Part shown: one piece after another, positions 1 through 45,722 of the stretch
Layout: the number at the start of each line of letters is the position of its first letter
Position numbering within the stretch: the first letter of the stretch is position 1
Assembly (NCBI GenBank): GCA_018646865.1
Contig: JABGTW010000022.1
Coordinates: 1 to 45,722, forward strand
Source: Cryomorphaceae bacterium
GTDB lineage: Bacteria; Bacteroidota; Bacteroidia; Flavobacteriales; Flavobacteriaceae
Reading direction: 5' to 3'
Length of the DNA: 45,722 nt
The notes under the pieces: model-generated
What the model was told of the DNA's origin: nothing
Seen by the model: only the letters and a program-made list of their open reading frames with translations
Database searches by the model: none
Translations under genes and position numbers: made by a program

Positions 1-37
1 CCTCTTTTAATTAAGGGGGTTTTTCTAAATTAGAGAT

Positions 38-160
38 ATGGAATTTCCTATACAAAACCCTTTTGAGTTATTTGGTTATAAAATACCAATATCAATTATA
101 CTTGCAATCATTACGTTTATAGCTGTGTTTATATATCAATATTTTAAAAAGAAGAAGTAG
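38..160 (+). CDS. Small single-pass membrane peptide (40 aa)
   Basis: An ATG-started frame of 40 codons ends in TAG. The product has a short polar N-terminus (MEFPIQNPFELFGYK), one hydrophobic stretch of about 19 residues (roughly residues 16-34, rich in I, L, A, F and V) and a lysine-rich end (FKKKK). This is the positive-inside pattern of a single-span membrane peptide with its C-terminus in the cytoplasm. The upstream gene lies outside the window, so operon membership is unknown, and the next gene is about 45 bases downstream. I do not recognise the family. The clean hydrophobic-then-basic layout argues for a real gene, but 40 codons in AT-rich DNA can arise by chance. Confidence 0.5.
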   Translation: MEFPIQNPFELFGYKIPISIILAIITFIAVFIYQYFKKKK

Positions 161-204
161 CTTGAATTTTTATAAATTAGAAGTATAATTTTAAATCTTA
201 TAAT

Positions 205-663
205 ATGAAACACTTTTTATATTCAATGTCCTTTGTCATATTGATTTCTTGTTCACAACCTCAAGAAACATCTTCTGCATTTGTAGAAAACGAAGTTATT
301 GCAGCAGTACTCATGAAAGCTAATGAATCTAAATCAGCAGAAGAAATAGCGGATTTTTCAAATTATTATACAAATCTTGTTGAGGAAAATGAGCCTAATG
401 CATATGGCTGGGGATTTTTTCAAAGAGGGGATAATATAATGCTAATTGAAAGATACAAGGATGAGGCTGCTCATCTAAATCATATAACAAATATCTCACC
501 TGAAGGAATACTAGAAAAAGAATTTGGTCAGTTTCTAGAACATTTTGATATTTTAGAGATTGATGTATTTGGAGATGTTACAGAGGAGCATAAATCAATA
601 ATAAATGGTTTTAATTTTCCAACTTCATATAATTTAAACATTGCGAAGTATAGCAGAAATTAA
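205..663 (+). CDS. Small lipoprotein with ABM-like (dimeric alpha/beta barrel) domain
   Basis: The 152-residue product begins with a short hydrophobic signal ending in a lipobox-like LISC (Cys16), so it should be lipidated and exported. The mature part has the alternating pattern of a ferredoxin-like ABM/monooxygenase fold: a strand around VIAAVLMKA, a helix (residues 42-60), strands at YGWGFFQRG and NIMLIERYKD, a helix with EAAHLNHIT, a helix with FGQFLEHF and a final strand at ILEIDVFGD. ABM-domain proteins are dimeric enzymes or small-molecule binders, but the fold alone does not give a reaction. The gene sits about 40 bases upstream of a sugar porter, with a possible terminator between. 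Lipoprotein call firm; domain call moderate. Confidence 0.6.
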   Translation: MKHFLYSMSFVILISCSQPQETSSAFVENEVIAAVLMKANESKSAEEIADFSNYYTNLVEENEPNAYGWGFFQRGDNIMLIERYKDEAAHLNHITNISPEGILEKEFGQFLEHFDILEIDVFGDVTEEHKSIINGFNFPTSYNLNIAKYSRN

Positions 664-668
664 TTTAT

Positions 669-694
669 AGCCCTAATTGGAGAGCTTTTTTATT
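669..694 (+). terminator. Possible weak intrinsic terminator after the lipoprotein gene
   Basis: An imperfect inverted repeat (AGCCCT, then AGAGCT after a six-base loop, with one mismatch) is followed directly by a run of T residues. It lies between the lipoprotein stop and the MFS transporter start. The stem is short, so this is tentative. Confidence 0.3.
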
Positions 695-702
695 TTATAA
701 AT

Positions 703-2019
703 ATGAACAAACTTGTAAAGTGGTCATTAACTGCTGCGCTTGCAGGATTTCTTTTTGGTTTTGATACTGTTGTAATATCTGGTGCTGATCAAAAACTCCA
801 ACAATTATGGGGTTCTTCTGATATTTTTCATGGATCTATTGTTATGGCCATGGCTTTATGGGGTACTGTTTTTGGAGCAATCTTTGGTGGAATTCCGACA
901 AGAAAATTTGGAAGAAAAACTACACTAATTTGGATAGGAATATTTTATACAATTTCTGCAATTGGTTCAGCCTTTGCTAATGATCCTTTTACATTTGCTG
1001 CTTTTAGATTTATTGGTGGAGTGGGGGTAGGTATTTCAGGTATTGCCGCTCCAGCTTACATATCAGAAATTGCACCTGCTAAAGATAGAGGTAAGCTTGT
1101 TGGTTTATATCAATTTAATTTAGTTACAGGTATTTTGATTGCATTTCTATCTAATTACTTGTTAAGTGGAATTGGTGAAAATGATTGGAGATATATGATG
1201 GGTGTTGAAGCTCTACCTGCCTTGCTATACACCATACTAGTTCTATCTATTCCAAAAAGTCCGAGATGGCTTTATTTGAATAATCAACAAGATGAAGCAG
1301 AACAAATAATAAGGGACGCATACTCTAAAGAGGATGCAGATGAATTAATTAGTGAAATAATTAAAGATAAAGAATCAAGTGTGAAGTCAGAATCAATTTT
1401 TCAAAAGAAATATAGTTTTATACTAACACTTGCTTTTTTAGTTGCAGCTTTCAATCAATTTTCTGGTATTAATGCATTCCTGTATTATGCTCCAAGAATA
1501 TTTGAAGAAGGTGGGCTTGGCCAGAGTGCAGCCCTATTAAATAGCATTGGAATTGGTTTAACTAATGTAGTTTTTACATTTATAGGTATTAATTTAATTG
1601 ACAAGCTAGGTAGAAGAGTACTTATGTATATTGGCTCAATAGGGTATATCATTTCACTTAGTTTAATAAGTCTTTCATTTATTTTAGAATGGGGAGGTAT
1701 AGCACTTCCTATTTTTCTTTTTCTATTTATAGCATCTCACGCAATTGGACAAGGGGCTATAATTTGGGTATATATATCAGAAATATTTCCAAATCATATT
1801 AGAAGTTATGGTCAGTCATTTGGGATTTCTACTCACTGGATTTTAGCTGCTATTATACCATCATTTGTGCCTTTTCTATTTGGATTGATAGGTCCTGGAA
1901 TTGTATTTGCATTCTTCGCCTTTATGATGGTGCTTCAGTTACTTTTTACTCATTTTATGATGCCAGAGACAAAAGGTGTATCTCTTGAAGAATTAAGTAA
2001 AAAATTAATTAAAAACTAA
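703..2019 (+). CDS. MFS sugar porter (sugar:H+ symporter family)
   Basis: This 438-residue, 12-span inner-membrane protein carries the marks of the sugar porter branch of the major facilitator superfamily. These are the N-terminal GFLFGFDTVVISG (residues 16-28), the loop 2-3 motif ending GRK (70-72), PAYISEIAPAKDRG (117-130), PKSPRWL (184-190), QFSGINAFLYYAP (252-264), a second-half GRR (303-305) and the closing PETKGVSLEEL (421-431). Relatives such as XylE and GLUT proteins move hexoses or pentoses, often with protons; the substrate here cannot be read from sequence. It converges on an SGLT-type symporter, so two differently energised sugar carriers lie end to end. Length is slightly short for the family but complete. 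Confidence 0.88.
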   Translation: MNKLVKWSLTAALAGFLFGFDTVVISGADQKLQQLWGSSDIFHGSIVMAMALWGTVFGAIFGGIPTRKFGRKTTLIWIGIFYTISAIGSAFANDPFTFAAFRFIGGVGVGISGIAAPAYISEIAPAKDRGKLVGLYQFNLVTGILIAFLSNYLLSGIGENDWRYMMGVEALPALLYTILVLSIPKSPRWLYLNNQQDEAEQIIRDAYSKEDADELISEIIKDKESSVKSESIFQKKYSFILTLAFLVAAFNQFSGINAFLYYAPRIFEEGGLGQSAALLNSIGIGLTNVVFTFIGINLIDKLGRRVLMYIGSIGYIISLSLISLSFILEWGGIALPIFLFLFIASHAIGQGAIIWVYISEIFPNHIRSYGQSFGISTHWILAAIIPSFVPFLFGLIGPGIVFAFFAFMMVLQLLFTHFMMPETKGVSLEELSKKLIKN

Positions 2020-2043
2020 TAAGTAATAGTATTAGAGTATAGA

Positions 2044-2057
2044 GTACTATGGAGTAC
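2044..2057. other. Small palindromic hairpin between convergent transporters
   Basis: GTACT and AGTAC flank a four-base loop in the 98-base gap between the MFS and sodium symporter stop codons. It sits in a stretch with GAGTA three times (2035, 2042, 2052). There is no strong T run on either side, so I cannot call it a terminator. It is the only sizeable convergent gap in the window. Confidence 0.25.
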
Positions 2058-2117
2058 AGTTTGTAAAGGTTGGTATCTTAGCTTCTGACATTGACTTTTT
2101 CATAATTAAATTATTAC

Positions 2118-3806
2118 CTACCAAAACATTGCATATAAGAAAGCTGTAATAAGAACAACGCTAAATGCACCGATATTGAATGTGTTATTTGTTGCAAATA
2201 ATTTCTTTGTAAGATTGATACCCTTTGAATCATCTTTGTTGCCATCCAGATAACTTATAAATGCAATTACAGCAAGAGTTGCTATACAGGTATAACCCAT
2301 TTGGTGCATAAATGGTAATTCAACAAAAATAGATGCATCACTCCATCCTTTTGGTGCCACTTTAAAATACATGGCTATAGGAATTGATAAAATAGCTCCC
2401 CATATAGCTGCGTTGTTTGTAGCTTTTTTATAAAATAGTCCCATTAAAAATACAGCTAAGATTCCTGGACTAACAACACCGGTATATTCTTGAATAAATA
2501 TAAATACCTGTCCAAGACTTCCAAGTTGAGGTGCAATTATTATTGCAATAATTAAAGCAACTACAGCCGTAATTCTTCCAACAGAAACCATTTGTGCATC
2601 TGAAGCATTTTTATTAAAATGAGATCTATAGATATCCATTGTAAAAATTGTGGATGTTGAATTTAACATTGAAGCAAGTGATGATACAATTGCAGCAGCA
2701 AGTGCGGCAAGGATTAACCCTTTTACTCCAACTGGAATAAAGTTTTTAATTAACCATGGGGCAGCATTATCATTTGCAATATTTCCAGCAACTCCAATAA
2801 ACCCAGGATCTACAGAAGCAGTTGTAAGCGCTCCAGTGTCATCCAAATTCATAACATAAGCTATGATACCAGGTAGTACAACAATAACAGGAATTATTAA
2901 TTTTAAAAAGGCAGCAAATACAATACCTTTTTGTCCTTCTTCAAGACTTTTTGCAGCTAATGTTCTTTGAATTATATATTGGTTAAATCCCCAATAATAT
3001 AAATTTGCTACCCAAATTCCACCAATTAAAACAGCTAGTCCTGGAAGATCCCACCAAGCATCACCGCCATTTGGTTTTATGATTTCACCTTTAGACAGAA
3101 TCATCGAAAATCTTTCTGGTGCTTTTTCATAAACATATTTCATTCCATCAATAAAACTACCCGAGTCAGTGACATTGGCAAGTGCAAAATAAGTCATTAG
3201 TAGCCCCCCAAAGATTAGAATTACTACTTGTATTACATCAGTCCATGCTACAGAAGCAAGACCACCCCATAGAGAATAAGCAGCAGCAAATAGTCCAAGT
3301 CCAATAATACTATTTAATAAAATAGATCCATCACCAACACCAATAATTGTATCTAAAGCTTTACCTCCTAGAAACAAAACAGTTGTAAGGTTAACAAAAA
3401 CAAAAAGTGCAATCCAAAATATAGCTAGTATTGTTTTTAGATTTGTACTAAACCTTTTTTCAATAAACTCAGGAATTGTATATAAGCCTTTTTCAATAAA
3501 AATTGGAAGAAAATACTTACCAACTACTAACAGAGTTATTGCAGCCATCCATTCATATGATGCTATAGCTAATCCAAGGGCAAAACCTGAACCTGACATT
3601 CCTATAAATTGTTCTGCAGAAATGTTTGCAGCAATCAAAGAAGTACCAACGGCCCACCAAGGAAGTGATTTGCTGGCAAGAAAATAATCTTCTGCATTTT
3701 TTTGTTTACCGTCTTTGTCTCTTGAAACCCATAGTCCTATAGATAATATGGTAACAGCATATAGTCCAAAAATTAAATAGTCTAAAAATTCAAAAGTCCC
3801 ATTCAT
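2118..3806 (-). CDS. SGLT-like sodium/sugar symporter (SSS family)
   Basis: A 562-residue membrane protein of the solute:sodium symporter family, closest in motif content to bacterial sodium/galactose transporters such as vSGLT. The sugar-gate segment YWGFNQYIIQR (271-281) matches the family's Asn-Gln-Tyr motif. The sodium-site helix contains AAAIVSSLASMLNSTST (370-386) with the Ser375-Ser376 pair, and helix 1 carries SLIAANISAEQFIGM (56-70). The length is close to the roughly 540 residues of vSGLT. It imports a sugar or related polyol using the sodium gradient, which fits a marine lifestyle. The ATG sits beside a normal N-terminal helix, and the gene is monocistronic on the minus strand. The exact sugar is unknown. 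Confidence 0.9.
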   Translation of the reverse strand: MNGTFEFLDYLIFGLYAVTILSIGLWVSRDKDGKQKNAEDYFLASKSLPWWAVGTSLIAANISAEQFIGMSGSGFALGLAIASYEWMAAITLLVVGKYFLPIFIEKGLYTIPEFIEKRFSTNLKTILAIFWIALFVFVNLTTVLFLGGKALDTIIGVGDGSILLNSIIGLGLFAAAYSLWGGLASVAWTDVIQVVILIFGGLLMTYFALANVTDSGSFIDGMKYVYEKAPERFSMILSKGEIIKPNGGDAWWDLPGLAVLIGGIWVANLYYWGFNQYIIQRTLAAKSLEEGQKGIVFAAFLKLIIPVIVVLPGIIAYVMNLDDTGALTTASVDPGFIGVAGNIANDNAAPWLIKNFIPVGVKGLILAALAAAIVSSLASMLNSTSTIFTMDIYRSHFNKNASDAQMVSVGRITAVVALIIAIIIAPQLGSLGQVFIFIQEYTGVVSPGILAVFLMGLFYKKATNNAAIWGAILSIPIAMYFKVAPKGWSDASIFVELPFMHQMGYTCIATLAVIAFISYLDGNKDDSKGINLTKKLFATNNTFNIGAFSVVLITAFLYAMFW

Positions 3807-3888
3807 AATATTTAATTGCTTTAAAGTTGAAAAGTTTTGTTGATTCTAAAAAGATATTTTATAAAATTAGAATTTTTGTTTAATTTAA

Positions 3889-4032
3889 AAAATTATAAAC
3901 CAATTCATTAAGAGGATTAATAAAAAAAACAAAAATAGTATCGTTGTAAAAATTGCTAAAAGAATTTTAATAAGTTTTTTTATTGTTGTTATTATGGTAG
4001 TTCTACTTTTTTCTATGATGGGAATATTGTAA
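3889..4032 (+). other. Open frame without ATG encoding a hydrophobic peptide
   Basis: In the 264-base gap between the sodium symporter and cupin starts, one plus-strand frame stays open for 47 codons. It encodes a basic stretch (INKKNKNSIVVKIAKR) followed by about 20 hydrophobic residues and a stop. No ATG or GTG lies at the front; the first candidates are ATT codons, and the first ATG is 12 codons from the end. It may be a small membrane peptide with an unusual start, a decayed gene, or chance. The rest of the gap is AT-rich and presumably holds the divergent promoters. Confidence 0.2.
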
Positions 4033-4070
4033 AGTAAAACTTTGTAAATTGATTTAATAATATAATATAG

Positions 4071-4382
4071 ATGAATATAAAAGATTTAAAATCTAATGAA
4101 ATTATGCCAGGATTCCTAGGAAGGATTATACATGGATCTGATTTTACCTGGGTATACTGGGAAATAGATAAAGGTTCGAGTTTGTCAGAACATAATCATG
4201 TAAATGAACAATTAATGCATGTGATAGAAGGTGAATTTGAATTTACAATAGATGGAAAGAAAAATTTATGTAAGAAAGGGTCCACATTTCTTATACCATC
4301 AAATGTTCCTCACTCAGGAAGGGCAATTAGTGATTGTATATTAATGGATGTGTTTAGTCCAAGAAGAGATGATTTAGGATGA
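4071..4382 (+). CDS. Single-domain cupin protein
   Basis: This 103-residue protein is one cupin beta-barrel. Motif 1 supplies the likely metal ligands His41, His43 and Glu46 (in SEHNHVNEQLMHVIEG), and motif 2 supplies Pro76 and His81 (STFLIPSNVPHSG). Small cupins of this type include isomerases, dioxygenases and sugar- or auxin-binding regulators, so no reaction can be fixed. Its last codons overlap the next gene by four bases (ATGA), so the cupin and the following SDR are translationally coupled and probably act in one pathway. A weak AAACTTTG box lies about 30 bases upstream. No signal peptide, so cytoplasmic. Confidence 0.8.
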   Translation: MNIKDLKSNEIMPGFLGRIIHGSDFTWVYWEIDKGSSLSEHNHVNEQLMHVIEGEFEFTIDGKKNLCKKGSTFLIPSNVPHSGRAISDCILMDVFSPRRDDLG

Positions 4383-5158
4383 AAATAGACTTATCAGGAA
4401 AAAAGGCTCTAATAGGAGGGAGCAGCAAAGGTATTGGTTTAGGGATAGCATCTCAATTAGCTGAATCTGGAGCTAGTGTATGTCTTATGGCGAGGAATGA
4501 ATCTAAATTAAAGGAGATTGTTAATCAACTTCCTAATTTTGAGAATCATAGTTATTTAGTAGTAGATTTTTCAAATTTTGAAGAATATAAAATTAAAATT
4601 GAAGAATATTTGGAGAGCAATCAAGTAGATATTTTAGTTAACAACACTCAAGGACCTCCTGCAGGAAATTCATTATCTAAGGATATTGATTCATACCAAG
4701 AAGCTTTTGACTTATTATTTAAAAGTATAGTTTACACAACATCACTTATAGTTCCTAAGATGCAAAAAAATAAATGGGGTAGAATAATTAATGTTACTTC
4801 AGTTTCAGTAAAAGAACCTCTTAATTATCTTGTTTTATCAAATAGTATTAGATCTGCCGTTGTAGCTTGGGCTAAAAGTCTATCAGTTGATGTTGGAAAA
4901 GATGGAGTTACAGTTAACTCAATCTTAACTGGATATTTTGATACTGAAAGAATTAAAGAATTAAATAAAGAGAAATCAAAATCTTTAAATATATCTGAAA
5001 ATGAAGTTTTAGAAAAAATGAAATCTTTGGTACCACTTAATAGATTAGGTAAAACTGAGGAATACGGATATCTTGTATCTTTCCTTAGTTCAGATAAAGC
5101 TGCATATATAAATGGAGCTTCAATTCCAATTGATGGAGGTCTTTTAAGATCTTACTAG
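4379..5158 (+). CDS. SDR family protein lacking the YxxxK catalytic pair
   Basis: A 259-residue Rossmann protein of the short-chain dehydrogenase superfamily, with a cofactor loop GGSSKGIG (13-20) and NNTQGP (88-93). The family Ser is at 141, but the position where Tyr is expected (13 residues later) is Ser154, and the expected Lys is Arg158 (LVLSNSIRSA). The rest, including GVTVNSILTGYFDTER, is intact, so this is not decay. It matches a known FabG-like subgroup with an imperfect tetrad. Such proteins may bind NAD(P) and use other residues, or act on an unusual substrate. It overlaps the cupin by four bases and converges with the next SDR, overlapping it by four bases. Confidence 0.82.
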   Translation: MKIDLSGKKALIGGSSKGIGLGIASQLAESGASVCLMARNESKLKEIVNQLPNFENHSYLVVDFSNFEEYKIKIEEYLESNQVDILVNNTQGPPAGNSLSKDIDSYQEAFDLLFKSIVYTTSLIVPKMQKNKWGRIINVTSVSVKEPLNYLVLSNSIRSAVVAWAKSLSVDVGKDGVTVNSILTGYFDTERIKELNKEKSKSLNISENEVLEKMKSLVPLNRLGKTEEYGYLVSFLSSDKAAYINGASIPIDGGLLRSY

Positions 5159-5952
5159 ACATCATTATATCTACCAGGAGCTAACAATCCGCTAATTAAT
5201 GGAAAAACAGAATGAGGTATAACTTTTAATAAGAATACGACTATTTTCCATGTTTTAGTCGGAACACAGACTTTCTTACCCTTTAACATCGCATCTACTC
5301 CTTCTTCTGCAATTCTTCTTGCACTTTTCTTCAAGAAACTGGGAACACTATCCATTTCTTTTTGAACTCCACTTGCTGTATGAAAGTTTGTAACTGTATA
5401 ACCTGGACAAACTGCAGTGGATGTTATACCATACTTGTTATAAAAACCTAAAGATTCACTAAATCTATTCATAAAGGTTTTAACAGGTCCATAAAGAGAC
5501 TGAAGAGATGAAGCTGGTGCAAAAGCTGCAACAGATGAAACTATCATTATTTTACCACTACCGTTTGAAATCATATCATTGATATATTTTTTTGTAAGTG
5601 CAATTACAGATATTCCTAAAATTCTCAAACATTTTTCTTCATCTTCCATCGAATTTTCATGAAATGCATTTGGTAGTGCATATCCAGCATTATTAATTAA
5701 TATATCTATATTATACTTATTTGATTTTGTAAAATCATATATTTTATCTGGTGCATTAACTTCAGTAAGGTCTGATGAAAAATAATCACATTTAATATTA
5801 AATTTTTTAATCAACTCTTTAGATGTTTGATCTAATTTTTCTGTTGTTCTAGAAACCAATATTAAATTATATCCTCTTTTAGCAAGATCTCTTGAAATCT
5901 CAAGTCCTATTCCAGAGGTTGCGCCTGTTACTAAAGCATAAGAATTTTTCAT
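5155..5952 (-). CDS. Short-chain dehydrogenase/reductase
   Basis: A classical-type SDR, 265 residues from the ATG at 5952. It has the cofactor loop TGATSGIG (9-16), NNAGYA (87-92), a catalytic Ser near 140 (IVSS), and Tyr154/Lys158 in YGPVK. The C-terminal extension after about residue 190 resembles the membrane-associated or steroid-dehydrogenase-like SDRs with a hydrophobic end (KIVVFLLKVIPHSVFPLISGLL). The substrate is unknown. A TTG three codons upstream (5961) is in frame but lies inside a good TAGATTTG promoter box, so I prefer the ATG. It is divergent from rlmN and overlaps the neighbouring SDR's stop codon tail to tail. Confidence 0.85.
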   Translation of the reverse strand: MKNSYALVTGATSGIGLEISRDLAKRGYNLILVSRTTEKLDQTSKELIKKFNIKCDYFSSDLTEVNAPDKIYDFTKSNKYNIDILINNAGYALPNAFHENSMEDEEKCLRILGISVIALTKKYINDMISNGSGKIMIVSSVAAFAPASSLQSLYGPVKTFMNRFSESLGFYNKYGITSTAVCPGYTVTNFHTASGVQKEMDSVPSFLKKSARRIAEEGVDAMLKGKKVCVPTKTWKIVVFLLKVIPHSVFPLISGLLAPGRYNDV

Positions 5953-5958
5953 ATCTGA

Positions 5959-5966
5959 CAAATCTA
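5959..5966 (-). promoter_or_regulatory. -7 promoter box TAGATTTG for the SDR gene
   Basis: On the minus strand TAGATTTG fits the Bacteroidetes TAnnTTTG consensus exactly. It ends six bases before the SDR ATG at 5952, so the transcript should begin at or just before the start codon. The box lies 11 bases from the opposing rlmN box. Confidence 0.55.
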
Positions 5967-5977
5967 AGTAATTAGTT

Positions 5978-5985
5978 TAAATTTA
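5978..5985 (+). promoter_or_regulatory. Probable -7 promoter box TAAATTTA for rlmN
   Basis: TAAATTTA is one base off the TAnnTTTG consensus and lies eight bases before the rlmN ATG. It is back to back with the divergent SDR promoter box. Confidence 0.4.
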
Positions 5986-5993
5986 CCCTCGAA

Positions 5994-7037
5994 ATGAAAA
6001 TTGATATTAGAAGTTTATCTGAAGATCAAATAATCGAATTTTTTGAACAAAAAGGATTTGATTCTTACAGAGGTAAACAAGTTTATGAATGGATTTGGAA
6101 AAAGTCGACTTATTCTTTTGATGAAATGACAAATTTATCTAAAGATCTTAGATTTATGCTAGACACAAATTTTGTGATTAATCATATTGAAGTTGATAAA
6201 ATTCAAAAAAGCTCAGACGGGACAATTAAAAATGCGGTAAAGCTTTTTGATGACTATACAGTTGAATCTGTTTTGATTCCAACTAATGATAGAACTACTG
6301 CATGTGTTTCTTCTCAAGTGGGTTGTAGTCTTGATTGTAAATTTTGTGCTACATCCAAATTGAAAAGAATGCGAAATCTTAATCCTGATGAAATTTATGA
6401 TCAGGTTGTAACAATTAACAACCAAAGTCTAAAATATTTTAAAAGATCTCTGTCAAATATTGTTTTTATGGGTATGGGTGAGCCATTAATGAATTATAAT
6501 AACCTGATAGAATCAATTGAAAAAATATCATCAGATAAGGGTCTTAATATGTCCCAGAAGAGAATTGTAGTTTCAACTTCAGGAATTCCTAAAATGATAA
6601 AAAAACTTGCTGATGAAGATTTAAAAGTTAATCTAGCACTTTCACTTCACTCAGCCTTAGAAGAGACTAGGAATAAGATAATGCCATTTTCAACAAAATT
6701 TTCATTAGAAGATATTAAAGAGTCTTTATTGTATTGGTATTCAAAAACTAAAAGAAGAATAACATTTGAATATATAGTATGGAAAGGTATAAATGATAGT
6801 GTTGATGACATAAATGCATTAGTAAACTACTGTAAATCTATTCCATCAAAGGTTAATCTTATCGAATATAATTCGATTGGTGATGAAAATTTTACATCTG
6901 CAAGTCAAAGTATGATAGACCTTTATAAAGATTTATTAGAAAAAAATAAAATTACTGTAACTGTTAGAAGGTCAAGAGGAAAAGATATTGATGCAGCATG
7001 TGGTCAGTTAGCAAATAAAGAAGTTAGTTTAAATTAA
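5994..7037 (+). CDS. rlmN: 23S rRNA (adenine(2503)-C(2))-methyltransferase / tRNA methyltransferase RlmN
   Basis: A radical-SAM enzyme of 347 residues that adds a C2 methyl group to A2503 in 23S rRNA, and in some bacteria to A37 of certain tRNAs. The 4Fe-4S cluster cysteines are Cys111, Cys115 and Cys118 (CSLDCKFC). The two catalytic cysteines are Cys104 (TTACVSS) and Cys336 (DIDAACGQL), with the same seven-residue offset from the cluster as in E. coli RlmN. The MGMGEPL motif for SAM binding follows. Full length and intact. It ends five bases from the convergent protease gene. Confidence 0.96.
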   Translation: MKIDIRSLSEDQIIEFFEQKGFDSYRGKQVYEWIWKKSTYSFDEMTNLSKDLRFMLDTNFVINHIEVDKIQKSSDGTIKNAVKLFDDYTVESVLIPTNDRTTACVSSQVGCSLDCKFCATSKLKRMRNLNPDEIYDQVVTINNQSLKYFKRSLSNIVFMGMGEPLMNYNNLIESIEKISSDKGLNMSQKRIVVSTSGIPKMIKKLADEDLKVNLALSLHSALEETRNKIMPFSTKFSLEDIKESLLYWYSKTKRRITFEYIVWKGINDSVDDINALVNYCKSIPSKVNLIEYNSIGDENFTSASQSMIDLYKDLLEKNKITVTVRRSRGKDIDAACGQLANKEVSLN

Positions 7038-7042
7038 AGTAA

Positions 7043-8623
7043 TTATTTTCTTTTACTTCTAGATGCTAATATTAATGCATTATATGCATTGACTAATTTT
7101 CCAGTCTTTGATATAGATTTAAAGGGTATATTCCCTTTTTCAGAAACTTTTACATTCAAGTTTACTTCAATTCCACTCTCCAATATAATCTCTTTAAGCT
7201 TTGCAGCTGATAATCTGGGGAAATATGATAAAACCATAGATGCAACTCCAGTTAATGCTGGCGCAGCCATCGAAGTTCCGCTTTGATAATCATATTTATT
7301 GTCTGGCATTAATGAATATATATCATAACCAGGAGCAAAAATATCCACATTATTTAGTCCAAAGTTTGAAAAACTTGCAACAATATTTTCATTGAAGTCA
7401 ATTGTGCTGGCTCCAACATTTATAAAATTATTAGAAAACTCATTTTTTCCTAAATATTGATCATTAGGATAGTTTTCATTGCTATTATTATCAAGATCTT
7501 CAGTTTCATTACCAGCAGCGTGAACTATAAGAACATTATTTTTTGCAGCATATTTAATTGCGTCTATAACCCATTCAGGATTTGTGGAATATGATTTACC
7601 AAAACTCATATTGATAATTCTAGCTCCGTTGTCAACAGCATATCTAATACCTAGGGCTATGTCTTTATCATATTCATCCCCATTTGGAACAGCTCTAATA
7701 GCCATTATTTCCAAATTATTATTTACACCATTACTACCAATTGAATTATTTCTAATACCTCCTATTATTCCTGAAACATGAGTGCCATGGCTCTCAGAAC
7801 TTTTTGAGTGTTTAACTCTTGAATTACCATAAGAAACATCTTTTATGTCATATACATTATCACCGACAATTGATCTGCCGTTAAAACTAGTGTTATAATG
7901 ATAATTCATTTGATCAGAAAAATATTCAACACCTTCTAGTAAATCATCAAGATCAAGATTCAAAGAATTGAAATATGTTATCATTTCTTTAGACTTTAAT
8001 AAAATGCTGTCATTTGATTTGATACTTGCCACATCTGATTGTTCAAAATCATCTTTACCAAGGTAATTAGAAAGATCATTAACAGATTTTTTATAATCAT
8101 CAACAATTTTATTGTAATAATCTAAACTTCTTTGGGTAACACCTCTTTTACTATTTATATTATTTAGAGCTGAATCATATCTTCGATTATTAATAAGGCT
8201 ATCTCGAATGATTCTTGTCATTTCTAGAGTTTCATTATAAGATTCTCCTAGAAAATTCCAACCATTAATATCATCTATGTAGCCATTATTATCATCATCA
8301 ATTAAATTGTTTGGAATTTCTTTATCATTTACCCAAATTACATCATTAAGGTCTTCATGATTTGTATCAATACCAGCATCAATTACTGCTACTATGACTT
8401 TCTTGCCCTTCATATCTTTGATAAGCTCCTGATAAGCTCTTTCAACACTCATGCCTGGAACAGAGTCTCTTTCAAGATCAAGATTATGCCAGTTTTTCTT
8501 TGTCGCCTCCTCAAAATTAAGTTTTAAAGTATTAGGTGATGAAATCAAATAGTCATTAGTTAATTCAATAGAGCTACATGAAAAAATAAGAAGGGAGATA
8601 AACAGGAAAAAGAATTTTTTCAT
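7043..8623 (-). CDS. Subtilisin-like serine protease (S8), lipoprotein
   Basis: The 526-residue product starts with a signal ending in LLIFSC (Cys16), so it is an exported lipoprotein. The S8 catalytic triad is complete: Asp82 (VIDAGIDTNHEDL), His279 (SHGTHVSGIIGG) and Ser451 (GTSMAAPALTG), with oxyanion Asn372 (HAAGNE). A DDDNNGYIDD segment (110-118) looks like a calcium loop. The Asp-to-His spacing is nearly 200 residues, much longer than in simple subtilisins, because of a charged, probably helical insertion at about residues 125-265. No C-terminal sorting domain is visible. A 50-residue ORF ends five bases upstream and is probably cotranscribed. The role is likely degradation or processing of envelope or external proteins. 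Confidence 0.92.
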   Translation of the reverse strand: MKKFFFLFISLLIFSCSSIELTNDYLISSPNTLKLNFEEATKKNWHNLDLERDSVPGMSVERAYQELIKDMKGKKVIVAVIDAGIDTNHEDLNDVIWVNDKEIPNNLIDDDNNGYIDDINGWNFLGESYNETLEMTRIIRDSLINNRRYDSALNNINSKRGVTQRSLDYYNKIVDDYKKSVNDLSNYLGKDDFEQSDVASIKSNDSILLKSKEMITYFNSLNLDLDDLLEGVEYFSDQMNYHYNTSFNGRSIVGDNVYDIKDVSYGNSRVKHSKSSESHGTHVSGIIGGIRNNSIGSNGVNNNLEIMAIRAVPNGDEYDKDIALGIRYAVDNGARIINMSFGKSYSTNPEWVIDAIKYAAKNNVLIVHAAGNETEDLDNNSNENYPNDQYLGKNEFSNNFINVGASTIDFNENIVASFSNFGLNNVDIFAPGYDIYSLMPDNKYDYQSGTSMAAPALTGVASMVLSYFPRLSAAKLKEIILESGIEVNLNVKVSEKGNIPFKSISKTGKLVNAYNALILASRSKRK

Positions 8624-8628
8624 TGTTA

Positions 8629-8781
8629 TTAATCGGTGTGATTTAATTTATCTTTTAATTTAGTAAGCTTTAGTTTTCTCCACCAAGTTTTGTTTTCCTC
8701 ATTTTGAGATTCTGATCTGTGGATTTTTTTATTTAGTTTATTTATCTTTTTTTGAATGTATGATTTTCCCGTTTTTTTCAT
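8629..8781 (-). CDS. Small basic protein of 50 aa upstream of the protease
   Basis: Reading the minus strand, ATG at 8781 opens a 50-codon frame ending in TAA. The product is very basic and lysine-rich (start MKKTGKSYIQKKINKLNKK), with a central SESQNEEN stretch and a tryptophan pair in KTWWRKLKLTKLKDKLN. There is no signal peptide or membrane span, and it would form amphipathic helices. It ends five bases before the protease ATG, so the two genes look like one transcript. I do not recognise the family. The tight spacing and occupancy of an otherwise empty gap support a real gene. Confidence 0.5.
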   Translation of the reverse strand: MKKTGKSYIQKKINKLNKKIHRSESQNEENKTWWRKLKLTKLKDKLNHTD

Positions 8782-8811
8782 AACTATAAGTTACAAAAAT
8801 GAATTGAAAAA

Positions 8812-9168
8812 TTAACGAGATTTTCTATTATCAATAAAGCTTTTTATAAAAACAATCATTGCAATTGATGAAGTTACTGTCATAACTAAAACTCTTGCAA
8901 GCCCAATTCCGCCTCTTTCAATTGCACCAGGAAGAACTTGAACAGATAACGCTACTAAAATCATAAGTGTAAAAAGAACTATTAGATGAGCTGAAATCTT
9001 TACAAGCTTTTCTTTATCAAGCAATGCTCCCAAGCTGAATAAAATTATTCCAAAAAATAAAGGTATTAAAGCGGTGAATGAGTTAGTGTCAATATAGCCC
9101 CAAATTGACATAGTAAATAGAGATATTGAATTTACAGTATTAAATTTTTGAATGCTTTTAATTTCCAT
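8812..9168 (-). CDS. Four-span membrane protein of unknown function
   Basis: I take the ATG at 9168 (MEIKSIQKFN) as the start, giving 118 residues. An in-frame ATG at 9225 would add 19 residues reading through the upstream gene's coding region. Four hydrophobic segments are visible: around SISLFTMSIWGY, FTALIPLFFGIILFSLGALL, AHLIVLFTLMILVALSV and GLARVLVMTVTSSIAMIVFI. The C-terminus is basic (DNRKSR). It is the last gene of a three-gene operon, overlapping the DCC-family gene by 11 bases. Linkage suggests a membrane partner of that oxidoreductase, but no function can be assigned from sequence. Confidence 0.7.
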   Translation of the reverse strand: MEIKSIQKFNTVNSISLFTMSIWGYIDTNSFTALIPLFFGIILFSLGALLDKEKLVKISAHLIVLFTLMILVALSVQVLPGAIERGGIGLARVLVMTVTSSIAMIVFIKSFIDNRKSR

Positions 9169-9505
9169 TTTTATAATTATTGATTTTTCCAAATATATTA
9201 TATCTATATCTAGCAATGAAATCATAAACTAGATTTCTAATAAAAGTTGGAAAGATTTTAATGAATAATGAAGTTTTTTTAAAATTGATTTTATCTAGCA
9301 TTAATATTACAGCTTCAGATTTCTCTAAATTTTTATTTCCATCATTAACAATAACTGTATTTTTTATATCGAAACCTTTGTCTTCCATTAAATCGTTTGG
9401 AAAGAATTTTAAAGAATTTTTTTTATCATTTTTTTTTGCAAAGTTCACAGCGTTATAGCATAACCTGCAATTAGGGTCATAATATACTTTAACATTGTTT
9501 GACAT
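9158..9505 (-). CDS. DCC-family thiol-disulfide oxidoreductase-like protein (DUF393)
   Basis: A 115-residue protein with the family signature near the N-terminus: VYYDPNCRLCYNAVNFAKK, in which Asp10 precedes the Cys13-x-x-Cys16 pair. The canonical form is DGxCxxC; here Pro-Asn replaces Gly-x. The family has a thioredoxin-like fold and is predicted, though poorly proven, to exchange thiols and disulfides. The C-terminal segment (FIKIFPTFIRNLVYDFIARYRYNIFGK) is typical of the family. There is no signal peptide. It abuts the upstream DoxX-like gene with no gap and overlaps the downstream membrane protein. The family call is good; the substrate is unknown. Confidence 0.82.
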   Translation of the reverse strand: MSNNVKVYYDPNCRLCYNAVNFAKKNDKKNSLKFFPNDLMEDKGFDIKNTVIVNDGNKNLEKSEAVILMLDKINFKKTSLFIKIFPTFIRNLVYDFIARYRYNIFGKINNYKNGN

Positions 9506-9892
9506 TTATTTAGAATTCTTCGTTGAATAAACAATTAATAATGAACTGATAAGCATAGTTGCAGCTGGAGTTAATTTGATTAATTCATCTCCAACACTCA
9601 TGTGCATGTTTATAGCGACGAGCATCATAATTGCAATTCCGAGGGATGCAAACAATCTTAATTTATTGTAATACAAGCTTAAGATTAAAATTATCGCAAG
9701 AGAAACTTTAATAATGCCAATTATTAAAAAATAATCTTCTAGTCCATAAACTGCAAATTCTTCGATAAGATTAGTGGCATCTCCACCTCTATATGAAGTA
9801 GATCTATTGGATCTAAATAACCACACATTAATGATCGTTAGACCAACAAACACCGATAAAACCTTACTTAAGTTTTTCAACATTTTGTTCAT
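9506..9892 (-). CDS. DoxX-like small integral membrane protein
   Basis: A 128-residue protein with four predicted membrane spans: near LSKVLSVFVGLTIINVWLF, DYFLIIGIIKVSLAIILIL, LFASLGIAIMMLVAINMH and TPAATMLISSLLIVY. The span layout and the Met/His-rich AINMHMSVGDE in span 3 resemble DoxX-like proteins, which are linked to quinone or thiol redox at the membrane. The start could be either ATG at 9892 or 9883 (MNKM). It is first in an operon with the DCC protein and a four-span protein, so a membrane redox unit is plausible. Family assignment is by pattern only. Confidence 0.6.
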   Translation of the reverse strand: MNKMLKNLSKVLSVFVGLTIINVWLFRSNRSTSYRGGDATNLIEEFAVYGLEDYFLIIGIIKVSLAIILILSLYYNKLRLFASLGIAIMMLVAINMHMSVGDELIKLTPAATMLISSLLIVYSTKNSK

Positions 9893-9971
9893 TTAAATTT
9901 AAAGATAAAAAAGAAATTATTATAGTGTTAAAAAAAAACGTTAAATCAGTTTATATATAAGAAAAAAATTA

Positions 9972-9979
9972 TAAATTTG
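9972..9979 (+). promoter_or_regulatory. -7 promoter box TAAATTTG for tuf
   Basis: TAAATTTG matches the Bacteroidetes consensus exactly and lies 33 bases before the tuf ATG. No clear -33 TTG is visible upstream. This is the obvious promoter for the tuf-to-rpoC block. Confidence 0.6.
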
Positions 9980-10012
9980 CAGATCGTAAAAAAACAAGAA
10001 AAAAATACTGCT

Positions 10013-11200
10013 ATGGCTAAAGAAAATTTTGATAGATCGAAACCCCACCTAAACATAGGTACTATCGGTCACGTTGACCACGGAAAAACAACTCTTACTG
10101 CTGCAATTACAAAAGTATTATCAGATGCTGGTTTTTCAGAAGCTAGAAGTTTTGATTCTATTGATAATGCACCGGAAGAAAAAGAACGTGGTATTACAAT
10201 TAACACATCTCATGTTGAATACCAAACAGCTAACCGTCACTACGCTCACGTAGATTGTCCTGGTCACGCTGATTACGTTAAAAACATGGTTACTGGTGCT
10301 GCTCAAATGGATGGTGCTATATTAGTTGTTGCTGCAACTGATGGTCCAATGCCTCAAACAAGAGAACACATATTATTAGGAAGACAAGTAGGTATACCTA
10401 GAATAGTTGCTTTTTTAAATAAAGCTGATATGGTAGACGATGCTGAGCTTTTAGAATTAGTTGAAATGGAAGTTAGAGATCTTCTATCTTTTTATGATTA
10501 TGATGGAGATAATACTCCAGTTATTCTTGGTTCTGCTTTAGGTGCCTTAAATGGTGAGCAAAAATGGGTTGACAGTGTATTAAAGCTTATGGAAGGTGTA
10601 GATAGCTACATTGAGCTTCCAAAAAGAGAAGTTGATAAAGACTTCCTTATGCCTGTTGAGGATGTATTCTCAATAACTGGTAGAGGTACTGTTGCAACTG
10701 GTAGAATTGAAACTGGTATTGCAAACTCAGGTGATGAAGTAGATATTATTGGGATGGGAGCTGAAAAGCTTAAATCTACAATAACAGGTATTGAAATGTT
10801 TAGAAAAATTCTTGATAAAGGTGAAGCTGGTGATAACGCTGGTATCCTTTTAAGAGGTATTGAAAAAACTGATATAACAAGAGGTATGGTTATTTGTAAG
10901 CCTGGCTCTGTAACTCCTCATGCTAAATTTAAGGCTGAGGTTTATATCTTGAAAAAAGAAGAAGGTGGTCGTCATACTCCATTCCACAACAATTATCGCC
11001 CTCAGTTCTATGTTAGAACTACAGATGTTACAGGTAATATTGTGCTTCCAAGTGGTGTAGAGATGGTGATGCCGGGTGACAACTTAACTATTGATGTTGA
11101 GTTAATATCACCTATTGCTCTAAATGTTGGTTTAAGATTTGCAATCCGTGAAGGTGGTAGAACCGTCGGTGCAGGTCAGGTAACTGAACTTTTAGACTAG
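10013..11200 (+). CDS. tuf: Elongation factor Tu
   Basis: The GTPase that delivers aminoacyl-tRNA to the ribosome; 395 residues from [17 protein letters not shown]. The G motifs are intact: GHVDHGKTT (P loop), [13 protein letters not shown] and a GSAL segment. Domains 2 and 3 follow, with the C-terminal [19 protein letters not shown]. An in-frame TTG at 9977 would add 12 residues but lies inside the promoter box, so I choose the ATG. The gene heads the block leading to tRNA-Trp, secE and nusG, a standard bacterial order. Confidence 0.97.
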
Positions 11201-11223
11201 TAAAACAAAGTTTAATTAACTCT

Positions 11224-11253
11224 AAGGGTGTCTTGCATTTAGCTTGATACCTT
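11224..11253 (+). other. Hairpin in the tuf-tRNA spacer
   Basis: AAGGGTGTC (11224-11232) pairs with GATACCTT (11246-11253) if one G is bulged, around a 13-base loop. No T run follows, so it is more likely a processing or pausing structure than an intrinsic terminator. It separates tuf from tRNA-Trp. Confidence 0.3.
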
Positions 11254-11266
11254 GTGTAAAATATAA

Positions 11267-11339
11267 ACGGGTTTAGCTCAGTTGGTAGAGCACTGGTCTC
11301 CAAAACCAGGTGTCGGGAGTTCGAGTCTCTCAACCCGTG
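11267..11339 (+). tRNA. trpT: tRNA-Trp (anticodon CCA)
   Basis: A full 73-base cloverleaf. The acceptor stem ACGGGTT pairs with AACCCGT, and the D arm is GCTC...GAGC. The anticodon stem CTGGT/ACCAG encloses the loop CTCCAAA with anticodon CCA, and the T arm GGGAG/CTCTC encloses TTCGAGT. The discriminator base is G. The 3' CCA is not encoded (the next bases are CAC), so it must be added after transcription. The tuf-trpT-secE-nusG arrangement is common in bacteria and supports the identity. Confidence 0.96.
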
Positions 11340-11350
11340 CACAAAACAAT

Positions 11351-11545
11351 ATGATGTCGATTATAAACTTTATAAAGGAATCTGTAACAGAACTGAGGGA
11401 TAACGTCAAATGGACACCCCGTTCAGAATTGTTAAACCTATCTGCTTTGGTGATAGTTTTTTCAGTGATTTTCTCATTAGTTATATGGGGCGCTGATTCA
11501 ATTCTCTCTAGAGTAGTTAAATTTTATTTCAATTTAATAGGATAG
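11351..11545 (+). CDS. secE: Preprotein translocase subunit SecE
   Basis: A 64-residue protein of the minimal single-span SecE type. An amphipathic helix (IINFIKESVTELRDNVKWTPRSEL) with the conserved Val-Lys-Trp-Pro-like hinge (NVKWTPRSE) is followed by one membrane span (NLSALVIVFSVIFSLVIWGADSIL). It stabilises SecY in the translocation channel. Two ATG codons are adjacent (11351 and 11354). Any start further upstream would fall in the tRNA, so it is excluded. Its stop is directly followed by the nusG ATG. Confidence 0.93.
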   Translation: MMSIINFIKESVTELRDNVKWTPRSELLNLSALVIVFSVIFSLVIWGADSILSRVVKFYFNLIG

Positions 11546-12097
11546 ATGGTGGAAGTTGCAGAAAAAAAATGGTACGTAATAAGAGTAGTGACTGGTCAAG
11601 AAGTCAAGATAAAAGACTACATCGAGTACGAAGTCTCTAGAGTCTCTCTTGATAAACAGATCGAAGAGATGCTTGTTCCTACTGAAAAAGTTATTCAAAT
11701 TAGAAAAGGAAAAAAGATTTCTAAGGAGAAAACGTATTTTCCTGGTTATATAATGATGAAGGCTGACATATCTGGAGAAATTTTACATGTTATTAAATCT
11801 GTTTCAAACGTTCTAGGATTCCTAGGGGAAACTAAAGGTGGTGAACCAATTCCATTAAGACAGGCAGAAGTTAATAGAATGCTTGGTAAAGTAGACGAGT
11901 TAGCTATTTCAGGAGAACAAATAAATATTCCATTTTCTATTGGTGAAAATGTAAAAGTTATTGATGGTCCTTTTAATGGATTTACTGGATCAATTGACAA
12001 TGTAAACGAAGAAAAAAGAAAACTTGAAGTGATGGTTAAAATTTTCGGAAGAAAAACTCCATTAGAATTAAGTTACATGCAAGTTGAAAAATTATAA
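11546..12097 (+). CDS. nusG: Transcription termination/antitermination factor NusG
   Basis: A 183-residue NusG with the N-terminal NGN domain ([21 protein letters not shown], later [13 protein letters not shown]) and a C-terminal KOW domain ([23 protein letters not shown]). It binds RNA polymerase to aid elongation and couples it to ribosomes or Rho. The start ATG immediately follows the secE stop codon. Intact and ordinary. Confidence 0.96.
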
Positions 12098-12099
12098 TT

Positions 12100-12543
12100 A
12101 TGGCAAAAGCATTAGACAAAGTATTAAAATTACAAATTAGAGGAGGAGCTGCAAACCCTTCTCCCCCAGTAGGACCAGCTCTTGGTGCTGCCGGTGTTAA
12201 TATAATGGAGTTTTGTAAGCAATTTAACTCTAGAAGTCAGGATAAACCTGGAAAAATTCTTCCTGTTGTTGTAAGTGTTTTTAAAGATAAAAGTTTTGAT
12301 TTTATAATTAAAACTCCCCCTGCAGCTATACAACTTCTTGAAGCAACAAAAAAGAAAAAAGGTTCTGGAGAGCCAAATAGAGAAAAAGTAGCAACTGTTT
12401 CTTGGGATCAGGTTAAAAAAATTGCAGAAGATAAAATGGTAGACCTTAACGCTTTCACTGTAGAATCTGCAATGAAAATGGTAGCAGGTACTGCGAGATC
12501 AATGGGAATTAAAGTAAATGGAGGGACTCCACCAGCTAAATAA
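12100..12543 (+). CDS. rplK: 50S ribosomal protein L11
   Basis: A 147-residue uL11 with the conserved N-terminus ([35 protein letters not shown], in which the [10 protein letters not shown] turn is diagnostic) and the C-terminal rRNA-binding domain ending [12 protein letters not shown]. It forms the GTPase-associated stalk base with 23S rRNA. It lies two bases after nusG and two bases before rplA, with no leader between. Confidence 0.97.
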
Positions 12544-12545
12544 TT

Positions 12546-13235
12546 ATGGGAAAACTAACTAAGAACAGAAAAATTTCAATTGAAAAGGTAGACTCAGAGA
12601 AGTCTTACACCCTTGAAGAGGCTTCATCTCTCGTAAAAGAAATTACTACAACAAAGTTTGATTCATCTGTCGACTTGGCTATAAGATTAGGTGTAGATCC
12701 TAAAAAGGCTAATGAAATGGTTAGAGGTGTAGTATCACTTCCTCATGGTACAGGTAAGACACTAAAATTACTTGCTTTGGTTACTCCAGATAAAGAAGAA
12801 GAAGCAAAAAAAGCAGGAGCTGACTTAGTAGGTCTTGATGAATATGTTGAAAAAATTAAAAAAGGATGGGTTGATGTTGATGTAATAGTAACTATGCCAA
12901 GTGTGATGGGTAAGCTAGGTCCTTTAGGTAAGGTTTTAGGTCCTAGAGGTTTAATGCCAAATCCAAAGACTGGAACTGTTACTATGGATATAGCAAAAGC
13001 TGTTACTGAAATTAAAGGTGGAAAAATTGATTTTAAAGTTGATAAAACAGGAATAATCCATGCTTCAGTTGGTAAAGTATCTTTTACTGCTGACAAGATT
13101 ATGGATAATGCCAATGAACTTATTAATACAATTGTTAAACTCAAGCCATCAGGATCAAAAGGAACATATATTAAAAGTATTTCAATGTCAAGTACTATGA
13201 GTCCTGGCATTGCAATTGAATCAAAATTTGAATAA
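12546..13235 (+). CDS. rplA: 50S ribosomal protein L1
   Basis: A 229-residue uL1 with [23 protein letters not shown], the hinge-domain [12 protein letters not shown] and the closing [20 protein letters not shown]. It forms the mobile L1 stalk near the E site and in many bacteria represses its own operon by binding mRNA. No spacer is present before rplK or rplA for a separate control site. Full length. Confidence 0.97.
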
Positions 13236-13243
13236 TACTCAAG

Positions 13244-13861
13244 ATGAATAAAGAAGAAAAAGTTAAAGCTGTAGAAGAGTTGAAAGGTCAACTTGCTGAT
13301 TATAAGTCAATATACTTGACTGATATTGCAGGTCTTAATGCTGTTCAAACAAGTAAACTTAGAAGAGAATGTTTTAACTCTAACGTTAAACTTTCAGTAG
13401 TAAAGAACACATTTCTTGAAAGAGCAATGACCGAATCAGAAAATGACTTCGGTGAGCTTAAAGATTTATTAAAAGGTAATACTACTATAATGTTATCAGC
13501 AATTGGTAATAGTCCAGCTAAGGTTATCAAAAAATTTAGAAAAGATGGTGATAAACCAATTTTAAAAGGAGCATTTGTTGAGGAAGCTATCTATATTGGT
13601 GATGAGCATATTGAAGCATTATTCAACTTGAAATCTAAAGAAGAAGTTATTGGTGAAATCATTTCTCTTCTTCAATCACCAGTAAAAAATGTTATTTCTG
13701 CACTTAAGTCAAGTAGTGGAACAATAGCTGGTCTAGTTAAGACATTAAGTGAAAAACCTGCAGAAGAAGTAAAAGCTGAGGAGCCAGTTGCAGAAGAAGT
13801 AAAAACTGATAAAGCAGAGGAGCAAACCTCTGATGATGAATCTAAAGATGAATCTAAATAA
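13244..13861 (+). CDS. rplJ: 50S ribosomal protein L10 with acidic C-terminal extension
   Basis: uL10 anchors L7/L12 dimers to the ribosome stalk. The first 165 or so residues are typical (KLRRECFNSNVKLSVVKNTF, later LLQSPVKNVISALKSSSGTIAGLVKTLSEK). The protein then runs on for about 36 residues rich in Glu, Ala, Pro, Lys, Ser and Asp (EKPAEEVKAEEPVAEEVK to the end), giving 205 residues in all. This tail resembles the one on the DUF4295 protein in this window. Only eight bases separate it from rplA, so no long regulatory leader exists upstream. Confidence 0.96.
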   Translation: MNKEEKVKAVEELKGQLADYKSIYLTDIAGLNAVQTSKLRRECFNSNVKLSVVKNTFLERAMTESENDFGELKDLLKGNTTIMLSAIGNSPAKVIKKFRKDGDKPILKGAFVEEAIYIGDEHIEALFNLKSKEEVIGEIISLLQSPVKNVISALKSSSGTIAGLVKTLSEKPAEEVKAEEPVAEEVKTDKAEEQTSDDESKDESK

Positions 13862-13906
13862 AAAGTTAGGTAAAATAATAATAATTAATAATTAAAAACT
13901 CTAATA

Positions 13907-14287
13907 ATGGCAGATCTAAAAAAAGTCGCAGAACAGTTAGTTGGTTTAACAGTTAAAGAAGTTAACGAACTTGCTGATATTCTTAAAGATGAATATGGTA
14001 TCGAACCTGCAGCAGCAGCAGCAGTAGCGGTAGCAGCGGGTCCTGGTGCTGGTGGAGAAGACGCAGCTGAAGCAAAATCAGAATTTGATGTTGTTTTAAA
14101 AGCAGCTGGTGGCTCAAAACTTGCAGTGGTTAAATTGGTCAAGGAGTTAACTGGATTAGGGCTTAAAGAAGCTAAAGATCTAGTTGATAACACTCCAAGT
14201 TCAATTAAAGAAGCAGTATCAAAAGACGATGCTGAAGGACTAAAGAAATCACTTGAAGAAGCTGGAGCTGAGGTTGAACTTAAGTAA
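13907..14287 (+). CDS. rplL: 50S ribosomal protein L7/L12
   Basis: A 126-residue stalk protein. The N-terminal dimerisation helices ([24 protein letters not shown]) are joined by an Ala/Gly-rich hinge (about residues 38-56) to the C-terminal domain that recruits translation factors ([39 protein letters not shown]). A 45-base AT-rich gap separates it from rplJ. A 12-bp hairpin lies downstream, before rpoB. Confidence 0.97.
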
Positions 14288-14308
14288 GTTTAAATAACTT
14301 CGTTTTTT

Positions 14309-14336
14309 AGGCTTTTAGATATATATCTAAAGGCCT
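14309..14336 (+). promoter_or_regulatory. Hairpin between rplL and rpoB
   Basis: AGGCTTTTAGAT (14309-14320) and ATCTAAAGGCCT (14325-14336) form a 12-bp stem with one G-T pair and an ATAT loop. There is no T run after it, so a full terminator is unlikely. The same junction in E. coli holds a partial terminator and an RNase III site that set the ratio of stalk protein to polymerase; a similar role here is inference. Confidence 0.55.
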
Positions 14337-14363
14337 ATGCTTGTTTGAATTAAACTCTAAAAT

Positions 14364-17300
14364 ATGACTAATAACAAATTGAGAACAAATTTTTCTAATA
14401 CTAAAACTGCAAATATTGAAACTGATTTTTTAGATATTCAAATAAAATCATTTCAAGATTTCTTCCAACTCGAAACTAAGTCTGATGAGAGGGTTGAAGA
14501 AGGTTTATTTAATACTTTTAAAGAGAACTTTCCTATAACCGATGCTAGGAATCAGTTTGTGCTAGAGTTTTTAGACTATTTCGTTGATCCACCTAGGTAT
14601 TCAATGCAAGAGTGTATCCAAAGAGGTCTAAGTTATTCTGTTCCTCTTAAGGCAAGATTAAAACTCTACTGTACTGATGCAGAACACGAAGACTTTGAAA
14701 CAATAGTTCAAGATGTTTTCTTAGGGTCAATTCCATATATGACTCCAAGTGGTACTTTTATTATTAATGGAGCAGAGAGAGTAGTTGTATCACAACTTCA
14801 TAGATCTCCTGGTGTGTTTTTTGGTCAATCATTTCATGCTAATGGAACAAAGCTTTACTCAGCTAGAGTAATTCCTTTCAAAGGATCATGGATTGAATTT
14901 GCTACTGATATCAATAATGTAATGTACGCTTACATAGATAGAAAGAAAAAGCTGCCTGTTACAACATTATTTAGAGCAATTGGATATCAAGGTGATAAAG
15001 AAATACTTGAAATTTTTGATTTAGCTGAAGAAATTAAAGTTTCAAAAGCTGGACTTAAGAAAGCACTTAACAGAAAACTAGCTGCCAGAGTTTTAAGAAC
15101 ATGGCATGAGGATTTCGTTGATGAAGACACTGGAGAGGTTATTTCAATTGAAAGAAATGAAATTATTATAGATAGAGATACGGTTATTGAGAAAGATCAT
15201 ATCGAACAAATCCTGGATGCTGATGTAAAAACAGTTTTGATTCATAAAGAAGATGCTCAAAACTCAGATTATGCAATTATTTATAATACACTGCAAAAGG
15301 ATCAGACAAATACTGAAAAAGAAGCTGTAGAGTATATCTACAGACAACTTAGAAATGCTGAACCACCAGATGAGGAAACGGCTAGAGGTATTATAGATAA
15401 ATTATTCTTTTCTGATCAAAGATATAATCTTGGAGAAGTTGGTAGATATAGAATGAACAAGAAGTTGAACCTTGATGTTGATATGGAGGAAAGGACTTTA
15501 ACTAGACTTGATATTACTACTATTATAAAATATCTAATTGAATTAATAAATTCAAAAGCAGAGATTGATGATATTGATCACTTATCTAACAGAAGAGTTA
15601 GAACTGTTGGTGAACAATTATCTTCCCAATTTGGTGTTGGTCTTGCTAGAATGGCAAGAACTATTAGAGAAAGAATGAACGTTCGTGATAATGAAGTGTT
15701 TACTCCAATTGATTTGATTAATGCCAAAACTTTATCATCTGTGATTAACACGTTCTTTGGAACAAATCAACTTTCACAGTTTATGGACCAAACAAATCCA
15801 CTTGCAGAGATTACGCACAAAAGACGTCTATCTGCTCTTGGACCAGGTGGTTTATCTAGAGAAAGAGCAGGATTTGAGGTAAGAGATGTACACTATACTC
15901 ATTACGGAAGACTTTGTCCAATTGAAACACCTGAAGGTCCAAATATTGGTCTAATATCTTCACTTTCAGTATATGCTAGAGTTAATAGCCTTGGTTTTAT
16001 AGAAACACCTTATAGACAGGTTAAAAATGGTAAGATTGATCTGAAAAATATAACATATTTATCCGCAGAGCAAGAAGAAAATAAACTAATTGCTCAGGCA
16101 AATATTGATTATGATAATACAGGAAAAATTAAAGCTGATAAAGTAATTGCAAGAGATCAAGCTGATTTTCCTGTTGTTTCACCTGATAATATAAATTATA
16201 CAGATGTAGCTCCTAACCAAATAGCTTCTATATCGGCTTCGCTAATTCCATTTCTTGAACATGATGATGCTAACCGTGCATTAATGGGATCTAATATGAT
16301 GCGTCAAGCTGTTCCTCTTTTAAAACCTGAATCACCAATTGTTGGTACTGGTTTAGAGAAATCTGTTGCTTCAGACTCAAGAGTATTAATTAATGCTGAA
16401 AGAGATGGATTGGTTGATTACGTTGATGCAAATAAGATTATTATTAAATACAAGTTGACTAGCGAAGAGAAATTATTAAGCTTTGATGATGATACAAAAG
16501 TATATGATCTTATCAAATTTCAAAAGACTAACCAAGGAACATGTATAAATTTAAAACCAATTGTATATAAAGGTGATCAAGTTTCGAAAGGACAGGTTCT
16601 ATGTGAAGGTTATGCAACTCAAAAAGGTGAGTTAGCACTTGGTAGAAATCTTAAAGTAGCATTTATGCCTTGGAAAGGGTATAATTTTGAAGATGCTATA
16701 GTAATTTCAGAAGAAGTTGTAAGAGAAGATATATTTACTTCTATTCACATAGATGAATATTCACTAGATGTAAGGGATACTAAACTTGGAACTGAAGAAT
16801 TAACTGATGATATCCCAAATGTTAGTGAAGAAGCTACTAGTGAATTAGATGAAAATGGTATGATAAGAGTTGGTGCTGATGTAACAGCAGGAGATATTCT
16901 TATTGGTAAAATCACACCTAAAGGAGAATCTGATCCTACACCGGAAGAGAAATTATTAAGAGCAATTTTTGGAGATAAAGCAGGAGACGTTAAAGATGCT
17001 TCACTTAAAGCTCCTCCTTCGCTTAATGGTATTGTAATTGATAAAAAATTATTTGTTAGATCTCTAAAAGATAAACGAACAAGATCACAAGATAAAGTTG
17101 ATCTAGAATTACTTAAAACTAAGTATGAAAAAATTCTTGAAGATCATAGACTAAAGCTAGTTGAAAAAGTATCATCTCTTGTTGTTGGTAAAACTTGTCA
17201 AGGAGTTTTTAATGACTTAGGTGATGAAGTTTTAGTTAAAGGAAAGAAATTTTCAAATAAAATGTTATCTAATGTCGAGGACTACACTCATCTTACTAAG

Positions 17301-18173
17301 GGAGTATGGACTACATCTGATGATATAAATGCACTAGTATCAACACTTCTTCACAACTATAGAATTCAAGAAAATGACATTCAAGGTTCACTAAGAAGAG
17401 AAAAATTCACTATAAGTGTTGGTGATGAACTTCCTCCTGGTATAAAAAAACTTGCTAAAGTTTATATTGCTAAGAAAAGGAAACTCAAAGTTGGTGATAA
17501 AATGGCTGGTAGACATGGTAACAAGGGAATTGTTGCTAGAATTGTTAGGAAAGAAGATATGCCTTTCTTAGAGGATGGAACTCCAGTTGATATTGTTTTA
17601 AATCCTTTAGGTGTTCCTTCTAGAATGAACATTGGTCAGATTTACGAGACTGTACTTGGTTGGGCAGGAAAACAACTTGGCAGAAAATTCTCTACTCCAA
17701 TTTTTGATGGAGCTACTTTAGATGAAATAAATGAGCTTACAGATGAGGCAGGTGTTCCAAGATTTGGACATACTCACCTGTACGACGGAGGAACTGGTGA
17801 AAAATTTGATCAGGCGGCTACCGTTGGTGTAATTTATATGCTAAAACTTGGCCACATGGTTGATGATAAAATGCACTCTAGGTCTATTGGACCATACAGT
17901 TTAATTACTCAACAACCACTTGGTGGTAAAGCACAATTTGGTGGACAAAGATTTGGTGAGATGGAAGTTTGGGCACTGGAAGCATACGGAGCTTCAAGTG
18001 CACTGCAAGAAATTTTAACTATTAAATCAGATGACGTAATAGGTAGAGCTAAAGCTTATGAGTCTATTGTTAAAGGTGAAAATCTCCCTGAAGCTGGACT
18101 TCCTGAGTCTTTCAATGTATTAATGCATGAATTAAAAGGTCTTGGTTTAGATATTAGATTAGAAGAAAAATAA
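14364..18173 (+). CDS. rpoB: DNA-directed RNA polymerase subunit beta
   Basis: A 1269-residue beta subunit, somewhat shorter than the 1342 of E. coli, as is usual in Bacteroidetes. The rifampicin pocket is intact ([21 protein letters not shown], then [21 protein letters not shown]), with the sensitive-type Asp, His and Ser residues present. Downstream conserved blocks include [28 protein letters not shown] and the closing [20 protein letters not shown]. It forms the catalytic core with rpoC, which starts 13 bases later. The start follows AAAATATG with no Shine-Dalgarno. Confidence 0.98.
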
Positions 18174-18186
18174 ATTACAAATAAAA

Positions 18187-21100
18187 ATGGCAAAAAATAA
18201 CGAATTATTGACGCAAAAAAGATTTAATACCATTTCAATTGGTCTTTCATCTCCTGAAGTAATACTTGGTAACTCAAGAGGAGAAATTCTCAAGCCAGAA
18301 ACTATTAATTATAGAACTCATAAGCCTGAAAGAGATGGACTCTTTTGTGAAAGGATTTTTGGCCCTGTAAAAGATTATGAATGTGCGTGTGGTAAATATA
18401 AGAGAATTAGATATAAGGGGATTGTTTGTGATAGATGTGGTGTTGAAGTAACCGAAAAAAAAGTTAGAAGAGATAGAGTAGGACATATTAACTTAGTAGT
18501 TCCTGTCGCACATATTTGGTATTTTAAGTCATTACCTAATAAGATTGGATATCTTTTAGGATTGCCTTCTAAAAAGCTTGATATGATAATATATTATGAA
18601 AGATATGTTGTTATTCAACCAGGTGAAGCTAAAAATGCTGAGGGTGAACCTGTTAATAAAATGGACTTTCTTACTGAAGAAGAATACATTTCAATAATGG
18701 AGACTCTTCCAGCTGATAATCAATTTCTAGATGATTCTGATGATAGAAAGTTTATTGCTAAGATGGGTGCGGAATGTTTGATAGAGCTTCTTTCTAGAAT
18801 TGACCTAGAAGAGCTTTCTTATGAATTAAGACATAAAGCAAATACTGAAACTTCTAAACAAAGAAAGACAGAGGCTCTTAAGAGGCTTCAAGTTGTAGAA
18901 TCTTTTAAAGAGGGTAATGAAAGAAAAGAAAATCTTCCAGAGTGGATGGTAGTTAAAGTTATTCCTGTTATACCTCCCGAACTAAGACCACTTGTACCAT
19001 TAGATGGTGGTAGATTTGCTACTTCAGATCTTAACGATCTTTATAGAAGGGTAATCATAAGAAATAACAGACTAAAAAGACTGGTTGAAATTAAAGCACC
19101 TGAAGTTATTCTTAGAAATGAAAAAAGGATGCTTCAAGAATCTGTTGATTCATTATTTGATAATACAAGAAAATCATCAGCTGTTAAAACAGAATCTAAT
19201 AGACCTCTGAAATCATTATCAGATTCTCTTAAGGGTAAGCAAGGGCGTTTCAGACAAAATCTTCTTGGAAAAAGAGTGGATTATTCCGCTAGATCAGTTA
19301 TTGTGGTAGGTCCAGAATTAAAGTTATATGAGTGTGGATTGCCAAAAGATATGGCAGCAGAGTTATATAAGCCTTTCATTATTAGAAAACTTATTGAGAG
19401 AGGTATTGTAAAAACTGTTAAGTCTGCTAAAAAAATTATTGATAGAAGAGAACCAGTTGTATGGGATATTTTAGAAAATGTTTTAAAAGGACATCCTGTG
19501 ATGCTAAATAGAGCTCCAACTCTTCACAGACTTGGTATTCAGGCATTTCAACCAAAACTTATTGAAGGAAAAGCTATCCAACTTCACCCATTAACATGTA
19601 CTGCGTTTAATGCTGACTTTGATGGTGATCAAATGGCAGTTCACCTTCCTTTAGGTCCTGAGGCAATTCTTGAAGCTCAATTATTAATGTTGGGATCTCA
19701 TAATATTTTGAATCCTGCAAATGGATCACCTATTACTGTTCCATCTCAAGATATGGTTCTAGGTCTATATTATATGACTAAATCAAGAAAATCTTCTGAA
19801 TCTATTAAATTAAAAGGTGAAGGATTGACTTTCTATTCTCCAGAAGAGGTTAATATGGCCTACAATGAGAAAATAGTTGATTTAAATGCTATAATCAAGT
19901 GTAGAATAAAAACACCTGAATCTGATGATTCTTATGAGTTAATCGAAACTACTCCGGGGAGAATCTTTTTCAATGAAGTGGTTCCTGAAAAGGCAGGTTT
20001 CTTTAATGAGGTTCTTACTAAGAAGAATTTAAGAGAAATTATAGGACAAATACTTCATGTTACTAGCGTACCTGAAACTGCTGAATTCCTTGATAAAATT
20101 AAAGATCTTGGATATTCTTTTGCGTTTAGAGGTGGTCTTTCTTTTAGTTTGGGTGACATAATTATTCCTGAACAGAAGCAAAGTCTTATTAATGATGCTA
20201 ATAATCAAGTAGACGGTATTATTGGTAACTATAATATGGGTCTAATAACTAACAACGAAAGATATAATCAGGTAATTGATGTTTGGACTTCAGCCAATGC
20301 TACTCTAACAGAGTTAGCAATGAAGCAAATTAGTGAAGACCAACAAGGATTTAACTCTGTATATATGATGCTTGATTCTGGAGCTAGAGGTTCTAAAGAA
20401 CAAATCAGACAGTTAACCGGAATGAGAGGGCTTATGGCTAAACCTAAAAAGTCAAATATTGGTGGAGGTGAAATTATTGAAAACCCTATCTTATCAAACT
20501 TTAAAGAAGGTTTATCAATTTTAGAATACTTTATTTCAACTCACGGTGCTAGAAAAGGTTTAGCAGATACAGCTCTAAAAACTGCAGATGCTGGATATTT
20601 AACTAGAAGACTAGTTGATGTTTCTCAAGATGTAATTGTTAATGAATTTGATTGTGGTACACTGAGAGGAATAGAAGTTAATCCACTTAAAAAAAATGAA
20701 GAAATTGTAGAAACTCTTGGTGAAAGAATTCTTGGTAGAGTAGCTCTTAATGATGTAGTTGATCCTTCAACAAATGAAATTCTTATTGAGGGAGGTAAAC
20801 TAATTGATGAAATTGCCACTTCTAAAATAGAGAATACTTTAATTACTTCAGTTGAAGTAAGATCAGCTCTAACATGTGAAACAAAAAGAGGGATTTGCGC
20901 TAGTTGTTATGGTAGAAATCTAGCAACAGGAAAACCAGTTCAGATTGGTGAAGCAGTAGGTGTAGTAGCTGCTCAATCAATAGGTGAACCAGGAACTCAG
21001 TTAACTCTTAGAACATTCCATGTTGGAGGTGTTGCGGGTAACATTTCAGAAGAAAATTCCTTAATAAGTAAATTTGATGGAGTTGCTGAAATTGATGATC

Positions 21101-22485
21101 TAAAAGTTGCTAAAACTAAAGATAACGAGGGGAAATCTTCAAACATTCTTATTTCACGGACTTCTGAGATTAAGATTTTAGATTCTAAAACTAAGAATGT
21201 GTTAAGTACTAAAAATATACCTTACGGATCATATTTGAATATTAAAAATGGTCAGAAATTATCTAAAGGTGATGTAATATGTCAGTGGGATCCATTTAAT
21301 GGTGTAATTGTTTCTGAATTTTCTGGTAAAATTGTTTATGAAAATATTGAAGTTGGTAAAACATTTCAAGTTGAAATTGATGAGCAAACTGGATTTAAAG
21401 AAAAGGTTATTACTGATACTAGAGATAAAAAACTTATACCAACACTTCTTATTCAAGATAAAAAAGGTGTTACTCTTCGATCTTACAATTTACCTGTTGG
21501 TGCGCATATCATGGTTGATGAAGATGAATCAATAGAGAAAGGTAAAATTTTAGTAAAGATTCCAAGAAAATCTGCTAAATCTGGTGATATCACAGGTGGT
21601 TTACCTCGTGTTACCGAATTATTTGAAGCTAGAAACCCATCAAATCCAGCTGTTGTTTCTGAAATTGATGGTGTTGTTTCATTTGGTAAAATTAAAAGAG
21701 GTAATAGAGAAATTATAGTTGAGTCAAAGTTTGGTGATATTAAAAAGTATCTTGTTAAGTTGTCAAATCAAATTCTTGTTCAAGAAAATGATTTTATTAA
21801 AGCAGGTATGCCACTTTCTGATGGTTCAATTACTCCTAACGATATTCTAAATATTAAAGGTCCTTCTGCTGTTCAACAGTATCTTGTTAATGAAGTTCAA
21901 GAAGTATATAGGCTTCAGGGTGTAAAAATTAATGATAAACACTTCGAAGTTGTTGTTAGACAAATGATGAGAAAGGTGAAAATAATTGATCCAGGAGATA
22001 CATTATTCCTAGAAGACCAATTAACTTTTAAAGATGAATTTATATCTCAGAATGATAATTTATATGGTATGAAGGTTATTGAAGATGCTGGTGATAGTGA
22101 AAATCTTAAAGTGGGGCAACTCGTATCAGCTAGAAATCTTCGAGATGAAAACTCTATTCTTAAAAGAGATGACAACAAACTAGTTGATGCTAGAGATGCG
22201 AAACCTGCAACTGCTTCAACTCAGTTACAAGGTATTACTAGAGCATCTCTTCAAACTAAATCATTTATATCAGCTGCATCATTCCAAGAAACTACTAAAG
22301 TTTTAAACGAAGCTGCTGTTAATGGTAAAAATGATATGCTTGAAGGTCTAAAAGAAAATGTTATTGTAGGTCATAAAATACCAGCCGGTACTGGTATGAG
22401 AAAATATGATGAAATAATAGTTGGACCAAAAGATGAATATAATAGCTTGTTAATCAACAAAGAGGAAGAAGAGCTAAATTATTAA
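18187..22485 (+). CDS. rpoC: DNA-directed RNA polymerase subunit beta'
   Basis: A 1432-residue beta' subunit. The N-terminal zinc site is [20 protein letters not shown], the catalytic Mg2+ motif is [12 protein letters not shown], and the second zinc site is in [15 protein letters not shown]. The trigger-loop and bridge region contain MRGLMAKP, and [25 protein letters not shown] is intact. The C-terminal region ends with the [10 protein letters not shown] segment and an acidic tail. No insertion or break is seen. idi follows nine bases later on the same strand. Confidence 0.98.
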
Positions 22486-22494
22486 TTTAACTCA

Positions 22495-23025
22495 ATGTCG
22501 GAAGAAAAAGTAATTCTTGTTGATGAAAATGATAATCAAGTTGGTTTAATGCCTAAACTTGAAGCTCATCAAAAGGGTCTTCTTCATAGGGCGTTTTCTG
22601 TATTTATCTTTAATAGTAAATATCAATTGCTACTTCAAAAAAGAGCTATTTCTAAATATCACTCAGGTGGTTTATGGACTAACACGTGCTGTAGTCACCC
22701 TAGGGAAGCAGAAGACACAATAGACGCAGCTAATCGAAGATTACATGAGGAAATGGGAATCAAAACTAATCTTAGAAAGGTCTTTGACTTTATCTACAAA
22801 GCTGAGCTTGATAATGAACTAACAGAGAATGAATTTGATCATGTTTTTTATGGAGTTTATGATGAAAATCCAATCTTAAATAAGGAAGAGGCAGATGATT
22901 ATAAATGGGTTGATATGGAAACTATTAGTAATGATATTATTAGAAATAGTGATAATTACACAGTATGGTTTAAAATTGCTTTTGATTACTTTTATAAATA
23001 TTTAAATAATGATAACAATAAGTAG
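22495..23025 (+). CDS. idi: Isopentenyl-diphosphate delta-isomerase, type I
   Basis: A Nudix-fold enzyme of 176 residues interconverting isopentenyl and dimethylallyl diphosphate for isoprenoid synthesis (quinones, carotenoids, undecaprenyl carrier). The catalytic Cys is Cys66 in WTNTCCSHP, equivalent to E. coli Cys67. The metal and catalytic glutamates Glu111 and Glu113 lie in LTENEFDH, and the Nudix-like RRLHEEMGI is at 81-89. It sits nine bases behind rpoC, so it may be partly read from that operon. Its end overlaps the following pterin gene by 17 bases, so those two are coupled. Confidence 0.95.
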   Translation: MSEEKVILVDENDNQVGLMPKLEAHQKGLLHRAFSVFIFNSKYQLLLQKRAISKYHSGGLWTNTCCSHPREAEDTIDAANRRLHEEMGIKTNLRKVFDFIYKAELDNELTENEFDHVFYGVYDENPILNKEEADDYKWVDMETISNDIIRNSDNYTVWFKIAFDYFYKYLNNDNNK

Positions 23026-23413
23026 AAGAGCACATTTTAATGCTGCACATAAGTTGTATAGATCTGATTGGACTGATGAAAAGAATAAACAAATCTTTGG
23101 AAAGTGTTCAAATAAAAATTTTCATGGCCATAACTATGAATTAATTGTTAGTCTTACAGGACAAGTTGATCCTGATACTGGATATGTTTTTGATATAGGA
23201 AAACTAAAAAATATAATAAAGTCTGAAATTGAAGATTATCTAGATCATAAAAATTTAAATCTAGATATAGATGAATTCTCATCTTTAAATCCAACAGCTG
23301 AAAATATAGCTATTTTAATTTATAATAGACTAATTAAGTATTTTGAGGAAAATTATAAACTCAAAATTACTTTATATGAAACTCCAAGAAATTTTGTTGA
23401 GTACAGCGGTTAA
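23009..23413 (+). CDS. 6-pyruvoyl-tetrahydropterin synthase / QueD family protein
   Basis: A 134-residue T-fold enzyme. Zinc ligands are His14, His39 and His41, and the catalytic Cys is Cys33. The Cys-to-HGH spacing is five residues (CSNKNFHGHNY), as in eukaryotic 6-pyruvoyl-tetrahydropterin synthase, rather than the three of E. coli QueD. The conserved DxxxLK (DIGKLKNII), DHKNLN, NPTAEN and YETPRNFVEY blocks are present. It could make a biopterin-type cofactor or the queuosine precursor 6-carboxytetrahydropterin; I lean to the former on spacing. The first 17 bases lie inside idi. It ends tail to tail with the DUF4369 gene, overlapping by four bases. Confidence 0.85.
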   Translation: MITISRRAHFNAAHKLYRSDWTDEKNKQIFGKCSNKNFHGHNYELIVSLTGQVDPDTGYVFDIGKLKNIIKSEIEDYLDHKNLNLDIDEFSSLNPTAENIAILIYNRLIKYFEENYKLKITLYETPRNFVEYSG

Positions 23414-24096
23414 TCTGTTGTTAAATTATTTAGAATCTTACCATACTTAGACTTCTTAATATCTTCAGGTAAAGTATCATAGAGCTTTATAAGCAAAGTC
23501 CTATTAGCATCAGGTATTTGACTGACTGCTATGTATGGAGAAACTTCATTTGACGAGTTAGTTATTGCAAAATTTAGACTATATAAATATTTTCTTTTAA
23601 TCAAATTTTCTATTTGACCATTCACTGAGTCTATTCTATTTTGATTGTTTTCAATTTGAGCTTTGTAAAAAATTTCAAGTAAATCAAGGTTTTGAAGATT
23701 ATACTTTCTTATGATAGAAAAATATTCAAGTAATAGCTCACTATTTTTTGAACCAGATATTTCAAAACCAGAATCAAATGTTAGTAATCTTGTATTAATA
23801 ACTACTTCTCCTTTATTTCCAAAAAAAGTAATTATATCATTTAAAGAATCTCCATCCAATTTATCTAAGTATAAATAATAGATATCAGGTTCATCTATTT
23901 TAGTACTAAACTTAAAATTACTATTTCCATTTATTTTGATAGAATCTAAGGAGACTATAATTGAATCTTGTTTTTTTTGAAGATAAATTGTTCCTTTCCT
24001 AAGTCCATCAACATTTCCAGAAACAATCATTTGATTTTGATCTGAGTTACAACAAATCATTAATAATGTAAGACAAGTTAGAAGAGTTTTTTTCAT
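23410..24096 (-). CDS. DUF4369-domain lipoprotein
   Basis: A 228-residue exported lipoprotein: hydrophobic signal TLLTCLTLLMICCN with lipobox Cys15 or Cys16. The following segment (VSGNVDGLRKGTIYLQKKQDSIIVSLDSIKINGNSNFKFS) is the beta-rich DUF4369 module common in Bacteroidetes, often found in front of a TlpA-like thioredoxin domain. Here no CxxC or thioredoxin domain follows; the rest is a helical region with Asn, Leu and Lys. It lies one base after the DUF5916 gene and is probably cotranscribed with it. Function unknown; envelope location likely. Confidence 0.78.
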   Translation of the reverse strand: MKKTLLTCLTLLMICCNSDQNQMIVSGNVDGLRKGTIYLQKKQDSIIVSLDSIKINGNSNFKFSTKIDEPDIYYLYLDKLDGDSLNDIITFFGNKGEVVINTRLLTFDSGFEISGSKNSELLLEYFSIIRKYNLQNLDLLEIFYKAQIENNQNRIDSVNGQIENLIKRKYLYSLNFAITNSSNEVSPYIAVSQIPDANRTLLIKLYDTLPEDIKKSKYGKILNNLTTD

Positions 24097-24097
24097 A

Positions 24098-26296
24098 TTA
24101 TAAATTTATCCAGTATGTTAATTTAAGATTAATTGATCTATACTGTGGTTCCAGAGAATCTGTGTTAATATAATTATCATTGTAGACAATATAAAGGTCA
24201 GAGAGTGGAGCAAATCTCCATTTAAATCTAGAATTTATCCCAAGATTTTCAGATTGATTGGTGTATTGAATATATGTAGACCATGAAGTTTTTTTATTAA
24301 AAGTATATTGAAATTTAGGATTTATTAACCAAATATTTCTGGAGGTGTATGGTTCAGGTAATTTAATTGAGTCATAATCAAATCTTAAACTCATATTAAA
24401 ATAAGGCTGAATTCTATATTTAAACCCAGTCTTGAATGAAAATTTAGTTCCATTAAAAAAATCCCCATACTGTATTCCAGTTGCAAATTTAAATAGATTT
24501 TTATCTGGAGAAGAAAATGCTATTTCATAGTCTGTATAAGAATAAAAATTATTTGAAGGAAGAGGGACAGCGCCTTCAGTTCTAGTTGGATCAAAATCAT
24601 AATATAGATAATCTCTCTTTATGTTTTGTTTAATTTCAAATACACTTTGATTCCTATATTTTATTTCAAAAGAAGAAATATTCCACCTCCCCTCAAATTT
24701 TTCTTCTTTATTTGGTCTAAACACATAAGCTGCATAATGTTGCAGTTCATAATTTAGAATCTTATCATTATTTTTTGGATATATCCTATACTGATAGAAT
24801 GGAGTAAATTTTACAAAACCGTATCTTCTATAATACCCTAAATCTGACCTAAAATCATCTCCAACATAAGAACCACCCATGCTAACATAGTGTTTACGAG
24901 TGTTTTTTGATAATTTTATTCCAAAAGATGCATTTTTATCATTTTTTTCAGGAGTAAAAGATTTGTGAAAGAACGTTCTTCCTTTCCATTCTCCATTTTT
25001 AGATGCTAAGTTATATTCTAATCCAAAAACTCTATTATATGTGTTCTGGGTCTCAACAAAATCATAAGTTTTTGTGTTTTCTCTATTTATGAAAAAAAAT
25101 GAATAATTTGATCTTGCAAAAACTTTATTTCTTAGGGTAAATACTGTGCTATTATTCTGAGGAATACCCTTTGTTCTATCTTCTTCTGTTAATACATTTA
25201 GTAAACCTATTCTAAGTTTATCATTTATTTTTCCACTTAACCTTACACCACTAATTATTCTGTTTTCGACAGTATTTCCTTCAAGGTCTTTTGAAATACC
25301 AATTCTTCGAGAAAAGAAAGGTTCTGCATCTCTTTCTTGACCAAAATCAGTAAATAGATCAGAATTTTGAGTAAAGAATTGTCTCCTCTCTGGAAGTCTC
25401 AATTCAAATTGAGTCAAGTTTACTAATTGGTCATCAACTTCTACCTGAGAAAAATCAGGATTTAAAGCAAAGTCTACATTTAAAGAATTACCAATAGGTA
25501 TTTTCATATCAAGACCAAAATCAAAATTATTTGTATTTTTTTCTTGAATATAGTCCTTTCCTATTGATCCATTAATATATGGTATAATGGAGACAGGTTT
25601 TTTGGATTCACCTAAAGCTTTTTCAAAATTAATCTTACCCATAAAGGCAAGATCTCCAATCCTCTGTTGTTGAGGTGTTTTTGCCCAACTAGAATGCTCT
25701 AGTGATTGAGTATCACTTCTATAGATATTAAATCTCCAACTTTTAGCCCCATTAATAAAATAAAGTTGATTTAATGGGATTTTTACTTCAACTATATAAG
25801 AATCATCATATAATTTTGATTCCACCTCCCAAATTGCATCCCAAGATGAATTCATTCCTCTTCCGCCAAATGAATTAACAGAAGATAATAGCATATCTCC
25901 TTTTAATCCAAGATGATTGGTTTGAAATTTAAAAGCATTTGAAGCATCATTAAAAGTGTCAAAAATTAATTGTACGTAATCTGCACTTTTAGTTTCAAAA
26001 TCTCTTTCTAAATTATATACAGTAAACTTTTTTTCTTTTGTGTAAGCTTTAACTAGGAAATATAAGTTTTCATTGTCAAATAGAGCCTTAAACTCTGTTT
26101 GCTTCACAGCTCTTAATGAATCAGTTGGCCTCCATTGCCAAAAATCAGTTGATGATTCAGCATCTTTCCAGGCTGAATCAGAGGGAGATCCATCAATTTC
26201 TATTTCATCTTCTGTATATTTTACTGTTAATTCTTGAGAAAAAATTAGATTAGAGTATACTATTGCTAACACTAAAATAATTGGTGGTTTTTTCAA
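24098..26296 (-). CDS. DUF5916 outer-membrane protein with CBM9-like N-terminal domain
   Basis: A 732-residue exported protein with a Sec signal (IILVLAIVYSNLIFSQ). The N-terminal domain (about residues 25-215) resembles carbohydrate-binding family 9-like modules: ELTVKYTEDEIEIDGSPSDSAW, then FKALFDNENLYFLVKAYTKE and VEVKIPLNQLYF. The rest has the alternating aromatic/polar strands of a beta-barrel and the motifs of DUF5916 (NPDFSQVEVD, LPERRQFFTQNSDLF, FFSRRIG). Such proteins are common in Bacteroidetes outer membranes, often near peptidase or transport genes; the substrate is not established. No TonB box or SusD partner is nearby. The downstream DUF4369 lipoprotein is the likely partner. 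Confidence 0.85.
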   Translation of the reverse strand: MKKPPIILVLAIVYSNLIFSQELTVKYTEDEIEIDGSPSDSAWKDAESSTDFWQWRPTDSLRAVKQTEFKALFDNENLYFLVKAYTKEKKFTVYNLERDFETKSADYVQLIFDTFNDASNAFKFQTNHLGLKGDMLLSSVNSFGGRGMNSSWDAIWEVESKLYDDSYIVEVKIPLNQLYFINGAKSWRFNIYRSDTQSLEHSSWAKTPQQQRIGDLAFMGKINFEKALGESKKPVSIIPYINGSIGKDYIQEKNTNNFDFGLDMKIPIGNSLNVDFALNPDFSQVEVDDQLVNLTQFELRLPERRQFFTQNSDLFTDFGQERDAEPFFSRRIGISKDLEGNTVENRIISGVRLSGKINDKLRIGLLNVLTEEDRTKGIPQNNSTVFTLRNKVFARSNYSFFFINRENTKTYDFVETQNTYNRVFGLEYNLASKNGEWKGRTFFHKSFTPEKNDKNASFGIKLSKNTRKHYVSMGGSYVGDDFRSDLGYYRRYGFVKFTPFYQYRIYPKNNDKILNYELQHYAAYVFRPNKEEKFEGRWNISSFEIKYRNQSVFEIKQNIKRDYLYYDFDPTRTEGAVPLPSNNFYSYTDYEIAFSSPDKNLFKFATGIQYGDFFNGTKFSFKTGFKYRIQPYFNMSLRFDYDSIKLPEPYTSRNIWLINPKFQYTFNKKTSWSTYIQYTNQSENLGINSRFKWRFAPLSDLYIVYNDNYINTDSLEPQYRSINLKLTYWINL

Positions 26297-26382
26297 AGTA
26301 TTTTTTTCGATTTTAAAAGTAATAAAATTATAAGGATTTATTATATATAATTATATTGGACCTTAATTATACAAATAAGTTT

Positions 26383-27156
26383 ATGTCATTAATTTTAACA
26401 CTATTATTATTAAACTTTCACACTACGGTGGAATGGGGTTCAACAGGACACAGGGTGGTAGCTGAAGTTGCGAATAAATATTTAACAGATAATTCTAACC
26501 AGAGAATAATTAAAATCCTTGATGGAGAAACATTAGTTAATGCATCAACTTATGCAGATGATATTAAATCTGACTCTAGATATTCAGAATACTATGATTG
26601 GCATTTTATAAATATGGAACTGGATGAGGACTATGAAAATACTGTTCCATCAGAGAAAGGAGATATTTATATAGCTATAAATCGATGTATAGATATTTTA
26701 GAAAGTGATTCGGTTTCGGATTCTGAAAAATCCTTTTACCTTAAACTTCTTGTTCATTTTGTAGGAGATCTTCATCAGCCTTTACATATTGGAAGATATG
26801 AAGACAGAGGTGCAAACAAAGTATATGTAAAATGGTTTGGTCGAAATTCAAACCTACACAGAGTTTGGGACTCTGATATGATTAATGGTCATAACATGAG
26901 TTATTCAGAGTTAGCGTTAAATTTGCCAAATCCAGAGCTTTTAGTCTTCACAAAAGAGGCTAAAGATTTTGAGAGAAGCGATATTTTAGATTGGGTTAAT
27001 GAATTACATACCTATACAAATCAAATATATGAAGGTGTTTCGATTGATGACAAATTAGGTTATAAATATCAATATGAAAACTTTGATACAGCTAAAGAAT
27101 TATTACTAATTGCAGGTATAAGGCTAGCTAAAATTTTAAATTATCTATTTGATTAA
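26383..27156 (+). CDS. S1/P1-type nuclease
   Basis: A zinc-dependent nuclease that cleaves single-stranded nucleic acids, exported for nutrient or phosphate scavenging. I use the ATG at 26383 (257 residues). A TTG at 26356 would extend the n-region but overlaps a promoter-like TATATTGG. The mature enzyme should begin at Trp18 (WGSTGHR), because in P1 nuclease the N-terminal Trp and the His six residues along bind zinc. The other ligands are present: Asp in STYADD, His in DWHF, His and Asp in LVHFVGDLHQPLH, and His and Asp in NLHRVWD. Its end overlaps htpG by 12 bases, tail to tail. Confidence 0.92.
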   Translation: MSLILTLLLLNFHTTVEWGSTGHRVVAEVANKYLTDNSNQRIIKILDGETLVNASTYADDIKSDSRYSEYYDWHFINMELDEDYENTVPSEKGDIYIAINRCIDILESDSVSDSEKSFYLKLLVHFVGDLHQPLHIGRYEDRGANKVYVKWFGRNSNLHRVWDSDMINGHNMSYSELALNLPNPELLVFTKEAKDFERSDILDWVNELHTYTNQIYEGVSIDDKLGYKYQYENFDTAKELLLIAGIRLAKILNYLFD

Positions 27157-29010
27157 ATCTATACTTCTATTTATAAATTCTGTAAGTTCTTTACCGGTAA
27201 GAGCATTTTGAGAAAGTTTAGCTAAATCTACTGATTGTTTTATAAGACTATTCCTCTTTTTTTCTGTTCTAGTGGTTAATATTTTAGTAACTAATTCATG
27301 ATTTATATTGACTATTAAAGAATACATTTCTGGCATATTGCCCATTCCACCACCACCAGACTGTTGCATTTCTTTCATTCTTCTCATAAACTCAGGCTGA
27401 GCTAGCATAAATGGTAATGATTTACTATCTAATGATTCAAGTTGAACTGTATATTTATCATCAGAGACTGCATTTTCAATCATAGGCTTAAGTTTCTCTT
27501 TTTCTTCATCAGATAGTTTTGATACTACTTGATCATCTTTTTTAATTAAGTTCTCTAACGTATCAGAGTCAACTCTAGAAAATTTAACTTTCTCTTTTTT
27601 AGATTCAAGTTTTTGAATTAAATGAGGAATAATAGGTGAGTCTAATAGAAGAACTTCATATCCCTTCTCTTTTGCAGATTCTACATAAGTATACTGTTCA
27701 TCTTTATTTTGAGCATAAAGAATAATCAAGTTTCCATCTTTGTCAGTCTGTATATCTTTAATTTTATCGTCTAGTTCTTGATAAGTATAATATTTATTAT
27801 CAACTGAAGGATATAGATTAAATGATTCAGCTTTATCATAGAACTTATCTTCTGTTAGCATCCCATACTCAATGACCACCTTTATATCATTCCATTTACT
27901 TTCAAGGTTTTCTCTTTCATTTTTGAAGATTGAGCCAAGTTTATCAGCAACTTTTCTTGTTATATAGTTAGTGATCTTTTTGACAGAAGCATCAGATTGA
28001 AGATAACTTCTAGATACATTTAGTGGAATGTCAGGAGAATCTATAACACCTTTAAGAAGACCTAAAAACTCAGGAACAATTCCTTCAACATTATCTGTAA
28101 CAAATACCTGATTCTGGTATAACTGAATTCTGTCTTTTTGAAGATTTAAATCATTTGATATTTTGGGAAAATAAAGAATACCAGTTAGATTGAATGGATA
28201 ATCAACATTAAGGTGAATATGAAATAAGGGCTCTTCAAATTGATATGGATATAGCTCCTTGTAAAACTGATTATAGTCTTCATTTTTTAAATCTGCTGGT
28301 TGTCTAGTCCAGGCAGGATTAGGATTGTTTATAATGTTGTCAACAGTTACTTTTTCTTCCTTCTCACCCTCTTTTACTGGGATGCTTTCTTCCCTTGTTC
28401 CAAATTTTATTGGATGCGGCATGAACTTGTTGTACTTATTTAAAAGCTCTGTGATTTTATTTTCTTCAAGATAATCTTTAGAATCCTTAGAAATATGAAG
28501 AATAATTTCTGTTCCTCTTTCTTTTTTATCTGCTTTTTTTAAACTGTATTCTGGAGATCCATCACAAATCCAATGAGCAGCAGGTTCATCTTTAAAAGAT
28601 TTAGTAATTATTTCAACTTTATCAGCAACCATAAAAGAGGAATAAAAACCGAGTCCAAAATGGCCAATTATGCCAGTATCCTTTGAACTTTCTTTATATT
28701 TCTCAAGAAACTCCTCGGCACCTGAAAATGCAACATCATTAATATATTTTTTTACCTCATCTGACGACATGCCCACTCCATTGTCGGTAATATGAAGAGT
28801 TTTCTTTTTCTTATCAATTTTAATATCCACTCCTAATTCACCAATTTCTCCTTTAACTTCTCCTATGCTCGATAAATGTTGAATTTTAGTAAGTGCATCT
28901 GTAGCATTTGATATAAGTTCTCTTAGGAAAATTTCTTGATCGCTATACAAGAACTTTTTTATAAGTGGAAATATATTCTCAACTGAAACGTTAATTTTTC
29001 CTTTTGGCAT
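27145..29010 (-). CDS. htpG: Molecular chaperone HtpG (Hsp90)
   Basis: An ATP-driven chaperone dimer of 621 residues. The N-terminal GHKL ATPase motifs are clear: ELISNATDALTKI (with the Glu and Asn of the pocket), ITDNGVGMS, and GHFGLGFYSSFMVADKVEI. The middle domain carries the conserved LNVSRSYLQ with the catalytic-loop Arg. The C-terminal dimerisation region contains PEFMRRMKEMQQ. Length matches the family. A promoter with TTTG-N17-TATTTTTT lies just upstream, and heat or stress control by other means cannot be seen. Confidence 0.96.
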   Translation of the reverse strand: MPKGKINVSVENIFPLIKKFLYSDQEIFLRELISNATDALTKIQHLSSIGEVKGEIGELGVDIKIDKKKKTLHITDNGVGMSSDEVKKYINDVAFSGAEEFLEKYKESSKDTGIIGHFGLGFYSSFMVADKVEIITKSFKDEPAAHWICDGSPEYSLKKADKKERGTEIILHISKDSKDYLEENKITELLNKYNKFMPHPIKFGTREESIPVKEGEKEEKVTVDNIINNPNPAWTRQPADLKNEDYNQFYKELYPYQFEEPLFHIHLNVDYPFNLTGILYFPKISNDLNLQKDRIQLYQNQVFVTDNVEGIVPEFLGLLKGVIDSPDIPLNVSRSYLQSDASVKKITNYITRKVADKLGSIFKNERENLESKWNDIKVVIEYGMLTEDKFYDKAESFNLYPSVDNKYYTYQELDDKIKDIQTDKDGNLIILYAQNKDEQYTYVESAKEKGYEVLLLDSPIIPHLIQKLESKKEKVKFSRVDSDTLENLIKKDDQVVSKLSDEEKEKLKPMIENAVSDDKYTVQLESLDSKSLPFMLAQPEFMRRMKEMQQSGGGGMGNMPEMYSLIVNINHELVTKILTTRTEKKRNSLIKQSVDLAKLSQNALTGKELTEFINRSIDLIK

Positions 29011-29036
29011 AATTTCTTTTTATTATATGATTGCAA

Positions 29037-29065
29037 AAAAAATACCAATCAATAAATATGACAAA
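29037..29065 (-). promoter_or_regulatory. Probable htpG promoter (-33 TTTG, -7 TATTTTTT)
   Basis: On the minus strand TTTG (29065-29062), a 17-base spacer and TATTTTTT (29044-29037) fit the Bacteroidetes promoter layout with one mismatch in the -7 box. The box ends 26 bases before the htpG ATG. Confidence 0.45.
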
Positions 29066-29071
29066 TTGACA

Positions 29072-30526
29072 CTATTTTCTGATCATATAAAGTCCTATAA
29101 AATTAAGTAATCCATTAAATGGCAGAAGCTCATATCCAATTTGATAACCCCCTATAAGATTTGAGGGTAGATTTCCTATTATTACAATTATTACAATATT
29201 AACTATAACAACAAAATAAACCTTACTGTCATCTATCTTAAATTTTGTAAAAATTCCAAAAGCAAATAAACCTAATAATGGGCCATATGTATATTGTGCA
29301 ACAGTTAAAAGACTGTCAATTACATTTTTGTCCTGAATATATCTAAAAACTATAACAACTATTATCAATATTATACTCATTAAAACATGAACATTTTTTC
29401 TTGTTTTAATTGATTTTGAATCAGTATTGTCTATTTTAAGAATATCTACACAGAAAGATGTTGTTAGAGATGTTAGAGCGCTGTCTGCGCTACTGTAAGC
29501 AGCAGCAATTAAGCCTAGTATAAATGTGATTCCCAAAAACTCTCCAAGTCCTGATTTTAGAGCAATCTCTGGAAATAAAAGATCTGTTCGAGGGGTGTTA
29601 TCAACCAAAGGAACAGCTATATTATTTTTACTTGCATATATAAAAAGAAGAGCACCTAATACTATAAACAAGAATGTGACAATAGTTAGTATAAAACTAA
29701 AAACAATCATATTCTTTTTGGCTTCTTTAATATTTTTACATGTTAAATTTTTTTGCATCATATCCTGGTCTAAACCAGTCATGCAAATTGTTATAAAGGC
29801 ACCACCAATAATTGATTTTAAAAAATAATTTCTTTCTGTAAAGCTTTCAGTCACAAATATTTTATTGAATTCTTTAAAATCAGAAGAAGAAAGAAATTCC
29901 GAGAATGTCCAGCCTAAGTCTTTATTTATATAATAAATTGATAATATAACTGCTAGAATCATTAATGAAGTTTGAATAGTATCTGTCCATACTATTGTTT
30001 TAATTCCACCTCTTCTTGTATACAACCAGATTAGTAGAATTGATAATATAACTGTTATTTCAAATGGAATCCCTAAATCATCAAAAATAAATTTCTGCAT
30101 AACAATAGCAACTAGAAATAATCTAAATGAGGCACCCAGAATTCTAGAAATTAAAAAAGATATAGATCCTACATAATGAGAGTTTTTTCCAAACCTCGTA
30201 AATAAGTATTCATAAATGGATGTTAATCCTAACCTATAATAGAGAGGAAGCAATAAATTAGCAACAATTAGATATCCAATTAAATATCCAATAACAACTT
30301 GAAAATATGTAAATTGAGACTCGCCAACCCATCCGGGAACTGATATAAATGTTACTCCAGATAGAGATGCTCCAACCATCCCAAAAGCAACAATAGCCCA
30401 ATTAGAGCTCCTTTTGGCATTAAAAAAAACTTCATTGTTGTCTTCTTTGCCTGTTAAATATGATATAGTTGTTAAGACTATAAAATATGCTGCAATTGCA
30501 ATTAAAATAATTTGCGGAGATAACAT
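29072..30526 (-). CDS. Sodium:solute symporter (SSS family)
   Basis: A 484-residue membrane protein from the ATG at 30526 (MLSPQIILIAIAAYFIVL). An ATG at 30589 would add 21 residues that run across the recR promoter and start, so I reject it. SSS features are the N-terminal GKEDNNEVFFNAKRSSNW, the helix GMVGASLSGVTFISVPGWV, and the sodium-site helix AAAYSSADSALTSLTTSF. It lacks the vSGLT sugar gate NQYxxQR (instead LDQDMMQKNLTC), so it belongs to a different SSS branch and the solute is unknown. Divergent from recR over a 50-base gap; htpG follows on the same strand 61 bases later. Confidence 0.87.
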   Translation of the reverse strand: MLSPQIILIAIAAYFIVLTTISYLTGKEDNNEVFFNAKRSSNWAIVAFGMVGASLSGVTFISVPGWVGESQFTYFQVVIGYLIGYLIVANLLLPLYYRLGLTSIYEYLFTRFGKNSHYVGSISFLISRILGASFRLFLVAIVMQKFIFDDLGIPFEITVILSILLIWLYTRRGGIKTIVWTDTIQTSLMILAVILSIYYINKDLGWTFSEFLSSSDFKEFNKIFVTESFTERNYFLKSIIGGAFITICMTGLDQDMMQKNLTCKNIKEAKKNMIVFSFILTIVTFLFIVLGALLFIYASKNNIAVPLVDNTPRTDLLFPEIALKSGLGEFLGITFILGLIAAAYSSADSALTSLTTSFCVDILKIDNTDSKSIKTRKNVHVLMSIILIIVVIVFRYIQDKNVIDSLLTVAQYTYGPLLGLFAFGIFTKFKIDDSKVYFVVIVNIVIIVIIGNLPSNLIGGYQIGYELLPFNGLLNFIGLYMIRK

Positions 30527-30564
30527 TTTTATAAATATACAAAAGAACTTACAACGAATATTTC

Positions 30565-30572
30565 TAAATTTG
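30565..30572 (+). promoter_or_regulatory. -7 promoter box TAAATTTG for recR
   Basis: An exact consensus box that ends four bases before the recR ATG at 30577. The transcript would begin at or very near the start codon. Confidence 0.6.
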
Positions 30573-30576
30573 CTTA

Positions 30577-31194
30577 ATGGAATTTCCATCCAAACTTCTT
30601 AAAAATTTAGTATATAATATTTCCCAATTATCAGGAATTGGAAAAAGATCTGCTTTAAGAATTGCATTAGAAATTTTAAGAAAACCAAAAGAATTTTCCA
30701 GAGACTTATCGGAAAGTATTTTTGACTTTAAAACTCAGATTAAACACTGTACTCAATGCCATAATATTTCAGATAAAGATATATGTGACATATGTTCAAA
30801 TTCATCAAGAGATCAATCTATAGTTTGTGTTGTTGAAGACATTAGAGATGTCATTGCAATTGAAAATACAAATCTTTTTAATGGCCTTTATCATGTTTTG
30901 GGTGGAGTAATTTCTCCAATTGAAGGAATAGGCACAGAGGATCTAAATATTTTGAGTCTTGAAAAAAAGATTATAGATAAAAAAGTTGATGAAGTAATCT
31001 TTGCATTAAGTGCAACTATTGAGGCTGACACTACTAGCTTTTATCTATTTAAAATCTTAAAAAAACTTGATGTAAAAGTATCAGTATTAGCAAGAGGTAT
31101 ACCTGTTGGTGATCAATTAGAATATACAGATGAAGTTACATTGGCAAGAAGTATTCAAAATAGACGTCCTTATGAATCCGATCTATCAAACTAG
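30577..31194 (+). CDS. recR: Recombination protein RecR
   Basis: A 205-residue RecR, part of the RecFOR pathway that loads RecA at gaps. A helix-hairpin-helix (LSGIGKRSALRIALEIL) is followed by a four-Cys zinc finger at Cys58, Cys61, Cys70 and Cys73, then a Toprim domain starting VCVVEDIRDVIAIE and containing LGGVISPIEGIG. The C-terminal ARGIPVGDQLEYTDEVTLARS is standard. The start agrees with family members and lies four bases after a -7 box. Confidence 0.96.
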   Translation: MEFPSKLLKNLVYNISQLSGIGKRSALRIALEILRKPKEFSRDLSESIFDFKTQIKHCTQCHNISDKDICDICSNSSRDQSIVCVVEDIRDVIAIENTNLFNGLYHVLGGVISPIEGIGTEDLNILSLEKKIIDKKVDEVIFALSATIEADTTSFYLFKILKKLDVKVSVLARGIPVGDQLEYTDEVTLARSIQNRRPYESDLSN

Positions 31195-31210
31195 TAATGA
31201 TTTAATATTG

Positions 31211-31218
31211 TAAATTTG
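31211..31218 (+). promoter_or_regulatory. -7 promoter box TAAATTTG for the E2 gene
   Basis: An exact consensus box 14 bases before the acyltransferase ATG. It probably drives E2, the exonuclease, the FAH-family gene and the CinA-like gene, which follow with gaps of one to two bases. Confidence 0.55.
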
Positions 31219-31232
31219 CAAATACTATAATA

Positions 31233-32540
31233 ATGGGAAAATATCTATTGAAACTTCCAAAAATGGGAGAAAGTATTGCAGAAGCCACTATAACCAAATG
31301 GTTAAAAGAAGTTGGTGATATTGTTGATGTGGATGAATCAATAGTAGAAATAGCTACTGATAAGGTTGATTCTGATGTTCCATCTGAATTTCAAGGTAAA
31401 CTAATCAAAAAAAACTTTGAAGTAAATGATGTAGTTAAGGTTGGAGAAGTAATTGCTGAAATTGAAACAGATTCAAAAGATAATGACAAAAGTAAAATAA
31501 TTTCTAGAGAAAAGGAAAACGAATTAATTACAGATAATGATGAAGAAATAACTGTTTCAGAAACAGAAGTTATGAATGTTCCTTCTATTGATTTATTAAA
31601 AAATGAAAAAGATAATACTGAAATTGATAAAAGTGATAAATTTTTCTCACCGTTAGTAAAAAACATAGCAAAAAAAGAAAATATTAGTCAGCAAGAACTT
31701 AATTTAATTCCTGGGTCAGGAAAGGAAGGAAGAGTTACAAAACAAGACATTTTAAATTACATAGAATCAAAATCAAGTAAACCTGTCCATACACCTATTA
31801 GTGAGCCATTTACTGAACCCAAACCTTCTTTGGAAGATCAGATAATTGAATTGGATAGAATGGGTAAAATAATTTTTGACCATATGTCTAATAGTAAAAA
31901 AATATCTGCTCATGTTCAATCATTTGTAGAAGTTGATGTAACTAATCTTTGGGAATGGAGAGATCGTTACAAGAATTCATTTCAAGAGAAAGAAGGACAA
32001 AAATTGACTTTCACTCCTCTTTTTATAGATGCAGTGATAAAATCGCTTAAAGACTATCCTATTTTGAATAGTTCTATTATTGATGAAAAAATTATCATGA
32101 AAAGATCTATTAACATTGGAATGGCCACAGCTATTGAAAATGGTAATTTGATAGTGCCTGTTATAAAAAATGCTGATCATCTTAATCTTAAAGGCCTTAC
32201 ACTTGCTGTGAATGACTTATCTAACAGAGCTAGATCAAATTTATTGAAACCGGAGGAAATTTCAGACGGAACATATACAGTTACTAATGTTGGTAATTTT
32301 GGTTCAATCATGGGTACTCCAATTATCAATCAACCTCAAGTTGGAATAATTGCTATAGGTGTCATTCGTAAAACTCCATCTGTTATTGAAACTAATAATG
32401 GAGACTTTATTGGAATTAGAAAAAAACTTATTTTATCACATACCTATGATCACAGAATCATAAATGGTTCAATAGGAGGGAGCTTTGTTAAAAGAGTTGC
32501 TGAATATCTTGAAGATTGGGATATGAATCAAATCATTTAA
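31233..32540 (+). CDS. Dihydrolipoamide acyltransferase (E2 of a 2-oxoacid dehydrogenase complex)
   Basis: A 435-residue E2 protein that transfers an acyl group from lipoyl to CoA. An N-terminal lipoyl domain carries Lys44 in EIATDKVDSD, and a linker leads to a peripheral-subunit-binding domain (FFSPLVKNIAKKENI to GRVTKQDILNYIE, about 136-172). The catalytic domain ends with His407 in YDHRIINGSIGG. The usual Asp of HxxxDG is Asn411. The MGESIAEATI start and the branched-chain-like sequence suggest a branched-chain or general 2-oxoacid complex, but E1 is not nearby, so the substrate is open. First of a four-gene plus-strand operon. Confidence 0.9.
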   Translation: MGKYLLKLPKMGESIAEATITKWLKEVGDIVDVDESIVEIATDKVDSDVPSEFQGKLIKKNFEVNDVVKVGEVIAEIETDSKDNDKSKIISREKENELITDNDEEITVSETEVMNVPSIDLLKNEKDNTEIDKSDKFFSPLVKNIAKKENISQQELNLIPGSGKEGRVTKQDILNYIESKSSKPVHTPISEPFTEPKPSLEDQIIELDRMGKIIFDHMSNSKKISAHVQSFVEVDVTNLWEWRDRYKNSFQEKEGQKLTFTPLFIDAVIKSLKDYPILNSSIIDEKIIMKRSINIGMATAIENGNLIVPVIKNADHLNLKGLTLAVNDLSNRARSNLLKPEEISDGTYTVTNVGNFGSIMGTPIINQPQVGIIAIGVIRKTPSVIETNNGDFIGIRKKLILSHTYDHRIINGSIGGSFVKRVAEYLEDWDMNQII

Positions 32541-32541
32541 A

Positions 32542-33312
32542 ATGAAAGTTAATCTTAATAGACCAATTTGTTTTTTTGATCTAGAAACCACTGGAGCAAA
32601 GGTTGGAAAAGATAGGATTGTTGAAATAGCTATTTTAAGAGTTGACTTAGATAGATCAGAGTCTCAAAAAGTCTGGAGAATTAATCCAGAAATGGAAATT
32701 TCACTTCAAGCAACTCAAGTGCATGGAATAACAAATGAGATGATAGAAAGTGAGCCAAATTTTGCTCATTATTCAAATGAAATTCATCAATTTATTAAAG
32801 GATGTGATTTATCTGGATTTAATGCAATAAAATTTGATATTCCTATACTTGTCGAAGAGTTTATAAGAGCAGATACTGAGTTTGATTTTACTCAAATAAG
32901 AATGATTGACAGCCAAGTAATTTATCATAAAAAAGAACCTAGAAATCTTTCAGCTGCTCTAAAATATTATTGTAACAAAGATCTAGAAAATGCTCATTCT
33001 GCATTGGATGATACTATTGCTGCTTATGAAGTGTTTAAGGGACAATTAGAAAAATATGATGATCTAGAACCTGATATGGATTTTCTAAGTGAATTCTCAA
33101 AGAGAAATAATAATCTAGACTTTGCTGGAAAAATTAGGATTGACTCAGACAATAATGCAATTTTTGCATTTGGCAAATACACTGGTCAAAAAGTAGTTGA
33201 AGTATTTAAAAATGATGTGGGTTACTATTCATGGATAATGAAGGGTGATTTTCCTGAGTATACCAAAAAAATATTTACGCAATTAAAAATAAGTTTAATA
33301 AACTCTAAATAA
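32542..33312 (+). CDS. DnaQ-like 3'-5' exonuclease (DEDDh)
   Basis: A 256-residue exonuclease. The DEDDh residues are visible: Asp13 and Glu15 (FFDLETTG), Asp99 (FNAIKFDIPIL), and His152 and Asp157 (HSALDD). After the catalytic domain (about 1-170), a C-terminal region with FAFGKYTGQKVVEVFKND and YYSWIMKGDFP resembles the accessory domain of ExoX-like proteins. It may act as a proofreading or repair nuclease rather than as the polymerase III epsilon subunit. One base separates it from the E2 gene and one from the next gene. Confidence 0.88.
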   Translation: MKVNLNRPICFFDLETTGAKVGKDRIVEIAILRVDLDRSESQKVWRINPEMEISLQATQVHGITNEMIESEPNFAHYSNEIHQFIKGCDLSGFNAIKFDIPILVEEFIRADTEFDFTQIRMIDSQVIYHKKEPRNLSAALKYYCNKDLENAHSALDDTIAAYEVFKGQLEKYDDLEPDMDFLSEFSKRNNNLDFAGKIRIDSDNNAIFAFGKYTGQKVVEVFKNDVGYYSWIMKGDFPEYTKKIFTQLKISLINSK

Positions 33313-33313
33313 G

Positions 33314-33925
33314 ATGAAAATAATCTGCATAGGACGAAATTATTCTGACCATATCAAAGAGTTAGCTAATCTTAGACCATCTAATCCTGTTGTTTTTTTA
33401 AAACCTGATTCATCTATAATTGCAAAAAATCAAAATTTTATTATACCTTCTTTTTCAAATGAAATTCATCATGAGGTTGAATTAGTAGTAAAGATTAATA
33501 AAGTGGGAAAGCATATAGATGAATCATTTTCAAACAAATATTACAACGAAATTGGTCTAGGAATTGATTTTACTGCTAGAGATATTCAAAATAATTTAAA
33601 AGAAAAAGGACATCCCTGGGAGAAATCAAAAGCTTTTGATAATTCTTGTTTAGTAGGTGATTTTATTAATAAAGATAAATTTGAAGACTTATCAAAAATT
33701 GATTTTAGTTTAAAAAAAAATAATCAAATAGTTCAATCGGGCAACTCTTATAATATGTTGTGGAAAATTGATGAATTGATTTCATACGTTTCACAATATT
33801 TTACTCTTAAAATAGGTGATTTAATTTTCACTGGAACACCTGCAGGTGTTTCAAAAGTTGTAAGTGAAGATTTATTGGAGGGTTATATAAATTCAAGTAA
33901 AATGTTTTCACTTAAGGTAAAATAG
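33314..33925 (+). CDS. Fumarylacetoacetate hydrolase (FAH) family protein
   Basis: A 203-residue protein of the short FAH/YcgM type, typically hydrolases, decarboxylases or tautomerases of 2-oxoacid substrates using a divalent metal. The metal ligands can be read as Glu54 and Glu56 (IHHEVELVV) and Asp85 (GIDFTARDI), with the substrate-loop ARDIQNNLKEKGHPWEKSKAFD and the closing IGDLIFTGTPAGV. The exact reaction, possibly oxaloacetate keto-enol or decarboxylase-type chemistry, cannot be fixed. Cytoplasmic; within the E2-to-CinA operon. Confidence 0.87.
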   Translation: MKIICIGRNYSDHIKELANLRPSNPVVFLKPDSSIIAKNQNFIIPSFSNEIHHEVELVVKINKVGKHIDESFSNKYYNEIGLGIDFTARDIQNNLKEKGHPWEKSKAFDNSCLVGDFINKDKFEDLSKIDFSLKKNNQIVQSGNSYNMLWKIDELISYVSQYFTLKIGDLIFTGTPAGVSKVVSEDLLEGYINSSKMFSLKVK

Positions 33926-33927
33926 AT

Positions 33928-34395
33928 ATGATAAAAAAAATCTTTGATTATCTAATTTTAAAAGGTAAGACAATTTCTTTTGCTGAGAGTTGCTCTGGTG
34001 GTAATCTGTCTCTATCTATAACAAAAATTGCTGGTGCTTCAAAAGTATTCAAAGGCTCAATTGTTTCTTACAGCACATATTCAAAAGAAAAGGTTATTGG
34101 AATAGGAAGAAATGAAATTGATTCATTTTCTCCAGTAAGTCAGGAAATAGCAGTAAAAATGGCAGAAAAAGTAAAGGAAAAGTTTAACTCTGATTACTCA
34201 ATTTCTATTACTGGTAATGCTGGGCCATTCTCAGATGGCACTAGGTCTTCAGTTGGTGATTGTTTTATTGCTATATCATCTGAAAATGAAATATTTTGCG
34301 AAAAATATGAAGTCATTACCTCAAGGGAAGACTTCATTAAAACAGTAACTGAAAAATCATTTAAACTCTTTATAGATAAAATTATTAACCAATAA
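33928..34395 (+). CDS. CinA C-terminal domain protein (nicotinamide-nucleotide amidohydrolase type)
   Basis: A 155-residue stand-alone CinA C-terminal domain, the PncC type, which deamidates nicotinamide mononucleotide to recycle pyridine nucleotides. Signatures are FAESCSGGNLSLSIT (with the nucleophile Ser), GASKVFKGSIVSYS and SITGNAGPFSDG. The N-terminal ADP-ribose pyrophosphatase half of full CinA is absent. Last gene of the E2 operon. It is followed by a fresh promoter for rpmB. Confidence 0.85.
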   Translation: MIKKIFDYLILKGKTISFAESCSGGNLSLSITKIAGASKVFKGSIVSYSTYSKEKVIGIGRNEIDSFSPVSQEIAVKMAEKVKEKFNSDYSISITGNAGPFSDGTRSSVGDCFIAISSENEIFCEKYEVITSREDFIKTVTEKSFKLFIDKIINQ

Positions 34396-34424
34396 AATTA
34401 TTTTTTTATTAAAGTTAAATACAT

Positions 34425-34432
34425 TAGTTTTG
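34425..34432 (+). promoter_or_regulatory. -7 promoter box TAGTTTTG for rpmB-rpmG-DUF4295
   Basis: An exact consensus box 24 bases before the rpmB ATG. No clear -33 TTG lies at the expected distance. Confidence 0.5.
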
Positions 34433-34456
34433 CACGTTACAAAAAATTAGTACGTT

Positions 34457-34693
34457 ATGTCTAAGACTTGCGAAATTACTGGAAAGAAAGTTATGTTTGG
34501 AAACAATGTTTCTAAATCATTAAATAGAACTAAAAGAAGATTTGATGTGAATCTTATGAAAAAAAGATTCTTTATTCCAGACGAAAACAAATGGGTTACT
34601 CTTAAAGTTTCAGCATCTGCTTTAAAAACTATAAACAAAAAGGGTATTTCGGAAGTTTTAAAAGAAGCTAGAAAACAAGGTTTAATTAAGTAA
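34457..34693 (+). CDS. rpmB: 50S ribosomal protein L28
   Basis: A 78-residue bL28 with [36 protein letters not shown] and [18 protein letters not shown]. It is a small rRNA-binding protein of the large subunit. The two-Cys-pair zinc form is not seen. First of three tightly packed genes, two bases before rpmG. Confidence 0.95.
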
Positions 34694-34695
34694 AA

Positions 34696-34878
34696 ATGGC
34701 AAAGAAAGGTAATAGAGTTCAAGTAATTTTAGAATGTACTGAGCACAAAGACTCAGGTATGCCAGGTACTTCTAGATATATAACAACTAAAAACAAAAAA
34801 AATTCTCCAGATAGACTTGAAATAAAAAAATTCAATCCTATTCTGAAGAAGATGACTGTTCACAAAGAAATTAAATAA
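34696..34878 (+). CDS. rpmG: 50S ribosomal protein L33
   Basis: A 60-residue bL33 with [35 protein letters not shown] and the lysine-rich end. Only one Cys is present, so this is the zinc-independent (C-minus) form. It lies two bases after rpmB and one base before the DUF4295 gene. Confidence 0.95.
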
Positions 34879-34879
34879 G

Positions 34880-35152
34880 ATGGCAAAAAAAGCAGTTGCT
34901 AGTTTACAAACTGGCTCAAAAAAACTTGCAAAAGCAATTAAGATGGTAAAAAAAGATGGCTCATCTAGCTATTCTTTTGAGGAAAGAATATTGCCACAAG
35001 ATCTTGTAAACGATTGGCTTGCTGGTAAACCTCTTGTTAAAAAAGTAGAGTCTAAACCTATTCAACCAGTTGAAGAAGCAAAAACTGAAGAGCCAGCTGC
35101 AGAAGAAGCAAAAACTGAAGAGCCAGCTGCAAAAAGTACTGACTCTAAGTAA
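34880..35152 (+). CDS. DUF4295 ribosome-linked small protein with acidic tail
   Basis: The first 50 or so residues (MAKKAVASLQTGSKKLAKAI, then SYSFEERILPQDLVNDWLAGK) are the Bacteroidetes-specific DUF4295 protein, normally about 50 residues and always beside rpmG. I recall that Bacteroidetes ribosome structures include an extra large-subunit protein from this locus (named bL38), but cannot confirm the match here. This copy has about 38 extra residues rich in Glu, Ala, Pro and Lys, containing two identical copies of EEAKTEEPAA encoded by an exact 30-bp tandem duplication. The tail resembles that of L10. Confidence 0.85.
   Translation: MAKKAVASLQTGSKKLAKAIKMVKKDGSSSYSFEERILPQDLVNDWLAGKPLVKKVESKPIQPVEEAKTEEPAAEEAKTEEPAAKSTDSK
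35072..35131 (+). repeat. Exact tandem duplication, 2 x 30 bp
   Basis: Two identical 30-base units (35072-35101 and 35102-35131) within the DUF4295 gene encode EEAKTEEPAA twice in frame. The perfect identity, including third codon positions, points to recent slippage or duplication. Confidence 0.93.
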
Positions 35153-35157
35153 TTAAC

Positions 35158-38100
35158 TTAGTTTATAGCTCCAATCCCAATTTTCCACAATTTTGAATTT
35201 AAATCAGGAAGATCAGTATCAATAATCTGATCTATTTCTTTTTTCAAACTTTCCCAGCTATCATCTAAATCCTTTAATGATTTTAAAATTCCCTTACTAA
35301 CATTTGGAATATCGCCTTTTATTTCATCTAAAATAAACAAGTAATCTGCTAAAAATTTATTTGGAAAATTTTCAACATCATCATAAGCTAATGATTTTCT
35401 CTGCATCATCTTTTTATCCCAGGCGTCCATTTTGCTAAGTAATGATTTACCATTATTTTTAACGTCTTCATTATCTTTAATATTCTTAATTACTTCAGTG
35501 AGTCTGTTAATTGAACTTATATTATTATTAATGTATTCAGCCATTTTATTAAATTTCTTTTCCATATGACTAGTGTATTTATCAAATTCAGCATAATCTA
35601 TATCTGACACATTGAAGTTCGGGTTTTTTAAGATTTCAAAGTTTGAAGTATATGATTTTTCTCCTACCTCTAGTGATATTTTATATTTTCCAGGAATAGC
35701 TTTATGTCCGCTGAACCTACCTTCTATATATGCATATGGAACACCAATTAATGACTTATGCCTTGTATTCCAAACAAATCTATTCAAACCAATATTATTT
35801 GTTAATACAGGCTCTCTAGATGGACCTCCATTATAAGAAATGAAGTTTTTATTAGTTTGATTATTAATTTCTCTAATTAATTTATTGTTTTCATCATAAA
35901 TTTTAACTGTTAGTTTCTGATCATGATCACCCTCATTTAGGTTATAATATATAACAACCCCATTAGCAGGATTAACTCCAGTGAATGTCGATGTTCCATC
36001 TGAATAATTTGAATTAAGTTGACTGTACCAATTTCCTATAGTAGAATTCTCTGGGTTAAAAAGTCTCGTTTCTTTGGTATCATCCATTTGTCTAATCAAT
36101 CCCATATCATCTAGGATCCAAAATGATCTACCTTGAGTTGCAACAATTAAGTCATCATGTTTTATCATTAAATCAGTAACAGCTAAAACAGGCATGTTAA
36201 GGTTAAATCTTTCCCAGCTTTTACCATCATTAAATGAAATATAAACTCCTAACTCAGTACCAGCCAATAGTAAACCTTTTCTTACCTCATCTTCTCTTAC
36301 AACTCTAGTATATGCTCCATATGGAATATTACCAGTAATTTCTTTCCAAGACTCTCCATAGTTTGTTGACTTATATAATCCTGGAGATTTATCATTAAAT
36401 TTATATCTAGTAGTTGCAATATATACTGTTTCTTTATCATGAGGAGATATATCAATTGCATTAATTATTGTTTCAGGGAGGCCTCTAGGTGTGATATTTT
36501 TCCATGTTTTACCACCATCTTTAGTCAAATGAACGAGACCATCATCAGATCCAGTATAAATGGTATTAGGCTCGTGCGGTGATTCTATAACATAACTTAT
36601 TGTTCCATAGTTTTCAGCTCCAACAGCTTCATTTGTATATGGTCCACCACCGTTGCCTTGTTTTTCATCTTCATCCATTGTTAAATCTGGGGATACTACT
36701 TCCCAAGATTTCCCAAAGTCTTTTGTTTTGAATAGGTGCTGAGCAGCGTGATAAAATGTATTTGACTCATGTTGAGACCAAATTATAGGTGCATTCCAGT
36801 TGAACCTATATTTCATGTCTCTTGATGCTTTACCAATATAATTTATTGGCTCTATCATTACTTTTTTTCTAGCCTTAGCTTTTGTATCATATATATTTAC
36901 ACTTCCAAGATAGCTACCTCCCATTACTAATTGTGGATCATCAGGATCAAAAGCTAAAAAAGCACTTTCACCACCCGCTGACGCAGACCAATCACTTTGA
37001 GAAATTCCTCCCCTTGAGCCAATACTAGCTATTTTAACAGTTGAATTATCTTGTTGACCCCCATATAAATTATATGGGAACAAATTATCTACATTTACCC
37101 TGTAAAACTGAGCTGTTGGCATAATATTAATACTAGACCATGAATTTCCATTATCAAAAGTTATTTCACCACCACCATCATCAGATATTATCATATTTTT
37201 TGAGTTTTTTGGATTTATCCACAAGTCATGATAGTCTCCATGACCACTTGAAATTCTTTCCCATGTTTTACCTCCATCTATAGATCTAAAAGTCCTGGCG
37301 CTTAAAACATATACTGTATTTTCATCATTAGGATCTGCAAATACTTCTATGTAGTACCAAGCTCTTGAGGTTAACTCAGCATACTTACTTACTCTAGACC
37401 AACTTTCTCCAGCATTATTAGACATAAATAATCCACCTAATCTTTTATCTGAATCACTTTCAGCTAAAAGATATACTTTATCTGAGTTAGCTCTTGATAC
37501 TGAAATTGCCAATTTTCCTAATTCATTGGGTAAGCCATTTTCTATTTTAAACCAATTATCACCTCCATCTGTTGATTTATAAACGCCACTTCCTTCCCCT
37601 CCAGAAATTACCTTCCAAGGCAATCTTTGATGTTCCCAAATTGTTGCGTAGAGAACCTTAGGGTTATTATAGTCAATTGATAACTCTGAGGCTCCACTTA
37701 ATTCATTAACAAAAAGAACATTTTTCCAGGACTTTCCACCATCTGTTGATTTATATATTCCTCTTTCTTTAGTTGGACCATTTATGGCCCCTTGTGCAGC
37801 TATATATACTATATTAGGATTGTCAGGATGAATTATAATTCGAGAAATTTGTTGAGTATTTTCTAAGCCAATATGTTCCCATGTTTCTCCAGCATCTGTT
37901 GATTTATAAATTCCATCTCCATAGGATGTTGTAACCCCTCTTGGTGCATGTTCACCCATACCAACATAAATTATTCTACTATCACTTTCTGACACAGCTA
38001 TGGCCCCTACCGATGAAGTTTTAAAATAGTCATCTGATATATTGAACCACTCACTCCCTGCATTAGTTGTTTTCCATAGTCCTCCTCCAACAGTTCCCAT

Positions 38101-38268
38101 ATAGTAAGTTAAGGGATCATTTATAACACCTACTGATGAAACAGATCTCCCACCTCTAAAAGGACCTATATTTCTATACTTAACTTCTTCAAGTTTTTCT
38201 TCAATATCTTGAGAATAAGAAAATGGAATTACAGTTAAGAAAACAAAAAAAATGCTTAAATTTTTCAT
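35158..38268 (-). CDS. Secreted BNR/VPS10-type repeat protein (glycosyl-hydrolase-like)
   Basis: A 1036-residue exported protein with a Sec signal ([15 protein letters not shown]). The body consists of beta-propeller repeats with Asp-box motifs: [48 protein letters not shown] and SFNDGKSW. The layout matches the large Bacteroidetes WD40/YVTN/BNR proteins often annotated as sortilin-like or glycosyl hydrolases. The catalytic residues of sialidases are not evident, so an enzymatic role is unproven. A FlgD-like or Ig-like domain (about 745-880) and a helical C-terminus follow. No type IX sorting domain is seen. It ends five bases from the DUF4295 gene. Confidence 0.85.
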
Positions 38269-38340
38269 GATAAAAATGTTAGTTTACACTAAGTTACATT
38301 CAATTTTCAAAAATTCAGATATATTTACAAAAATAAACCA

Positions 38341-39948
38341 ATGAGAAGTCAAAACATCCAAAGAGACTTAAGTCTAGTAGGAGATGATCTTATAAAGAAA
38401 TTTATATTGAAGGATAGTAAAGCTTCTAAATATGTGAACTCTTTTTTTAGTGAGGAAAATATTTTAAATCATTCAAAAAATAAAACGACTCAATTTAAAG
38501 ATGATCAAAGAAATATTTTAACAGAAGAGTTAACTAAACAGTACTCAAAAGTAGAAACTTCAGATGCAACATTAGAAAATATTAAATTACTCTCAAACCC
38601 TAACACACTCTCTGTAACTACTGGCCATCAACTTAATATATTTTCTGGACCATTAATGGTTATCTATAAAATTGCTCAAGTAATCTCTACAACTAACTAT
38701 TTGAACTTAAAGATTAAAAACTTTAATTATGTTCCTGTTTTTTGGATTGCTAGTGAAGATCATGATTTTGAGGAAATATCAGAAGTTAATCTTCATAAAA
38801 ATAAGATTAATTGGAAACTTGATTCAAAAAATTTACCAGTAGGAGAAATAAAATTAAATGATTTTAAACAAGTAAAAAGTGCTTATAAAAATTCAATTAT
38901 TGATTTTGAATATAAAGATAAACTTGAAAGTATAATTGATGATGCATATAAAGATGGAGAGACTTTGTCGACTGCAAATATTAAATTTATAAATTCATTG
39001 TTTGCAGGACATGGACTCGTAATTATTGACTCCAATAGAAGAGTTTTTAAGAAAACTTTTTTAGATAACTTTAAAAATGAAATTTTAGATTCAAGATGTT
39101 ATGTCGACTCAAATTCTCAAATTTCAAAAATTAAGAATGATATAAAATCTTTTAAACCTCAGGTTAATCCATCTGACATAAACTTTTTTAAGATTACTAA
39201 AAATGGAAGAAAAAGAATCAGGAAAAATGGAAAAAAATTTATTGTTGACGATGAAGATGAATACACATTAGATGAAATAATTAATCAAATTGAATCTTAT
39301 CCTGAGTTGTTTTCACCTAATGTTTTAATGAGGGCTTTATATCAAGAGAAAATTCTTCCAAATGTATGTTATGTTGGCGGTCCTAACGAATTAAAATATT
39401 GGATGCAACTAAAGCTTTATTTTGAAAATTCCAGCGTTCAATTTCCAATTTTAAAACTTAGAACTTCTGCATTTATTTTAGATAAAAAAACATCTATTAA
39501 AATCACTAAGAGTAATATTGAAATGAAATATTTTTTTGGAAAATTAGATGATTTACTAGACTTTAAAATTAATACCTCATCTAAATTAAATTTAAGTTTT
39601 GATTCTTTAAAAACTACATTGACTAATCAATTTGATGAATTAAGAAGAGTTTCAATTAAAACAAATGAATCATTTATTGGCGCATTAAATGCTCAAGAAA
39701 AAAAACAAATTAAAGGTTTAGTTGATCTTGAGAAAAAATTAAGAAAAGCTGAAAAGAAAAATCATGAAACAGAAGTAAATAAGATTAAAAGTCTTTTTGA
39801 ATCACTTCACCCTAATGATAGCGATCAAGAGAGATACCTGAATTTTGGTAATTTTTATTCATTCAAAGGTCAAGAATTAATTGATTACATAGTTGATAAA
39901 GTGCTGATTTCAGATGATAAAATATTAGTTATAAATCTTGAAGATTAA
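38341..39948 (+). CDS. bshC: Bacillithiol biosynthesis cysteine-adding enzyme BshC
   Basis: A 535-residue protein recognised by VTTGHQLNIFSGPLMVIYKIAQVI, NYVPVFWIASEDHDFEEI and NVCYVGGPNELKYWMQL, with a coiled-coil-like C-terminal region rich in Lys and Glu (EKKQIKGLVDLEKKLRKAEKK). BshC adds cysteine to glucosaminyl-malate in the last step of bacillithiol synthesis, the low-molecular-weight thiol of many Bacteroidetes and Firmicutes. No bshA or bshB is in the window, which is usual. A TATATTTA box lies 13 bases before the ATG. guaA follows 21 bases later from its own promoter. Confidence 0.92.
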   Translation: MRSQNIQRDLSLVGDDLIKKFILKDSKASKYVNSFFSEENILNHSKNKTTQFKDDQRNILTEELTKQYSKVETSDATLENIKLLSNPNTLSVTTGHQLNIFSGPLMVIYKIAQVISTTNYLNLKIKNFNYVPVFWIASEDHDFEEISEVNLHKNKINWKLDSKNLPVGEIKLNDFKQVKSAYKNSIIDFEYKDKLESIIDDAYKDGETLSTANIKFINSLFAGHGLVIIDSNRRVFKKTFLDNFKNEILDSRCYVDSNSQISKIKNDIKSFKPQVNPSDINFFKITKNGRKRIRKNGKKFIVDDEDEYTLDEIINQIESYPELFSPNVLMRALYQEKILPNVCYVGGPNELKYWMQLKLYFENSSVQFPILKLRTSAFILDKKTSIKITKSNIEMKYFFGKLDDLLDFKINTSSKLNLSFDSLKTTLTNQFDELRRVSIKTNESFIGALNAQEKKQIKGLVDLEKKLRKAEKKNHETEVNKIKSLFESLHPNDSDQERYLNFGNFYSFKGQELIDYIVDKVLISDDKILVINLED

Positions 39949-39966
39949 TTTATAGTTGTATTTTTG
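39938..39966 (+). promoter_or_regulatory. guaA promoter (TTG-N18-TATTTTTG)
   Basis: TTG at 39938-39940, an 18-base spacer and TATTTTTG at 39959-39966 form the best complete Bacteroidetes promoter in the window. The -7 box ends three bases before the guaA ATG and lies inside the bshC-guaA gap. Confidence 0.65.
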
Positions 39967-39969
39967 CCC

Positions 39970-41499
39970 ATGCAAAATAAAGTCTTAATAGTTGATTTTG
40001 GATCTCAATATACTCAGCTTATAGCAAGAAGAATTAGGGAGTTATTCATTTACTGTGAAATCTCACCTTTTAATAACATTCCAGAAAATCTAGATCAGTT
40101 TAAGGCAGTTGTTTTATCAGGCTCACCGTTCTCTGTCAATCAAAAAGACTCTCCTGATATTAATCTTGAAATTTTTTTAGGTAAAAAACCTGTTATTGCA
40201 ATTTGTTATGGGGCTCAATTAATTGCTAAGAGTTTAAATGGCAATGTAGAAAATTCAAATTCAAGGGAGTATGGTAGGGCAAAACTTTCTTTTATAGACA
40301 GAGACTGCATATTATTCAAGAATATTAACATAAATAATCAAGTCTGGATGAGTCACGGAGATACTATTACTGCATTACCAGATGAAGCAAAACTTGTAGC
40401 AAGTACAGATTCTGTTATAAATGCGGCTTATAGTATTGAGTCTTTAAATTTATACGCTTTGCAATTTCATCCTGAAGTTTTTCACTCAGAAAATGGCTTG
40501 AAAATTTTTGAAAACTTTTTTATTAATGAGTTGAAATTTATTAAAGAATGGAATCCAGAATCTTTTATAGATAGAACTGTAGATGATTTAAAGACTAAGC
40601 TCAAAGACGATAATGTTATATTGGGTTTATCAGGTGGTGTCGATTCTAGTGTAGCAGCTGTACTTTTAGATAAAGCTATTGGAGATAATTTGTATTGCGT
40701 ATTTGTAAATAATGGACTTTTAAGAAAAAATGAATATGAAGAAGTTTTAGAACAATATATTGGAATGGGTCTAAATGTAAAAGGGGTAGATTCCTCAAAA
40801 TTATTTATAGAATCTTTAAATGGAGTAACTGATCCAGAAAAAAAGAGAAAAATAATAGGTAATATGTTTGTAGAAGTATTTGAGCAAGAGTCTAAAAAAA
40901 TAAAAAATGCAAAGTGGTTAGCTCAAGGAACAATCTATCCAGATGTAATAGAATCAATATCAGTAAAAGGTCCATCAGCTACAATAAAATCTCATCATAA
41001 TGTAGGTGGTCTTCCTGAGAAAATGAATCTTAAAGTAGTTGAACCATTAAAAATGCTATTCAAAGATGAAGTAAGAAGGATAGGTAGATCACTAAAAATG
41101 GATTCAGAAATTTTAAATAGACATCCTTTCCCTGGACCTGGTCTTGGTATAAGAATTCTTGGAGAAGTTGATTCTGAAAGTGTAAGGCTTATTCAGGAGG
41201 CTGATAAAATTTATATTGATGGACTCAAAGAGTGGGACTTATACGATAAAATATGGCAAGCAGGTTCTATATTGCTTCCAGTAAAAAGTGTAGGAGTTAT
41301 GGGTGATGAAAGGACATATGAGAGATGTGTGGCATTAAGGGCAGTAATTTCAACTGATGGAATGACTGCAGATTGGTTTGAATTTCCAAATAACTTTTTA
41401 AAAGAAATTTCTAATAGGATAATTAATAAGGTATCAGGAATTAACAGAGTTGTTTATGATATTAGTTCCAAGCCGCCTGCAACTATTGAGTGGGAATAA
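39970..41499 (+). CDS. guaA: GMP synthase (glutamine-hydrolysing)
   Basis: Converts XMP to GMP in purine synthesis. From the ATG at 39970 it has 509 residues. A TTG at 39964 lies in the promoter box and is rejected. The class I glutaminase half has Cys79 ([10 protein letters not shown]) and the His167/Glu169 pair (LQFHPEVFH). The ATP-pyrophosphatase half has the P-loop [11 protein letters not shown] (220-230) and [16 protein letters not shown]. The end [11 protein letters not shown] is standard. The next gene starts one base after the stop. Confidence 0.97.
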
Positions 41500-41500
41500 A

Positions 41501-42013
41501 ATGACTGATTTCAATATTTCTTTTAAACCAATGTTGACTCCAAAAGCAATGCTTGAAAAAGGAATTTTTGGTGGAACATATTTTAATCAATTAGTCGATT
41601 ACAGAATATTCCCTAAAAATTGGTTTTCCGATTTAGACAAAAGTTATTTTTTGTCAAATAATTATGATAAAAAAATTAATTACTTTAAAATAAAATCAGG
41701 TCAATCTCAAGAAGAGTGGGAGGCAAAAGGTTGGATTAATAAAGATGATCCAAGAGGGTGGTTTGAGTGGTATTGTAAGTATTTTAATGGAAGACGACAT
41801 GAGGATGATGAAAGGCAAATTAAAAGATGGTTGGCTTTCTGTGGTCCAAAGGGGAGATTTAGAAACTCTATTTATAATAAGATTTATAAATCTGGATTAG
41901 GAATTGAAAATTCAAAAAGTATTTCACCTAGAATTCAGCAGTCTTTGTTACATTGGTCCTATATTGTGAATAATGAAGATTATGAAAGATGGAAACTTGA
42001 AAAGCAAAAGTAA
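41501..42013 (+). CDS. Conserved protein of unknown function (170 aa)
   Basis: I place the start at ATG 41501 (MTDFNISFKPMLTPKAMLEKG), right after guaA; an upstream in-frame ATG at 41450 lies inside guaA. The protein is soluble and aromatic-rich, with a block that looks strongly conserved: GWINKDDPRGWFEWYCKYF, NGRRHEDDERQIKRW and FCGPKGRFRNSI. The Arg/Asp/Trp clusters suggest nucleic-acid or phosphate binding, but no catalytic motif is recognised. I recall similar proteins in other Flavobacteria and in some eukaryotes, but I cannot name a function. It abuts guaA and the LysM gene without gaps. Confidence 0.8.
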   Translation: MTDFNISFKPMLTPKAMLEKGIFGGTYFNQLVDYRIFPKNWFSDLDKSYFLSNNYDKKINYFKIKSGQSQEEWEAKGWINKDDPRGWFEWYCKYFNGRRHEDDERQIKRWLAFCGPKGRFRNSIYNKIYKSGLGIENSKSISPRIQQSLLHWSYIVNNEDYERWKLEKQK

Positions 42014-43408
42014 ATGAAGAACTTTACTTTTTCCATATTATTATTAATGTTATTTCAGACAATACATTCTCAGAATATTGTTTCGGATACAATTCTGCAT
42101 GATGTAGAAAGAAAAGAAACATTATTCTCAATTTCAAAAAGATATGGTATTAACGTAAACGATATATTAAAGTTAAATCCAAATTTAAGAGATTCTAGGC
42201 TTAGAAGAAGGTCAACAATCTTAATTCCAATTTTTAAATCAAATAAAGATAATTCCTTAATAATAAAAGATTCAATAGAAGGGTCAGTTAATGTTTCTTC
42301 AAAATTAGACTCGTTATATATAAAAAAAAGAAAAAAAAACAACCAATTAAATGTGTCTGTTCTTTTACCTTTTAGATCAGCAACTTTAAATTATGATTCA
42401 ATTCAGGAAGTGGAATCTTTATTTGAAGACAGAAATCTTTATACAATAGCTTTGGATTTTTATTCTGGTATTTTATTTGCAATAGAGGATTTAAAACAAT
42501 TAAAAGTTTCAGTTAATCTTAATGTTTTTGATACTGAAAACTCTAGAAATAAGATATTAGAAATATCTAAAAACGAGAATATTAACAACTCAGATGTTAT
42601 AATTGGCCCATTGATTCCAAGAAATTTTGAAACTTTTTCAAATTTTGAATTTTTAGAGGCTATTCCTAAAGTTTTCCCATTATCTACAATTCCTATTCAA
42701 ATTATTAAAGGTGTAGTTCAGACTGTAACTCCGAGAAAACTTTTAAGAGAAAGAATGTTATCTTATTTAGATAAAAATATTGATAGAGAAGAAAATATTG
42801 TAATTATAGCGGATTCTTTAAATAAAGATATTGAAAGTAAATTAGTTAATATTTTTCCTAAAGCTATAAAGATAAAACCTGAGTTTGAGGGGTATATTCT
42901 TCCAGAGCTTTTGGACTCTCTTTTAGTCGACTCTCTTCCAAACAAGGTAATTATTGAGTCTGAAATATTTACCTTAATTTCAAGTGTAGTTTCACAACTT
43001 AATTCTCAAATAACTTCTGAACGTGATGTTAGATTATATACTACTTACAGGGGGAATCAATATGATGATCCAAGTATTAATGTTAAAGATCTTGGAAATT
43101 TAAGTTTTACTTACAGTTCTATTTCAAAAAAAACAAACAATGATTCTATTTCAAAATTTGAAAGCAATTACATTAAATTATTTGGAAGCTTTCCTAATAA
43201 GGATATCATCCGAGGTTATGATGTAACTAAAGATATTTTAATTAGAGTTTTAATTGATAATAATTTAAATAAAACCGTTAAATATGATGAGCAATTTTAT
43301 ACTGAATCTAAATTTTTATATAAAAAAGATAGCCTTGGAGGATTATATAACTCATCTATTTTTCTTCTGAAACATAAAGATTATGGACTTGAGGAGATTC
43401 TTGACTAA
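42014..43408 (+). CDS. LysM and periplasmic-binding-like exported protein
   Basis: A 464-residue exported protein: Sec signal (FSILLLMLFQTIHSQ), then one LysM domain at about residues 28-73 (HDVERKETLFSISKRYGI, NVNDILKLNPNL, STILIPIF) that binds peptidoglycan. The remainder (from about 111, NVSVLLPFRSATLN, then FYSGILFAIEDLK and SDVIIGPLIPRNF) resembles a type-1 periplasmic-binding protein, as in LpoA-like and branched-chain amino-acid receptors. Bacteroidetes genomes often carry this protein between guaA and pyrG. A cell-wall-linked role is inferred. It starts directly at the previous stop codon. Confidence 0.82.
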   Translation: MKNFTFSILLLMLFQTIHSQNIVSDTILHDVERKETLFSISKRYGINVNDILKLNPNLRDSRLRRRSTILIPIFKSNKDNSLIIKDSIEGSVNVSSKLDSLYIKKRKKNNQLNVSVLLPFRSATLNYDSIQEVESLFEDRNLYTIALDFYSGILFAIEDLKQLKVSVNLNVFDTENSRNKILEISKNENINNSDVIIGPLIPRNFETFSNFEFLEAIPKVFPLSTIPIQIIKGVVQTVTPRKLLRERMLSYLDKNIDREENIVIIADSLNKDIESKLVNIFPKAIKIKPEFEGYILPELLDSLLVDSLPNKVIIESEIFTLISSVVSQLNSQITSERDVRLYTTYRGNQYDDPSINVKDLGNLSFTYSSISKKTNNDSISKFESNYIKLFGSFPNKDIIRGYDVTKDILIRVLIDNNLNKTVKYDEQFYTESKFLYKKDSLGGLYNSSIFLLKHKDYGLEEILD

Positions 43409-43435
43409 TAAATTACATTATACTTTAATATTTTG

Positions 43436-43443
43436 TAAATTTG
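43436..43443 (+). promoter_or_regulatory. -7 promoter box TAAATTTG for pyrG
   Basis: An exact consensus box 25 bases before the pyrG ATG. No -33 TTG is found at the normal spacing. Transcription should begin near 43447-43450, at the start of the TCCGGA hairpin. Confidence 0.55.
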
Positions 43444-43445
43444 AG

Positions 43446-43469
43446 TCCGGAAATACTATTCTATCCGGA
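43446..43469 (+). promoter_or_regulatory. Hairpin abutting the pyrG start codon
   Basis: TCCGGA occurs at 43446-43451 and again at 43464-43469. It is its own reverse complement, so the two copies pair to a six-bp stem with a 12-base loop. The A of the pyrG ATG is the last base of the second arm. A role in pyrG control is inference. Confidence 0.5.
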
Positions 43470-45082
43470 TGAATAAACCTAAATATATTTTTGTTACCGG
43501 TGGTGTTACATCATCTCTAGGCAAAGGAATTATATCTGCCTCATTAGCTCGATTACTTCAGGCTCAAGGCTTAAATGTTGCTATTCAAAAGTTAGATCCG
43601 TATATAAATGTTGATCCTGGCACATTGAATCCTTACGAGCATGGCGAGTGTTATGTGACTGATGATGGGGCTGAAACTGACCTAGATTTAGGTCATTATG
43701 AAAGGTTTTTAAGTGTAAATACTTCTCAAAAAAATAATGTGACAACTGGGAAGATTTATCAAAATGTTATAGAAAAAGAGAGAAAAGGTGAATTTCTAGG
43801 TAAAACTGTTCAGGTTATTCCTCACATTACAAATGAAATAAAGGAAAATATTAGAAATCTAAATCATAAAAATAATTTAGATATTATAATTACCGAGATT
43901 GGTGGAACAGTTGGAGATATTGAATCTCTTCCATTTCTAGAAGCTGTAAGGCAAGTGATATATGAGGAAGGATCAGAAAATTCAATGGTAATTCATTTAA
44001 CCTTGATTCCCTTTCTGAAAGCTACAGGAGAGTTAAAGACAAAACCAACTCAGCATTCCGTGAAAACTTTAATGGAACTTGGATTGAAAGCAGATGTTTT
44101 AGTTTGTAGATCAGAAAGAGAATTATCTGATGAAATAAAGAATAAACTAGCACTCTTTTGTAATGTTAAATATAATTGTGTAATTCAATCTATTGATGTA
44201 GAAACTATTTATGATGTTCCTATAAAAATGATGGATGAAGGTTTAGACAAAGTAACCTTAGAGAAACTGAAAATTAAAGAAACTGAGCCTAATCTTGATA
44301 AATGGAAAAACTTTTTACATAAACTAAAGAATCCTACTCATCAAATTAATATTGGTTTAATTGGAAAGTATGTAGAGCTAAATGATTCATATAAGTCTAT
44401 ATTAGAATCACTTATTCACGCAGGAACTGAAAATGAAGTAAAAGTAAATGTCAAATCAATTCATTCTGAATATATTGACAAAGAAAATATAGATAAAGAC
44501 CTTAGTAATCTTGATGGAATAATTGTTGCACCTGGATTTGGTAGGAGGGGGTTAGATGGAAAAATACTTGCTGTTGAATATGCTAGAGTTAATAAGATTC
44601 CATTTTTAGGAATTTGTCTTGGTATGCAAATGGCAGTTATAGAATATGCTAGAAATGTAAAGAAGATAAGATATGCTAATTCTACTGAAATATCTGAAAA
44701 GTGTAAGGATCCTGTAATAGACTTGATGACTTCTCAAAAAAAAATTGTAAATATGGGTGGAACTATGAGGCTTGGAGCTTGGGACTGTGAAATATTAAAA
44801 AATACAATATCTAATAAAGTTTATAAGAAAAAATTAATTTCAGAGAGACATAGACATAGATATGAATTTAATAACGACTATTCAAAAAAAATATTTGATG
44901 ATAAATTTATTGTAGCCGGATTTAATCCTGACACAAAGCTTGTTGAAATAATTGAAAACATGGATCATCCATGGTTTGTTGGAGTTCAATTTCATCCAGA
45001 ATATAAGAGTAGTGTTTATAATCCTCATCCAATTTTTGTAAACTTTGTAAAAGCTAGTCTAAAAAAATATTTAAATAAATAA
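43469..45082 (+). CDS. pyrG: CTP synthase
   Basis: Makes CTP from UTP and glutamine; 537 residues. The N-terminal synthetase domain has [40 protein letters not shown] and [16 protein letters not shown]. The C-terminal glutaminase has the Cys in [18 protein letters not shown] and the His in VQFHPEYKS. Full length and intact. Its ATG sits at the edge of a short hairpin just after a -7 box. yidC follows two bases after the stop. Confidence 0.97.
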
Positions 45083-45084
45083 CT

Positions 45085-45722
45085 ATGGAACAAAATAAGT
45101 TTGATCCTCTTCAATTTATAGGTTTTTTACTTATCTCAGTAATATTAATGTTTTGGTTTTATGATAACCAATCTAACATTATTGAAAACCAACAAGGAGC
45201 TGGTGTAGAAAATGTATTAGATCAAGTAGAAGATGACTCTATTAGTTTAAATAATACTGAGGAAGACTATAATGATTTTGAAGTAGATGAAGATTTTACA
45301 GAGGAAGTAATTACTTTAGAAAATGACAATATTTTATTTGAAATAAGCACAAATGGCGCAGATATAAAGAAATTATTACTTAAAGATTTTAATAATTATA
45401 ATGATGATCCATTATTCTTAGTTAATAATAATAAGTCAATTTTTAGTTATAATATTCCAATAGGTAGAAACTCAATAATTAGCTCAAGAGATTTAAACTA
45501 CTCTGCAGAGATAATTAAAGATAAATCTATTCTTAAGCTAACTGCGGTAATTGATACTCAGAGGTCCTTGGAATTAACTTATTCTTTAGAAGAAAATTCA
45601 AGTATTCTTGATTTTGATTTAAGATTGAATGATTCTGACAGGAACTCAAGCTATGATCAACTTGAATTGGTTTGGGGGAAAGACTCTTTCAGGAATTCTA
45701 AGAGTATAGATTATGAGAATAG
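45085..45722 (+). CDS. yidC: Membrane protein insertase YidC (5' part, cut by the window end)
   Basis: The first 212 codons are present. The N-terminal span (FIGFLLISVILMFWFY, about residues 11-26) is followed by an acidic linker and the start of the periplasmic beta domain (ENDNILFEISTNGADIKKLLLKDF, later SLEENSSILDFDLRLND). The layout matches Gram-negative YidC. The catalytic five-span core lies outside the window. The pyrG-yidC order is common in Bacteroidetes. The start at ATG 45085 comes two bases after the pyrG stop. Confidence 0.85.
   Translation, partial: MEQNKFDPLQFIGFLLISVILMFWFYDNQSNIIENQQGAGVENVLDQVEDDSISLNNTEEDYNDFEVDEDFTEEVITLENDNILFEISTNGADIKKLLLKDFNNYNDDPLFLVNNNKSIFSYNIPIGRNSIISSRDLNYSAEIIKDKSILKLTAVIDTQRSLELTYSLEENSSILDFDLRLNDSDRNSSYDQLELVWGKDSFRNSKSIDYEN

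Follow-up and report, generated by a model that had tools for sequence, protein, structure and literature searches.

A small conserved protein of bacteria and phages as a possible stand-in for DNA photolyase

What is the role of a strongly conserved protein of 170 residues that is squeezed between guaA and a gene for a LysM protein, and that matches no characterized family in the databases searched? We encountered its gene in a DNA stretch of 45,722 nucleotides of a Cryomorphaceae bacterium (assembly GCA_018646865.1, contig JABGTW010000022.1, positions 1 to 45,722; further called the window). The first-pass annotation, made from the sequence alone, described the ORF as conserved, tightly packed against both neighbours and carrying three dense conserved-looking blocks (among them GWFEWYC and CGPKGRF). 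It took the Arg/Asp/Trp pattern as a hint of nucleotide or nucleic-acid binding and the guaA linkage as a hint of a purine-related role, and considered the function open. The observation was confirmed: the ORF starts with ATG, has the described position, length and spacing, and contains the three motifs. The interpretation was only partly supported, as explained in the following. The features are collected in Table 1; handles starting with G and L denote the genomes and loci that were compared.

Table 1. Features of the window and of two compared loci (window positions unless stated otherwise)
Position	Strand	Feature	Basis or remark
41501..42013	+	170-aa protein (P0001) of an undescribed family	ORF analysis; relatives in genomes, phages and plasmids; AlphaFold2 model
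41522..41581	+	N-terminal conserved block, residues 8-27 (FKPMLTPKAMLEKGIFGGTY)	F8, P10, P14, G21, G25, Y27 identical in 64 of 64 representatives
41747..41830	+	central conserved block, residues 83-110 (DPRGWFEWYCKYFNGRRHEDDERQIKRW)	G86, W87, W90, G97, R98, R99, D103, R109 identical in 64 of 64 representatives
41939..41956	+	C-terminal conserved block, residues 147-152 (QSLLHW)	Q147 and W152 identical in 64 of 64 representatives
39964..41499	+	guaA, upstream neighbour, one base away	context only, shared within the genus; gene name from the first-pass annotation
42014..43408	+	LysM-protein ORF, downstream neighbour, no gap	context only; LysM label from the first-pass annotation
38341..39948	+	535-aa ORF upstream of guaA, resembling BshC (bacillithiol synthesis)	putative
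35158..38268	-	1036-aa ORF with repeated Gly/Trp-rich segments, sortilin/Vps10-like	putative, by eye
L181, 21-4072 (G318, same genus as the window)		run of genes: SRPBCC-like, SDR, DASH cryptochrome and a 496-aa cryptochrome-like protein	next to a MurA-like gene that in other genera (L192, L182) adjoins class-I-like photolyase; the photolyase seems lost from its usual place
L052, about 5971-6552 (phage pVa-21, KY499642.1)		phage copy of the gene	largely unannotated in the record; only the ends of two hypothetical proteins touch it

We first asked whether the conservation is more than chance. In the window's own assembly (1.3 Mb, 82% complete) the gene occurs once. A scan of genome contigs gave 37 loci that encode a relative (58-89% identity), and in 64 representatives below 80% identity, 35 of the columns that are filled in at least 70% of the sequences are at least 90% conserved. 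These include seven tryptophans (W41, W73, W78, W87, W90, W110, W152), the fully invariant N60, R98, R99, D103, R109 and Q147, and C92 (59 of 64); Trp makes up 4.7% of the residues on average. The mean pN/pS against ten relatives from the genus was 0.135, which is near that of guaA (0.124), below that of the LysM gene (0.226) and above that of pyrG (0.075, nine relatives). The order guaA - ORF - LysM was retained in 29 of 29 loci of the genus that were examined, although some of these represent the same species twice and the gap to guaA varies (about 240 bases in locus L008).

We then searched for a known family or fold, since a match to a characterized family would have overturned the initial reading. 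Nothing significant was recovered from Pfam, NCBIfam and PHROGs, either for P0001 or for samples of its relatives, or from the PDB sequences. The weak lines that were not taken as evidence were: HTH_NPRL3 (E 0.076), DUF6191 (0.25), DUF7872 (0.046), Phi92_gp137 (PDB, 0.77) and an AIG2-like protein (PDB, 0.3). In PHROGs the best E-value for P0001 was 0.14, and of eight relatives only L063 gave a weak hit (phrog_29432, of unknown function, E 0.002). A Pfam scan of P0001 and 23 members of the alignment recovered neither the FAD-binding (PF03441) nor the N-terminal (PF00875) photolyase domain up to E 1, no match to the pyrimidine dimer DNA glycosylase family (PF03013), and no flavin-binding family was matched. 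The AlphaFold2 models of P0001 (pLDDT 87.1, pTM 0.82) and of a viral member of the type 2 described below (83.5 and 0.79) are mainly helical, and neither matched a solved fold: Foldseek against the PDB, which holds many photolyases, gave no match with E below 7 for either model, and VIA-align on 37 chains gave nothing. In BFVD a single unnamed viral protein was matched (A0A6B7ERE2, 233 aa, no function given; E 1.1e-6, TM 0.63 to the model, 25% identity), which is probably a phage member of this family, whereas the other 17 rows had an E of 0.9 or worse.

The relatives are found mostly in marine bacteria. The 37 loci comprise 20 flavobacterial ones (82-89% identity) and 17 others (58-70%), in records titled Gammaproteobacteria, SAR86, Alphaproteobacteria, Rhodospirillaceae, Marinimicrobia, Gemmatimonadetes/Longimicrobiales and Dehalococcoidia/Dehalococcoidales, that is five phyla. 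We call these type 1. More distant relatives with an extra N-terminal motif (about NDKMQ..Y.Y; type 2) were found in: viral contigs; 15 phage records; 49 plasmid records, mostly of Sinorhizobium and Rhizobium; 34 of 337 genomes of the class of G389, an alphaproteobacterial MAG by its title (one of the 34, G389 itself, is type 1); 8 of 321 genomes of the class of G390 (SAR86; one is type 1); 1 of 201 genomes of the Chloroflexota set, the query's own genome; and 4 of 296 genomes of the window's phylum, one of them the window's own genome and one only a fragment. The small alphaproteobacterial genome G730 has two matches (contigs C21 and C24), the second at a contig end, which could reflect a paralogue or an assembly effect. 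In a tree of 96 sequences, for which the bootstrap had not settled and many deep forks are open, the flavobacterial type-1 proteins form one clade (100/99) within type 1, next to Gemmatimonadota, which points to horizontal transfer. The viral sequences fall in several places, and L063-L065 are very divergent members (branch 3.8) with a shared set of neighbours.

Within the window's family the gene is a genus-wide acquisition: it was found in 22 of 25 genomes of the genus, in 0 of 36 genomes of other genera of the family, and in 2 of 39 genomes of the rest of the order set, the latter two being type 2. That it was inserted into a pre-existing guaA-LysM operon is likely, though only inferred. 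A purine role is not supported, because relatives outside the genus have other neighbours and the genome-wide signal described below concerns photolyase, not purines; a GuaA-like ORF at about 3 kb in one gamma locus (L159) was the only other case noticed. An all-against-all BLAST of the neighbours found no family in more than five loci and most neighbourhoods look unrelated, so that adjacency alone was a weak lead, and the photolyase idea developed below rests chiefly on the genome counts and on a few gene slots. As some relatives lie near light or UV genes, we asked whether the carriers have photolyase.

In a mixed set of 80 genomes, PF03441 was found in 4 of 49 carriers and 18 of 31 alphaproteobacterial non-carriers (p 1.7e-6), and PF04244, the second photolyase-related family, in 4 of 49 and 9 of 31. 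In the full set of 337 alphaproteobacterial genomes, searched with both queries, PF03441 was found in 4 of 34 carriers and 198 of 303 non-carriers (Fisher, p 1.3e-9). Of the four, G465 and G520 have only partial matches to the family; leaving out all four carriers with partial matches (G465, G476, G520, G692) gave 2 of 30 against 198 of 303 (p 2e-10). TspO, taken as a control, showed no bias (15 of 49 against 8 of 31, p 0.8). For the alphaproteobacteria of 2 Mb or less in the set of 80, the counts were 0 of 10 and 10 of 15 (p 0.001), so that small genomes as such are not the cause. These p-values overstate independence, as the shared ancestry of the genomes is not corrected for; moreover, in some genomes only part of the first-look candidates was scored, the completeness of these genomes is not accounted for, and the counts do not cover class-II photolyases as recovered through PF00875. 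The complementarity is also not absolute: three of the 49 carriers hold a full class-I-like gene (G394, G399, G512), and 105 of the 303 non-carriers lack both genes, so photolyase can be lost without gaining this one.

A simple photolyase-negative rule had to be rejected for the window's genus, because PF03441 is present in 19 of 25 genomes, 17 of them among the 22 carriers. In G318 these members are a DASH cryptochrome (above the TIGR02765 cut-off), a 496-aa protein with only weak similarity to cryptochrome models, and a 482-aa member nearest in the PDB to RE11660p, a (6-4) photolyase. What was not seen in any of the 25 genomes is the class-I-like type (433 aa in G327 and G346, nearest PDB entry 1tez, photo-lyase type I), which was found in 31 of 36 other genera. 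The class-I-like type was defined by an E of 1e-69 or better and a frame of 426-503 aa, and types were checked by NCBIfam or PDB on samples only; the class-I cut-offs of NCBIfam were not reached by any sample, while the DASH cut-off was reached for L181 and L192. The window's genus counts as about one event. In another genus (g178), G357 carries the family and has no PF03441, while G369 lacks the family and has a class-I-like gene. No such swap was seen in the genus of the Flavobacteriales carrier G362, where G383 has only a weak PF03441 member of 375 aa.

We then inspected the gene neighbourhoods more specifically. In three alphaproteobacterial carriers, G707 (L125), G618 (L127) and G401 (L133), none with a PF03441 or PF04244 match, the gene lies with genes encoding an ECF sigma factor, a ChrR-type anti-sigma factor, DUF1365, a FAD-containing amine oxidase and a lipocalin, and in two of them with CFA synthase. 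The arrangement is ChrR-ECF-DUF1365-FAD oxidase / CFA-lipocalin-family gene in L125 and L127, which are close kin in the tree, and DUF1365-FAD oxidase / ECF-ChrR-family gene-lipocalin in L133 (domains confirmed by Pfam on L125 and, for ChrR, on L133). These were compared with the photolyase regions of 40 non-carriers, taken from the top of the list, and with 33 control regions from the same group of genomes: DUF1365 and the FAD oxidase have matches in 18 of 40 photolyase and 0 of 33 control regions, and CFA synthase in 20 and 1, respectively. In the 18 regions these genes accompany photolyase, in 17 of them in the row PHR - FAD oxidase - DUF1365 - CFA. The lipocalin was not found in the 40 photolyase regions, but it does adjoin photolyase in G512 (L188). 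RpoE, released from ChrR, activates the photolyase gene phrA and cfaS in Rhodobacter sphaeroides, and a fasciclin gene is listed in that regulon (PMC7074977); the passages of that review that were seen do not describe the present protein.

In G362 (locus L163; 99% complete, no PF03441 or PF04244) the gene lies in an apparent operon with a homologue of T4 endonuclease V. The order, with short gaps, is: GSHPx, Pterin_4a, SDR, the family gene, Flavin_Reduct, Pyr_excise (T4 endonuclease V family), NAD/DUF2867, an SRPBCC-like ORF, one further ORF and PMSR. GSHPx, SDR, NAD/DUF2867 and the SRPBCC-like ORF match genes of the photolyase cluster of G327 (L192), the NAD/DUF2867 gene with 57% identity over 401 aa. 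The resemblance is partial in the marinimicrobial locus L028, which has a rhodopsin, a MerR-type regulator with a weak B12-binding match and, about 3 kb away, Pyr_excise. Further associations were: a MerR regulator with a B12-binding domain next door (L162), a BLUF protein and TspO (L132), TspO next door (L137), and TspO next door with an annotated fasciclin gene nearby (three rhizobial plasmids). On two rhizobial plasmids (L056, L058) the order is XRE regulator - fasciclin - DUF378 - TspO - family member, and a similar XRE and a fasciclin-like gene also lie upstream in L132. Most loci, however, show nothing of the kind: a light, UV or photo-oxidative marker lies within 5 kb in 11 of 61 cellular loci, against 0 of 33 control regions (p 0.007) and 0 of 16 viral loci. 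This comparison is circular and is not used as evidence, since nine of the 11 loci supplied the markers; among the other 52 loci the number is two, one of them close kin of a source.

In phages the gene directly follows ribonucleotide reductase genes (YerA41), precedes thymidylate synthase (pVa-21), lies about 4 kb upstream of dCTP deaminase (Carin-5), or has unknown neighbours. The copy of YerA41 is annotated 'structural protein', but 63 particle-associated proteins, DNA enzymes among them, have been reported for this phage (PMC7354516), so this need not mean a building block of the virion.

The simplest account of the counts and gene slots is that the family does what CPD photolyase does, or makes it dispensable: a new small, Trp-rich family that would work in the repair (or direct tolerance) of UV-induced lesions, most likely cyclobutane pyrimidine dimers, and take the place of class-I CPD photolyase in bacteria that lack it. 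What the analysis itself establishes is the conservation and horizontal spread of the family, its strong anti-correlation with photolyase in one large set, without correction for phylogeny, and its position, in a few lineages, among genes that otherwise accompany photolyase or next to a pyrimidine-dimer glycosylase homologue. That the function is the same, that it consists of UV-lesion repair, and that the protein acts on DNA (conserved Arg/Asp/Gln/Trp) are inferences from genomes and sequences alone, and any activity, cofactor or need for light would be hypothetical. We hold this reading of UV-lesion repair or direct tolerance with no more than moderate confidence. A photolyase of entirely separate origin, in which 150-170 residues would reverse the dimers with light, either through electron transfer from an excited Trp of the seven conserved ones or through a small bound chromophore, and which would be used in the sunlit ocean by bacteria and carried by phages, is speculative and considered unlikely, though not excluded; an excited Trp is reported to split dimers inside E. 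coli photolyase. With respect to class-I CPD photolyase, the similarity lies in the proposed role, the complementary distribution and, in a few lineages but not in most loci, the gene neighbourhood, whereas the protein has 170 aa (against 427-480 aa in the samples read), no domain or fold match and no known flavin site.

Other explanations remain possible but appear less likely. The protein could respond to light or photo-oxidative stress without repairing DNA (for example by handling a photosensitiser, tetrapyrrole, flavin or oxidized lipid) and be kept in the same regulons as photolyase, the anti-correlation then reflecting niche or lineage. The neighbours TspO, ECF-ChrR, CFA synthase, lipocalin, GSHPx, PMSR, BLUF and the fasciclin-annotated genes agree with this view, which is nevertheless doubtful: TspO itself is not anti-correlated with photolyase carriage in the same 80 genomes, the ECF/ChrR cluster of three carriers lacks photolyase specifically while it is kept in 18 of 40 non-carriers, and Pyr_excise is a neighbour in two loci. 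Similarly tentative is the possibility that the anti-correlation is a statistical artefact of a few related, streamlined lineages that lost photolyase and happen to carry the gene. The uncorrected kinship and the partial scoring of candidates leave room for it, but the pattern holds in alphaproteobacteria of 2 Mb or less, in Bacteroidota and in 8 of 9 type-1 genomes of other phyla tested, and the gene-slot evidence is independent of counting.

The nucleic-acid binding suggested by the first-pass annotation is compatible with the invariant Arg, Asp and Gln, the many Trp and the phage copies beside nucleotide-metabolism genes, and a role in nucleic-acid or nucleotide metabolism unrelated to UV, used also by phages during replication, could be envisaged. 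It would not explain the photolyase pattern or the gene slots, and is considered unlikely. As a sub-case of the preferred reading, the protein might be a dark repair enzyme (a glycosylase or nuclease analogous to T4 endonuclease V) instead of a direct-reversal enzyme. The small, mainly helical model and the Pyr_excise neighbours in L163 and L028 would fit, but P0001 has no PF03013 match, the N-terminal residues vary so that there is no conserved N-terminal nucleophile of the endonuclease V kind, and a glycosylase already sits next to the gene in two loci; it is considered the least likely of the alternatives.

No paper on this family was found in the literature searched, which does not cover papers outside that library, including preprints. 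The Global Ocean Sampling study describes many photolyase, UVDE and DenV homologues (PMC1821046), but names no family of this kind in the passages seen, and a review on the effects of sunlight describes photolyase as the enzyme of photoenzymatic repair in bacterioplankton (PMC3661993). The family and its predicted fold are new to every library searched, whereas the proposed function is of a known sort but would be of separate origin. CPD photolyase is treated as the way by which sunlit microbes reverse their main UV lesion, yet many carriers, among them a genome titled SAR86 and genomes titled Marinimicrobia and Gemmatimonadetes, have no photolyase-domain gene that the search could find. If an unrelated small protein does this job, there would be a second solution to a textbook problem, a new DNA-repair fold, and an explanation of how such cells and their phages stand the light.
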